A stretch of 64,000 nt of DNA from Cystobasidiopsis lactophilus (Eukaryota > Basidiomycota > Agaricostilbomycetes > Agaricostilbales > Chionosphaeraceae): positions 4,252,878-4,316,877 of the forward strand of contig BCIO01000002.1 in the NCBI GenBank assembly GCA_001599975.1, given 5' to 3'. A program made the translations under genes and the position numbers. This document shows, one piece after another, positions 1 to 64,000 of this stretch. The notes under the pieces are model-generated. The model was not told the DNA's origin and did no database searches. It saw only the letters and a program-made list of their open reading frames with translations. Position 1 is the stretch's first letter, and each line of letters opens with the position of its first letter.

Positions 1-798
1 CGTGAAAGCGACGAGAACAGTTTTGGTGGTATGACAGCTATGCAATGAAGAAAGTCGGTGAGAACGATGGAGAAGGTGGAAGCGGCAAACGAACACTCAC
101 CGCACCGGACAAAAGCAAGCTTGAAGCTACTGAAGCCCGATCGGTGACCGCCGCCAAGGCGAGCCACAAATGGGCTGCATGGGAGAAATAGAGGAGAGTG
201 GCAGCGGCCTGGGAGTCCAATCCCTTCGTTCGGTGAGCAAGCTGGCAGAAAACCTGGGTAGAAGGATGCGGACCTCTCTAGCATCCACCGTACTGGGAGC
301 TTGCTGCCCTCGCATCGAGTTGGTCTCTTCGATGAACTGTACACATCCAGGCTAAGAGAACGCCATGGAGCACGAAACGAGAAACTCACGTTCAGCATGT
401 CAGCATCGCCCAACTTGGGAGCCGCCAAGGACTGTCTCCGCGACCGCCCGCGCTGGGGGGCAGGGACATGGCTTTCGATTCTTTGGATTACTCTCAAAGC
501 AAGCATGTGTAGCTTCACATCCGGGAAAGCGCCTTCGTTGTCCCGCTCCTGTAATCTCCCAGACATTTCGATGGGCTCACGTCTCGTTTGGAAAAGAGCG
601 AGAACAACGCACCTGGACCAGCTTGCGATAAGCCCTGAACTGGCCATCAAAGTACCCCGGCTCCCAGGAGTCCGATGCCGCTTGATTCTCGAGGAACTTG
701 TCCTTGCAATTGTGCCGGCTATTGAGGCCGCTGAGAATCTGAACAAACAAGGCCTCTGGGGAGAGCACCTTGGGTTGTGAATGGATCAAGCTGGACAT
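1..798 (-). CDS. Hypothetical protein, 5' part (gene leaves window at left)
   Basis: Six coding exons can be placed on the minus strand: 798-613, 548-492, 431-390, 336-274, 208-101 and 37-1. All five introns (60-65 nt, one 53 nt) have GT-AG ends and keep the frame at every junction. The start is the ATG at 798 (MSSLIHSQPKVLSPEALF). The visible part is about 139 residues, helix-rich, with a Leu/Ala-rich stretch (LLYFSHAAHLWLALAAV) near residue 115. No signal peptide and no recognised catalytic motif are visible. I do not recognise the family. The gene model rests on phase agreement only; the rest of the protein lies outside the window, so a domain there could reveal its role. Confidence 0.6.
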
Positions 799-1206
799 GG
801 CGACTTTCGGGTCCCGCGACTCAGATCTGGGTTTGAACAAGGGGCGAAGTATTCAGTCGATACCGTTGTGGTCAACTCGGCCACTTGAACTCACTTATAG
901 CGCACCGAAAGTTCCGACGGTAAGGCGACCAAGTGGTTCGATATGAAGAGGGCAGTTGCCAGATTGAAAGAAGCTGAGAACGTTGGAGTGTCGTTATTCC
1001 AAGCGGGAGCTGGGAGCGCCATTTTCGGCGGCAGATCGCGTGAATCGTATAGAGCACGGATGGTCTTCTAGCGGTAGATAGCCTCTAGTCGAATGGGATG
1101 AAAGTCAAGCTCTCGAAGCGGCTTCGTGGGGCAAGAAGAAGAAGCGAACTAGCTGGCGGGTGGCAAAAAAAAATCCCAACGGTTTCTCACACAGTGTCGT
1201 GAAAGG

Positions 1207-1903
1207 TCACACTTCAGAGCCAGAGCTACTCATAGACCACTTGTACTGTCTCAAAGAGTGTGTGAGGCTGCTGAAGCCCGAAAGCAAGCGGGATGTGGGT
1301 CTTCTTAGCTGTCCAGCCCACTTGAACATGACGCTGTTGCCCGCCAAAGCCACGTATGGCGCCCTGATCATACCAGTACCAGAACCAAAGCCACCAATCA
1401 CTGCCCCCTGTAGTCATTTGAGGCCATCGTTAGCTCAAGTCCCTCGGTGGACGCAGCGCTGTTCAGCTCACCGACAGCATTCGACGTAACAGCCGCTCGG
1501 CGTGCACCTTTGCCAGCGGCTCCGGTACGTCATTATACATCTAAAATACACAAACACATAAATTTAGCTTTGCATTCAAATCAAGAGCCATTTGGCTCAC
1601 CGCTGGTCTCGTTTTGTGCTACCCGCGCAGGCAAACTCGCTCTGATGCAGATGCATCCCGACAAGAGACATTCAATACGCAAGCATTTGACTGCGATACT
1701 GCCGAACGAGGCTGTGGGTTCGAGCTACCGTTGCCCATGTTGGAGTCAAAACTTGATATTGTGACCGGGCACTGGCGGACTCGATGGTGGACATCCACGA
1801 CGTACGCTGTGTAGATTGAAGAGACTAGCGAGCTTAACGCGACTTTGGAAGAGTCCAAGCGAACACGAAAAGAAGCAAAGTGTACATCCGTGGTCGCGGC
1901 CAA
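1207..1903 (-). CDS. Weak multi-exon gene candidate
   Basis: On the minus strand an exon at about 1535-1474 and one at 1405-1207 are joined by a good 64-nt GT-AG intron with a branch-like sequence. They read MYNDVPEPLAKVHAERLLRR in one and GAVIGGFGSGTGMIRAPYV in the other, ending at a stop at 1207. A tiny 18-nt exon and an upstream frame beginning near 1903 can be attached with matching phase. Other frames through the same exons also look partly coding (one ends KKTHIPLAFGLQQPHTLFE), so the true frame is undecided. No family recognised. Confidence 0.2.
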
Positions 1904-2689
1904 GACCCGACTATGGCGGTATTAGTCACACATCAAGCCACACGATATACCGAGCAGAGTGCTGCAATTCAACCGAACCTGTAATGAAACCGACGAGGAG
2001 TACCCTGCTTGAGGCTTCCCGCATCAAGTCCAGAGTCCGAAATGAACAGGCAGGGCCTGTGAGACGAATGCCTATACTCCGGCTCCGGTCCAACATGCGG
2101 CACTCTCCTCCTCGACGTAGAGGAAAGGTTTGTCGGCAAATGGAAGCAGCATAAGCAAGATTGTTCGATGCCGGGCGGACCGACTCCGATCACACGCGCA
2201 CATGTTTGACAGAACACAGTTCTCTGTTCTCTCTTCCGACAGAGTCGAGGCATCTCAATGAGCAGACCGGTTGAGACACGGCCATTAAATCAGCAACCAA
2301 TGAGCTGGTCCGCCGCAAACCTGTCGAAATGCGATTTGCGCCGCTCACGGGACGGCTGCTATCCACCCGAATGAAGAGCGAAATATGGGCGCCACAGCAT
2401 TACTTTTCCCCAAATTCTAATTGCAAAACATTGTATAGACCGGCCCTCCAATAAGCTTGCTATCCCTTCCAACGCTGGCCCACGCGTCAACCGCGAGGAA
2501 AGTCGCACCGGTGAGTAACGAACAGCCTCACCGAGGTGCGTGAGACAGAAGAGAGTCAAGGACAGACTCCTTAACCAGGCTCGAGAAGGAAAGAGCTGAA
2601 GGTCGTAAGCAGAAGGCTGGCTGCTATCATTTCACGTCGGTGGCGATCTTTGGCCGTTGGAAACCACAAATCACCGGAAGGGCCCAATT

Positions 2690-2905
2690 TTGCTGGGGCT
2701 GTATCAAGTTTTGCTGGATGTATCTCGGCAGATAGGGCGACACCCAATATCGACGGGAGCCGTAACGCGAACCCAATGAAGCCTTTTGGGCGGGGGAACC
2801 GCTTGTTGGGCTGCGGAGACCTTAGACTTTCAAGCTGGTTCTTGATAAGTCTCTGCGCTACCAGCTTAGTGTTGCCAAATCTACTTCGACAAAGTGACGC
2901 TTCTT
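2690..2905. repeat. Diverged intergenic repeat, copy A
   Basis: This stretch can be aligned by eye with 4030-4265. The clearest shared words are GGCGACACCCA, CGGGAGC and CCCAA.TGAA near 2737, followed by alternating matches as far as the T-rich part near 2900. The minus-strand translation of both copies keeps a similar frame for about 40 codons (shared KN.L...R..P...P.P pattern), which hints at an old duplicated coding piece, not a simple repeat. Identity looks roughly 60-70 percent by eye. Confidence 0.45.
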
Positions 2906-3080
2906 TTCTTCTTCTTTTTTGCGTCGCCCAACTCAGATACTTCAGACGCCAGCCGTTCACACACCTTAGGAACCAGCACTCACTGGGATCGCCAAAACTT
3001 GCGAGGCCTGATTCTAGGCTGGTAGCATCGTAGACAAGCGGGTTTGTAAGCGGTCGTAAATACACATCGGCCACAAGGAG

Positions 3081-3800
3081 ATGCAAAGCGCCACCGCTTC
3101 GTCTGTGCCGCAAAAACCAGGCGTCAAGCTGGTCTTGACGCGCTGCTTTGCTGGCTTGGGGCCAACATTATTAACAGACGTAAAATATTTGTCGACATCG
3201 TCCTTTTTGCTGCAATGGAGAGAATCCGGACGAGAGAAGCAATCCTCGAACCAAGCACATTCCTTGTCGCCATCATTCGCAATCGCATGCCTTGGTAAAG
3301 AGAGGACGCAGATAGCTCCAAGCAGACGGCTAGATGCGCAGAACTGGCGGTCGGAGTCGATCGATCAGCTCCTTGAAAATTGGGCAAGATTCGATGGCGG
3401 GCAAAGGAAGCGCTTCTTTCCAACGCACAGCACTATCCATTCTGGTGTCTATGTTGGATTTAAAAAGAAGTCGAAGCAACAGAGTCAGAATTGGTCGATG
3501 CCGAACGCCCTCCAAGTCCTGGCGCGCATGAGCTTCTGTCAGACTGTCGTCAATTTCCGGTGCTGTTGCCAGCTCCGACGTGGCCGAAGCTCATTTGAGG
3601 TTGATCAGATGAGCAGAAGATCTCAAAAATGCGAACAATCCGATGGATCTGGTGCAAGGGCTGATTTCGAGAGGGATGCGCGGACAGTCACCCGTGTCCG
3701 AAATGTGGTCTCATTTTGGTCTCATTTTGGTCTTATTCTCCTGTTCCGAGCTCTAAAGCATGCTATAATACAATCCAGGAGGATTTGGAGGCCAGGCTAA
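3081..3800 (+). other. Long open frame of unknown status
   Basis: A 239-codon frame open from an ATG at 3081 to a stop at 3800, long for chance at this base composition. It has no signal peptide, membrane segment or familiar motif, and is rich in Ser, Arg and Gln. It overlaps by 33 bases the end of a 180-codon minus-strand open frame (2571-3113). An 11-nt tandem repeat (GGTCTCATTTT twice, then a partial copy) sits at 3707-3735 inside it. It may be a real single-exon gene, but nothing else in the sequence supports this. Confidence 0.2.
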
Positions 3801-4029
3801 GAAGCGCCTCTCTGCCCGCTTGGCTTTCACAGCCGTTTGCCACCGTCGCTTCCGGCGGAATGGCGACACTAGGCGGGTGAGATATAGCCATTACTCGTGC
3901 TACAAACTGGGCCTTGAAAGTAGGGGCGGCGAGGTTGGAGACATAGACAAGCGTTCTTCAGCGCTTTGTTCCCGCAAATCTTGGTGACGACCGTTGTTGT
4001 GATTTAAGAACCACAACTACTTCGAAGGG

Positions 4030-4265
4030 CCAGAAGTTGCTTCAAACACTGAGATTCTAGACAGACCAAACGATTTAGCAGATGGCGACACCCATAGTAA
4101 GCGGGAGCGGATGTGAAACCCAAATGAAATCGACCTTGCAGGTTGAGGGGGGACCGCGTATGGGCGGCAGAACCGAAATTTTCCAAGCCAATTCTTGAGT
4201 TTTGGACGCTCTGTCGGCTGGTTGCCATTTTGCTCTCCGAAAGGCATCAGGTCCCTTTTTTGTTT
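4030..4265. repeat. Diverged intergenic repeat, copy B
   Basis: Partner of the copy at 2690-2905, in the same orientation about 1.35 kb downstream. Best match runs from about 4083 (GGCGACACCCA) to 4200, weaker to about 4260. The open minus-strand frame here (4017-4334) carries the residues aligned with the first copy. No terminal inverted repeats or target-site duplications were seen. Confidence 0.45.
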
Positions 4266-6251
4266 CCTGCAAGTTGAGCTCCTCGAAATTGCTTCTAGTG
4301 TCGACACGATCGAATAGAGCATTGATACATCCAACTATTTCCATGCCGTTGACAGCGGCTCTTGCATGATAGCAAAGAAGCTGTCGTCTTGAACACTGAG
4401 CAGATGCAATGGCGCCCCGTTGCGCCTGTGCCACATGAACCAAGTGACAGAGGCTGGTCTTGACCGAGACCCCTTCAAGACACTAAGCGCAAAGCCAGGC
4501 TGAAGGAAGGGAAGGTAGGCAAGATCGAGATAACCGCGTGCTCGTCGAGGAGGTGCTGGCAGCAGCATTGCCGAGCCACAGTGCAAGGCGAAAGCAGGTT
4601 CCGATCACGATCCATGATATAAATCATAACACACGTATCGAATGACTGCCAATTTGGGAGGGACAAGAAGCGCCTGAAGGTCATAGCAGAGTCTGGGTCG
4701 ATTGGCGCTCGGGAGTCCATGTGCGCAAGGGCGGGAAGTGGGACCAGACTCTAGCACGCCTTTCACATTCAGAGAGCATGTAGAACACTTTGAGGCCAAA
4801 GGCTGAAGTTTGAAAGGTGAAGGATGAGCATGGTCAGGCGCAAGAGTCGCGGCGGGCGCCAAGGCTCAAAGTGGCGAGTGGCTCAAAGAAGTGGGTCTCG
4901 TTGAAGGCTCAAGAGGGGTGGGTTTGCAAGTGGGAAGAGGGCCTTCAAAAGAGGTGAGACTAGGTCACTTCCAATCGGTTACCCCGACATGCCCTTCCAG
5001 CTACAAAATTGCCCAAGCCTGCACCCCTCCAATGGCAGCAACTCCCCCTTTGCCCATACCAGACGTCAAAGCACCACGAACGGCCAGAGGAGGGAAAGGA
5101 AGGAGGAGGAAGAAAAAGATGTGCCCTCTTGCTTTCCGATCCTTGATCCACAGAGGGTCACAACCAAGAACTGGCCTCTCCCAGCGCCAAGCCTCCCTCC
5201 TTCACACGCTCAAGAGCGCGTTCCAGAGAAGAGAGCGAGGTCGGTATGATGCCACAGGAAGAGCAAAGCAGGGGTGGGTGATCTGGCCTGAATCAGCTAA
5301 GCTCGCCGAGCTCTCGGTTTTGTTTGGTGAGCTCGGGAGTGAATAGTGCAGGCCATTTGGTGTTCGGACTCGTAAGCTTGCTCGCCAGGTCGAAGTGGCG
5401 CAAGAAGGCAAGCACAGACGACCAGACGAACTCCTGGAAAAAGAGGCAGAAAGCAAGGCAATCAGCATCTTTGTCCCTTCCGAAAGTTCAAGAATGATCA
5501 AGGGAAGCTTCAGATACTATCTAGTGTTGTGTACGGTTCATCATCGTGCCCTTTTTACAGGTGCTCGGATGTCCCAATCTACTTTTTATTTTATGCGATG
5601 GTTTTTTCATCTTGTAAACGGCGGCGGAGGAAGAAGGGCACGACAGAGGAGGAAGGGACGGGTGCTCACAAGTTTGTCTCAAGGTGTGAAGCTAGACGAC
5701 GCAGGAATATTAAGCCCGGCTACAAAGAAGGTGGTTGCGCTCAGCGGGCCTCCGAAACCCAGAAATGATGCGCGCCGTCGTCGGACACGGGCCGAGGAGC
5801 AAAGCACAAGGACAAAAGGCTCCACACAATGGTGCGCCAGTAGTGAACAATGGGCCACCCAAAGCAACAAGCGAAGCGAAAAATTTGCAAAGCGACCGAG
5901 CTGGCAATGTGTGGCTAGGCGAGCATCGGACCTGGCCGCCCCTCGCGCGGGCTTCTCTTGCTGCGACTTGTTGGCGACTGTGCTGGCTGAACGGGAGCAA
6001 GCTGTTGAAGCGCCACCGACGCCAAAATTTGCACAGCGCGCGAGTCACACCTCAGCGCGTGATCCCGGCGACAAAGGGTCGATTCCGCTGCCTTGGACCT
6101 GCACAACGAACACACCCAAAACGGCCCACGCTGCAGACGCTCAAGTACATCGTCAGTTGGTTCGGCGGCGGTGAGCCGGCCCCAGAGCCTGTCCAAAGTG
6201 AGCCCAAGCCCGCACACGTAGACTAGATCCGCAATTGACAGGGCGCCAGAC

Positions 6252-7831
6252 ATGTCGACAACCACGACCGTGGCCTCCGTGTCCGGCTTCAAGCTCAAGA
6301 TCAAGCTCAAAGTGCCCCAGGGCGAGCAGCCAGAGCCGCCGCAGGAGCAGCCGGAAGCGACGAGGCGCAAGCTGGTGCTCTTACATCCCAAATCCCCTCG
6401 CCCAGCCAGGCAGGTCCGCCGGCCAGGCAGGTACGAGGCTGACCTCCAGCCGCCTGCGCCCCAAGCCTTGAAGCGCTCCCCGCCCGCACCGAGGCCGCCT
6501 GCGAGGAGCAGCAGGCCGGTGCCCATCGTGCACGACGACGACGAGGACATCGTCATCCCGGACAGCGACGTCGAGCGCGAGGCCGCCGCCGCTGCTGCCC
6601 GACAGTCACCTCCCTCGCCCCAGCAACCTACCTTGATCGTGCGCCGGGACCCGACCAGCCCGAGCTTGGGCTCAAAGTGGTTCCAGTCCACCACCGTCGC
6701 CGGCAGGCTGGGCGAGCCCTTCTCCCCCTCCGGCTCCAAGCGCACCAGGCAGCCGCTCGTCATCTCTGACAGCGAGTACGATTCGTCTGCCGAGCACCCC
6801 ATCAAACCCAGGAAGCGCGCCCGCAAGGGTCCAAGGCTCTTCTCCAGCCCAAACAAAAAGCCTCTCTCGCCCGGCGACCCGCGGCACAGGTGCGTCGGCC
6901 CTTCTGACCTCTCAGCAATCTGTTCTGATGGTGGTGAGGTCTGTCTCACAGGCCGTTCTTGCCGCTGTACGAATTGGAGGCCGTCGAGATTCCCTATGCG
7001 TCGACGTCCACCCTCTCGCCTTTGATCGTCCGATCGGCTCCCGCTGCCCGCTCAACGACCCCTCCGCCGCCAGCAGCGGCCATCCAAGAGCCCGAGTTCA
7101 CTTTGACCACCGCCGAGCCGCTGCCGATGGACGAGGATGAGGAGCTCGAAGACGTGGAGCCCTTCCGGCCCTCGCCCGAAGCCGCGGACCACCTCCCTCC
7201 CGACGAAACCCAGTCGCCCGCCGAGCTCAACCCGGACGAGCTCAACCTCATGAAACAATTCACGACCGACGACCTGTCCTTCTTGGAGGATCTCGACACC
7301 TCGCCCTCAGCTTTGGCGCTCGACGACCGGCTAATCCCATCTGCCTCGACCTCGACCTCGGCGGCGGACTACTACAACCCTCCCACCCCGTCGCTCGTCG
7401 CACCGTCGCCTTCCGATTCCACCACCACATCGTCCTCGTCCATCTTCGACTTTGGCCCCTCGGACTTTGAGACCGACGGCGCGCCCTCCTACCACGCCCT
7501 CCTGCTCTCCCCCCAAATACCGCCTCCCTCGTCGCTGGCGGTGCTAGAGGGCTCCAAGCACATTCGAAAGCTGCGGGTGCCAAGGGCGGAAGCGGACGAG
7601 CTGACCTTGGTGTCGACGGCGATGGCGTCCGCGTCGGTCTTGTTCCAGACGGCGAGCGAGGCTGGCGAGCCGTTTGCCCACCCCGTTCAAAGGGCCATGG
7701 TCGAGATGGCCGGGGAGAAGGGCGCGGCGTTCTTGGAGGGGGTCCATCACGCGGACGACTTTGGCTGGCTCGACGACGTGGCGCTCCCTTCTGGCTCGGC
7801 CGGCTCTTCGCCGTTCGACTTGGACCTCTGA
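6252..7831 (+). CDS. Disordered acidic protein, two exons
   Basis: Exons 6252-6889 and 6952-7831 are joined by a 62-nt GT-AG intron and give a 505-residue protein. It opens with FKLKIKLKVPQGEQ, followed by long Pro/Arg-rich and Asp/Glu-rich segments (DDDEDIVIPDSD at about 97-108, a second DSEYDSS motif near 175) and a basic KPRKRARKG stretch at about 185 that could be a nuclear localisation signal. Ser/Thr-rich tracts fill the middle of exon 2. The last 100 residues are more ordered (LRVPRAEADELTLVSTAMAS) and may hold the only folded part. Alternating acidic and basic low-complexity segments suggest a nuclear scaffold or transcription regulator, but this is inference; I do not recognise a family. 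Coding is secure because both exons show strong third-position bias and the splice keeps the frame. Confidence 0.75.
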
Positions 7832-8495
7832 AGAGCCACCTTGATGTCCGAGTATGTTATCATTATTTCTGTTCACGACCCACACACCCAATCGCCCTAC
7901 CACTTCAAGACGGCGCGCGAGGGTTCGCCACCACTTTTTCTTCTTGGACGACTTAGTTCGGTTCACTTTCTTTCTTGCATCATTTCTGCCCCAGCTTTTC
8001 TTTGACGACATTTCTCTCTTCTTTCACCATCAGCAATTCCAGAACACCCATTTTGGCCCACCGGTAAACTCATTTTCGGAGTTGACACCATACGACAAGA
8101 GCTCCAACACCCCTCATCAAGCAACGCCACCACCACCTCTCTCACCAAATCTTCTCTTGGCAATCATTGGCTCTTTCCCTTCATCGGAAGTTTTGAAAGG
8201 AAGGACAAGCGGGTTGGCGGGGACCAGCGGATTTCTAAGGGTTTGGCTCTCTCGTCTTTGGCTCTCGTACAACTCAAACCACATCTCTTCTTGTACAACT
8301 TTGCCTTTGGCACACTCTTCTTCTCCTGCAAACCGACCACATTGTTTGCACCTAGGCCTCGAGGCGGGATGGCGAAAAGCTTGGGTGGCAAACGCGAACC
8401 TTTGATAAGAAAAGGGCAAATAGCCCATACATGAAAAGGTAAAACTAAGTACAAGAATGTGGATGGGCCATAAGAGCTCAGGCGGCTGGTGCACA

Positions 8496-9282
8496 TCAGG
8501 CCACCGGTGCCGAGGGAGGAGGAGGCTGAGGCTTTGTTGCCCATCCGCCCCGATCCCCGCCCTTCTGCTTCACGCGGCCCGTTGGATCACACTGTAGGCC
8601 GTTTTTTTGACAACGCGCACATGGGAAAGGAGTGTCGCTGCTCGACTGGCATCTAGCTTTTGCCGCGCGGCAGCTGATGAAAGGCTTAATATATAGTAAG
8701 AGCTGTCGAAGTCAGTAAAAGCTCACTTGTGGCAAGCTTGGCCAGCATATTTGTCCCGTCTGCGGGCTAGAGCAGCGGAGGCGAAGTTGGATGGAGTGAG
8801 GATGTGGAATTGACCGCCACCCGCGGCAGGAGTTGGTGCCTGGGTCTGCACTGCCTCAATGGCGGCAGGAGCTCCGCTAGCCGGATTACTGGCGGCGACA
8901 AAACCGGTTGCTTGATAGACCTGGCCGGGAGAAAGTGCAGGCTGGTCTGGAGGAAGTGCATGCTGTTGAACTTGGCGTTCAGGGTGCTGCTGTCCATGGG
9001 CTCCAGCGTGAAGGGGGGGCCAGTCCATTGCCCCTTGGTGACAGATGTATCTAACGACACCTAGGCCTTGGTCGCTGTGCACGTGGTAGCCTTTGATGTT
9101 GCAATGGACGGTAGGCATGGCAGAAACAGGGCGACAGCTGACGACGAGATCTGTCGCCACCCCATTGATGTCACACGCGCTGCGAACGTAGACGGGCGCA
9201 AGAACTCACTAGCTGTCGAAGATTTGCTGTCAGAGTCGATGGACGCCGAGGACAGAGAGACAGAACGAGACGTGGCGTTCAT
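8496..9282 (-). CDS. Zn2Cys6 binuclear-cluster protein, 5' end uncertain
   Basis: Splicing out a 53-nt intron (8674-8726) joins two exons into a complete Zn2Cys6 cluster: CHNC, RAAKAR, C, nine residues, CARC, QKNGLQ, C, i.e. the C-x2-C-x6-C-x9-C-x2-C-x6-C pattern that defines fungal GAL4-type DNA-binding domains. The stop follows only about 30 residues later (8496-8498), so the cluster is C-terminal. Upstream coding exons 8876-8727, 9060-8921 and one ending at 9110 join in phase through introns of 44 and 49 nt. They give Ala/Pro-rich linker (APAAIEAVQTQAPTP) and a globular-looking part (KGQWTGPPFTLEP). The first exons are unclear; a good ATG lies at 9282 (MNATSRSVSLSSASID). Expected role is a sequence-specific transcription factor. 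Most family members carry the cluster near the N-terminus, so the order here is unusual. Confidence 0.6.
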
Positions 9283-9736
9283 CCCAAGACCATGATGAAA
9301 CGTGGTTGTTGTGGCGGTGCCTCCTGCGTTGTCTTGACATGTTAGTCGTAAAGGTGGGACTCAGCGCAGTGCGGCAGGCACAGTCACTTCGCCAGCAAAG
9401 ACGCTGCCGAGGGGCGGGCCGGTAGTTGCATTCAGCGCGTAACAAAGGGACATCTGGCAAAGAGGAGAAAAGACAGCAACATAACGGCCTTGTTTGCAAC
9501 AAGGAAAGACAGAGGAGCAAGAGGATTGCTCCAAAACCGACGAGGACAACAAAGCAAGGAAACTTGCCAGGAGCTGCCTGTTAATCAGTCCTAGCACTGT
9601 TCGGGAGCAAAGACGTCTTCTTATGCATTCAAGTGGCATCCCAGAGGTGAGCAGCCAGGCAGAACAGGGCATTTTGGGCAACAAGGAAGCAGGTTGTTGA
9701 CGGCCGACGAAGATGAACCTGTTGTGAAGGGAGGCC

Positions 9737-12713
9737 ATGAGCGACCTGCTGCTCTCGTCCGAACTGTACAGCGCGTTCCTGGCGCCCGACTTTGATGTGA
9801 ACGCGTACGCCAACTCGGTGCTCGCCTCGCAGGATGTGTCGGCCTCGCTCGCCCGCTTGAACGGCGGCATCGACGACTTGAACCGCTCCCTGCGCACCGA
9901 GGTGGGTTGCCTTGCTCTATAGCCCTCTGGTGGACGCTGACAAGCATGTCTACATCAGATCACCACGCACCACAGCGCGCTGCTCTCCCAGGCGGCGGCG
10001 GTCACCAGCCTGAACGATGCGCTCGCCAAAGTGCGCTCGGGGCTGGAGCAAGTCGAGGGCGGCGTGTCGAGGCTCAAGGCCAAGATCGCGACGCCTTACG
10101 ACGACCTGGCGGCGTCCATCACCAAGATGAACCGGCTCCAGCAGGCCTCGGACCTGAGCCGGAGGGCGAGCAGGCTGGTCCGGCTGGCCAAGCGCTTGGA
10201 GACGCAGATGGCTGAGCTCGACACGCCCGGCGCCAAAGACCGTACGCTGGCAGAAGCAGCGCTGTCACTGTTTGAGATTGGTGCGTTGCTGCCTTGCCCA
10301 ATATCGACTCTGGAGTGGCGACTCACCTCCCACCATTTGAGCGCACAGAAAACCTACGGCAAGAGCCAGAGGACGAGCACTACTTGTCACTCCGATCCAT
10401 TTCAGCCTTGGAACCGCACCTGGACCAGATTGACGCCTCTCGGGATCGGGTCACGTCCGAAATGGAGGACATGATTCGTGCTGGCCTCTCGACATTGGTG
10501 CAGTTTCGCCCTGTACCCCCTCTGTACATCCACAGTTACTGATAGGTACGGCGTATAACCCCACAGAACCAAGAAATCCTGGCCTCGTCCTTGCAGACGG
10601 CCGCCAATTTGTCCGTCTTGCCCAGCATGGTCTCCTCCCTGGTGGCCGACCTCACGGAAGCCATCGAGCTTCGCATTCGAGCTACTTTCGATATGGCATC
10701 TTTGGCCCGAGAGATCGCTGGCAAAGGTGAGCGGCGGAGCCCACCACTTTCACCCTTGCTTTCCTAAGACGGGTGGCCTTCCACAGACACCTCTTCGTCT
10801 TCCTCCTCATTCGTATACAAGTCAAGAGCACGGACTGAACCGACCAACGTCACTCTACCGCAGTGGACAAGCGCGCTTTGGTCCCGGCTCGAATCCCTCA
10901 TTCAAGACATGGCGGACTGCTGCATCAAGGTCTGTCTGAACTCTCTCTTTCTTCATCTTGACACCTTTCTGATGTTGAGAACACTTCGATGGACAGGTCT
11001 ACACGCTGGAAAAAGTCCTCGACTTTAAGAAGGACACGATGCTCCAGGCTTCCTTCCTCAGTATCTGCCTCCAGACGCTCGAGAACAAGCCCAGCTTGAT
11101 CTTCTGGACCACGCTCGGCTCCACCATCGAGTCACAATCAAGGGACTTGATCAAATGTTGGTCCTCTTCCCATTGCCTCTGGTTGGGGTGAAAGCTGAGC
11201 AAGAGCCGCCAACAGCCTCCTCTTTCGCCCAGCAGACTCTCGGCCAAGGCTACCCCAGGCTACTCCGCCTGTTCCAAGAGTTCTTCTCCAAGATTGCCGT
11301 CTACACCGACACCGTCTACTCGCACTCCCAGCAAAGGTGAGTTCTGGGTCTCATATTCCCAAACGGTGGATTATTGAGGTCTTCGAATTCACAGCCCGGA
11401 GACGGTGCTTCTCTTGAGAGCCGTCTTGCCTTTCGAAAACATCTTCCTGGCTCGGTCCAATTCGAGGCTGAATGAAGCGGTGGCCACCGCCGTCCAGGGC
11501 GGCACCAGATCGCCACCGGGCGCCAACGAAGGTTTGGCCGTCAGCCGGGCCATGATCAACGAACTTGACTCGGCTAGGTTTGACCCGCTGTTGGTGCGCA
11601 GTGTGGCGAGGAACGTGGCTCGCGCGATGGAGCTGTTCTTGGGCCGCATCGATGCTCTGGTTCGTACCTCCACCTCCGGATGTCTATCAAGTTTTAACAC
11701 GATGTGTCTGGTACGTACAGGTCGCCCATGACTACTCTGCGACGTCTTTCGTCGGGCCGTACAGCCCACCCTCGCAAGCTCTCAACGCTGAACTGATCAA
11801 CGCCCTCTACCACTTCTGGCAGCCCATCCAAAATACCCTGGCTGCCGACTACCCCGAGCACACGTCAGTGCCAGACATCATCTCCCCGTCCCTGAGCAAG
11901 GCCCGGTCCAACCTGTTCAGCGTCATCTCCCCCCTGCTCAGCGCCATCCGACGCGAGTTCTCCAACATTCTCGCCCGCATGCACCGCGTCAACTTTGAGA
12001 CGCCGCCCATCAACGAGTCGGGCAGCTCCGCGTACATGAAGGACCTGGGCGACAAGCTGGCCTACATCCGCTCCGACGTCTTGGCGCCGCTTCGTGTCGG
12101 GACTCTTTCAAGAGACTGGTGCGTTCCACAGAAAGCGCCTTCTGGCCTTGACTAAAGCAATGCGGTTCAATAGGGCCATTGATTTGGCTCGCTTCCTAAT
12201 ACGGGACTTCATCCTCCACGCCTCGCTGGTCAAGCCGCTCAGCGAGCAGGGCAAGCTCAAGCTCGTTTCCGACCTCACTTCGCTCGAGTTTTCTGTCAGT
12301 CAGCTCCTGTCAGACCACAAACTCAACCTGGCTTCCCTTGGCGAGGACTTTACCAGCTTGCGGGCCTTCCGGTCCGTTCTCAATATTCCGAGCCACGAGA
12401 GACAGAGCTCAGGGTTGTACGCAGGCCATTGCTTTTCCTCGAAACGAGCGACCTGGCGGATCCTCGGCATGTGGCCAACTTGCCAACGCTGCCGCTTTTG
12501 CACCACATCTTGGTCCGGTCGCCCTTGTCGCTGCCTCACCGCCTGCACGGGTGGCAAGAGGCGGAGTACATCCGGTGGATCAACGAGCACGACGATGCAG
12601 AGCGCATCCAGCTTGTTCAAGGGGTGATTGCCGATTGGGAGGAGACGCATTCAGACTCGGAGGGCGTCGAGTTTGTGGACCTCTTGAAAAAGGTGGCCGC
12701 TGAACGGGCCTGA
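9737..12713 (+). CDS. COG5: Conserved oligomeric Golgi complex subunit 5
   Basis: Eleven exons in phase (9737-9901, 9959-10280, 10349-10497, 10567-10726, 10787-10929, 10997-11156, 11216-11336, 11395-11659, 11721-12118, 12174-12371, 12425-12713) encode about 789 residues, close to the usual COG5 length. Recognition rests on the N-terminal pattern FLAPDFDVNAYANSVL, then SLARLNGGIDDLNRSLR and a coiled-coil-rich LLSQAAAVTSLNDAL segment. The middle carries the conserved DMADCCIKVYTLEKVL and GYPRLLRLFQEFFSKIAV stretches. COG5 is a lobe-B subunit of the COG tether, which catches recycling vesicles at the Golgi and keeps glycosylation enzymes in place. It is a soluble peripheral protein, with no signal peptide or membrane segment. 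Spliced phases and full length suggest an intact gene. Confidence 0.93.
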
Positions 12714-13115
12714 TCATGTATTCAATTAGTCTCTGACCGCCCCCTTGAGATCACCATCTTGAGTGTCACCCCACAAGCCAATGCAACCGGGTGGCAAACT
12801 CGCTCAGTCAGGCTCACGGCCCACCTTATCCCAAATTGCGGCTGCGATCGTTGGTCACAATGCTGTATTCTGGGTTTTTAAGAAGTGTCTGCACGTTTAA
12901 GCCTGAATGCTTGGCGGACATCCTGTGATCCCTGCAGGGCATGCACCAGGCGTCGCTCACGCGGCAACAGCGCTATCAGTTTGTCGTCGGCTCTTCTTAC
13001 TCGATCACTCCTGCCGAGTGCTCTGCCGAACGGCACGGAGCTATGCAGCCTATCGGACCTAAAATGCCAGGACAGAGCTTTAAGAAGAACAACCGCCAAC
13101 CCAACCTCGCCTCGC
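12714..13115. other. Intergenic, COG5 3' end to hydrolase start
   Basis: About 400 bp between the COG5 stop and the hydrolase ATG. I see no gene in it; it should hold the COG5 3' end and the promoter of the hydrolase gene. Confidence 0.5.
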
Positions 13116-14458
13116 ATGCCGCCTGCCAAAGAGATTCTGACTGAAAACATCAAATTTGCTTCAAAACCGGGCATTGATCTGTGTTTGGACTTGTACATTG
13201 GGAGCGATGTTGAGGGAAAGCATGTCCCGGTCATCATCTGGCTTCATTCGGGGGGCCTTGTAAATGGCTCGAAAGGCGCTGAATGCCGCACCATGGGCCA
13301 TTGGTGAGCTCTTTGCTGGCCAAATTGATAGAATGGTACTGATGGTAGGTGGACAGGTTGAAGGGTGAGCTTCATGCGCTCTCGTCTGGTTAAACTCCAG
13401 CTCACACGCGTTGAGAATCGTTTTGAGACGGCTGCATCGAAAACGGATGGGCTTTCATCACTGCAGACTACAGGATGCTCGTGCCTGGAACAGGACATGG
13501 TGAGAATCGCTAGACTTTCAAGGCAAGGCAAGGCGCTCATGTCCCACTCAGACATTCTGGAAGACTTGCTGTCCCTGCACGAGTTCTTGATGGTTCCTCA
13601 AAACATGAAAGAGTACTTGCCCAGCGGATGCACTCTCGACATGACGCGTACCGCTGTCTCCGGAGCTTCGTGAGTTGCCACTATGCCAAGCAACGCTTCG
13701 CTTGCTGAATCCCAGTCGCAGATGTGGGGGTTACTTGTCGTATCTTTATGCTGTGAATGTCGAACCGCAACCTAAGACGGGTGAGCGCGCATCTATAGCC
13801 GCATATGTCAGAACTGAGCAACCACGTCTTGTAGTCCTCTCCTTGTTCGGCATGCTTGGCGATGGCGTTGGGTCCCATTGGGTTGACCCACACACAAAAG
13901 GAATTCGCGCCAATGGAGGCTTCCATACCTACCAAGATGTGGCCCATTTATTGGATGTTCCGCAAGCGCCCATTGTCTCGGCTCCCATTGTTGGCGTTCC
14001 CGGAGGTCAGTTACTGTGTTCATTATATTTCTATCTATCTCAAAAGACTACTAGGCGACGTGAACAAGCGCGGGTGGCTCTACAATTATTGGCTTTGTCA
14101 TGGCCTCTACCTGGACTACTGGACCGGCCAAAAGGGCCTTACCGCTGAGCTGCGAGCTCTTCCGCACGAAAAACGCCTTGACGCTGTTCCTGAAGAACAT
14201 CGCCCTCTGTTCCCGCAGTATCAGTATCATCGTTTGCCACCGAGCTTCCTCATTCATGGGGCGCACGACACTTCCGTTCCGCTGTACGACTCTATCTTTG
14301 TTTGGGACGCATTGGAAAAGTACGACATCCCTCGCGATTTCCTGGTGCTGCCCAATGCCGAACATGGACTGCGGGCGCTGCCGGAGCTGGTGGACCGCAT
14401 TCCGGAGGCACCGCTGGCGTGGGCTCAAGGGATCGATTGGATAAAGCGCTGGATTTGA
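13116..14458 (+). CDS. Alpha/beta-hydrolase with 8-nt micro-exon
   Basis: Seven exons (13116-13303, 13357-13364, 13428-13499, 13552-13669, 13722-13780, 13835-14005, 14055-14458) give about 339 residues. The fold is clear: oxyanion-hole region WLHSGG near residue 45, the strand WAFITADYRMLVPGTGHDIL, the nucleophile elbow GASCGGY with Ser, the acid in HGAHDTSVPL and the His in LPNAEHGL. All catalytic residues are present, so the enzyme should be active, probably on a small ester, lactone or carbamate; the substrate is unknown. Exon 2 is only 8 nt (GTTGAAGG); it is needed to keep the frame between the oxyanion part and WAFITADYR. There is no signal peptide, so it is likely cytosolic. It stands just upstream of two amidase genes in the same direction, but fungal genes are not in operons, so shared regulation is only a guess. 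Confidence 0.85.
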
Positions 14459-14951
14459 TTCTCGTCGTACATGATCCAGATGCAATTGTTTGGAAGCCAT
14501 CGCTTTGACTGCTTTAGCACCATCGGTCTGGCAAAATGAGATCGACACCCGCCGCTCACTTCGAGGTCAATTCACTTACCGCTTCCTGAACATTGGACCA
14601 GCTGTTCTCCCTGATTCTCATTTCTCTCGTGCTGCAAATCGGACTGTCGCTCTAATCTGGACACTGAGCTTGGCTACCGCCGCATTTGTCGCCGCCGAGG
14701 GTCTAGACATCTGATCTCTAGAGTGGTCTTACGCACCCTCGAGGCCTTTTTGGTCAGCAACGGTAGATTGCTCAAGCCCTTATTGTTGTGGTGATGCGTA
14801 GTCGTTTCCTGTGGTACGGGCTGTGTTGCCATGCGAGCCCAACCCTCTCTACGTAGTTGTCGGCATGGAACTGCCTCGCGAAATTCGCCTCTTTACTCTC
14901 GACGGCCTCCAGCAGTTTCTTACAGACCAGGTTTTACAAGCTCTGGGCAGG
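14459..14951. other. Intergenic
   Basis: About 490 bp between the hydrolase stop and the first amidase start. An ATG at 14863 could extend the amidase N-terminus in frame, but the paralog downstream has no matching extension, so I read this as promoter and leader. No other gene seen. Confidence 0.45.
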
Positions 14952-16146
14952 ATGAGCATTCGAATCAAAACCATTCATGTTCATGTGAGTCGCCTTGCGC
15001 TTTCCAGTTAACGGCCTTTGACCCAGTTCAACAGAGAGTGTGGGACAACTCTCTCGCACCAGTAGCACATGCCAAATCTGGCGACGTGATCGAGTTCAAC
15101 TGCCTTGATGCATCCGGCGGAGTTGTCCAGTCTGATTCGACCCCAGAGGTTTTCAAGTTGCTCACCTCGAACCACGTCCATGGTCCACTTTTCATCGAAA
15201 GCGCTGAACCGGGAGATGTGCTCGAAGTCGAAATGGTGGACTTGAAGCCCTCGGTTGACTGGGCATGGACATGTGTTACCAAGTAGGCATTGTTTTTGTT
15301 CAAAACTCTTGCTGTTCGTGCTGACTTACATCCTATATGTAGCGGTTTCGGTCTTCTCCAAAATTCGACCGATCGCTTCAAACCGTCCCTTCGGATTTGG
15401 AAGCTCAAGGACGGATACACTTACCTCAATGACCACATTCGCATTCCGCTCGACCCTTTTTGCGGTGAAGTTGGACTCGCTCGAGCTGAGCCTGGAGAGC
15501 ATCCTACGTTACCGCCTTCTCGCACGGGTGGCAATATCGACACCAAGCACTTGACGAAGGGCGCGTCTATCTTCTTGCCAGTCGAGGTCAAAGGGGCGTT
15601 GTTGAGCATTGGGTGAGCCTTCCCCAGACATTAAGATGATTCTGTAGCTCAACAGAACAGCAGTGATGGGCATGCAGCCCAGGGCGACGGCGAAGTTTGT
15701 GGTTCTGTGGGCGGCTTTCCCTAACGTCGTAACCAATCCTTAGCTTACATGATCCGCAGGCCCTAGAGACACACTTAGTACGTCTTTAAGTTTGGGTTGC
15801 GCTGGGAGCGGTTGCTCACACACTGAGACAGGACGTCAAGGTCAAAGTGACTGTCCACAAAGACAAGCCCTTTGTGGACACGCCGCATTTCTTCTCCAAA
15901 GCACCTACCCTCGCAACAAAATCTGGCACTGAGGGCTTTTATGCGACTTCTGGCGTCTCGTACGAGCTGCTGGATGCGGCTAAACAGGCGGTGGAGGAGA
16001 TGATCAAGTGGCTGGTGGCGGAACACGGCTTGAGCGAGATGGATGCCTACATGTTGTGCTCGGTGGCGACTGACCTCAAGATCACAGAAATAGTGGACTT
16101 GTCCCTGGTAGTTTGCTGCTTTTGTCCCTTGTCCATCTTCATTTAG
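14952..16146 (+). CDS. Formamidase/acetamidase family enzyme, tandem copy 1
   Basis: Six exons (14952-14984, 15035-15282, 15343-15612, 15661-15706, 15760-15777, 15832-16146) encode about 308 residues of the FmdA/AmdA family, which hydrolyses formamide or short amides to ammonia and the acid. Signature stretches include the start MSIRIKTIHVH, EPGDVLEVEMVDL, IPLDPFCGEVGLARAEPGE, DTKHLTKGASIFLPVEVKGA and GDGE followed by ALETHL and the C-terminal SATDLKITEIVDLSLVVC-like end. Exon 5 is only 18 nt. The next gene is a close tandem paralog in the same orientation. The likely role is release of ammonium from amides in the cytosol. An alternative in-frame ATG at 14863 would add about 30 residues; I chose 14952 because the paralog starts at the equivalent place. 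No frame damage seen. Confidence 0.88.
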
Positions 16147-16371
16147 ATGAGGCGTCGCTGGCTGATCTGCCAGCTCCTTGCTTATAACTACTTGAGCGGG
16201 CATTGGGAGCCTCTTATTCGAATTCTGGTCTGTGAGTGCCAGTAAAGCGCCACTTGTTGCTCTCCAGCCTCAACGAATTGGCGCGTCGGAGGATTTCGCC
16301 ACCGAGCGACCATTCAGCAGCAGACTCAATTTAACTCCCTTTCGCTTTGCAACTTCACGTCTACTCCGGTG
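16147..16371. other. Short spacer between tandem amidase genes
   Basis: About 225 bp separating the two paralogs; presumably terminator of copy 1 and promoter of copy 2. Nothing else seen. Confidence 0.4.
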
Positions 16372-17574
16372 ATGAGCATCCGCATCCAAACCATCCATCG
16401 ACATGTAAGCGCACACCTATTTTTCGCCTCCGCTTGCCCTCCGCATCTGATAGAAGTCCCCCTCGCCCTAGAATGTCTGGAACAACTCTATCCCACCTGT
16501 AGCTCATGCAAAGTCAGGAGAAACGATCCAGTTCACCTGCCTCGACGCATCAGCAGGGGTCATCCAGCGGGACTCGACACCGGAGACTTTCAAGCTGGTC
16601 CAATCGCAAGGTGGCCTCTTTGAAGTTCTGAGGTGCTAGCTCATTCCTGCGACAGAAATCATGTCCATGGACCAGTCTATGTCGAAGGAGCCGAGCCTGG
16701 CGATGTCCTCGAGGTTGAGATGCTTGAAGTGCAGCCTGGTGTCGATTGGGCTTGGACCGGCATCATTCCCGACTTTGGTCTTTTGATGAACAAATACCCC
16801 TCGACGTTGCGCACTTGGGAGCTCAAGGATGGCTACACCTACTTGAACGAGAAGATCCGCATTCCTCTCGATCCTTTCTGTGGCGAGGTCGGCGTTGCTC
16901 GCGCTGAACCTGGCAAGCACTCCACCATCCCACCTTATCGAACTGGTGGCAACCTCGATACAAAACATCTCACTAAAGGAGCTTCCGTCTTTCTGCCCAT
17001 CGAAGTCAAGGGAGCTCTTTTGAGCATTGGGTGAGCGCCTTGGCCCGCGCACGATGTCCTCGATATTGATGCCGTTCGCGATCAGAGATGGGCATGCGGG
17101 ACAAGGCGATGGAGAAGTGTGTGGCACTGTGAGAAGCTACCCTTGGCTCTTTTCAGGGTAATCAAGACTGATTTTCGCTCTAGGCACTCGAAACTCATAT
17201 GGTCTGTTCTTCGGCTTGGCTGCTCCTCTGCTCAGATATGACGGAAAACGGCTATACAGAATGTGACCATCAAGATTACGGTCCACAAAGACAAGCCTTA
17301 CGTCGACACTCCGCACTTCTTCTCGAAGCAGCCCACCGTCGCCACCCGTTCTGGCACCGAAGGGTTCTATGCGACCTCTGGCGTGTCCTACGATCTTCTG
17401 GACGCAGCTAAGCAAGCGGTATCGGAGATGATCAAGTGGCTGGTGGCCGAGCACGACTTGAGCGAGGTGGACGCCTACATGCTTTGCTCGGTGGCGACCG
17501 ACCTCAAGATCACTGAGATTGTTGACCAGTCCATGGTCGTCTGTTGCTTCTGCCCTCTGTCTATCTTTATCTGA
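16372..17574 (+). CDS. Formamidase/acetamidase family enzyme, tandem copy 2
   Basis: Exons 16372-16404, 16472-16605, 16656-17030, 17086-17128, 17184-17201 and 17260-17574 encode about 305 residues very like the neighbour (MSIRIQTIHRH start, EPGDVLEVEMLEVQPG, IPLDPFCGEVGVARAEPGK, DTKHLTKGASVFLPIEVKGA). The intron 16606-16655 can only be placed with a GC donor (TC, then GCAAGG): it restores the frame and gives QSNHVHGP, matching TSNHVHGP in copy 1. Copy 1 lacks an intron there and instead has one at a place where copy 2 reads through. Both copies look intact. Conserved family residues are kept, so both should be enzymes acting on short amides. Copy 2 differs from copy 1 mainly in surface positions, so expression or substrate range may differ. 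Confidence 0.88.
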
Positions 17575-17786
17575 GCGACGTGTACAAAACGCTTTGCACC
17601 CCATAAATTAGATTGCTCGATACCGCACGCTGGGGTCGCTCGAGAACAAGCCAAACAAGACGTGCTGAAAATCTCACAGAATGTTTATACAATGTCTTTG
17701 AGGCTTAACAGGCACAACTTGGAGCCTCGTCCCAAATGGTCCAGCACTTCTGATGTTCAAGTCGGCTTGCCCGCCAAGGTGGTTCG

Positions 17787-18751
17787 CTAGAAGGCCTTAT
17801 AATAAACGACTGCGTCCACAAATTCCTCCTCTCCATTTGGCCCGACCTTGAGACGGCCAGCGCCTGGGATTAAACCTGCTCTGGTGAAGCCTAGCCGGTC
17901 CCAAATCGCCAGAGACGCCTTGTTCGAAGCGTAGACCAAGTTGAACACCGACCCCTTGTAGCCTGTAAGACTCCGAAGACCCCGGTCAGAATGCCTACAA
18001 TCAGAAAGGGATCCGAGGGCTTGCCTAGTAGCGGCGCGTAGTGGAGATAAGAGTTCCCGAGGGCCAGCCCAAGCTTGAGACCGCGATGCTTTGGCACTAC
18101 AATGAAGCCGGCGTTACAGATCTGGAGTGATTGTTAGCCTTTCTAGCTTCTGAATGGGACCGGCAGAGGCCTACATGAGATGATCGCCCTGGACTGAATT
18201 GTCCGTCTGAGCTTCAAGCAATTGTGCGTCTGTGGAACGAAAACACCCACTAGTTTGGCTTGACATAGTACATGCCGGCCACGCAGTCTTCCCACGACCG
18301 TCCCGAACGAACGCTTTCCAGGGTTAATGAGGCCGCTTCCAACCCTTGCGCTGGCAGCGCTTCGCCTTTGGAGTCGGTCAAAACGCCCAAGAACAGATCA
18401 TTCGCTGCAAGAGCAACCTCAGATGAAGCCCAAGTGAAGCAAAAGCAGTCTAGCTCACCCAGGAAGTAGGACTCGAATGCGGAATCCGTCAACACTTGCT
18501 CCTGCTTGCAGGGTTAAATTAAAGCGCGAGGCCAGGCGCAAGTGACCAACCTGGGGATAGGTCTTGCCTTCTTTGACAACATCATTAAACACAGAGCCCA
18601 GCAAAGAGGCCAGTTCGCTCGGGACGCTGGCAGCTCCAAACAGCGGGAAGACGGCAAGCGCGATGGCAGGGTTGCTCGAGGGGAAAAGCCTGGGCTTCAA
18701 GGGTTCGTTGTTGGGCCTGCTCGGGCGTGCGATGGCCCCGTACGCGCTCAT
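17787..18751 (-). CDS. GNAT N-acetyltransferase
   Basis: Six exons on the minus strand (18751-18551, 18501-18459, 18404-18251, 18193-18175, 18121-18025, 17962-17787) give about 229 residues. The C-terminal half is a typical GNAT fold: YYVKPNYPGRSSHICNAGF (beta4), then the acetyl-CoA-binding loop region VVPKHRGLKLGLALG (R/Q-x-x-G-x-G/A type) and GSVFNLVYASNKASLAIWDR, LGFTRAG. The N-terminus (RLFPSSNPAIALAVFPLFGA) matches the extended form seen in yeast and fungal acetyltransferases of unknown substrate. The last intron (17963-18024) uses a GC donor (AG, then GCAAGC); exon 4 is only 19 nt. The gene is convergent with the amidase tandem. The acetyl acceptor cannot be told from sequence. The protein has no targeting signal. 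Confidence 0.85.
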
Positions 18752-19012
18752 TGTGAGTTGGCTGCGACCTACCAAAGGGCGCTTTGGCCTGCGCAACATC
18801 GGCGACTTGCCGGCGAGCACGCGGTCGCGAGTTGCATTTCTCACACTCGAGCGTCCATCAGCCTTGGCGCCGTGCGCCCTTCGTTTTATTGTTTGCTGGC
18901 GACGACCACACTCCTTACTGGGCGAGGGAACGAGGACGACACACGCGGGGGCTGGCACCCGGCAAGCAATCGAAGCAAACAGCGTCCAAAGCGCATGAAT
19001 TAACGACCCAGG

Positions 19013-22000
19013 ATGCCAAGAGCAACAGCGACGCCTACTCTGTCCTTCGCCTCCGTCTCCTCCTCGACGGCCTCGGGAGCGGCAGCTTGGAGCACCAACG
19101 AGCCCGTCGACAGCAGCCACATCCTTCACTTTTGGCTGCTCCCGTACCTCGAGGCGCACAAGCTCTCGGAGCCGTCCAAGAGGCCGGCCTACTTCCTCTG
19201 GTTCGGCATCGCCACCATCTTCATCCTCTGGTCCATCGAGAATGTGCTGGGCCGCTACCACTCGGGCGCGTTTGGCGCATTGCAGCGCAAGCTGGGCATG
19301 AGGCGGTTCGCGTTTGAGCTCTCGTGCTTCAGGCGTGCCAAACCAGGCAAGGGCAAGAAGGCGGCCGCCGCCAGGCTGTGGACGACTGCCACCGTCGCCC
19401 AGATGGTTTCCATGGTGCTCATGCTGGCGGGCATCTTTGCCGTCTGCTTCTGGGGCAACGACTACCGCTCGCCGACCGCCTGCCTTTGGACGGGCACCAA
19501 CTGCTCCTCCTCCATCACCGCCACTCCGCCTAAGACGACGTTTGCCAGCAACAGCCACCGGTCTTTCTTCCGGCGCAGCAGCGGCCACCACCACGAAGTT
19601 CTCCAGCTGCCGGACGACTTTCCATCGCTGCTGGAGCCGCGGGCCGCAGCCGCGCGTGGCAACTACTCCACCTTGACCGACCCGCTCCTCTCCTCCTCCA
19701 ACCACCCCATTCACCGCAACTTGTGGACGTCCGGCGCGAGGATCGGCATGATCGCCTTTGCGCTCTGCCCCTTGGTCGTCACCCTGGCCTTGAAGCTCTT
19801 TCCCTTCGCCGCTTTCGCCGTGCCCTTCTTGATGGCCTACGAGTTTGACAAGACGATCCTCTACCACCGCTGGATCGGCATCATCATTTGGATCCTCTCC
19901 ACCGCCCACACCGTCCTCTACGTCCTCCAGCTCGTCCAAGACAAGGACCCTTACGGCCGCATGGCTTTGCGTGATATGGTGTACTACTGGCACTTCTATG
20001 GTGCATGCGCGGTGCGGCGCCCATCCTCTCCCTCTATCAATCCCGATCGGAGCTGAAATCTCTGTTTACTGAACCGCACAGGCCTACGTCGCTTTGACAG
20101 CTATGATTGTCCTTTCCTTTGGAGCCATTCGCTCTCGTTATTACGAATTCTTCTATTACTCGCACATGATTTTGGGCGTTGTTTTCTTGGTTGGCTGCCT
20201 CTTGCACTTTCCTGCCATGGCGGTGGGTTCCTTCTTTGCTGTCATTGTTGGGTGACCAAATGAGCTGAACGCGAATCGCAGAGCTATTTGATCATCGCTC
20301 TGGGGTTGTGGGGTGGAGAGAGGGCGACCCGGCTGGTTTGGTGGTTCCACATCAACGGCTTCTTCAAGGGCCTCAACTCGTCCGAGAAGCAGTCCGCCGA
20401 GCTCACCCGCCTGCACAACAAGATGAACCGCACCCGGTCCATCTACCGGCCTAAGCAGCAGAACTCGGCCTACAGTCCCACCAACGAGAAGTTCTCGCCT
20501 AGGCCGTCCACCGCCAACTCGACCCCTAAGCAGTCGCCACCGCTCTCGTTCGAAAAGGCTCGGGCGGAACGCCGGCCTGGGCATAAGCCGCCGCCCATCA
20601 TGCTCTACCAAGTCGACCAACCTCAGCACTTTGGCCACTTCAATCAGCCGCCGCCCAAGCTCAACCACCTCCGGAATCGATCCGAGGCTTCTTCATATCC
20701 CCCTTCTTCGCCTTCCCATTCTCCCACCTCAGAAACTTTCTATTCTGTTCGGCTACCAGAGCAGCAAGATCGGCCAACCCCACCGCCCGGCTTCGCTCTG
20801 GCCCAGCTCTTGCCCGGCCGCAACATCCGGTTGACCATTCGCATACCTCGCATCGTCCACTGGCGGACTGGACAATACACCTCTCTAACTATCCCTTCTG
20901 TCAACAAGTTCCAGGGTCACCCTTTTACCATCGCCAACTGCGACGAGCGCCAGATCAAGACCGTCAACCAAGTCGGCAGCGAGATGGTCCTGCTCGTCGG
21001 CGTCCGCAGCGGCTTCACTAAGAGGCTATGGGACGAGATCGTGTCGCGCCGCAAGGTGTTCGGGCCAGCCGCAGCTGCTTCGTCTGGTGGCGTCCTCATC
21101 CGGGCGCAAGTTGGCCAACCTACCGGCACAGCCGGGCGGGCTAAGCTGGATGACTTTGAATCCGTCTTGATCGTCTGCGGCGGCACAGGCGTGTCGTTTG
21201 GCATGGCCGTCATGGAGCACGTCTGCTTGTCCATGTCGACCCGGGACGCGGACCGGACCAACACTGGCCAGAAGCGGAACTGCAAGACTCAACGGGTCCG
21301 CTTCGTGTGGATCTTGCGAGAGTTCGGTGCGTGCAAGCATGCACTGCAGCCTTCACATCTAAGAGCATGGTTCCTTTTTGCAGCCCACTTGACGTGGATC
21401 GCACCGGCTGTCCGACGCTGCTTGGACATGTGCCCGCCCTCCCAGATCCGCATCGACTTCTTTGTGTAAGCAATAACGGCTTTTACTGGTGGCGAGACAG
21501 GATGGCTGATTTTGAAGCGACAGAACTCGAGATCACCGGGCAAAGGTGCAAGGGCCAGCCGAACCGTCGATGGCGCCACCCAGTCCACTGCTACCGCCAG
21601 ATCTCTCCCGTCGCCATCACCAGCGAACGGGGAGCACGGATAGCTTGGTCTCGGATGACGAAGGCGAGCGGACCAGTCCCAAGCCTGTGGCCGGCGAGCT
21701 GGCGGCACCAATGGTTGAGCCCGAACCGGAAGCGGCGCTAGATTACGTCTTGTTCGACGGTGAAGACGAAATGCAGTCCACGGCGGAATTGCATTGGTCT
21801 CGCAAGGTGCAGCAGGAGGGCAAGTTGCGACGGGCCAAGTCGAGGCGGAAATACACCGGCAAGCGACAGCGTCCAGGACGCATTGGCGCCCGCTCCTCCA
21901 GCATGTCGCCCGCCTCGACACCGATGCGGTCCAAGTTCTCCAACCCAGAGATGCGGCCGGCCAAGTTCTCAAATCCACCGCCGATGCCCGCACCTTACAA

Positions 22001-22627
22001 CTCAGCTGACGACGGCTCTGACTTCATCGATTCTTACCTAGACAACGATAGCACGCCAATACACGACTCGCCTGCAGAAGAGAAATTAGGCTTCTTGCAC
22101 CCTAACGCCACCCAAGACAGCTTGGCCTTGCCACCTTCCTACAACCCTTCGGTCGACTCGGTCAACAGTACACACGGCTTGTTGGGCAACGCGTCGCCGC
22201 AGGCTTCATCGCCTCAGATCTCGTCTCCTTCGAATGCGTTCAAAGACGATACGAACGAACTGTTCTTGGACGTGTCCGAGTTGGAGATGGAAGACTTACA
22301 GATCATCTCGGAGCTGGCGCGAACCGGGCATCCTGATGTACGCGTTCGCCTTCCTCTTCGGCAATCAAACTCATCTTTCGCTGCAGATTCCCAAGATCAT
22401 GGACGAGGAGCAGCAGCGGTCGCAAGGCCGATTGATTGTTGCCTGTGCGTTCTGCCTCTTTCTGTGCCTCGCTCTCATGTCTGACCACATCGTGAGTTAT
22501 AGGTTGCGGACCTATCAAACTGAATATCAAGATCCGTGCCCTGGTTGCGCAACGGATCTCGCCTTGGCAGGTGGCGAAAGGCGACCCGAGGGGTTCGGTC
22601 GCTTTGATGGCAGAGGACTTCGAGTAG
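19013..22627 (+). CDS. Ferric-reductase-like transmembrane oxidoreductase, very long
   Basis: Seven exons (19013-20011, 20082-20222, 20282-21326, 21384-21465, 21524-22337, 22387-22444, 22503-22627) encode about 1,087 residues, longer than the usual 550-750. Several membrane helices carry the haem-type His pairs (LYHRWIGIIIWILSTAHTVL, then YYSHMILGVVFLVGCLLHFP). The FAD site is HPFTIANC, and NADPH binding follows in LIVCGGTGVSFGMAV and the C-terminal VACCGPIKLN. This is the FRE/NOX superfamily: electrons pass from NADPH through FAD and two haems across the membrane, to iron chelates or oxygen. Two long Ser/Pro/Asn-rich inserts, one after the helices (about residues 400-550) and one of about 250 residues (about 790-1040) just before the last NADPH strand, explain the length. 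The exon 1 donor is uncertain by a few codons (20000-20011). The start has no signal peptide. Confidence 0.82.
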
Positions 22628-23757
22628 ACACCATTCGTTCTTTCTGTTCTATACTTCACCCACAGCATATCCTTGTAATTTAGACCTTTGCACTTTTGAC
22701 ATGGACACTTGGCTTTTACAATGTGGCCTCAGCTCGGCGTTTGAACATGAGCTCCAAACATTCCCGCTTGCCAATTGTGGCACTTTCAGCCAAGTCGAAT
22801 AGTCGCGAAGCCTTGATGCTATCTGTCAGATCAACTGTCAGTATCTGCTCTGTCAACGCATGGGGTGACCGCAAAGAGGGATAGGAAAGGGGCAGAGCTG
22901 ACGAATGCCTGAGGTGATTACTTTTTTACCTTGCCACTGGCATCTCTTGGCCAGGATACAAGCACCTTTGACATTGGCGGGAGGTAGAGGTCACGCGCTG
23001 GGGGATGAGGGCCGAGCTCGAGCCGGAGATGGGTAGAGCCGAGGTGAGGTGATGAACGGCATTGGCGCGGGGAGGCAATAGAGGACAGATGAATGGATAG
23101 AACGCCTCACCTATCTGACCAGACAGAAACAGAAACGGCAATGAAGACTAGGGAGCGGTGGACACGTCTACAAGCGATGCAAAACGGCAACAGCAACTTC
23201 GTAAAACCTCACTCTCGAGCAACGAATCCGCGCAACAAATGGAGACTTGACAGCATTTTGAGCCCGGACGAGAACAAGAAGGTGGTGAAACGGGAGCAAG
23301 AAACAAAAGCGGCCTTTTTGTGCGCTCAGAGCCGTTGTCAACCGGACGGGAAGCCTTCTGGTCTGACGGCGTCGCGAGTCCCTTGTGGTATCAGCCGACC
23401 AGGCAGAAAACATGGCGCCTGCTGGCATTCGAGAGGTCGACGTTGCGGCGCGCCCCAAAAGTCGCGATTTGCCACCGCCCCGCTTGGCTGGAGGCAATCT
23501 CCCTTCAGGTGCCACCATCAAGGTTTGACGCTCCACGCTGGTTGGTGTCAGAAACCTTGTTGCCTTGAGCGATAGCCCTCTTGCCCGCTAGACATCACTG
23601 AGAGCGCAAGACCTTGAACGCGACCCTGCCTCAACTTGAAGCCATTGGCCCACGAGCTGCCCCTTTCCACTTGGGAACAGCCCCGTTATTTGCTGGCCAC
23701 TTCTCAGGCAGTCAACCAGGACCAACACTTCCACTTTCATAAGCCCACGAAGGCCCC
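22628..23757. other. Region between oxidase and lipase-like gene
   Basis: Apart from the tentative minus-strand gene at 22716-23536 nothing else is supported here. The last 220 bp before 23758 should be the promoter of the lipase-like gene. Confidence 0.4.
22716..23536 (-). CDS. Hypothetical protein, model tentative
   Basis: The C-terminal exon reads ILTVDLTDSIKASRLFDLAE and ESATIGKRECLELMFKRRAE, ending at the stop 22716-22718, and looks clearly coding. It joins in phase, through an intron with a GTAAAA donor and CAG acceptor, to an exon reading ARDLYLPPMSKVLVSWPRD. Further upstream, exons joined by a 65-nt intron reach an ATG at 23536 in a basic, Arg/Ala-rich frame (KRGGGKSRLLGRAATSTSR) that could be a mitochondrial presequence. 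The first half of the model is weak. Family not recognised; a small mitochondrial protein would fit. Confidence 0.4.
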
Positions 23758-25317
23758 ATGTTGGCCACCTTGCTCAGCCTGTTGGGCAGCTTGCTCAACT
23801 ACCTTTCACGCCTCGTCGGCAACGCTGGACCAGACTTCTGGGGCCTTTTTGCTTCTGATTGGACCAGAATGAACTTCCAAGACTGGAGCTTGGCCAACGC
23901 CAACAGCGGCTACGTCAAGTTCATCAACGACTGCCAAACCGTCAAGCGCAAGGCCGTGAGCCCTCCATTTGTGTCCTCTCTCCCTGTTTGACACTGTGGT
24001 CTGCAGAACCTGGACAAGGCCCGCTTCTTTGACAAGTACAACAAAGAAATTGCGCCCAACTTGACCACTCTCGATGCCGCCTTCCAGGTGTGGGCCAACG
24101 AATTGGCTGCCATTCACCCTCGCGCCCACACCATCGTCCGCCTGTCGGACCAGATCCCCGAAGTGAAGGACGGCACCTACGCCGAGTACTACCAGTTTGA
24201 CGAAACGGTGGTCCGCTACCTGGCTGATATCGCGTTCCACTACCTGCAACCCATTGCCAAGCCTGCCGGCGGCTTCCCGGAGGACATCAACGTCGCCAAC
24301 CAGCCCTTCGTCCCACCCGCCGACGACGAAGAGGAGGCTGGCAGCCCCAAGAAGAAGGCTTGCGCCATCCTGCTCTTCCGTGGCACCGCGCCCGTCCCCG
24401 CCACCTGGCGCAACCCCACCGGCCGCTTGTGCACTGAGCCCCAGGGCCTGGCCTCGGATGCCAACATCGGTGGCGTCGCTTCTCTGGGCTTCACTCACAT
24501 CCAAGCGGAGGTCGGAGTCTGGCTCGAGAAGCAGTGCAGCGAGAAGCGCAAGGTCAGCTTCATCGGCCAAAGGTGCGTGCTATTCCGCGTTAATTTCTGA
24601 AGAAAGTTCGGCTGACAATCGACACATACAGCTTGGGAGGAGCCTACGTCCTGCGAGCCTTCAACTTGCACCGCATGAACAACCCTCGCACCCATGCGCA
24701 GCCCGGCTGGCAGGACTCGACCGCCTACCTTTATTCCGCCGTCGGCATTGACAAGCTCACCTCACTGGCTCTGCAGCAGAACGTCAGGCCAGAGCAGATC
24801 CACGCCTACTGGCACACGAACGACATCAGTGCGTGTTTTGCATCGATCTGTGTCTTTCTCCCTCCTTACAGCGATGTGCAAGTTGCTGACCCGGACCCTT
24901 TCTGCCGATGAACTCCAGTCGCCAAGACGGGCCACCACCCTTTCATGCAAGGCAAGGTCTTCACCCGCACCGACCCTATGGAGGTCTTGCCCAAGCTGGC
25001 CTACCTCGACGAGCTGGACCGCCACACGGTGCCTTTCTACGCGGTCGCCATGGCTTGGAATCCTCAACCTCCCTAGGTCTACATGGTCGATCCCGAGTCG
25101 AGGTACGGCCGTCCTATCTACAACAAGTGAGCGATCTTCCACTCGGCCGTCGTTGACCTTCCTGATGGCTGGTCTTTGTCTTTACAGCGTCTGGGAGGCC
25201 TTCAAAACCTTTGGACGTGAAATCGTTCTCGGCATTCCCTTCAACGTCTGGTCGGTGGGCCACTACTGGACCCGCTTGGCCTACGGCTTCGTCCTGCCTC
25301 GAAAGCTCGACCCTTGA
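23758..25317 (+). CDS. Lipase-like alpha/beta-hydrolase
   Basis: Six exons (23758-23955, 24007-24572, 24632-24828, 24919-25028, 25077-25126, 25188-25317) give about 416 residues. The start has a hydrophobic run (MLATLLSLLGSLLNYLSRL) that may be a membrane anchor or signal. The nucleophile elbow GQSLGGAYV is formed across an intron, after GFTHIQAEVGVWLEKQ, as in class-3/fungal lipases. A C-terminal hydrophobic helix-like stretch (VWSVGHYWTRLAYGFVLP) follows. Typical lipase acid and His residues are not obvious to me. The 48-nt intron at 25029-25076 contains an in-frame TAG: if it is not removed, the protein stops after WNPQPP, about 60 residues early. Removing it joins DELDRHT to VYMVDPESRYG in frame, which I think is correct. 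Natural substrate unknown. Confidence 0.75.
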
Positions 25318-25913
25318 AGCCGCTTTGCTTCTCCAGATAGACAACTTCCAACCCTCGGCGTTCTTCAAACGCTTCGCTTTACAAGATACTGTCAACTTTC
25401 AGCATCCTCATCACTCACCCAACCTTTGACACGCTTGAACACCCTTTGTCTCACGAAATATACTTTGTACCACCAGCATTCTCATCTTCAGCCCTCGCCA
25501 AACCTCATATCCTACTTGCACCACTCAAGGGGCGGCAAGCGTGACCTTGAACAACCCTGGAAGAGATCTTTTCAAGAGAGGTTGATCTGACGACCTTTCT
25601 TCTTTCTGTACGAATGCGGGCTTCTCGACTGGACGAAACCTCACGACGGGGGCTTTCTCGTGACCTTTCCATTGTAACATGCTCGCCCGCGGTGGCGAAT
25701 CTGGGTGGCAAATTCGGACTCCTCCTCGACTTGTGCCCGCTATAGGCTTTGGATGCGACTTTTGCCTGGCTTGAGGAACTTTGCTATGCATTTCAAGTGG
25801 CACAAAGGACCAAACTTGGCCCTGGACCAGCAGCATGACACTCCGATCTCCTGCCGGGCAGACAAAGCGGGGTCGCATCAAATTCTTTTGGTTTTGAACG
25901 CTTTCAACGCAGG
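25318..25913. other. Intergenic, upstream of PEX5
   Basis: About 600 bp with no supported gene. It should contain the lipase-like gene 3' end and the PEX5 promoter and leader. Confidence 0.45.
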
Positions 25914-28035
25914 ATGAACTCGCTGCTCAGTGGCTCGGACTGCCACGTCGCAGTCAACCCTCTTCACCAGGCGCTCAAGCAGACGTCGCAGGACCAGTCT
26001 CTCCAGCGCGACTTTTACCAGCCGCTCGCTGGCCCCTCAGCGTCGGCGCACCTGCAGCGCTTGAACGCCCTGTCGCCGGATGCTTTGGCAGAGGAGGAGC
26101 GCTTCTTGAGGAGCAATGGCCACTTTGACATGAACGCCATGCGCTCCGAGCTGCCTGGGCCGAGCGTCGAGCAGCAGCAACAACAGCCGATGGGAATGCC
26201 TCGAGGTGCGTCGCTGCCTTCCCTCGGATTGCTCTTGCTCGAGTGTTCAACTGCTGCCCATAGATGCTGGGGCGTGGGCCCAAGAGTTCCACCAGTCGAG
26301 GCCGGGCTCAGCGGGTCCCCAAGTTTATGCGCCAGTGTCATCCGCCGCCGCCGCTGGCCCGTCGATGTCAATGGCGCCAATGTACGGCGGCGCCCAGTCC
26401 AGCTTCCGGCCCATGTACGGCATGTACAACCAGGGCATGTCCATGTACAGCCCGTCGCCCATGCAGCAGCAGCAACCGCAGCAGCAGGACAAGGGCAAAG
26501 GCCGCTTCGTCGAGCTCAACGCCGACGATACCGCTTGGGAGGCCGCCTTTGCCGCCCAGCAGCCCGCGTCCTCCTCCCAAATCCAAGAGATGGACCCCAT
26601 CTTGGACGCCCAGCCGGGGGAGGGGCAGGACCCGCTTACGGAGGAGCTCGACGCCCGGTGGCGCAACATGCAGGACAACTTGGAGCACCAGTCCGAGATG
26701 GACAAGGAGATGGCCGCCTGGGAGGCCCAGTACGGCAGCCAGTTCGCCGACCCCAACGCCGACTATTACAACTACACCACCGACCTGTTCAAGTTTGAGG
26801 ACTTGGTCGCCAACCCGCCGCAGTACCAGTTCACGGAGGACAACATGTTCAAGGACCATCCGGACCCGTTCGCGGAGGGCAAGAGGCTTCTCGCTGCCGG
26901 CGCGCCCTTCCACGAAGTCGAGCAGGCCTTTGAAGAGGCGTGCAAGCGGGACCCCCAGCGCACCGAGGCCTGGGCTGCGTTGGGTGATGCGCTAGCAGCG
27001 GACGAGAAGGAGCTCATTGCCATCAGGGCTTTGGAACGGAGCGTTGGGTTGCCTCAGTCGGCGGATACCCAGAGCGCTTGGCTGGTGCGTTGCGCTTTCT
27101 TACTTCAGCCTTATTGTTCGGCTAACATGTTCTGGACTGGACCGCGCACAGTCTCTAGCCATCTCTTACATCAACGAAGGCCACGATGGCAAGGCCCTGG
27201 GCGTCCTCAACGAGTGGCTCAAGCGCACCTACCCCGAGATTGCGGCCAGCGCTCCGATCCGCGATCCCGAAGTGGAGGAGGACGCCAACATCAACCCGTG
27301 GGGAAACCAGCAGCGCGTCATCGACCTCTTCCTGGCTGCCGCCAGAGCCGGGCCGTCTGCACGCGCGGCCGCCACCAAAGGTGAAGGTGCTGCCATCTCG
27401 GAGCAAGTCGACGCCGACGTCCAAATCGGCCTCGGCGTCTTGTTCTATGGCAACTCGGACTACTCGCTCGCTAAGGATTGCTTCGAGGCTGCTTTGAGTG
27501 TCAAGCCTGATGTTCGTTTTTGCTCCTTCACTCAGACCTTTACGTGATGCTCATCCATGAGCGAACCGATTAGGACTACATCCTTTGGAATCGCCTCGGA
27601 GCCACTTTGGCCAATGGTGGACATCCAGAAGATGCGATTGCAGCTTGTGAGTTTGGCCAACCCTCGCATGCCTTTCTCTTTGACATGCGTCGTGGCCAAA
27701 TTGCAGACCGCACGGCGCTTTCAATTCGGCCCAACTTTACGCGCTCGCTCTACAACATGGGGGTGTCGTGTCTCAACATCAGCTGCTTCCAAGAAGCCGC
27801 CGAGCACCTCTTGGCTGCACTGGACATCCAGGGCAATGCGGGCAAGGGCGAGGAAGCGGACGGCCTGTGGCAAACTCTGCGTCGGGCCTTCGTGTGCATG
27901 GTTCGTTGTCTTTCCTCTCCCTTTCAGACTGCACACTGACGCAAGCGTGATCGTGAGCAGGAGCGCCAGGATTTGGCGGATATGGCCAAGCCGAATGCAG
28001 ACCTGGCGCCCTTTCGCAAGGAGTTCCAGTTCTAG
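25914..28035 (+). CDS. PEX5: Peroxisomal targeting signal receptor PEX5
   Basis: Six exons (25914-26205, 26264-27084, 27152-27511, 27574-27646, 27707-27900, 27961-28035), about 604 residues. The N-terminus MNSLLSGSDCHVAVNPLHQ has the conserved Cys (residue 10) that is ubiquitinated for receptor recycling in PEX5. The disordered middle is Gln- and Met-rich and carries W-x-x-x-F/Y type pentapeptides (WAQEF near residue 100, WEAAF near 190) that bind PEX14/PEX13. The C-terminal half is a TPR array (FEEACKRDPQRTEAWAALGD, YFNEG-like ISYINEGHDGKALGVLNEWL, YGNSDYSLAKDCFEAALSVKPD, LYNMGVSCLNISCFQEAAEHL). It binds SKL-type signals on cargo in the cytosol and carries them to the peroxisome membrane. 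A long insertion lies between two TPRs (ASAPIRDPEVEEDANINPW), as is usual. Intact. Confidence 0.95.
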
Positions 28036-28426
28036 ACTTGGGTGACTTGTACTTTGTACAAGCCTGACTTGGAGGCCAAGAACAGCCACAAAGGCTGCCC
28101 GTGAAATCCCCCGCAAAATTCGAACCCGCGTTCCTCGCCATCCACACAAAAAAATAAGAGCAGGGGTTCGGCGGGCGTGTCATCCTGTGTTTCCAATCCG
28201 ACGCGTACTAACTCTTAGGCTACCACGCCTCCCCCCGAACCTGCTTTTTTCCGTTTGATTCTTATACACTTTCGCTTTTGCTTTAGTAGAAAGCCTGGCA
28301 CGCATTTCCACTTAAATTCTAGCTCTCTGCTTGTATCGCAACAGCTTTGGGACCATTGAGAATTTTGCCACCAACCACCCGCTGAAGCTTCGATGAGCCG
28401 AGATCTGGCCGTGGCTGACCCGTGAA
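28036..28426. other. Intergenic
   Basis: About 390 bp between PEX5 and the PX gene. It holds a minus-strand GGTTCGAAT box (about 28125) and an A7 run that at first suggested a tRNA gene, but no cloverleaf could be folded. No gene called. Confidence 0.4.
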
Positions 28427-29580
28427 ATGAAGTCGAACGGCCTGAGCTTGAATGGCGGCAGCATGTCGCGCCCGCTAATCGACGAGAGCCTGGCAGAAGC
28501 GGCGTCGAGCAGCCTGTTCTTGCCGGCGCGCTCCGCCCATGAAGGGCGGGCAGCAGCGCCCGAGTTGAGGCGGACGGCTTCAGATGGCCCAGGCGGGAGG
28601 ACGCCCTTGGCCAGCCCGAGCGTGTTGCACTCGACCAACAGCGCATTGAACGCAGCTGGGCCGACGCTGGAGCTGCTGGACGATTCGGAGGAGGACGAGG
28701 ACGACGGCGAAGGGGACGACGAGGCGGCCGAGCATGTTGATCGAGTCGGGCCAGCTGTGCGTTCGCCTGGCTGCCTCCCATTCGCACTGAACATGTGCTC
28801 ATGCCTCCATGGATCTCACAGACGGACAGCTTCAAGAGCCGGCGAGCCTCGTCGGTCCGCTCAGTCTCGAGCGGAAGATCGTCTGTGCGCCCGCCCTCCT
28901 ACCTAGACATGCCCTGCGAAAGGTCTAAAGTGGCATTCTTGCACAGTTTGGTATTCGAATCGAAGATCGGTCGCAGCATGAATCAGCTTCCTTTGCTGCA
29001 GAGGTGAGAATTGCCGTCCTCCCCTCCCATGTTGACATCCGCTGAACGGGCAGCTAGGTCCACATCACCGACTTCACAATAATCAACGAAAAGCGGAGCT
29101 CTGGATACGTCCTGTACGAGATCGAGGTCATCACTCGAGAGGTGCGCTTTCGCTTTCGCTCAATGCATTCCACGCATAAAAACTGAAGCCGGCAACGCGC
29201 AGGGCACCAGCATCAAGAGCCTAAAGCGCTACTCCTCGTTCGTGAATCTAAGACGGGACCTACTCCAGGCCTTCCCGTCCCTCCGGTCCACTAAGTGAGC
29301 CCACCATGCTCACCACCTTCAACCCCAACTTGGAGCTGACCTTGAAAGCCGCAGTCTAATCCCCAACCTACCACCTAAGAATTCACTTTCTAAGTTCCGG
29401 CCTTCGTTCTTGGACAAGCGGAGGAGGTCTTTAGGTGAGCGCCTTTGCATCTCTCAGACCGTCATTCAATCCGGAAGCTGACGAGACTCGTGAGCAGCCT
29501 TTTGGTTACAAACCGTCCTGCTCACACCTGATTTGGGAGGCTCCCCTATCATCCGAACGTGGCTGCTGGCCTCTGGCTAG
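28427..29580 (+). CDS. PX-domain protein, YPT35-like
   Basis: Seven exons in phase (28427-28756, 28822-28884, 28947-29003, 29058-29141, 29203-29294, 29355-29434, 29498-29580) give about 262 residues. The first 110 are disordered and contain an acidic run (LLDDSEEDEDDGEGDDEAAE). The PX domain follows: VHITDFTIINEKRSS, GYVLYEIEVITREGTSI, then the phosphoinositide-binding KRYSSFVNLRRDL (the R-Y-S/D-F motif) and IPNLPPKNSLSKFRP, with the C-terminal helix FWLQTVLLTPDLGGSPII. PX domains bind phosphatidylinositol-3-phosphate on endosomes and vacuoles; YPT35 acts at membrane contact sites. The domain order (disordered, then C-terminal PX) is like YPT35, but the assignment to that family is only likely. 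The small exon 28947-29003 was found only by demanding phase agreement. Confidence 0.8.
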
Positions 29581-29843
29581 GTCTTCAGCGCCACCAACGG
29601 GAGTGTCGGGGCTTTATGGAAGGCTCATGCGTGTGCCGGCCTGGGGAAGCTCGACATGCCTGCCTTTTTTGGGTTTTAGATACCAAACCATGTAACTGTA
29701 ACACCACGATTCGAGATTCTGGCCATCCCGAGGCTTTGACGCTTTCCACACCCCTTGATCTTGCTCCATCGCCTTCCTTGCTTCAGAATCGCTGCGGGAC
29801 TTTTGCGCTTTGCGTTGTTTGACCGAGCCTAGACAGAGAAGCC
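29581..29843. other. Intergenic
   Basis: About 260 bp promoter region of the DUF1764 gene; nothing else seen. Confidence 0.4.
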
Positions 29844-30439
29844 ATGTCGCTGCCCAAGCCCGCCGGTGGCAAGAAGGCCAAAGCCGCCTCTTCGGTGTCA
29901 CCCTCCTCGAAAAAGACTGAAATCGACGACATTTTCGCCGGCAATGCCCCTGCTCCCTCGACCTCCTCCAAGACGCTAGATGCCTCCGATTCTAAAAAGA
30001 GCAAGAAGAAGAAGAACAAGGCCAAGCAGGCCGGCGGAGCAAAATCTGCGTCTGAAGCTGGGTCGAGCAAAAGGACGGCCAAAGAGGCTGAGGATGAGGT
30101 GGAAGAGGTAGTGGATCGGTCGGACTTGTTGTTGAATCCGAAGAAGCCAAAGGGCAAGGCGAAAGGGGGAGAGGTGCCGGACGAGGCCGAGGAGCTGTTT
30201 GCCGACTCTCGAGGGAACAAGAGTGCGTGTTCTCCCCTGCCTCGTCCGCTTCTCTATCTCACTCGTTTCATGTCAATAGGGAGAAAGACGGACGACGGTC
30301 TAAGCATCTACACGGCCGAGGAGCTCAATATTGGGAAGGGTGGCGACACCGAGGACTGCCCGTTCGACTGCGAGTGCTGTAAGGCCTTTCAATCGAAGTC
30401 TTCGGTTCCTCGACTAACAAAGAGCCATCAGGCTTCTAA
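29844..30439 (+). CDS. DUF1764 family protein
   Basis: Three exons (29844-30222, 30280-30378, 30432-30439) encode about 161 residues. The N-terminal half is Lys/Ser-rich with the DUF1764 element EIDDIFAG at about 31-38 and KKSKKKKNKAK afterwards. The C-terminus is the family signature: DGLSIYTAEELNIGKGG, then CPFDCECCF. The final Cys, Phe and stop come from an 8-nt last exon (GC TTC TAA), found because the family ends CCF; reading through the intron instead gives an unrelated tail. Members are short nucleolar-looking basic proteins of unknown function, possibly linked to ribosome biogenesis. The basic stretches fit a nuclear or nucleolar place. Confidence 0.88.
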
Positions 30440-30910
30440 TGTGCCCAACTTGACCGAGCTTTGCAGCTACAGTAGAGGAGAATAGGACGGCTCAGCAGCA
30501 TGAAATATCGAGTCTCGACAAAATGCCGATGTCGTATCCGTATGGAGAGCTGCTTGAGCGACCGAAATCTTCTCGCATTCCCATCACACAATACTGCTGA
30601 CACCGCACAACTCTGAGATTTGTTGACTTCCGTGGCCACCCTGCTGATGACTTTTCTCGCGCAAGCCGCTGGCCACACTTCTGGGTCACACAAGAAGAGT
30701 CAGAACGAAGGAAGTTCGTAGAGCAGTGTTTCAAACGCGGCTATGGTTCGTAGAATGCTAGAAAAGAGCAGAACAATCACAGTGAAGAGGGAAGATGCTT
30801 CGTAGACAGAAAAGATGTACAAGGCGCGCGACTGGCGCAACGCGTGAAACCTCCTCTTGACAATGTTGGCCCCGCCAAGAAATCGCAAAGAGGAGTCGAA
30901 AGTGGAAGAA
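30440..30910. other. Intergenic between convergent genes
   Basis: About 470 bp between two convergent 3' ends; no supported gene. Confidence 0.4.
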
Positions 30911-31880
30911 TTAGGAGAGAGCCGCGTAAATGAGGAGGGGTAGTGCCAATGCCAACGCGGGAAGCGGGAGCCTGGACGCAGAGCTAGGTGTCTGCGATGC
31001 TGGTGACGTAGCTGCTGAAGTTGAGCCGGTGCTGATGGCTTTGATGACCGGCGCCGTACTTGTGGCTCGTGGGGCTGAAGTCGTAGCGTCGGCCTTGTCT
31101 GTTTTCGAGGCGTGCGCCTTGGCTTTCGACTTTGTCGCCCTCACTTTAGTCGAGGAGGACTTGACCAGGCCACCGAGCAGGTCGCCACTACTCGTCTTGG
31201 TGTCAGTCAGCGTGGCCGGGTTGATGGACATCGCCCTGAAGACGCTCGACTTTGCAAGCCCCGCCGCTTTACACTTCGAGTCGAGGCCTGATGGTGCACA
31301 TTAGAATGTGCGCAACGTTCAAAGAAGCTTAAAGGCCGACTCACTGACGACGCCAGCAACGATGGCCTTGATGGACGAGTCTTCGATGGAGGAACCAGCC
31401 GATGCCGCGCATTTCGCGCAAGCCTACACCGGCAATGTTCTTTTAGAGGAAGAAGCGAGGGTCAGAACCGAGGAACTCACGTTCAAAGACTGCAAAGCTC
31501 GTCCGGAACACGCACACCGGGCCTGTTTCGCATCGCTGGTGAACTGCAAGCAAGTCTACGCGTTTGAAATGTCAGCAGGATGCTCAATAAATGCAGAAAT
31601 GGCAACAACTGACCGCCAAAGCGGTTTCTGTAAAAGTGGCACGCTGAGCACGGGCACTTTTTCGGGAAAACAAGGTGGGCGACTCACTGGCTGGAGAGCA
31701 CTCGTCTGTACAGTCGCTAGCTGCAACGACTAAAGACAAAACTGTAAAACAAGCCCAATGTAAGCGCTCAGGGAGACACAAGGCAATGTTTTTCGCGAGG
31801 TCGGAAAGCCGAGCTCGCTCCTCTCGAAACTCACAAGCAAGCCCCGTCAAGAGGAGCAGGGAAGCGGGCCGTTGCCGCAT
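30911..31880 (-). CDS. Secreted Cys-rich protein with GPI-type tail
   Basis: Six exons on the minus strand (31880-31835, 31741-31688, 31627-31614, 31543-31481, 31423-31345, 31287-30911). The protein (about 210 residues) starts with a signal peptide (MRQRPASLLLLTGLAFLSL, cut after VVAAS). A mature Cys-rich domain follows with pairs C-TDE-C, C-A-C, C-AK-C and a single Cys (KCKAAGL), the spacing of small fungal surface proteins and a little like CFEM. Then comes a long Ser/Thr/Lys-rich stalk and a C-terminal hydrophobic run after SSASRLP (LPLPALALALPLLIYAALS), the shape of a GPI-anchor signal. It should be a cell-wall or membrane surface protein. The 14-nt micro-exon 31614-31627 is needed to keep the frame between the Cys pairs. 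Function unknown; coincidence with CFEM is not exact, so I do not claim haem binding. Confidence 0.75.
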
Positions 31881-32140
31881 TTGGAATGGTGGATTAAAAG
31901 AGTGTAAGGGGAGAACGACGAGAGCGTCGGAACTGGGAGGCTTGTTGGTGGACTGAGGAGGCAGTGGACTTGGCGTGTGAAGCCAGCGGCGGCCCAAGCG
32001 CTTGCGGTGTCGGCGTGCAACCCCTTTCCTCATCGCTGACGTGCGCTATTGATGCGATTAAAACGATCGATGGTATCCCCTTGCAACGTTACAGGACAGA
32101 TAGAAGAACAAGCGCCGGGCAAAAAACGAGGGAGGAGAAT
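31881..32140. other. Intergenic
   Basis: About 260 bp between the Cys-rich gene start and the PLAC8 gene stop, presumably its promoter. Nothing else seen. Confidence 0.4.
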
Positions 32141-33002
32141 CTAGACGATCATGGCGTCGTGCGGGATAGGCTCCGCCACGAAGCCGCCCTCGGGCCCGTC
32201 GAGTTTGACGCCTTGCCCTTCCAAATGGTCCAGTTCCTTGAGCTCTTGCACGAAAGAGCAAGGTTGGCAGCAGAAGACCTTGAGGCAATCCGGCTATTAG
32301 TACCAATTTGGAGCTTCATAGGTAGGGAACACGGCTCACAGTAGCGCATGTCTTGAAATGGGACTCTTTCACACCCGTCTGCTCGCGAACCTCGAGCCGC
32401 TGGCGCCATTCGAGGAAGGTGGGCAGAACGCCAAGGCCCGAGGCCTGTTTGCCAAGTCCTCGTTAGCCTCTCATTTCCAGACCAATGGATGGGGGGAACG
32501 GCTTACAGGGAAGCTGACCGTCAAAGCACCCCCGAGAGCGGAGAGGCCAAAATGCAGGGCCGACCACTTGTTGAAGACCGAGCCATGGGTGGGATGCGGC
32601 TCGCCGAGCTTCTTCAAGTTCTCCACGCGCGAGGCAATGATACCAAAGCTAGCACTTGGGCCTGTTCAAAGGATCTGTCAGCCAATTGGAAGGAAAGGGG
32701 CTGAGGAGGGGCTGAAACGCGCAGCAGAAAGCAAGCAGGCACGCTCCCCGGTAGCCAGAGGAGCAGCAAGAGCACAGCGGCGCCTCCCATTCCTTGTCTT
32801 GCTTAGACGTCGTCTTTTGGGCGTTCATGAAAGTCATGGCTGGCAACTCTTCGTACGCCGGGGGCGGGACCTGAGGGGTGAGTGGCGTTTCAAGTTGGAA
32901 TGCGACCTTCTTGTCGGAGGCTTGCGAGCTGCCCGGCAATAGGGCCTCGGACTCCTGCACTTGAGGCACCTCTTGGTAATCGGTGGCTTTGGAGGCAGTC
33001 AT
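32141..33002 (-). CDS. PLAC8-family Cys-rich membrane protein
   Basis: Four exons (33002-32719, 32654-32507, 32444-32340, 32278-32141) give about 224 residues. The N-terminal 70 residues are disordered with PPAYEE. The PLAC8 region follows: WEAPLCSCCSS, CLLAFCCA, then FGIIASRVENL, KESHFKTCAT and the C-terminal CCQPCSFVQELKEL. Cys-Cys pairs and the CCxxPC...QELKEL end are the family hallmark. PLAC8 proteins in fungi and plants span or coat the membrane and influence cell size, heavy-metal export or calcium entry; which applies here is unknown. The exon 1/2 acceptor (AAG at 32655) is my best choice; an alternative CAG acceptor breaks the frame. Confidence 0.8.
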
Positions 33003-33329
33003 TTCGGAAGGGAGAAGAAGGGCCTTGGTGAGAAGCTTGCGAGGCGAGGCGGAAACTATTCTGGGCGGAAAGGTCTATTGGAAGCCGCTGATTCGAGCTG
33101 GCTGCCGGCTCTACGTGCTGTCTGGCAAGGCTCTGAAGGAGAAGAGGGAGGGCAGGCGAGAAGATGGACGATCAAGAACGACTTCGCAGCGCCTCATTTT
33201 TGGCGCAGCCTCGGCGCCAATGTCGCAAAAGTGGTACATATTGATGGAATGCAAACGGCCTCCAAACAGCCTCCCAGCTATCTCGAATCAATTACAATCA
33301 AGGCTTCCAGGCCTCGCAGCCCGAATGCT
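33003..33329. other. Intergenic
   Basis: About 330 bp between the PLAC8 start and the PAF1 stop (both genes run leftward). No supported gene. Confidence 0.4.
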
Positions 33330-34987
33330 CTATGACAGGGGAGCGGGAAGGGGTTCGCCACCTGTTGTTGTTGTTGCGGCGGCGGCGCCGTTCAAGTTCC
33401 GAGGTTGGGCGAGCGGCTGGGGCACCGGTGGCCAGGCATCGATGGCCTGCAAGCTAGCCACTCGGCTCTCGTACTCCCCAAACACTTCGGGCGACAGGCC
33501 AAACTTGATCTCGACCCGATGCCACGCATCGATGCCTTGCTGCTTGGCCACAGGGCCGTAGTCCATCTGGTCCTCGCCTTTCTGTCATCGTATTGCGTAC
33601 AAATCAGAAGGGGAGCACTGATGGAGGGGAGCAAAGCATCGCACCTGTAGCCGGCGGACTTTGAAGAGCTGGTGGGTGTGGACGGGCACGTAGTAGGCGC
33701 CAGCCGGTCTCGGCGGCACCAGCCCGTCTTCGAAGTCGCCCTCCTTGGCGGTGCCGAGGTCGATGGTGAGCACGTATTCGTTGCTGAGGTTGCGCGAGCT
33801 GGCCGACTCGTAGTGTCTCCCAAACTTGAGCGAGCCCTCCTGCAAAGGCCCCCAACGACGTAAGACCAACGCAATAGTTTAAATATAAGAAAACGCACCA
33901 AGGTGGTAGACTGAGTGGCCGTGCCCATGGGAATCTCATCGACCTTTTCCTTCTCCCACTTTTTGCGCTTGAACTCCTGCGCGGCCTCCGGCGAGTCCCA
34001 GCTGTAATACGCTATCCTCATCTCGTCGTCGATGAAGACTGGTCTTAAGAAGGAGGTCTCGGCAACGACGTTGGTGGACTGGCGCAGCGGCTTGGGCTTG
34101 ACGTCCTCGCCTTGGGAGTTGGAAGGGGCGGCGGGCTTGTTGGATTCTGGTGGGTCAGGGAAGCGGACGAGCGCATAGCCGTTGGCCCAGATGGAGTCGT
34201 CCGGCAAGACGTTGAACTCCTTGACGGCCTTGCGCGACTTGTCGGTCGGGTGCTTGACCGAGGATAGTGGTTGCTGCACGGCGTCAAAGGAGGCTTGGAT
34301 GGCCCGAATGCGGCTCTCGACGGTGTACTCCTCCTCGTCCAAGTCCATCGCTTCTGCTTTTGGTTCTCTGTTTGTCCATGCAGTCTAGCGATGAGCCAAA
34401 ATCCAAGGATCAAGAAGGGACAGAGGACGAACAGCATGGAATCCTCTTTTTTGACGGCAGCATGACTGGTGGACACGTTGGCGCCGCTGCGCTCTTTGGC
34501 CTTGATCAACCAGCCCACGTTGGCCTTTTGCCTGGGCGGGAGGGCCTGCGCTGGGGCCTGGCCGCCGGTGGAAGCGCCCAGCGCTGATGCGCCATTGGTG
34601 ACCGGCCCCAAATCCGAGCCCGGCGGCGGCCTGCACAGGTCCGCGTCGTCGTCGTCCAGCGGTTGTAAAGCAGCGTACTTGTCCGGCGCATACAGCGCGC
34701 GGTCGCCCTTCCAATAGGCCAAGTCCCGAAAAGGCTGGTCGGCGGCGAGCAGCGGCATGCCCATCTCGGCGTCGAGCAGCAGGGGCACCTCGCGGTCCTC
34801 GTCGAGCACTTTTAAAGTGTCAAAGTTGGCCAGGCGGTTGGCGTCGGTTTGGATGTCGAGCATCTTGGGCGGGAAGGGCGGAGGAGGGAGCGATTGCTGG
34901 AAGCGCACTCGCACCAGCAGCCTGGCGTGCCCTTGCCTTTCAGAGACCTGGCCGGGTCGTGCACAGTACAACACACTCACCCGACAT
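33330..34987 (-). CDS. PAF1: RNA polymerase II-associated factor 1 (Paf1 complex)
   Basis: Five coding exons (34987-34981, 34931-34467, 34365-33899, 33839-33645, 33581-33330), about 461 residues. Family marks are LLVRVRFQQSLPPPPFPPK at the start, LLDAEMGMPLLAADQPF, LPPRQKANVGWLIKAKERS, then the C-terminal beta-rich half with FNVLPDDSIWANGYALVRF, AETSFLRPVFIDDEMRIAYY and YYVPVHTHQLFKVRRLQ. Paf1 is a core subunit of the PAF complex that travels with RNA polymerase II, helps histone H2B ubiquitination and H3K4/K36 methylation, and supports 3' end formation. The first coding exon is just seven nt (ATGTCGG). The exon 2/3 border is set by phase and could shift slightly. The tail is Gln/Ala/Thr-rich and not conserved. 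Confidence 0.92.
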
Positions 34988-35264
34988 CCTTGCTGTAAAT
35001 CACAAAGGTAAGGCGCTAATCAAAGGGCGAGGATTCAAAGAGCAATGCAACTCACGAAGGCCGTTTGGACATTGTTGCTCAAGAATCAATAGCTAGAGCC
35101 TGGCTGGGGCCTGCTGTGGTGCAATCGAAGTCTCTTGATCTCTACAAACAGATTCAAGGCAAGATGGCAAGGGTCGATGCGGTCCAGAGAATTTCCTTGC
35201 GGAGCTTGAGCGCGGAACGGTTTTCAACAGGCCCAATGATGGTGGTACATGATTCAAGGGAAGC
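34988..35264. other. Intergenic
   Basis: About 275 bp between the PAF1 start and the MSH3 stop. No supported gene. Confidence 0.4.
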
Positions 35265-38200
35265 CTAGAGGGAAGCCAGCAAGTCTTTAGCGCTCTGAGC
35301 CTCCTCTTGAGCGTGCCCATCAGTCTCGAAAGCCAAGCTGTTGAAGAGTTGTTGAACGGCAGCGGTGGCGACTGGCAGCAAGCCCATGGTGGCGCCCACA
35401 GAGGCCGACTTGGCCTTGGCAGCGTCGAGCACGGTCTGAGGTAGGCCAGCCATGCGAGCTACGTTCAACCTGTGGGCAATAAGATATCAAAGCGCTATCC
35501 TAGAGATGGCAAACAGAAGAGCACCACCCACCCATGGCTCTGAGCTGCGAAGCCAGGAGCGAGCTTGTACAGAAATGTGACGTCCAGAGCATCCTTGTCC
35601 TCCAAGAAGGTCATATGCCAAGCCGACAGTGAATCGTGGTGGACGGAGCGCAAGACGGACGTGTAATGGGTGATGAAGATCAAGAACGGCTGGACTTGAG
35701 CGACCAGGTGCTGCAGGCACGCCAAAGCGATCGCTTGCCCGTCGTTGGTCGAGGTGCCCCGGCCCAGCTCGTCCATGATCACCAGCGACTGCGGCGTGGC
35801 CGTGCGCATGATCTCGCTCGTTTCCGACAACTCGACCTGTGTCACGAATTCCGTTTATGAGATTTGTGAGAAAAATAAGGACAACGCCAAGCTTGAGCTC
35901 ACCATGAAAGTGCTGTGGCCTTTGCAGATGTCATCGCCGGCACCAATCTGTTTTACTGGGAATTAGATTGTTCAACTTTCTTCGTACGACAATGCTGACT
36001 CTAGTGTAAACTCCCTGTCGACATTGCCTCAGCATTGAGTCTTTAGTAAACGTAAAAGGCGCACATCGAAGAGTCCGATGCGGCAAGATGAGGCGGGCAC
36101 ATCTGAGTCTTCGTTGTGAGCGTGAAGTCTACGGCGCAATCAGGGGGCCTTACAGCTGCCAATTTGAGACATGATGACCAACAAAGCAGTCATTCTGCCG
36201 GCCGGAAAAAGCGACGTCAATATACTGCTTTGAGGAGCTGAAGTAGGAATTGGCTGCCCACCTGCTGTAAGACGATTTGCCTGAGTGCAAAGCGATCAAA
36301 CGCGGGCCTCAAGTGGGTCTGAAATCTATCTCACTCACCTCCCTTAAGCGTTCGCAAACGCGAAGATCAGATAAGCTCAATTGAGAGGTACTTGCCAACA
36401 CCCACCATATTTGCTCCAGTCAGGCTGACCCAAACCTCAACTGGATAAACGGAGCAAAACGAGGGCTGGAACTCACATCATGGCTTTTTGCTTCTCGTCG
36501 AAAGACACGTCGTTGGCCACATAAGGATTGGGCGAGTAAGCTTCAATGAGCGGATGACGAGCGCCCCTGGCCTCCAAGCCGCATTCGCTCATCAGCTCGG
36601 GCTTGCAGTCTGTACAGCACCTTCATCAGATACAGTCCTTCAAGTTTATAGAGATAGAGAAGCGCACAGTTGGGTCGAGCAGCCACGTCCGCCAGCCCCA
36701 AGAAACAATCCAACTCGGCAAGCTGGCCGATCAAGTGACGGATCTCGGCTCCGGAAGACGCAAAGTCCCCCAAAAGCTCGGCATAGCGTTGTTTGCAGAC
36801 TGTGTGACTGCTTAGTAAGGGAAAAGAGACCATTGGCTGAACCCTCACCCAGCTCGAGCTCCTCGTCGTACTGCGCTTTGCGATCCAGCAGCGCTTGGGC
36901 TTCCGGAGTCCGGTAGCGCTTAGTATCAGATCAAGGAGTCAATTTGGAGCTAAGTTATAAAGTAGGAAGATCGCTTACGATGGTGGTCTTGGTGCTGTTG
37001 ATCTTTAGCCAAGCAGAAGGCACCTTTCGAGCTTCCGCGCTGCCGGTCTCAACCTCGGTCAAAAAGTCCTCGCCGGCCACGCTCTTGAACTCTGTGGTTT
37101 TGCTTTTGAGGGTCTGGCGGATCGACTGGAGCTCCTTCTGGGTGTCGCCCCTCAAAGTGAGAATGCGATCTCGAGCCAGATCCACGCGCTTGCTGGTGCC
37201 TTGAACGAACAGTCCCGACAGATTGTTTTCCTTCGCCGAAGCTTCGTCCAAGATGCCGAGGTACTTTTCTGCAAAAGGCCCGCTGAACTCGAGAGCTTTG
37301 AGGCAGTCGCGCAACTTGGTGGAGGTGAAAGCTTCGTGCGTGGCCGGCCGCTTTTCATAAAGACTCTTGAAGGCAGCCAGCGTACGAAATACCTCAGAGG
37401 GCTTGCTTCGGGTGGATAGAATGCGCGAAAAGCCCTGGAGGCACCTCTTGTGATGAGCTGGCGTCAATGACTGAGTTTTAATTTGAACGTACACGTTCCA
37501 GGTCAGGCAGCCCTGTCAGAATCCTGACCAGATCGCCCTTAGAAGGACTTTTCAGGAGCTCCTCCACTGTATCTAGCCGGCTCTGCAGCGCCTCTTGGTC
37601 CATCAAGGGTCGCGACACCCATCTCCTCAGTCGGCGCCTCCCAAAAGAAGTCCTGCATTGATCCAACAACCAATACAGACTGCCAGTAGTAGATCCAGTG
37701 CTGACACTTTCGAAGATGTCCAAGTTGCGGATCGAGTTGGAGCTGAGGGTGAACGAAGCTTGCTCAGAGAAGCGACGGAACCGGGCGTGAGCAAAGAGGC
37801 CCATCAGATGGTGAGAGGCAAGAAAGTCAGTCATGCCGGCTAGCGAGGGCATGACAGAGCGAGGCAGGCTGGAGATGCTGTCCTGCAGATCGGGAGTCTC
37901 GTCGGCGGGAATGTCTAGAGCGCAGAGCTTCGAAAAGGCTCGATCTGCTTTCAAAGCTTCAAAGGATTCGGTGTGGGTAGATCCGAGCATGTCCGATCTG
38001 GAAGCAAGGAAGCGCTCGACCATGCTCTTGCTGCCGGACGAGACGTTGGCCGCCATGTAAACTTCCGCAGGCGAGAGGTGGAGCAAACGACACTCCAACT
38101 CGTTGCGTAAGAACCCATCTTCGAAATGGTCCCAGACCAGATCGCCCGTCTTGGGCTGGAAGCTCACTAGCGAAAAGTCCGACATGTCGTCCACACCCTT

Positions 38201-39042
38201 GGTCTGCCGCGGCGTCTCCGTCAAAAACAGGACAGCGTTCCCGTAGGCGTTGTCGATGAAAGAGTCTTCAGTGTCCAGTTCGTCCACGAAGGTCTAAGGC
38301 TCTGAAGAGTCAGACGAGTAACCACATTACAGTAAAACCGATCCGCACAGACAAAGTGTACAGCTCGGTGAGCTTTCGCTCGAAGAGCGTGTTTCGGGTA
38401 GCAGAGATCTTCTTGAGGGCCGCACTTTCCTGCTGTCTGATGATGCCGACCTTGTAGCCTGCCTGCAGCAACCGCTTGACATGGACGTAAAGTCTGGGCT
38501 CTGGAACCATGGCGGTGTACATCGATTTGGACATGAAGTGGGCGATGCTGAGAACTCTAGAAGCGTCCACAGCGTCTTGGCCGTAGAACATGAACTTGTA
38601 GCCGACTTGCACCTGCGTTCGCGAGCTGTCAGATCAGAGGCGATGGCAGCGTTTGGAGGCGCATAAAAGGACGAACCATGAGCATCACTCCCGGGGACTG
38701 CGAGCGGAAATCAAGATACTGCTTCTCCAGAGGCGTGTAGCTGGCAGCGGGGGCAGGCTTGACGTCCTCCTCATCTTTGGCCGCCCTTCGCTCATTTTTG
38801 GCCAGAAACTTCTTGACGAAGGCGTTGCGCTTGGCCTTGTCGACAGAAGCAGAGGTCAAGCTGCCAGCTCTGTACTGCTCTAGGGAATGGGCGCTCGATT
38901 TAAAGCGCTTGGCCTTGGGCAGCCCGACTTCTTCGTCCGAATCCGAAAGCAGCACTGGCGAGGCGGCGGAGCCCTGCTGCGGCTTCGACTTGGCCTTCGT
39001 GGGCTCCTTGCGCTTCAGAAAGCTAGAAATTGACGACTGCAT
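35265..39042 (-). CDS. MSH3: DNA mismatch repair protein MSH3
   Basis: The gene has at least 15 exons and I could follow the frame from the ATG at 39042 (MQSSISSFLKRKEPTK, a PCNA-binding QxxISSFL box) to the stop at 35265. Domain I: YTPLEKQYLDFRSQ, VGYKFMFYGQDA and ARRL-like VHVKRLLQAGYKVG, typical of MSH3 rather than MSH6. Lever and clamp domains follow. The ATPase domain shows GANMGGKSSYS (Walker A), SYVPASSCRIGLFDGVYTR, IGAGDDICKGHSTFMVELSE, Walker B LVIMDELGRGTS and the FITHY switch. MSH3 pairs with MSH2 as MutS-beta and repairs insertion-deletion loops. Exons around the Walker A are 19, 4, 19 and 41 nt (36406-36424, 36339-36342, 36262-36280, 36154-36194). The usual Pro of GPNM is Ala here. 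Intact by phase; the border near 37490 is a 46-nt intron with an AAG acceptor. Confidence 0.92.
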
Positions 39043-39389
39043 TAATGTGGTTCAGCACATTGTCGGTGGGCCGAGGATGAGAGAGCGAGCGGGCTCCGTC
39101 CAACGCGAGCGCGGAGAGGCAGGTTTGCCACTTGCGGGCTCCGTTCAACAAAGCGCAGGTTGATCCAAATGGAGAAAGAAGCTCAATTGTGTGGGTGAAT
39201 TGCAACTTGTACAAGATGTTCGAGAGGTTGCAAGAGACCACCACAAGAGACCGCCACCTTGGGACATGGCCTTGACCTTGACCTTGACCTCCTTGGCTCC
39301 TCCTCCTGCTCGTATTCCGGCTGAATGAGACTGCATGAGAGCCAAGTGAGAAGACATTTCATTGCGAAGGAGCAAGGAACGTACTTGAA
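39043..39389. other. Intergenic
   Basis: About 350 bp between the MSH3 start and the stop of the next minus-strand gene. A spliced extra C-terminal exon of that gene (reading EYEQEEEPRRSRSRSR) could lie here, but no clean donor joins it. Confidence 0.35.
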
Positions 39390-40482
39390 CTAGCCTCGAG
39401 CACTACGCTCAGCGCGGTCACCAGCGCCCCACGACACCAGATCGTTGTAGATGTCGTACAAGCCAGTGCCTGTGTTGAACTCAGAGTAGGCGGTGCTGGC
39501 GGTCGCGTGGCTCTGGGTGCTGGCTTCTGGGGCGGGGGCGGAGGCGGAGGCGGACTCTTCTTCCACCAGGGGCGATTCCTGCTGCTGCTGCTGGATGAGG
39601 GTGGCTTTGGAAGGTGACATGTTGCCCGTCTCATCCTCGACGCCCTCTTCCTCCTCTCCGTCGATGGCCTCGAGGAGTTCCTTCTCGTCCTTGAGCTTGT
39701 CCTCGTCTTGCTCCGCAGCTCCTCCTGCTCCGTCGCCGGGCGAGTCCTTCACTGGAGGCGCAGCGCGTCCTTTTCGAGGAGAAGATAAGTCAGAGCCAGC
39801 TCGAGATGAGGGGGCGCGCTTCTTCTTCTTCGTCTTGGTGGGAGAGCTGGTGGGAGCAAGAGGGGCAGCTGTGGCTGGAGCGGCGGTTGAGGCTGTGGCA
39901 GCGGGAGCAGGATTGATTATGACAGGGAAGGAAGTCCAAAACTGGTGCGCCGCCACTTCTGCTAAGTTGTTATCTCGTACGTCCTTTTGAAGGGTCCACC
40001 CTTCTTCCTATTCTCGCAAAGCTTGAGCCTCCCGAACAATACATGTGATCAAAGGGAAAGAACAACACACAGATCCTTTCTTGTAGCCCGACAGCAAGGT
40101 TCGGTGTCGTTTCGGGTCCTTCAGCGCCGCGAGAGCAGCTTCTCGGTGCTGCGTCTGCTTGTCGGTCGCTGGCGTCAAGCTGGCGTCGTTCTTGAGGGAG
40201 GCCATGTGAGAGGCGCAAAGGAGCTCCTTGGAGGCCCCAGGGCCGAAGCAAGCCCAGAAAGAGCTGGCGAACTTGGCGCCTCGTCCGGCCGTCCTGGCAA
40301 GCTCCTTTCAGCGCCTGCGTTCTCAGGACCGTGAAAGTTAAGCGAGGAGCTCACCCTTTGTCGATGATCAAGCTGGGGCCTGACCCAATGGCAGAGGCCA
40401 AGAACCGGGCGAGTTGCTCGCCGTCGAGGACCGTGGCCTCCTCCGCCTCGGTGAAGCCCTGCGCGCCGTTTGGAGTTGCCAT
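39390..40482 (-). CDS. Hypothetical protein, acidic/low-complexity C-terminus
   Basis: Exon 1 runs from ATG 40482 (MATPNGAQGFTEAEEATVL, SGPSLIIDK). A 61-nt intron then joins it to an exon reading GTAGRGAKFASSFWACFGPG, ASKELLCASHMASLKND and REAALAALKDPKRHRTLLSG, which looks folded. The last exon holds AAHQFWTSFPVII and a long Lys- and Glu-rich, Gln5-containing tail ending FNTGTGLYDIYNDLVSWGAG. The intron between the second and last exon is placed by phase and its donor is unclear. The folded middle followed by charged tail looks like a nuclear or membrane-bound adaptor, but I recognise no family. Confidence 0.6.
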
Positions 40483-40954
40483 TTTGCTGACTATGCCAAG
40501 CCCACGAGCTTCAGAACAGGGTCATCGATTCAGCATATATCTCAAACCCTCACTGAAGAAGTGTCCGAGACAGTAAACTCGCGGCAGGCCGTCGTTCGCG
40601 GAAGAGCGAGAGAAACCGTTGCCGCCTTGCCAACCCAGAAGTGGCAAAATCCACTCAAAGTTGCTGGAGAAGCACTCCTCAAACATCGATTCAAAGGCCA
40701 GAGGAATCACATTAGCGACAGCTGACCGGGAAACGCTCTTGGTCGGGGCGACCCCGGGGAGTTAGTACCACTGTCAGCGGCCTGTTCTTGCTTCACAGCG
40801 TTTAGCCTGGTGAATACCTGTGTTAGAGCGCTAGGACTCTTTCTTGAGTGCGATATTGCAGAATCCATGGAGCGGAATGCCACTCCTTTCGATAGGACGA
40901 AACATTTTGCTCTTTGCTCTGGTGTCGTGTGCAACTCGCTAATATCTTTAACAT

Positions 40955-41373
40955 TCACTTGGCCTTCTTTTTTTGTTGACCCTCCAATACTTCACATGAT
41001 GTGGTGTCCTTCGACGCCAAAGCTAACGTATCTTGCGTAGCCTTCGATGTATGAGCGAGAGGCGAAAGAGATAAAGTGAAGGTGGCGAACATACAATGGC
41101 CGGCCTCCCGAACATTTCTTGGACGAGTACAACATTTTGCTAGACATCGAACTTTTCGCAGGCCACCATTAGCCATTGCCAGCATCTGGAAAGAGGAGCA
41201 AACTCACCATTAATGCCAGGCGATCCATGAACTTCACGGCTTTTGCTACAGGGCTGGTCCACAAGGACTTTGATGCACTCATAGTCTGTAGAAGGCAATG
41301 TCCAGTCGCTGGACTGAATGGTGCGTGTCGTTGAGGAGACAGCTCCAGAGTGACGCAGACCGGTCGGACGCAA
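40955..41373 (-). CDS. Weak spliced-gene candidate
   Basis: An exon on the minus strand reading YECIKVLVDQPCSKSREVHG ends at a good donor (G|GTGAGT near 41209). A 66-nt intron with a CTAA-like branch leads in phase to an exon reading AKCCTRPRNVREAGH. The 5' end and 3' end are not found. No family recognised. Confidence 0.2.
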
Positions 41374-42495
41374 ACGACACCAACGGAGCTTGTGCTATGG
41401 CTCGGCAGTCTTCAATCAAACGCAAATGCTCTAGAAAGGCGAGGCCTGATGATTTTAGCAGGCATCAAGCAATTCGACGGGATCGCATGAAATCGGGACA
41501 GCGAGTAAATCAACCGCCGCTCAATTCAAGCTTCGCCACCGGTCGATTACAAACGCAAGCATAACAAAGAATGTCCAGGCCACGGTCGAACACGCAAACA
41601 GAAGCCGCAAGGACGTCGGATCAGGCGATCGGTCAAAAAGCGTGAATGAAGCCAATGTCAAAGATGGCGAGCAGGACGTCCGCCGCAGGCCGCGATGCTC
41701 GGATTGCGACTCCAAAGCGATAAGAACAGCACAGGAAACAATGAGGGCTAATTGCCTGATCAGTGGCTGAGCGCGATTGGTGCCAGAGCGCGGCAACTCC
41801 AAAATTCTCGGCTGGCGAGGGCCTTGTTGCAATTGTGGTCAACACAGCGTCATTGCAATTTACATTTAGATTGAGCCTCCCAAAGCCCCGGAATCCGCAG
41901 CCGGCATAATCTAGACAAAAGCCCCTCCTTGTTCGAGACACCGCCACCTCGCCACCTGCTTTTATGCATGCCGGACTAAGACGACGAATAAGAAGAGCAT
42001 ACGAACGGGACCAAAAGGCCAGGAACGGCTGTCATGCTGCCAGGCTGGTGCAAATGGCTGGCTGATTCCACGCAAAGCCGATTCCTGGATACTTCCGCTC
42101 TAGCTCGAAAGTACACCAACAAGCAGTCCGAGCTCGGAATCCGGTAGCGTATATAGCCTTTGTGGCGTGTCTGGTGGCGTTTAGGGCGAAGAGCGGCCTA
42201 GTAAGTCAAGAAGGGCTCCTGCTCGGCCGCTGAGACAGCTGGTGCGTCTTCTTCTTTCATGACCGCTCGCCGTACGCGCCGACCGTCTGCTCTTGGAACT
42301 GCATGCGCATCAATCTTTCAGGTTTGTCTGCGCATTGGACCGAGAGGCGCCAGTCGCAGAGCCTTCCGCTGAGTTCTCTTGACAACTTAGCCGTTTGCCA
42401 CTTGTCCACACAGTGCCATGGGATATGAACTTACAAGGAGAAGCTAGAGGTCAGTTCGTCTTGATGTGGCGCGCGAAGGTGAGATTCTCCTTTCA

Positions 42496-42539
42496 CACCC
42501 AGGTTGGCCAATGATGACACCCAGGTTGGCCAATGATGA
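42496..42539. repeat. Perfect 22-nt tandem duplication
   Basis: CACCCAGGTTGGCCAATGAT plus GA occurs twice, head to tail, at 42496-42517 and 42518-42539. GGCCAATGA contains a CCAAT box; two side-by-side copies could double a CCAAT-factor site, though the nearest start codons are about 0.9 kb away (43459) or on the other strand. Confidence 0.8.
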
Positions 42540-42765
42540 TGTCGCCCGGCGAGGTCGCGCTGCTGCGCTGCAACCTGAGGCGATGAGCATTGTAGCACTG
42601 AATATCACAGACAAGAGCGGGAAACGAGTGCTGAAAGTGACGAAACTCAACAGCGCGAAAGTCGGGCTTGGTGGCAAAAGAGCAAACCGTTGAGCTTCAA
42701 TCCAAAACCCAGAAGTCGCCAACCAAGTCCAAAATTGCTAAGAGCCATTCTTCTGTAGCATTATA

Positions 42766-43240
42766 TCATAAGTAAAAGCGAACGTCGACCGAACGGGAAA
42801 GTTGCTGGATGAGCTTGTGCAGGCTAGCCATCGCGGTTTCCCGTTCGGTTTCCAACTTCTCCGGAGACCCATGAATCCCGTTCATGCCTAAGAGATAGTT
42901 CTTAGGTACGGAACGCCCATGCGGTTGAAGTTCGAGCTGCCCGCATTGAAGCACAACGGACCCCCCTTGATTGAAACCCGAATGGCCAACTTCGGGGCAA
43001 GGCCGTTTGTGCTCTGATCCGAGGTTAGGCATTCAAAGGTTACGTGATCGTTAGGCTTCTTCTTTTTTTGCTTCTGCCATCGACTTGAAGCAGCAGCAGA
43101 AGCAGAACAGCAAAAAGGTCATTTTTAGACGGGAGCATTGGCAGCGAGCTGGGCACCGAATGATATCGCAAGCCATGTCGATCTCTCTCCAGGGCATCTT
43201 TAGACATCACTAGCATGAGATTCGCCGTGCAGCAATGCAT
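42766..43240 (-). CDS. Weak small-gene candidate
   Basis: A minus-strand open frame ends at 42766 and reads VGHSGFNQGGSVVLQCGQLE, then ELQPHGRSVPKNYLLGMNG and SPEKLETERETAMASLHKL, a plausible folded protein tail. An upstream frame starting at 43240 or 43204 (MSKDALERDRHGLRYHSV) could be its first exon, but the join is unproven. Family not recognised. Confidence 0.3.
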
Positions 43241-43295
43241 CCAAAGTCACGGACAAGGAGCAACCCTCTGAAGCAGGAGCAGGGCTGGCTTGCCC

Positions 43296-43316
43296 TTTTT
43301 TTTTTTTTTTTTTTTT
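43296..43316 (+). promoter_or_regulatory. T21 tract upstream of TMEM184 gene
   Basis: A run of 21 T residues lies about 140 bp before the ATG at 43459. Such poly(dA:dT) tracts exclude nucleosomes and are common in yeast and fungal promoters; that role here is inferred. Confidence 0.5.
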
Positions 43317-43458
43317 CGCGCAGATCTTCTGCCTCGCCGCCTTCGCTTGTAAGAGGCAGACGGCCGAACAAAAGCGCAGCTAGTTGCGAGAGAGGCTGCG
43401 CTCACACTCTTTGCACCCGAACAACACCCAAGGACGCCGACCCACAGAAGCGGCAAAG

Positions 43459-45680
43459 ATGGTGCTGACCGCCCGAGTCTGCAACGCGACCCAGGATCTG
43501 CCAGCCGAGCAAAGCGACTTCTGGAGCGATGTTCGGACTGGCCACCTGGACTCGCACGAGATTGGCTGGATCATCGCTGGCGCCACTGCCAGGTGCGTTG
43601 CCTGCTTGGGTATCGAGCGAGCTGGGATTTGATGGGCGCTCGAAAACAGTGTGACGGTGATTTTGTCATTTATCACCATCACCATGCACGCGTGCAAGTA
43701 GGTTGCGTCCATCAGATGTGCTGTAGACCGTCGCTGACAATCGCCGGCAGCTATTACCGGCCTAAAGAGCAGCGGCAAATCCTTGTGCGTCGTGCCTGGA
43801 AACGCCTCCTCCCAGTCCATTGAACTGACTGGTCTGGGTCATCGCACAGAGGATCCTGCTCATGCCGGCTGTCTACGCCGTGGTCTCTTTCTTCAGCTAC
43901 CGCTTCTTCAAAGGTCAGCGCATCCGCCGTTTACTCTGACCTTTGTTTAGCGCTCACACATGCTCCGCACGCTCAGCCTACACCTACTACGAGATCTCGG
44001 TAGTCATCTACGAAGCGCTGGCCATCGCCGCCTTCTTGATGCTGCTCTTGCAATTCATCGGGGACAGCACGGAGGAGCAAAAGGCGCAGCTCCAAAAGAA
44101 GGACAAGACCAAGCTGGTGTTCCCGCTCTGCTTTTGGCGCTACCGGCCTTCGAAGCCCTACTTCCTGCACGCTCTGAAGGTGCGTTTTGTCGGCCAACTG
44201 CTTTGGGCTTCTCGTCTGATAGCGGCCGGGAAATTACAGTGGTCCGTCTTGCAGTACTCGCTCCTGAGGCCCTTGATCTCCATCATCGGCATCATCTGCG
44301 AAGCCTACGGCAAACTCTGTCCTGTGCGCTTGCTTCCCCTCTAATCAGTCTTTCCCTGCCTCTGATCGCAAAGCCGTTACTTGACGCACAGACGGAGTAC
44401 AGCATCCACTTCGCCGAGGTCTACCTGGACGCCGTCGACTTTGTGTCCATCTCCGTTGCGCTCTACGGTCTCATCGCCTTCTACGCTTTGGTCAAAGAGC
44501 AGTTGAAAGGCCGGAAGCCGCTGGCCAAGTTCTTGAGCATCAAGTGCGTTTTAAGCCTTCAAATTCTGACCAATTGGAAGGTCTGACTCCGGGGTGTTTG
44601 CGTGCAGGCTCATTGTGTTCTTCGTCTTCTACCAAGGCTTTCTGTTCAGTGGGTGACTCTACTTTGCGTGAAGACAAACACGTTTTGAATTTGCCGGCGC
44701 CGCGCAGGCATTCTCGAATCCCACAATGTCATCAAGGGCACCACCTATTGGACTGCCGAGAATGTGTATGTCTCTTTCGTTGTTGACGCTATTCCTTGGA
44801 GCTAAAGCCAAAACGAACAGTGCTAATGGATGTAGGTTTTATCATCCCACCCACTCTGCGAGTCAGTTCGTGATCTTCTACCTACAGTGAGCGCGCTGTG
44901 CACCTGCTGCGAGATGGTCATCTTCTCGGCCTTGATGATGGTGCGCGAAGCGCTTTCCTTTTGAATATGCTGATGCTCATCGGTTGGTGGTTTCGTCTAC
45001 AGTGGAGCTTCAACTGGAACGAGTACACCCGCTTGCGCGCGCCAGGTCAGAAGCGGACCAACCCGTTCTACGGTTACTGGCAGATGGTCTGGTACGGCGA
45101 CTTCTTCGTCGAGGGCTGGCGCGGCCTGGTCTTCTTCTGGGGCTACATGCTCGGCAAGCCGGGCACTCGGTCCAGCCACCACATGCACGGCGCCCTGGAC
45201 ATTGACGGCGCCTTCAATGGCCCAGCGCACAGCGGCAAGGGAGGCTACGCCGCATCCGACTCGTCAAGTACGCCCATGCAGGAAGTCCCACCGTCTTCCT
45301 CCGCCCGCTACTATACCTCCTCCACGCCCACCTCTTCTATTCCTTTCAACAAGCCGACGAGGCCAGAGCGCTACGACGACCACCCCTTCTCGACCAAACC
45401 GCTCAACACCAAAGACCGCCACCCTTACTCCGGCGACCGGCCAGACACGGCAGAGTCCCAAGCATCCGCCGCCAGGCAGTACTTCGCCAACGAGCAGCCA
45501 CCGCAAGACAGCCGTTACCTGTCGAGCCAACCTCAAGACAGCCGCTACTTGACTTCAAGTCAAGAATCGTCCCGGCCCAGCTCGGACGGGTACGGCTACT
45601 ACCATGACCGAGGGGGCCAGGCTTCGAATCGGACGAGCGGGTCAGGCGGCGCGACAACTTACAATGGCTATGCCGTCTGA
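43459..45680 (+). CDS. TMEM184/DUF300 (organic solute transporter alpha-like) membrane protein
   Basis: About 11 exons can be followed in phase (43459-43592, 43650-43697, 43751-43784, 43850-43913, then exons to 45680). Seven membrane segments are visible: GWIIAGATASVTVILSFITI, LLMPAVYAVVSFFSYRFF, YYEISVVIYEALAIAAFLML, LLRPLISIIGIICEAY, YLDAVDFVSISVALYGLIAF, LIVFFVFYQGFLF and CTCCEMVIFSALMM. Family marks are NYYRPKEQRQILRILLMPAV, the conserved FPLCFWRYRPSKPYFLHALK and WSVLQYSLLRP. The C-terminal third after FFWGYMLGK is a long disordered Ser/Tyr/Pro-rich tail with the direct repeat QDSRYLSSQPQDSRYL. TMEM184 proteins sit in the plasma membrane or vacuole and are thought to be transporters; substrate unknown. 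The T21 tract lies upstream. Confidence 0.88.
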
Positions 45681-45849
45681 TCTTTTGCGCTGTATCTAAA
45701 AACTCACTCGCCACACCCAATGTATAGACCCACACTTTTTCTGTTCCATCGTTTGTTTGCATGCAATCTCGACCGGATACCTCCTAATCCTCATCTTTCT
45801 ATGTATTGCAAGTGTCCATGTCACCAGCCCTAGCAGCAAAATCAGACGT

Positions 45850-46527
45850 TCAGTCCTTTGAGCGCGGCGGTACACCGTTGGCAGCCAACGCCTCTGTCGC
45901 TCTGTGGTGCGCCAAGCTATCGATGAACTCTGTCGTTCTTTGTCTTCAAGACGTCTTCTCAGTGTCCAAGGCTGACATACCGATAAACCGAACTGGAGAT
46001 GATCGCCACCTTCAGCAAATCGAATATCCGCCTTCCGAAGAAAGCGCTTGCCCATCTTAGTAGTCTTAGGATCGAACTCGATGAATATCACGCTCTCGAT
46101 GGTGACTTTCTCTGTCGCCAGTGAATGAGCCGAAGCAGCTTGTCAGGAGCAAAGAGAAATTTGCCTTACTGTCTGTGGCAAAGTCGACCACACATTCCAC
46201 CAGCACGGCAACCTTATCTTGTCCGGCAACAATATCTAAGATGGTGTTCTGAGAGCCCCTCGAGAGCATGAGCCGACCGCCTTTCTTCGAAAGAAGGGAG
46301 GCTGGCCTTACTTTGGTTTTGGCAATGTTAGAGTAGATGGTTTTGAGCCTTCGGAGCGCCTCTTCCTTCGAGTTGTGAGACAGTGCATAGTTCTTCTCAA
46401 GGCTGGAAGGCAAGGTCGTGTGAGCGTATGACGTGTCAGAGATGAGATCGGCGTGGACACCAAATTCTTTCGCGTCCAAAGCCCTAAACAGGTCGTGTAC
46501 GGCTTGGACTTGCTGGTTTGTGGACAT
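45850..46527 (-). CDS. NTF2/SnoaL-like small protein, tandem copy 1
   Basis: Start MSTNQQVQAVHDLFRALDAK at 46527, stop 45850-45852. Exons read SYAHTTLPSSL, NTILDIVAGQDKVAVLVECV, VIFIEFDPKTTKM, then RFI and EFIDSLAHHRATEALAANG. An N-terminal helix with F..LDAKDF, then alternating strands and a final helix EF-DSL fit the cone-shaped NTF2-like fold of small binding proteins and SnoaL-type cyclases; this is inference from pattern. Intron 45993-46051 has a GC donor (GG, then GCAAGC) where the paralog has a GT donor at the same place. It is the first of three tandem relatives transcribed leftward. No targeting signal. Ligand or substrate unknown. Confidence 0.75.
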
Positions 46528-47154
46528 TGAAAGATGACTGTAGCAGTAAAAGGTCCATAAGGCATGCTACATTTGTTGGCACCAGAAGAACTCGGCCTCT
46601 AACAACCGAAGAAAGCTTGCGGCCTCCGACCGCTTTACACGCGACTCCTTTCTTTCGAGTACGCTCCGACAGCTGCATGTGCACCATGACCACATCTTCC
46701 TCTGTGGGCGAGCTACGTTTGTCCGGCGACGATTAGAGCATCTCGGGCTCTCGTTCTGCTGAGGAGGCCTGAACAAAAGCAAGCAGATCTGCGCAGATCA
46801 TACGCAAGCTCCAGGCTCGAAAGCCGATCACACATGCAAGAGCCTGGTCTGTGCGGTGCCGCGGACCAAACTCCGACTCTCCGGCTCGCTGTCTCATAGC
46901 AAGTCCCCTTGGATGCGTAGACGAGGCATCTCCACAGCGCCAAAGGGCCGATTTGAAGCTATAAAGATACCGTAACAGCACGCATGGATCCAGGCCACAG
47001 GTACACAATTTTGAAGAAAGCATCATGCGCGCACTGGGCTTTGCAAATTGGCGATTCTAGAGGTCCTATCGGAAGAGCCTTGGAAAAACAAACCAGCAAC
47101 TGGTGAAAAGCGGGAGGTAACTCTCCAGGAGCAGCAGCGCCCTGTGACATAGCT
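46528..47154. other. Spacer between tandem copies 1 and 2
   Basis: About 630 bp without a supported gene; it should hold the copy 1 promoter and the copy 2 3' end. Confidence 0.4.
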
Positions 47155-47837
47155 CTAGCTGGTGGCGGGAACAGGAGCGCCGGAAGCAGGCATAGACTGC
47201 ATGACTTGGTAGTGCGCAAGACTGTCCAGGAATTCTGTTCTTGTACCTCAGATGCATGTTGTGATGGGGCGCCAAGCTGCCACGTACCGGTGATACCGTC
47301 TGCAAGGAAATTAGTCAAGACTTTGCCGCCACCAAGAGGAGGATGTAGACTTACTCATCTTTGTGGACCCACTATCGAAGTCAATAAAGAAAACACTGTC
47401 CATGGTGCTCGTACCTGATGCACCTCTGCCAAATCAGCAAGAAGTCATTGACCAATAAGAAAGCCGCAACCCACCGCCATTGCCAAACGTGATCACCATC
47501 TCCACCATCGCGGCTACCTTGTCCGCTCCAGCAACAACTTCTTTGATGGTGGTCTGACAGGAGCCGGCCCTATGAGCTTCAGTCTCGGCGGCAAAGCGAT
47601 TGACTAATAGCCCACCTTGCTTGTCTTGATGATGTCCGTGTAGATGGCCTCAGTCCGCTTGAGAGCTTCACTTTTGGAAACGTGAGAAGTATTATCGCCA
47701 TTGCCAAGGGAAGAAGGCATGGTGGTGTGTCGACACAGCGTGGTCTCACTCATGAGCTCGCCAACTGCAGCAAAGTCTTTCCTGTCCAAAGCGCTGAACA
47801 TAGCGTGGACGGCTTGCACTTGCTCAGACGACGACAT
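47155..47837 (-). CDS. NTF2/SnoaL-like small protein, tandem copy 2
   Basis: Start MSSSEQVQAVHAMFSALDRK at 47837, stop 47155-47157. Exons read RHTTMPSSLGNGDNTSHVSK, TTIKEVVAGADKVAAMVEMV, FFIDFDSGSTKM and EFLDSLAHYQVMQSMPASGA. All introns have the same positions and phases as in the neighbours, which shows that the three genes come from duplication of one spliced ancestor. Copy 2 lies between its relatives; it is the most divergent in the C-terminal tail (GAPVPATS). Likely cytosolic. Function not known. Confidence 0.75.
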
Positions 47838-48163
47838 TTGGAAGGTTGGTGGTGGAGAAGGAAAGAGAAATAGCTAACGCATGCGGTCTGCCGGGCTGGT
47901 CTGTGCACGCCCCGACGTCCAAGCTCGCACGCAAATTGTCCCTCTGCAAAATCCTTGAACAACAGGCACAGAGAATAGGAGTCACGGTGCCTCTCATAGT
48001 CAGAAATAAGGCAGGGCAGGGCAGAGGAGGGCAGTATGTTCCATGAAGACCAGCTCAGCTGCATCGATGCGTGTGGGTTCGACGTCTCTACGGACCACAA
48101 AGCATACTGCACGGAAGCCCTCCAGCATTGCATAAAGCATGGCAGCTTGCTCTGCGGCAATCC
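47838..48163. other. Spacer between tandem copies 2 and 3
   Basis: About 325 bp, no supported gene; promoter of copy 2 and 3' end of copy 3. Confidence 0.4.
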
Positions 48164-48846
48164 TTAGGCATTCGAACCGGAGCCAGCGGCAGCAGCGGCG
48201 GCCATAGCCTCCATGGCCTTCGCCTGAGCCAGGCTATCGAGAAACTCTGCTGATACGCTTTAGAGACGATAAAACGTAAGGGAGTGAGCAAAGCTACGAA
48301 CCAGTGAAGCCAACTGTCAAACATCGAGGTCGTCAGTCAAGAGTGGCTGCCTGGACAAGGAAAAGAGCTTTACCCATTTTGGTCGAATTGGGCTCGAAGT
48401 CAATGAAAAGGACGAGTTCCATGTTTCCCTTGTCTGATGTCGGAAGTCAGACGGAGCGGGCACGTAAACAAGGGGAGCAGCTCACCGCCAGTGGCAAACG
48501 TGGCAGCCGTCTCGGTGATGAGGGCCACTTTGTTGTCTCCAGCAACAACTTGCTTGATGGCGGTCTAATTGATAGTCATTAACGACATCGACTCTGCGGC
48601 CGATGACGGAAGTGAGCGCTTCACCTTGGACTCCTTGACAATGGCGGTGTAGATGAACTCGGCTTTTTGGAGGGTTGCAGCCTTGGAGTTATGAGAGGTG
48701 GCCGTTTCTTTGCCCAAGGAAGAGGGAAGAGTAGTATGGCGATACGACGGGTTGTCAGAGATCATGTTGCCGACAGCCGTAAAGTCTTTGGCGTCCAACG
48801 CGCGGAAGAAGTCGTGAACAGCTTGGACTTGCTCGGAGGACGACAT
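48164..48846 (-). CDS. NTF2/SnoaL-like small protein, tandem copy 3
   Basis: Start MSSSEQVQAVHDFFRALDAK at 48846, stop 48164-48166. Exons read YRHTTLPSSLGKETATSHN, TAIKQVVAGDNKVALITETA, LVLFIDFEPNSTKM, a tiny VGFT exon and EFLDSLAQAKAMEAM with an Ala-rich tail (AAAAAAGSGSNA). It is closest to copy 1 in the N-terminus. Three small paralogs side by side often arise when more dose or several ligands are useful; nothing in the sequence shows which. No signal peptide and no obvious catalytic pair. Confidence 0.75.
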
Positions 48847-49331
48847 GTGAGACGCAATGCTGATGGTGGCAGTTCACGAAAGAGAGCAAAAGAAGCAGCA
48901 TAGGCACTGGGCGTGAGCAGCTGTCGAGGTCCGCGGCAGCTCTTCCTCGGGCTTCATCGCGAATCACACTGCAAGTTTCGAATCGAAGACAACGTAACTG
49001 CCACTCAACACGGCGTGAGCGTAGTAGCGCGCGCTCGGCCCGAGCATTTGCACCAGCAAGTCAAAATCATCGAGCGCCATCCTTCCCAGGTCAAATCATC
49101 AGTCTGGAGTATGGCAGGGGGTGACCAGCATCAACGTCTAGATATATTCTTAAAGGTAGGTTTGAAGTTGATGGCGAATTGGGCGCAACCTGGGTCTTCG
49201 AAGAGAGCGCTCATTTATTAGGGCGCGTGACTTTTCCGGGTGGGCTCCGATCCAGCAGAGGGTATTAACAAAATTGTATTGCTACAGCGAAAGAAGGAAG
49301 CAAGTAAGTACAGAATGGGGAAAGAGGAAGG
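48847..49331. other. Intergenic
   Basis: About 485 bp between copy 3 start and the kinase-like gene stop; no supported gene. Confidence 0.4.
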
Positions 49332-50801
49332 TCAAGTTCGTGGCAACAGCTTTTCCAACCAGCCAAAGGCATGCTGGCGGTCTGCAATGGTCGTGCACCT
49401 CTTGCTGCCGTCCGGAAACTCCCTCTCTTGAGTGGCATGCCTCGGGTCGCCGCTGAGAAACACTAGGACAAAGCACTTCTCCCAGCAGTTTACCATGTTT
49501 TGATCCAGATGGCCCGCCTTCACGGCGCCATCAAGGCGTTCTTGCGCTAGCGTGACAAGGTTGTGTGCATAGTCCCATTGAGCATTCACATCCTCTTCAG
49601 TCTTGTCAGGCTTGAGGTTCCAGTGACTAGGTTGGGCTTTGTGGCCTTTGACGACCAATTTTGGACTGATGAGCATCAAGTAACTGCAACGATAGTGAGA
49701 AACGTCCGAGCAAATGGCAAATCGTTGCACACCTGCATACTCCGATTTGGAAAAGGTCGTAAGAAGAGGCAACTGTGTGGTTCTTTCGGAACGCTTCGGG
49801 CGGCAGGCACGGGAAAGGGCCGCACGGTTCTGAGAATGGCTTGTTTAGCAATCCCAGCAACGACAAGGAGTCGACCCACTGCCCATTGCATCTCCTTCGC
49901 GGCATGCTACGCCAAGGTCGCACAGAAAAACTGCCTCTTTGTCCAGCAAGACATTGCTTGGCTTGATGTCACGATGGACCAAACGTTCTTTGGCGATCGG
50001 CTCCTTCGCCCGGTAGTTGCCGTGGAGAAAGTCGGCGCAGGTTTTGAGCATCAGGGTGGTTCGGAGTGCCCAAGACATCCTAGCAGCAATGGTGGGATGT
50101 TCTTCGTACTTGGCAACTAGTGTTTTGTCAAGGGCGGTTTGGGCTTTGGGCATGACCAAGGCCACGAAGAAACGGCCTCTGTTGTCTGTCCAGGCGCACG
50201 TAAACATCAAAGTGACCACAAAACGGTCCTTCGCATTTGCTTCCACGCATTCGTTCCGCTGGCGCTGCTCTTGATTCTTGCGCTCTAAGCAAACGATCTC
50301 GTTCATAAACGTTTCCAAGTCACTCTTGAACTCGAGGAGCTCCGACGCCTGTTTACCGGCCGGCATTCGTGTCTCGAGCAATTTGATGGCGATGGGTACA
50401 GGCTGATCACTGTTTGCAGGAGGACGTAGGCTCCGGAAGTAAACTGGGGCGTTGCCGCCATCCGTATTGCTAGGGAGCTCGAGTGGTAGCTTGGACACGA
50501 ACTTCCGAACGTCGGCGTCAAACCTTTGCAGGCTGCCGAATTTAGCTCTCGCTCTGTCCGCCTTTTTCTTCCGTTCTTCGTTTGGTCGCTGAATGGCGAT
50601 CCAAGACAGTTTTAGGCCTTCCTCAGCCGCCTGGATAGCCTTGACTGTAGTGTCGATGCTTCCTGCGCCAGCGAGGTATTCCGCGGGCAAGCGGGCTTTG
50701 GCGTCACGGATGAAATTGCTATATTCGAGGACTCGTACGCGCGATATAGCAGGCGCAATCTTGCCCAGAGGCGATGATCCGGTCTGGGTTGCAGGCACCA
50801 T
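49332..50801 (-). CDS. Protein-kinase-like protein
   Basis: Three exons give about 455 residues, starting at the ATG 50801 (MVPATQTGSSPLGK; an in-frame ATG at 50858 would add a hydrophobic LALLLPLF-type leader). After a helical N-terminal domain, the kinase fold shows VPIAIKLLETR (likely the ATP Lys), FFVALVMPKAQTALD (hinge region), VHRDIKPSNVLLD (catalytic loop) and FLCDLGVAC, where DLG stands in place of DFG. An activation-loop region and APE-like PPEAFRKN follow after a 50-nt intron. The glycine loop is not obvious. The HRD and DLG Asp are kept, so activity is possible, but this is not a standard family. The C-terminal 120 residues (QWDYAHNLVTLAQERLDGAV) are helical. Partners unknown. Confidence 0.75.
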
Positions 50802-51594
50802 CGAGATGCGGGCAGCAGAGGATCGAGAAAAAAGGGGAAGGAGCAGAGCGACGGGCAAAGGAGCAGTGCGCTAATCGAATTCTTTAAGTCATTAGTTACC
50901 AAGAGGCGACAGAGACCTACCAGAGAGAGCCACCGAGCGGTCGAAGGAACAAGAAGGCAGCGGACGAGGCAAACGAAGCAACGAAGCAAAATCTGAGAGA
51001 GCAGCCGGTCAAGTGAAGTTGAAGCGGACGCCGGCGAAGAGACTTTGGTGGCAAGAGATGAAATAAAACGAACAGAGGTGCCTTGACCAAGATGCTGGCA
51101 AGAAAGAGAGATGTCCCAACCCGAGACCTCCAAGCGGTGTACGCCTTCGAATACACGCATCACATCTTCCAGGTAAAGTGAGTCTTCCTAGGCTCCTGAG
51201 AATCCAACAACGAGGCAATTTGGAGAGCACAACACCGGTGCCAGCCTGGGGTGACTTTCGGAATGAGCCTTCATCCATTGTCGTCGACGACGACCGGCAG
51301 CGAGGATTGAAGGGGCAGTGCACCTCCTATCGGCCACGTCTACAAAGAAGAGCAGTGAGAGAAAGCCAGCTGCTTGGGAGCGGTGGAAACAGCAAATTAA
51401 TGGGCAGCAATCCTGGACCGGCCTTTGGCCCCTTGCAGTGGGAGATCGGATCGAGAAGACCGTTAGCTCCTTGGGGCTCAGCACGGCTGAGCATCACGAA
51501 AAATCTGGAAGAGCTCGCATCTCCAGTCTCCAAGCAGATGCATGGGCAGCTCTCGACGCATCCCATCAGGAATTGAGCGAGTTGTCGAGCAACG
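50802..51594. other. Intergenic with a weak plus-strand candidate
   Basis: The start ATGCTGGCAAG at 51091 reads MLARKRDVPTRDLQAVYAFE up to a GTAAAG donor, and a frame near 51340-51598 reads KPAAWERWKQQINGQQSWTG. They could be exons of a small plus-strand gene, but no full chain works. Otherwise this is the shared promoter of the kinase-like and AsnRS genes. Confidence 0.3.
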
Positions 51595-53137
51595 ATGAAA
51601 GCCTCCTTGCTGCTCCGGCAGACTTTCGACGTCTCCAAATTTGTGCGGCTCCCAAGGTTGATTTGCGAGCTGGTGGCGGACACGGCGTCCGAGAAGGCAG
51701 CGCACCAAGAGGTCGTCGTCGCTCAAGGATGGATCCGGTCCATGCGGCGGCAGCAGCGCGTCGCCTTTGCCGAGATCAATGATGGGTCCACGTTCAAGAA
51801 CCTGCAAGCTGTCCTTAAACCGGAACAGGCCAAAGGGTAGGCTTGCTGCTCGCCCCAGAAGACACCTGGCTTAAATTTCGGTCTCGGATTGGCAGGCTGT
51901 CACCGGGAGCCAGCGTCGCTTTCACCGGTTTGATGCAACCGAGTCGTGGAAAAGGACAGCAAACAGAATTGCTGGTGGAGTCTGTAAAGCTATTGGGAGC
52001 CTGCGACGACGTGAGGCACACCACTTTCAATCCTCGAAGTCACCCGCTCATTTTCAAGACGACAGCCTCACTATCCGATCCAACCTAAAGACCACAGCAA
52101 CGCGTTTCTAAGGAAGCACCCGCACCTCCGCAGCCGGACGAAGAGCAACCTGGCCCTGCTTCGGATCCGCGACGCTTGCTTTCGCGCTGTTGCCGAAGCC
52201 TTTCGGGTGAGTTTCTGCCTACCTGTCATTCGGCGTCGAATTGTTCTTGAGTATCACACGCTCACAGAGCATGTCGTTCTACCAAGTGGAAGCGCCCATC
52301 TTGACCCACGGCGACTGCGAAGGGGGCTCCGCCGTCTTCCGGGTCGAGCCCGCCGTCAAGCGCGAAGACGAGCCGACCACGCCCACCTACCTCTCCGTCT
52401 CCACCCAGCTCTACTTGGAAGCCCTGTCCTCCTCACACGGCCGCGTGTTCACGCTCAGCCCGGCCTTCCGCGCCGAGCGCAGCCTGACGAGCCGGCACCT
52501 GTCCGAGTTCTGGATGCTCGAGGCCGAGCTCTCGTTCGTCTCCGAGCTGGACTCGGTCATGCGCGTCGTCGAGGCCTGCGCGAAGGCCGCCTACCTGGCC
52601 TTACCGCCTCAAGATGTCGAATGGCTCCAGCACGACGCCCTGGCCGGCACGAACTTGGAGCAACCCTGGCCTAGGGTGACTTATGACCAAGCGGTGGAGC
52701 TGCTCCAAACTCAAGCTGGCATGGACGTCGAGTGGGGCTCGGACCTGTCGACGGAGCAGGAGCGCTGGTTGGCCGAGCAGCACGCTAAAGGGCCAATCTT
52801 CGTCACTGACTACCCTCAAGACCTCAAGCCCTTCTACATGCGGCTCAACGAGGACGGCAAGACGGTGGCGTGCTTCGATTTGCTGGTGCCGGGCGTGGGC
52901 GAGCTGGCGGGCGGGTCGTTGAGGGAGGAGCGCGAGGTGGAGCTGCAGGCCGCCTTGGAAGCCAAGGGGTTGCCGAAGCAGGCCTACGAGTGGTATTTGG
53001 ACTTGAGGCGCTACGGCACCGTCCCCCACGGCGGGTTCGGCATGGGCTGGGAGAGGCTGGTGGCGTGGTTGACGGGGGTGGAGAATGTGCGCGAGTGCAT
53101 CGCTTTCCCTAGAGGCTCAGAGGGCTTCCACATCTGA
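51595..53137 (+). CDS. Asparaginyl-tRNA synthetase, mitochondrial type
   Basis: Four exons (51595-51836, 51896-52010, 52066-52206, 52268-53137), about 455 residues. The start (MKASLLLRQTFDVSKFVRLP) is basic and hydrophobic like a mitochondrial presequence. The OB-fold anticodon-binding domain follows: VVAQGWIRSMRRQQRVAFAE, ELLVESVKLLG. The class II catalytic core has HPHLRSRTKSNLALLRIRD, FYQVEAPILTHGDCEGGSAVF (motif 1 area and Asn pocket), VSTQLYLEALSSSHGRVFTL, FRAERSLTSRHLSEFWMLEAE (motif 2) and GFGMGWERLVAWLTG (motif 3). It charges tRNA(Asn) with Asn. The length is nearer mitochondrial AsnRS (NARS2/SLM5) than cytosolic, which carries an extra N-terminal domain. The Asp/Asn choice follows the AsnRS-like FDLLVPGVGELAGGS loop. 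Intact. Confidence 0.88.
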
Positions 53138-53335
53138 AATTCAACACTTCCTTGGCTATTGCCTAAGGGAGGGGGAAGGACTTGTTTTTGCATGTAGTGC
53201 GAAAGGGTATATTTTCCGCGCTGGCGAAAAAGAGCATGCGCCATCTTCCGGCATGGAGAGAGAGCTTTTGAGGGTTGGATTTCTTGTTGGGAAGTCGTCG
53301 TAGTACAAAAAAGTTGGAGGAGGCCGCTTCGTCGT
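53138..53335. other. Convergent 3' ends
   Basis: About 200 bp between the AsnRS and SmD1 stops; terminators expected, none distinct. Confidence 0.35.
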
Positions 53336-53961
53336 CTAGAAGCCTCGACCCCGCGGTCCGCCCTGTACATTTTCAACGTCAATGCGGATTCAAGCTTGAA
53401 TAGCAGGGGAGACTGTAACGTACCCGTCCGCCTCGTCCACCGCGCCCTCTCGCTCTCTGTGCATTGTCAAGCAAATCAGACATGAGTCAACAGTCAAAAA
53501 ATGGAGTGGACAACGCACATCCGCTCCGCGCCCGCGCCCTCGTGAGGCCGCTGCGCCGTCCTTCTTCTTGGTCGGTTTGGGTGCGTCGTCGACGAGCAGG
53601 GTGTCCAAGGGCAAAGAGTCGGGGAGGATGACGAGCCTTAGGTTGTTGCCGCGGATGGAGAGGGTGTCGAGCGCCTGGGTTTCGCCGCCCTTCACGGTGA
53701 GCTTGACCGTCTGTCAATGTCCCTGGCTTAGCTTGGCCCGCAATGTACTCGCAGCAGCGTGCACCCACCTTGAGATGGACGTTCATGCTCGGGTCCACGG
53801 CGGCGATGGTGCCATGCACGGCCGACCCGTTTTTGAGCTCGATGGTGACCGTCTCGTTGTTGAGCTTTTGCAGGAACCTGTGGCGTTCCTGCATCCATCA
53901 GATACTGTTGCACAAGTGTCTAGAGAGTTAGCGAGGCCAGAACGCACCGGATGAGCTTCAT
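53336..53961 (-). CDS. SMD1: Small nuclear ribonucleoprotein Sm D1
   Basis: Five exons: a 14-nt first coding exon at 53961-53948 (MKLI plus part of R), then [18 protein letters not shown] (Sm1 motif), [35 protein letters not shown] with [13 protein letters not shown] (Sm2 motif) and the Arg-Gly tail built from three exons: RGRGRGAD, then [11 protein letters not shown], then GGPRGRGF with the stop at 53336. The RG tail, a target for arginine methylation, is the mark of SmD1. SmD1 is part of the seven-member Sm ring on U1, U2, U4 and U5 snRNAs, so this gene serves the splicing machinery. The last exon is found only because the family ends with RG repeats; reading through gives an unrelated tail. 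Intact. Confidence 0.92.
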
Positions 53962-54786
53962 GGTGGGCTTGAAAAGGTGGGCGAGCCGGTCGAAAAGTCG
54001 GCAGGAGTTTGGGTTTTAGGGAGTCCGCGCGCTTGCTTGGGGTCCTCGCTTGCTGTCACAGATCAAAGCCAAGTTCCAAAGTCCCCTCAAACAGCAAATT
54101 GGCAGCCTCAGGTGAGTTGTCGCTGGCGCTGAGCAACCTGCAGCGCTTCTCAGGCGAGCTGCGGCCCAACTTTTTTTTTCCCGCGCTCAAGTCCGCGCTG
54201 ACCAGCTCTTTGGTGAGGACGACGATTTGCCGCCTCGCTTGCTCGATTGGGTGCACTCCTGGGATCTGGAATGTCTCCTGAGATGCCCAGACCAGATTGG
54301 ATGGCCTTCTATTCTATGATGTTGGCTTGTTGCGGCCTCGCTTCGATGTCGCTCAATGTTCAGTCTGGCTGCTGCCTGCGACCAGTCTGAGAGTCTGCCT
54401 GTCTCATCATGTCCTCGGGCTACCGTTTCCTTTCTTTGTCTGCATCACCCATTTGTAGCAACGCGTCCGGAATTCACTTCAGGTTGTTCGTCCATTCTGC
54501 AGCGCATCTTTGGCCCGGTGGCAGGGCTTATAATGTGGATTTCATCAGACAAAGATGCACCTTAGCTGCTCTAAAAGTCGCGATCATGCGACTGGGACGC
54601 TTCTTGACGGGTCTACTCTGAAACAAGACGGGTTTTCGCTCTTCCTTGCCCTCAACCACCAAGCGTTCCTTGCTCATTCGGTCCTGTTCTCTTCCGAGAC
54701 TTTTTCTTAAGCTCGCCTCGCCCAGACTAGGACTTGGTGCGTCGTGCCTTCAGTTGTCTCCGTTTGAGGTACTAACGAGATTGACA
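53962..54786. other. Intergenic
   Basis: About 825 bp without a supported gene. A short open frame at 54409-54621 has no other support. A perfect TACTAAC at 54771 followed by CAG at 54784-54789 marks a likely intron 3' end, so an upstream non-coding or short coding exon (donor GTGCGT about 54737) is possible. Confidence 0.4.
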
Positions 54787-54830
54787 GCAGCCCGACTCGG
54801 AATAACCTGCTTGCTTCCGCCCCACGATCC

Positions 54831-55271
54831 ATGCAACCACTCGCTCATGCACCTGCGCCTTGTACAAGATCGGGGACGCATGTCCACCCCCATTATGAAA
54901 TATACCAACCCGGTGGCGAGTGCGTGCACGAACCGTACCCACCTGGCACCGAGGAGGCGCTTCTTCGCAAATGTCCAAATGATACCGCTATGCACGTCCA
55001 CCGCACTGGAGATGTCGACCCCGATGGAACCCCCCAATTTTTCCGACGAGGACTCAAGTGCTTGTTTGGTCCCTGGCTGCCCTTTCCTATTCAGACTCCC
55101 AAGGGTCTGGCGGACATCCGTAAAGACTTCCCACAGTATCAAGACTTCTCCGATCCTAATAAAAACCTCTCCCGCGATCTCTCCCCGGAACCAAGAGTGC
55201 CGAACGCGCCGCCCAGAGTGTCGAACGTTCCTTCATCTCGGCCGCAAACCAGGACGGCGTGCGGAACGTAG
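54831..55271 (+). CDS. Hypothetical protein
   Basis: A 146-codon frame that continues an exon starting after a strong intron end (TACTAAC branch, CAG acceptor near 54789). It reads HVHPHYEIYQPGGECVHEPY, PPGTEEALLRKCPNDTAMHV, HRTGDVDPDGTPQFFRRGLK and LPFPIQTPKGLADIRKDFPQ, a well-mixed composition that looks like a folded protein; the last 30 residues are Pro/Arg-rich. The true start may be in an upstream exon or at MQPLAHAPAP (54831). An overlapping frame is also open (54646-55305) but looks less natural. I do not recognise the family. Confidence 0.45.
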   Translation: MQPLAHAPAPCTRSGTHVHPHYEIYQPGGECVHEPYPPGTEEALLRKCPNDTAMHVHRTGDVDPDGTPQFFRRGLKCLFGPWLPFPIQTPKGLADIRKDFPQYQDFSDPNKNLSRDLSPEPRVPNAPPRVSNVPSSRPQTRTACGT

Positions 55272-56002
55272 GTGGCATGTTCATATTGGATTGAAACTGG
55301 GCTGATTGTCAACCCGGGCCTGCTCAGTTGCCGTAGTCGCAAAATCAAATGCGATGCATTGACCTCGGGCTTCCCATGCACTCAGTGCCGTCGCTTGCCG
55401 GACCAAGAACAAGCAGCATGCACGATGGATTATTGAATCCATTGACGAGACTTCCGCTTTCCTCCTCCTTACATCGCCTATTCGAACCACCATCCTGCAG
55501 GCCAATAATGCATCGCGATTTCTTCTTGTCCACTGTTCGATCATGCTTCCCTCTGTCCCTTTCTCAACCATAAGCCAGCCCTTTCTTATCTACAGCCTTT
55601 CCCGCAATTTTCCCTCTCTCTCTTCTCTTCCCTTGTAGATGTCCTCATTAGCCACATAGAACTCTTTCTTTGTAAACTTGAACGCCACCAGCCTCACGTC
55701 CTCGCCGCCAAAGACCGGAAAGAACTATCACCCACAGCCATGAGAGCACGATTAGACCCTAACCTCCACGCACTTTGAACATATCGAAAGCGAAGGGGCA
55801 TCCAAGGACCAGAAGTTTTTGCCACCTCTCCAGCCTGAGGCTCGCCTTGCAAGACTTTCTTGGACCGCTGCTCCTCTGTCCCTGTGGTTTTTTCAGCCTG
55901 AGCGGTCTTCTTTTGCACCCGAGCAAGACCAGCCCAGCTCGACCAACAACTGCTCGAGAGTGTACTCCGTCGCTAAAAGGTTCGAGTTGAAAGCTGTTGT
56001 AC
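55272..56002. other. Intergenic
   Basis: About 730 bp; no supported gene. Likely promoter of the mimitin-like gene and the end of the hypothetical gene. Confidence 0.4.
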
Positions 56003-56627
56003 ATGTCCCGCCTAGCTCGCTACTTCCGCCTGGGCAAATGGAAGCACTTCAAAGGCTACGATCTGGATGGCAATCGCTACTTTGAAGTGCCGCACGAAGA
56101 GAGTGAGCCCTCCTCCCTTCTTGGCAACCAGGATGACAGCTCAAAATTTCCTAAATGTCAAAGCACCGGAGAACTTCAAGACTTCCAAGCGCACGATCGA
56201 CTACAAGAAAGACATGCCCATCTACGAATATCGATTCGAGAGCTTGCCGCCTCAATGGGCCGCCTGGTTGCGTCACACCAGGATGCAGCCGCCAACGCTG
56301 GAGGAGCTCGCGGCGGATCGGGCGCGGCGGATTCGGCTGGCGGCCAATGTGGCGCAGTTGGAGCAGGAGTACGAGCAGGAAAAGGAAAGGATGAGGTTGC
56401 AGCAGGCCGGAGGGGATCAGCAGGCGTTACCGGCTGGGGAAGGGGATGCATCGGCGCACGACGCTCCGGAGCTCGTCGAAGCGCCCAACGAGGTCTGGCT
56501 TGCACGAGAAAGAGAGGAGAAGGAGCTGCTAAGAAAGAAGAAGCTCATGATGCAGTCTCGTAGGTTTCGGTCTCTTTCATTCTGCGTGAGGCCGAAGTTC
56601 TCAAGTCCCGGAAACGATCAGCCTTAG
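56003..56627 (+). CDS. NDUFA12/NDUFAF2 (mimitin-like) complex I factor
   Basis: Two exons (56003-56102, 56164-56627), about 187 residues. The family pattern is clear: RLARYFRLGKWKHFKGYDL, DGNRYFEVPHEE, then SKRTIDYKKDMPIYEYRFE and LPPQWAAWLRHTRMQPPTLE. NDUFA12-type proteins share L-x-R-Y-F and R-x-V/I-x-Y with P-x-W-x-x-W-L-x-H; the longer tail here, Glu/Gln-rich and coiled coil-like (LEQEYEQEKERMRLQQ), resembles assembly factor NDUFAF2 rather than subunit NDUFA12. It should act in the mitochondrial matrix during assembly of respiratory complex I. The end of the frame (after MQSR) may include an unspliced short intron. Confidence 0.8.
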
Positions 56628-56710
56628 AAGCCTTCAGGCCGCCGGGCTCAGATAAAGAGGACGAAGTGCAAAGCTGGCAGCCGACTCGAGCGAGGTCGAG
56701 GGCTTGACGT

Positions 56711-59700
56711 TCACAATTCACTTTTGGCCCGCCGGGCGTTCTCGTCGTCCTCGTGCGCCGCTGAGTTGCCGCTGCCCTCCGTCTTGAACTCTTCCTCTTG
56801 CAGCTTGGCTTGCCCTAAGCCAGTCGCATCGCCTTGGAAGGCCACCGCCGCGCTGTTGTCGTCGGCGTCGTTCGCCGCCACTCGGGAGGCGAGCGCCGCG
56901 ATCTCGTTGTCGTACACGGTCCACTCGGGGATCAGTCGTTTCGCTCGTTGGAGTTTCGGTTCGTGTGTGGCTGGATTGTTGCACTGTCTCACGGATCTAT
57001 GAGCTCCTTCGAGAGATGGGAAAGAGAACCGGCAAGACGCACCAGATCAATCGTCTTTGCTGTAGCGAGGGTCTCGTCAGAACACCAAGTCTCGCACCAT
57101 AACTGAATCTCAACCGTTAGCTGATGGCTATCACAATGCTTGAAAGGGAGGCTTGCCCAAGATTGATCGAGGGTGAACTATGCGCTTTGATCAGACACGG
57201 GACCGGACTTTCTGAGGCACACTCACGATCGGTATTTGAGCTTGCATGTTGTTGGGCAGATCCTGTGCCATGGACTCAGTCGGACACTTTGTGATGCAGG
57301 GCGAACGACGAACCTGGTCCAGGTTGGCCAACGAATGTGGGTCGGCTGAAAGAGCTTGATACTGGCCTCTGAGACGGTCACCAGCGGCCATGTGCCGGAA
57401 GCGATCCAAGTCAATGACATAAAGCGCGCTGCAATTGAACTTGTAAGGAGCGGCCAGCACCCGAGGAGAAAAAGCAACAAACCTGATGTGGTACGGTCGC
57501 CCTTGAAGGTGATCTCGCCCTGGAGTGTTCGACTTCAATGGAGTGCAACTCCAAAACGAAGATATTACTCACAATAGCCAGTCCGCCAGAATCGGAAGCC
57601 TTCCATCTCTGTCCGGTCGTTGCACATTGGCGTGTAGGCGTACGGGGCTCCCTTTAAATCTAGATCGACGAGTTGCTTGAGATCGGTCCGAACGATCTGA
57701 GAGCGCACTTGTTAGAAGAAACCTTGAGCCTTGGACAGCATACGAACTCACCTGGTCAGAGTCAACAAAGATGACGCGCTCCAGCTCCAGAGGGAACAAC
57801 ACATCCAGGAATAGGATCTTGTAGCTGTTGAAAGACATGTGAGACGCATCAGATAGGCAAGCAAGGCAACACCTACCCCCAGATCGTCCGCTGCTTCTCC
57901 TTTTGCGCTCGAAGCCAATGTGGCCACTTGTAGGTGACCAGCTCGTAGTCAAAGTTGTACTCGGCCGCCATGTGGGGGATGAACGCTTTGAAAGAGGGCG
58001 ACAGAAAGTTGGAGATGAACCAAAACTTGACCGAGCTTTGGGTGTGGCGCAGAACGCTGACGATCATGATGAAGGCCATGCGCTGCGATTGCTTCGATGA
58101 GATCATGAACAAAATGATATCAGGCAAAGACATCTACCTCGTAAAGCAACCCAGAAGCCACGGTGAAGACGTTGAGCTCGGCGCCGGTGTTCTTGGTCTT
58201 CGCGACTTCTGTGGAACCTTTACCGAAGAAGGACTGGAGTCTGCAAGCCCAGCATGAGCCATGAACGGCAGCAAAAGTGGAAGGGCTGACCTAGAGACGA
58301 CACCAAGTCCCCCCGTGCCAGCCGAAGCAGCCGTCTCTAGTTCGAGGAGATCGACTTGCTCCATCCCCGGCTTTCGCACGAACTTGGGCAGCAATGTAGT
58401 GCCTTCAAAAGTGGTAACAGCCACGCGAGACTCCGATACCAGATCATAAACCTCTTCGCCCTTCGTCTGAGGTCGAATGGTCAAGTCGAAAAGACCAGGT
58501 CCCGCCTTGAGCTGCACGTAGCCCAAGTTGGCCATCACGATGCTCTCCGCAGCTTTGCTCGAGCCATTTTGGGAGTCGGAGCTGAGAGTAAGCTGCAAGC
58601 CTCTGGGTGGCTGGCCGCCCATAGTCACGTCGCTGCAGTGGCCCTCGACCACAATGTTTTCAAGCTCGAAGATAGCGTCCACATTGGCGGAGGAGTCACG
58701 CATGTCCGAAAGCCTGATGTTGTCCAGATCGTGAATTGAAACGGAAGGGAAGGCAAGCCAGGTACGATGCGTCTCCAGTGCCAAGGTCAGCAAGACGGAC
58801 TTGGGCATGCCTTCAAATGAGACCCTGGCCGACTCGACGAGGCTGTTTTCCGATATGTTACCTCAGCAATCGATGCATATCGTCCGGCACGTACCCTTCT
58901 GAGTTGAAGGAGGGCTCCGAGCTAAACATGTGGCGGTAAAAGCGCTTGACGGGCAGCTCCGGGATGAATGCTGAAGGATTGAGGTAGACGCGGACATGCA
59001 CGCCGTCGAGTTTTGAGAGGGTCTGGGTTGGGCTGAGGAATATTTTTTGGTGGGGAAGAGGGCAGACTGACCTGAAGAACAGCTGACCACTTCTGCGCCA
59101 GCTCGCAAACTGGGTCCAAGGCAGCCTCGATATATGCCCAGGCGCTTTCTTCGTCTCCAATACGGATAGTGCTAATTCAAGATAAGCAACTGGGAGATCC
59201 GATTCGAGAAGTGGCACCAACGTGTGATTCCCGTTCAAAGCGGATTGAGTTGTCATTCGTCGAACTGGCCCGCTGGCCAGGATGTCGGTCGGATCATCTT
59301 GGTTGATCTCTGCCAACGTCGATGCCACAGACGCGACCAAAGCGAAGGGGTCTTCACTCGATTTGGGGTCCAGGTCGGCACCTTGCAAAGCTGCCTCCAC
59401 AGCGGAAGTGCGCTGGATCGACTCGTACTCGACCAGCGTCTCAAAATCGGACGCCTTGAAGTCATCGTCTTTTAGATCCGTGATCAGTCGGCCGTTGACC
59501 AAGAGTCCGGGCTGTCCGTGTAGCAAGTCGGCCAGCTTCGACGACAGCCGGTGGACCGTGGCACCGAATTCGAGGATGCAGACTCGAACGATTGAAGTGG
59601 TAGTGGACTACATCAATAGGATCAGAACTTGCTCCAATGATAGGTCGGAGCGCGACTCTTACCGCAAAGTCTCGGGCTTCCTGGTTCAAGCGATGCTCTG

Positions 59701-62170
59701 AAGGCGCAAAAACATAAATGGACGAGTGTGTTTGATTGGTGCCCTCTATAGCAGAGATCAGGGAAGACTATGAGACTCAGACGTTTACGCACCAGCCTGG
59801 GAGTAAATCCAACCAGAGGAGCAAGCCCAAGAAGTGAGAGAAACGAATCGGAGGGCGCCGACATCGTCATTGAAAACGAGCGCGTTCCTCCTCTTAAATG
59901 TGGCAGGAAGATCGTAAAAGAGAGTTGAAACGGCTGCGTCTTCGGCAAGCCGCTTGAAGTAGACCTGCTGCTGCACGTAGGCTTGCTGCAGACCGATGGC
60001 GCCTTGCATGCCGCGCTGAAGGTTCTGAGGAACGCACAAGTGGTTGGAATTGAAACTTTGAAAGCAGGGCGTCTGCTCACCTGGTTTAACGGCAGCACTC
60101 GCCCATTAAGGAGCAAAGCCTCTTGAGTTGCCAATCCCAAGCGGGCGCAATACGCCTGGGCGCTGGACAGCTTGTCTTGCCCATAGCTCGAAATAATATC
60201 TTCCAATGGTAAGGCGGCTTCGCCCGTCTTGGTAAGCCCGTCTCTGGCTGCGAGCACCGCTTTGAAGGCCTTTTGCACGTCCTTGAGCGTGATAACCGGA
60301 GCTTGGATTTCCGCCAGCTGTTCAAAACCTGTTAGCCAGTAAACCATGCTATAAACGTAGATATGCCGAACAGGATGGAGGAAGGACATGGCATCCGTCT
60401 TGCCGAATTGGTCCAGCAGGTAGTAAAGCGTTCTTGCCAAGTGCGTAGCTGTGGTGCGGGTCAGTCTCATTCGCGCCATCTACAGAGGCTCACTCACAAA
60501 GTTCACTGTTGCTGGTCGGAACCAAGCCCATGTGGAACGGCATCGACCTTTGAACGAAGTTCATGATGTAGTTGACGATGTGGGCCAAGCTCTCCGTCTT
60601 GCTCAGATCCAAGACAAACACGAAGTTCCAGATGTTGAGCTTGAGTTGCGTCATTTGGCCAGGGTACGACGGCCTCAGCAGATCTCGCAGCTCGGTCGAC
60701 CAAGACTTGTACCGCCGGTCGTTCTCCAAGTCATTCCACCAGATGATGGCAAGCCCTTCTTCTGGACGGTCACTGGCATCAAACAACAAGCCCAGGTCTT
60801 CAGCGTTGACCATGCCGCCAGCTGGCATCTGAGCTGGGCCTGCCGCTGTCGCTTTGGTGCTGTAGGCCGGGTGCGAGATGACCTGAATGGCCTGTTTCGG
60901 CGTCAGGCCGACAGAAAGGAGTCGTTGTACATGCTTTCGCTCTTTTCTGAGCATTCGGAGGAGGGCGAAGGGCTCGACGTCTTTCGGCTGGATTTGCAGG
61001 CCGTTCAGCCAAAGGATGTTCGACCCAGGCTCGATGTTTTGCTCTCGGTTGAGCAGCAACTCGGCCATCACTGGCTCTGAGACATCTTTGACCCAAGAGG
61101 AAGCCAGCTGGTGGGCGTATTTGGGGAAATTTTGGGAGAGTTCGACCAACGTGTCCAATGGCGCCGGCGAGTCCATGACAAATTGGACGGCCTTCTCGCC
61201 CAGCTCTGTGGAAAAGGATGTTACTTCAAGGTGCGTGACACCTCAAATCACATAGGCTCGCACCTTTAAGTTCCGACCGACTCAGCGGCATCAACGTGTC
61301 CGGGCCAGATGAACTGCCAAACTCGACCTCGCTCCCACTGTCCACCTGTTTGGACGACGCTTTCTCCGTGGATGCAGCATCTCCTTGTTGCCGATCATCT
61401 ATTGCGAGGTAGTCGGACTTCTTGATGTCCAAGCTCGCGCCGTAGCCTTGCAAGACCAAAGGCGGCATGGCAAAAGTCGAGCTGGCAGGCTTCCACCGAA
61501 TGGCCAAGCGACATTCGGTTTCAGTCTCAGCAGAGATTAGGAGCAGTGCCAAGGAAACATGAAAGTTGGAGTCGGTCGGGTCGCCGTAGAGGACGATCAG
61601 AGGCGAGTCTGAGTTGCCTAGAACACGGTCAAAGGGCAAAGCAGTAGGCTCGCCAACCACGACGCAGCCCCCAAACAGTTTGACGTTTTCGTCTTCAAGC
61701 GGGTGGGAAGCCAGGATCCAAGACTGGCAGTGGTCCGGCAAAGAAGATGACAGAAGCGGGTTCAAGCTCTGGTAGTGCTCGTAAAACGCCTGAACCCGCG
61801 GCGCAGCTTCGTGGTTGGCCAGGCTGAGCTTGACAGCATCCAGTTCGCCCAGCGACTGGAGCAGACCCTGGTCGCTCAGTTCGGCGAGGGCTCGTTCGAA
61901 GGCAGCTTTTGGGTTGCTGCCCCATGGCTTGCCAGCGGGGTGCGACAAGGTGGCGGCAGCTGGGAAGAAGGCAGCTTCATTTTCTATTGCTATTGACTCT
62001 CTAAGAACGTTCCATGGAGTCAAAAAGGGTCAACAGGAGGCATGGAGAGACACGAACAAGAGTTGGACGAGCAAGTTGGTTTGAGCCCATTTGGCGTGAA
62101 TGGACAAGGTGATGGCCGAGCTGGCAGCAGCGAGCACGGCTCGCGTTGCTAAAAGCCATAGCACCCGCAT
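56711..62170 (-). CDS. UDP-glucose:glycoprotein glucosyltransferase
   Basis: A multi-exon gene of about 5.4 kb. The start at 62170 gives a signal peptide ([19 protein letters not shown]), spliced in phase to [13 protein letters not shown]. Thioredoxin-like domains follow ([30 protein letters not shown]), then [15 protein letters not shown] and the C-terminal GT24 catalytic domain: [58 protein letters not shown] with VDSDQ (the D-x-D metal site), [40 protein letters not shown] and [20 protein letters not shown]. It reglucosylates misfolded N-glycoproteins in the ER lumen, the folding sensor of the calnexin cycle. The C-terminus ends KSEL, a likely ER-return signal (variant of KDEL). Intron 57103-57156 uses a GC donor. 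Intact. Confidence 0.93.
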
Positions 62171-63104
62171 AAGGGAGAACCGGAAAATCAATTGTCGACG
62201 TCGCTGTCAGAAGTCGACCTCCTGGCGACGAACATTGGGTTGCCCCAGTCGACCAACTTGTGCTTTCTGAAACTTTGTCTTTGAATGCTTTAGTGGATGC
62301 TTGTGACTGGCCAGGATCGAAAATGTCGAGTTTGCGAACGCTGTGGCTGCTGTCGCGTCATCCTGCGAGCGTGAGGTTCTTGCCACCGCTTGTTCCCAAT
62401 CGTGGTCAGGCCACTCGGCCTGCCATTTGATCTTCGGAGCTTAAAGATACGTTTAAAGCTGTCGGTGGCGCGATTGATGGTGTCTCGGCTCGAGTGGCCT
62501 TCGAAGAAGCGACTCTAGTTGTGCTTAGGGCTTTGCTTAATAGGAGAGGCCTAAATGCAGCTGACACGGTATGGAGAGACGTAAGAGATTCTAGTGGTCA
62601 TATTACGACGCGTCAAAGTAGGCTTGTCTCCTTCAAGGACCTCCGCAAGCCTTGCATTGGCACTTTGCCTCATGGGCACTTTCACTTTTTGTCTGTCAAG
62701 TTCCGCTCTCGTCGCTCTACAATCAGTACGCCTAGTCCTACTTTCAGTGTTGAGCAATGGTGGGATGACCGCGGAGGCTCGAGGGAGGGCGTCGAGCTTG
62801 GCCAAGGCTGTTGGCGAAACGGGAGACCATGCTTGTATTCCAAGGTCAGCAGGACCTCTCCTCCCTGTTCCTGGACACCACCAGAAGCCTATAAGCTGGA
62901 AATGAGATCGCCAAATGAGTGCGGGCGTACCACTGGCTGACCGCCAACCTCAGCTTCAGGTCTGCGAGGCTGCTCGACCCTCTCCCCGTCGCCGTCGCCA
63001 TCTGCGCTGATTTGTGTTGTTGCGGCCAGTGAACTGCGCGAAAAGGTTTTGACAATTGCAGCCGCGACGCGCTGACACGCAACCCCGAGCTGGCCCCTCC
63101 CAAG
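62171..63104. other. Divergent promoter region UGGT / alpha-COP
   Basis: About 930 bp between divergent secretory-pathway genes. An open frame at 62494-62940 has no other support. I see no gene in it. Confidence 0.45.
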
Positions 63105-64000
63105 ATGCAGATGCTCACAAAGGTGCGCTCGCCCTTCCCTTCGCATGCAGCGCAATGGGTAGCTGATGGCCCCACTGCACAGTTCGAGAGCAAGTCGCAG
63201 AGGGTCAAGGGCATCGCCTTCCACCCGAAGCTCACGCTCCTCGCGGCTTCGCTTCACTCGGGCTCCAGTGCGTCGCTGCTTGGCCTCTTGCGCGCACCTG
63301 TTCACGCTGACAGGGCCCTCGCGCAGTCCAAATATGGAATTTCCAGATGGGCACCCTCGTAGCACGCTATGACGAGCACGACGGTGCGTTCCAGCCCTTC
63401 CCTGCGCATGCCAGATCGTGCAGGGCTCACGGCGCCATTCGACCGCAGGCCCAGTTCGCGGTATCTGCTTTCACCCAACCCAGCCTCTGTTCGCTTCTGG
63501 CGGCGACGACTACAGTGAGTGATCTCCCTACTTGGACCCAGGCATGAATTAAGGGCTTGTGGCCATTGCAGAAATTCGAGTGTTCAACTACAAGACACAG
63601 CGCTGCCTGTTTGTGCTCCACGGCCACTTGGATTATGTGCGCCGCTCTCCCCTACTTGACTGTCTCATCAAGAGCTTATTCAGATGCGCTTGTCCAGGTC
63701 CGGACCGTGTTCTTCCATCATGAGCATCGTGGGTGGTCCCAGACGATTCATTCTTCAATGCAGAGGCTGATTCGCCTCCGGACTTCGCACAGCCTGGATC
63801 CTCTCGGCATCAGACGACCAAACCATCCGCATCTGGAACTGGCAGTCCCGCCAGTGCATCGCCATCCTCACCGGCCACAACCACTACATCATGTGCGCCC
63901 AGTTCCACCCCAAGGAGGACTACGTCGTCTCTGCCTCCATGGACCAGACCGTTCGCGTCTGGGACATCTCCGGCCTCCGCAAGAAGACGACCACCGCCCA
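63105..64000 (+). CDS. Coatomer alpha subunit, 5' part (runs off right edge)
   Basis: The start ATG 63105 (MQMLTK, 18-nt first exon) is spliced to [24 protein letters not shown] and [20 protein letters not shown], then [60 protein letters not shown] and [20 protein letters not shown]. These are the first WD40 repeats of alpha-COP, nearly identical to other eukaryotes. The gene continues past base 64000; only about 190 residues are visible. It is part of the COPI coat that returns cargo from Golgi to ER. Introns in the visible part are 44-68 nt. Confidence 0.95.

Follow-up and report, generated by a model that had tools for sequence, protein, structure and literature searches.

In Fusarium, the gene CYP621A has been reported to contain a single-nucleotide exon, for which RNA reads are described (PMC12940212). 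A single-nucleotide exon of Arabidopsis APC11 has experimental support from reporter constructs, and the authors of that work favor intron definition with stepwise removal; a potato gene cited in the same paper is described as losing its second intron first (PMC4674806). In human MPC1, a 4-bp exon is reported to be constitutively included (PMC9929638). Microexons of ≤15 nt in plants are described as often missed in annotation (PMC8831610). The initial annotation placed 4-nt exons at the lower limit of what spliceosomes can recognize, which was wrong: exons of 1 nt have been published, and so has a 4-bp exon that is constitutive.

Here we describe the sequence GGAG (36339–36342) as what is very probably a real 4-nt exon of an intact MSH3 gene, obligatorily (constitutively) included and flanked by ordinary GT-AG introns. 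Ultra-short exons are an established class, of which the MSH3 4-nt exon is one example. As in Fusarium CYP621A, it is an ultra-short exon of a fungal nuclear gene that lies inside a conserved protein motif, and, as reported there, it was deduced from two exons that are out of phase when joined directly, and its inclusion keeps the motif. The Fusarium exon differs in being 1 nt rather than 4 nt long and in not coming from a basidiomycete, and the same candidate exon is described in 24 genes (20 orthologs according to the abstract) together with RNA reads (PMC12940212). The MPC1 and MSH3 exons are equal in length, which is not a multiple of three. The constitutively included MPC1 exon is described as relying on proximal introns that carry strong exon-definition regions (PMC9929638); in contrast, the MSH3 introns, at 58 to 63 nt, have little space for more than the core signals, and that the MSH3 exon is included is a prediction. 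The APC11 exon is constitutive, ultra-short and viewed in terms of intron definition, as we propose for MSH3, but it is a 1-nt, reporter-tested plant exon whereas that of MSH3 is a 4-nt fungal one (PMC4674806). The P450 genes of the basidiomycete Phanerochaete chrysosporium resemble MSH3 here in their small introns (45–55 bp) and small exons but belong to another family, and the shortest exon stated for them is 6 bp (PMC1184071); this is also the shortest stated for any basidiomycete in the literature searched, where no basidiomycete exon shorter than 4 nt was found. Among the papers returned for MSH3 and microexons, none was about an MSH3 exon, as judged by title and the start of the abstract.

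The exon lies within a window of 64,000 nt, the whole stretch of DNA that was analyzed, and the assignment of its gene to MSH3 in the initial annotation proved correct. The best solved-chain matches of the model protein are to MSH3 (E 1.4e-155, a chain that is presumably human), compared with 1.9e-67 for MSH6 and 3.6e-60 for MSH2, and it is MSH3, rather than MSH2 or MSH6, that is the best match over most of the protein length. A protein search with the model returned 4370 matches, the best 120 of which share 35 to 41% identity, and every shown name with an MSH number among the matches listed is MSH3. The hand model (Table 1) covers the full length without an internal stop, and all its introns have GT-AG ends. 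It departs from the spliced aligner at intron 3, which is 46 nt in the hand model and 58 nt in the aligner's preference, making four amino acids uncertain outside the region of the four-base exon. Tandem repeats were sought and none was found. Pfam searches of ten ORFs of the stretch placed Paf1 in two ORFs, a tRNA synthetase of class II (D, K or N type) in another neighboring gene, and thioredoxin-like domains in two ORFs, with Thioredoxin_12 over the cut-off and Thioredoxin_14 just under it.

The fungus appears to be related to the rusts. A quick tree of its MSH2 with 34 chosen relatives groups the genome with Pucciniomycotina, in a 19-row set that includes rusts and Microbotryomycetes, inside neither of the two; its own branch is long and its inner position unsettled. 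The top identities among the matches listed in three protein searches were 41% (MSH3), 52% (MSH2) and 54% (MSH6), so that no close relative is present among the listed proteins.

Table 1. Features of the MSH3 locus and its surroundings in window coordinates
Feature	Position	Strand	Length and content	Basis
MSH3 gene	35265..39042	minus	974 aa (970 aa with a 58-nt intron 3)	16-exon hand model
Exon 8	36406..36424	minus	19 nt, CCTGACTGGAGCAAATATG (end of I, then L-T-G-A-N-M)	hand model and aligner
Intron 8	36343..36405	minus	63 nt, GTGGGT...TTAAG; candidate branch point CTGAT, 25 nt from 3′ end	
Exon 9 (candidate microexon)	36339..36342	minus	4 nt, GGAG (Gly codon and first base of next Gly)	model, aligner, shuffles, enumeration
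Intron 9	36281..36338	minus	58 nt, GTGAGT...CTCAG; candidate branch point TTGAT, 16 nt from 3′ end	
Exon 10	36262..36280	minus	19 nt, GCAAATCGTCTTACAGCAG (end of G, then K-S-S-Y-S)	hand model and aligner
Intron 10	36195..36261	minus	67 nt	hand model and aligner
Exon 11	36154..36194	minus	41 nt	hand model and aligner
Exon 12	36065..36102	minus	38 nt	hand model and aligner
Exon 13	36000..36014	minus	15 nt, followed by unusual donor GTCAGC	hand model and aligner
Exon 14	35903..35947	minus	45 nt, last of seven consecutive exons (8 to 14) of ≤45 nt	hand model and aligner
Neighboring genes (Paf1, tRNA synthetase, thioredoxin-like)	33395-35019; 52211-53134; 59625-62029	minus; plus; minus		Pfam

With exon 9 included, the predicted junction protein reads GANMGGKSSYS and the Walker A loop is GANMGGKS; the pattern G-x-N-M-G-G-K-S is obtained only with this exon. 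The four-base exon of the initial annotation, its coordinates, the neighboring lengths (63, 58, 19, 19 and 41 nt) and the peptide were all reproduced in the sequence. A custom spliced aligner was run against a profile of 119 other MSH3 proteins, from which the protein encoded here was excluded, and from which the Rhizoctonia solani protein P0033 was dropped because the motif is missing there. Blind to the gene's own protein, the profile alignment recovers exons of 19, 4, 19, 41, 38, 15 and 45 nt. When the aligner was trained, with a per-intron prior and a length term, the top path included GGAG with 35 and with 40 training introns. Permitting AT-AC ends in the MSH3 alignment left the outcome unchanged. 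One full-length run produced false exons upstream of the gene, which were disregarded.

The full G-x-N-x-x-G-K-S/T motif is present in 119 of the best 120 of the 4370 matches. In these 119 best-listed relatives it takes the form GPNMGGKS (92) or GLNMGGKS (23), with GSNMGGKS, GSNMSGKS, GINAGGKS and GPNMAGKS each occurring once, and the residue at stake at the splice junction is Gly in 117, Ser in one, Ala in one and Val in none. Against the proposed reading, the second residue of the P-loop is Ala here and in 0 of the 119, so that this P-loop deviates from the family regardless of how the junction is read. The deposited MSH3 of R. solani reads GPNMGGK and then runs off the family pattern for about a dozen residues, as if the end of a P-loop intron had been mis-set in that protein.

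Reference introns were taken from the MSH3, MSH2 and MSH6 genes of the same genome and were picked by a splice-blind model, which demanded only GT and AG and carried a heavy per-intron charge, so that circular training was avoided. Prp8 and Rpb2 families were also searched as intron-dense candidates and were left out of the reference set. The splice-blind model gave 42 introns, 40 of which are 49 to 67 nt long, with G at donor position +5 in all 40. The two exceptions are a 121-nt intron at the GGAG site and a 122-nt intron at a site in MSH2; both, being >75 nt, were excluded from training, which used sets of 35 and then 40 introns. Measured against these introns, the donors of introns 8 and 9 (GTGGGT and GTGAGT) are usual for the genome, whereas the acceptor of intron 8 (TAAG) is weak and counts against the exon, A at −3 occurring in 1/40. 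The "good splice ends" of the initial annotation are accordingly upheld for both donors but not for this acceptor. An AAG acceptor likewise ends the Walker A intron of the L010 paralog. GGAG is preceded by an AG acceptor and followed by a GT donor, and the flanking intron lengths are usual for the genome, the acceptor being the weak element. Branch-point-like motifs occur in introns 8 and 9, and a match of equal grade is found in 31 of the 35 reference introns. RNA folding of introns 8 and 9 and the 125-nt spacer was not notable (z-scores of −0.18, −1.24 and −1.16). A separate oddity of the gene is the donor GTCAGC 3′ of exon 13 (35948-36014, minus strand), which is itself the only one of 35 tabulated introns with C at +3.

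All frame-open GT-AG routes from AAT to AAATCG were enumerated, whether they used a single intron, a pair of introns or a twin intron of the donor type; introns had to be ≥35 nt, and the outer donor of a twin intron had to lie within the 12 bases that follow AAT. Fifteen routes resulted, and M-G-G is produced by one of them, the GGAG route, as the initial annotation had held in stating that the P-loop is readable only with these four bases. This route scores 6.46 with 35 training introns and 6.29 with 40, ahead of the runner-up by 10.5 and 10.1 nats, respectively. Dinucleotide shuffles of the 125-nt spacer, with the first six and last four bases held, reached the real score in 0/400 cases. Because no shuffle matches its score and only one route of the 15 gives M-G-G, the GGAG route lies beyond chance. 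The shuffles also bear on the suggestion that the exon structure is an accident of a mis-assembly or a broken allele, since random sequence seldom gives so good a route. The analysis is based on the assembled sequence, which leaves some room for that suggestion; however, in the rest of the gene model the frame stays open and every intron is GT-AG, and the MSH3 segment matches its own genome (22.1 Mb, eight contigs) once, at itself. We give mis-assembly or a broken allele a very slim chance.

The splice-blind aligner skips the microexon at the GGAG site, which counts against the exon. Under its heavy per-intron charge it chooses a single 121-nt intron (36281–36401, donor GTGTTG), and MSH3 would then read GANMVGKSS, in frame and still in line with GxxxxGKS, the loose Walker A consensus. 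However, the donor of this intron has T at +5, where G stands in 40/40 reference introns, and its length is far outside their 49 to 67 nt. It scores −9.04 with 35 training introns and −8.79 with 40, which is 15.5 or 15.1 nats worse than the GGAG route, and it places at the junction a Val that none of the 119 best-listed relatives has. The Val reading, which the initial annotation had set out as an outcome that would speak against the exon, is rejected on the score, the relatives and the donor, and we regard a single intron as very unlikely. A GT-AC intron ending in GCAC|TCAGGC, which would give M-S-G-K-S, was set aside by eye as non-canonical and 121 nt long.

Complex introns in which one intron splits the donor of another have been described in fungi, and one such arrangement, giving M-V-G, came second among the 15 routes (−4.01 and −3.81 with 35 and 40 introns). 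In this nested D2,3-type stwintron, an internal intron GTTGGC...GGGAG would split the external donor, leaving ATGGTGG|GC and a V-G junction. It would use a GAG acceptor, and G at −3 is found in 0/40 reference introns; it also gives Val and falls 10.5 or 10.1 nats behind the GGAG route. None of the donor-type arrangements enumerated bears out a stwintron, which we hold to be exceedingly unlikely. Equally little likelihood attaches to recursive splicing through a zero-length exon at GGAG|GTGAGT (M-V-G; −4.70 and −4.79 with 35 and 40 introns) or to a 4-nt exon one register further on, GTGA (M-V-S; −4.68 and −5.27). Both are formally possible routes but need a GAG acceptor, and the zero-length exon needs a GTGTTG donor as well; with 35 training introns they are 11.2 and 11.1 nats worse, respectively, than the GGAG route. 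The zero-length exon gives Val, and its score speaks against a recursive splice site.

With GGAG taken as an exon, the predicted mRNA is ATGGGAGGC, with the junction ATG|GGAG|GCAAATCG, and the predicted cDNA product is ATGGGAGGCAAATCG. The single-intron model gives the mRNA ATGGTGGGC, whose V-G junction reads ATGGTGGGCAAA, and the cDNA product ATGGTGGGCAAATCG. The two mRNAs are of equal length and differ by two bases, so that reads could end up forced onto the wrong junction during alignment.

Skipping exon 9 leads to a stop at codon 759 (GANMANRLTAE, then stop), retention of intron 8 to a stop at codon 764 and retention of intron 9 to a stop at codon 755, each of these products thus ending within about a dozen codons. 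Since skipping GGAG shifts the frame, the canonical P-loop is obtained only by the four-base route among the routes examined, and since the skipping and retention products end early, only that route, of these, gives the whole ATPase. The exon must therefore be constitutive if the gene works. As the introns are only 63 and 58 nt long, intron definition is possible, and each of introns 8 and 9 would be recognized across itself. The two would be taken out successively, as two spliceosomes could hardly fit 4 nt apart. Intron 9 would probably leave first, as it has the stronger pair (GTGAGT...TCAG), although this order is something that we only infer; GGAG would then become the start of a 23-nt exon, and intron 8 would be removed next.

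A stretch of 181 coding nt around Walker A holds eight of the 15 MSH3 introns (35903-36476, minus strand), and crowding as tight was seen in 31 of 400,000 random placements that used the hand-model exon lengths. A gap of ≤4 nt somewhere among 15 randomly placed introns arises in about 25% of placements, so that, given dense introns and a spliceosome able to cope, a tiny exon calls for no further explanation. Internal exons of MSH3, MSH2 and MSH6 number 44, including one artifact of 70 nt, created where full-length aligner runs insert a spurious intron close to the C terminus of MSH3; one is ≤10 nt and 11 are ≤51 nt. The sole exon of ≤10 nt is GGAG, so these three genes supply no second example from the genome, which counts against the proposal.

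Two other MutS genes of the genome have Walker A introns, at positions other than in MSH3, in the Asn codon in MSH2 (L011) and in the Met codon in the L010 gene, and MSH6 (L009) and the L012 and L013 genes are without an intron at that place. This comparison used the MSH3 profile; the assignments of L011 and L009 agree with the protein searches, and the paralogs on L010, L012 and L013 were compared without an MSH type. The MSH2 gene of this genome also seems to contain an AT-AC intron (G000:C3:1682500-1690000, minus strand; reverse-complement bases ~6025–6130). The candidate, ATAAGT...CTGAC...TTTAC, is 67 nt long, follows a 16-nt exon and restores DGMGLAWAISE, with a gain of 19.0 in alignment score despite a 5-nat extra charge (9.1 with earlier settings); the best GT-AG alternative is the 122-nt intron, whose donor has C at +5. 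U11, an RNA of the minor spliceosome, was sought and gave no match, and the controls were likewise without any match. A survey describes AT-AC introns as far less common in fungi than they are in animals and plants (PMC7072748). A broader proposal, that in conserved genes of this lineage a permissive, intron-definition spliceosome routinely deals with AT-AC introns and with exons of <10 nt and that splicing of the P-loop exon sets the amount of MSH3, we consider improbable. If such a spliceosome were real, the lineage's mismatch-repair genes would be systematically mis-modeled.

Few ultra-short fungal exons are on record; the MSH3 case adds a probable one of 4 nt, which lies in the motif that is most conserved in a widespread ATPase family, and it shows how such exons can be overlooked. 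Failure to splice the P-loop exon would truncate MSH3. Given the expectation of about 25% under random placement, intron-rich fungal genomes may hold many more such exons.
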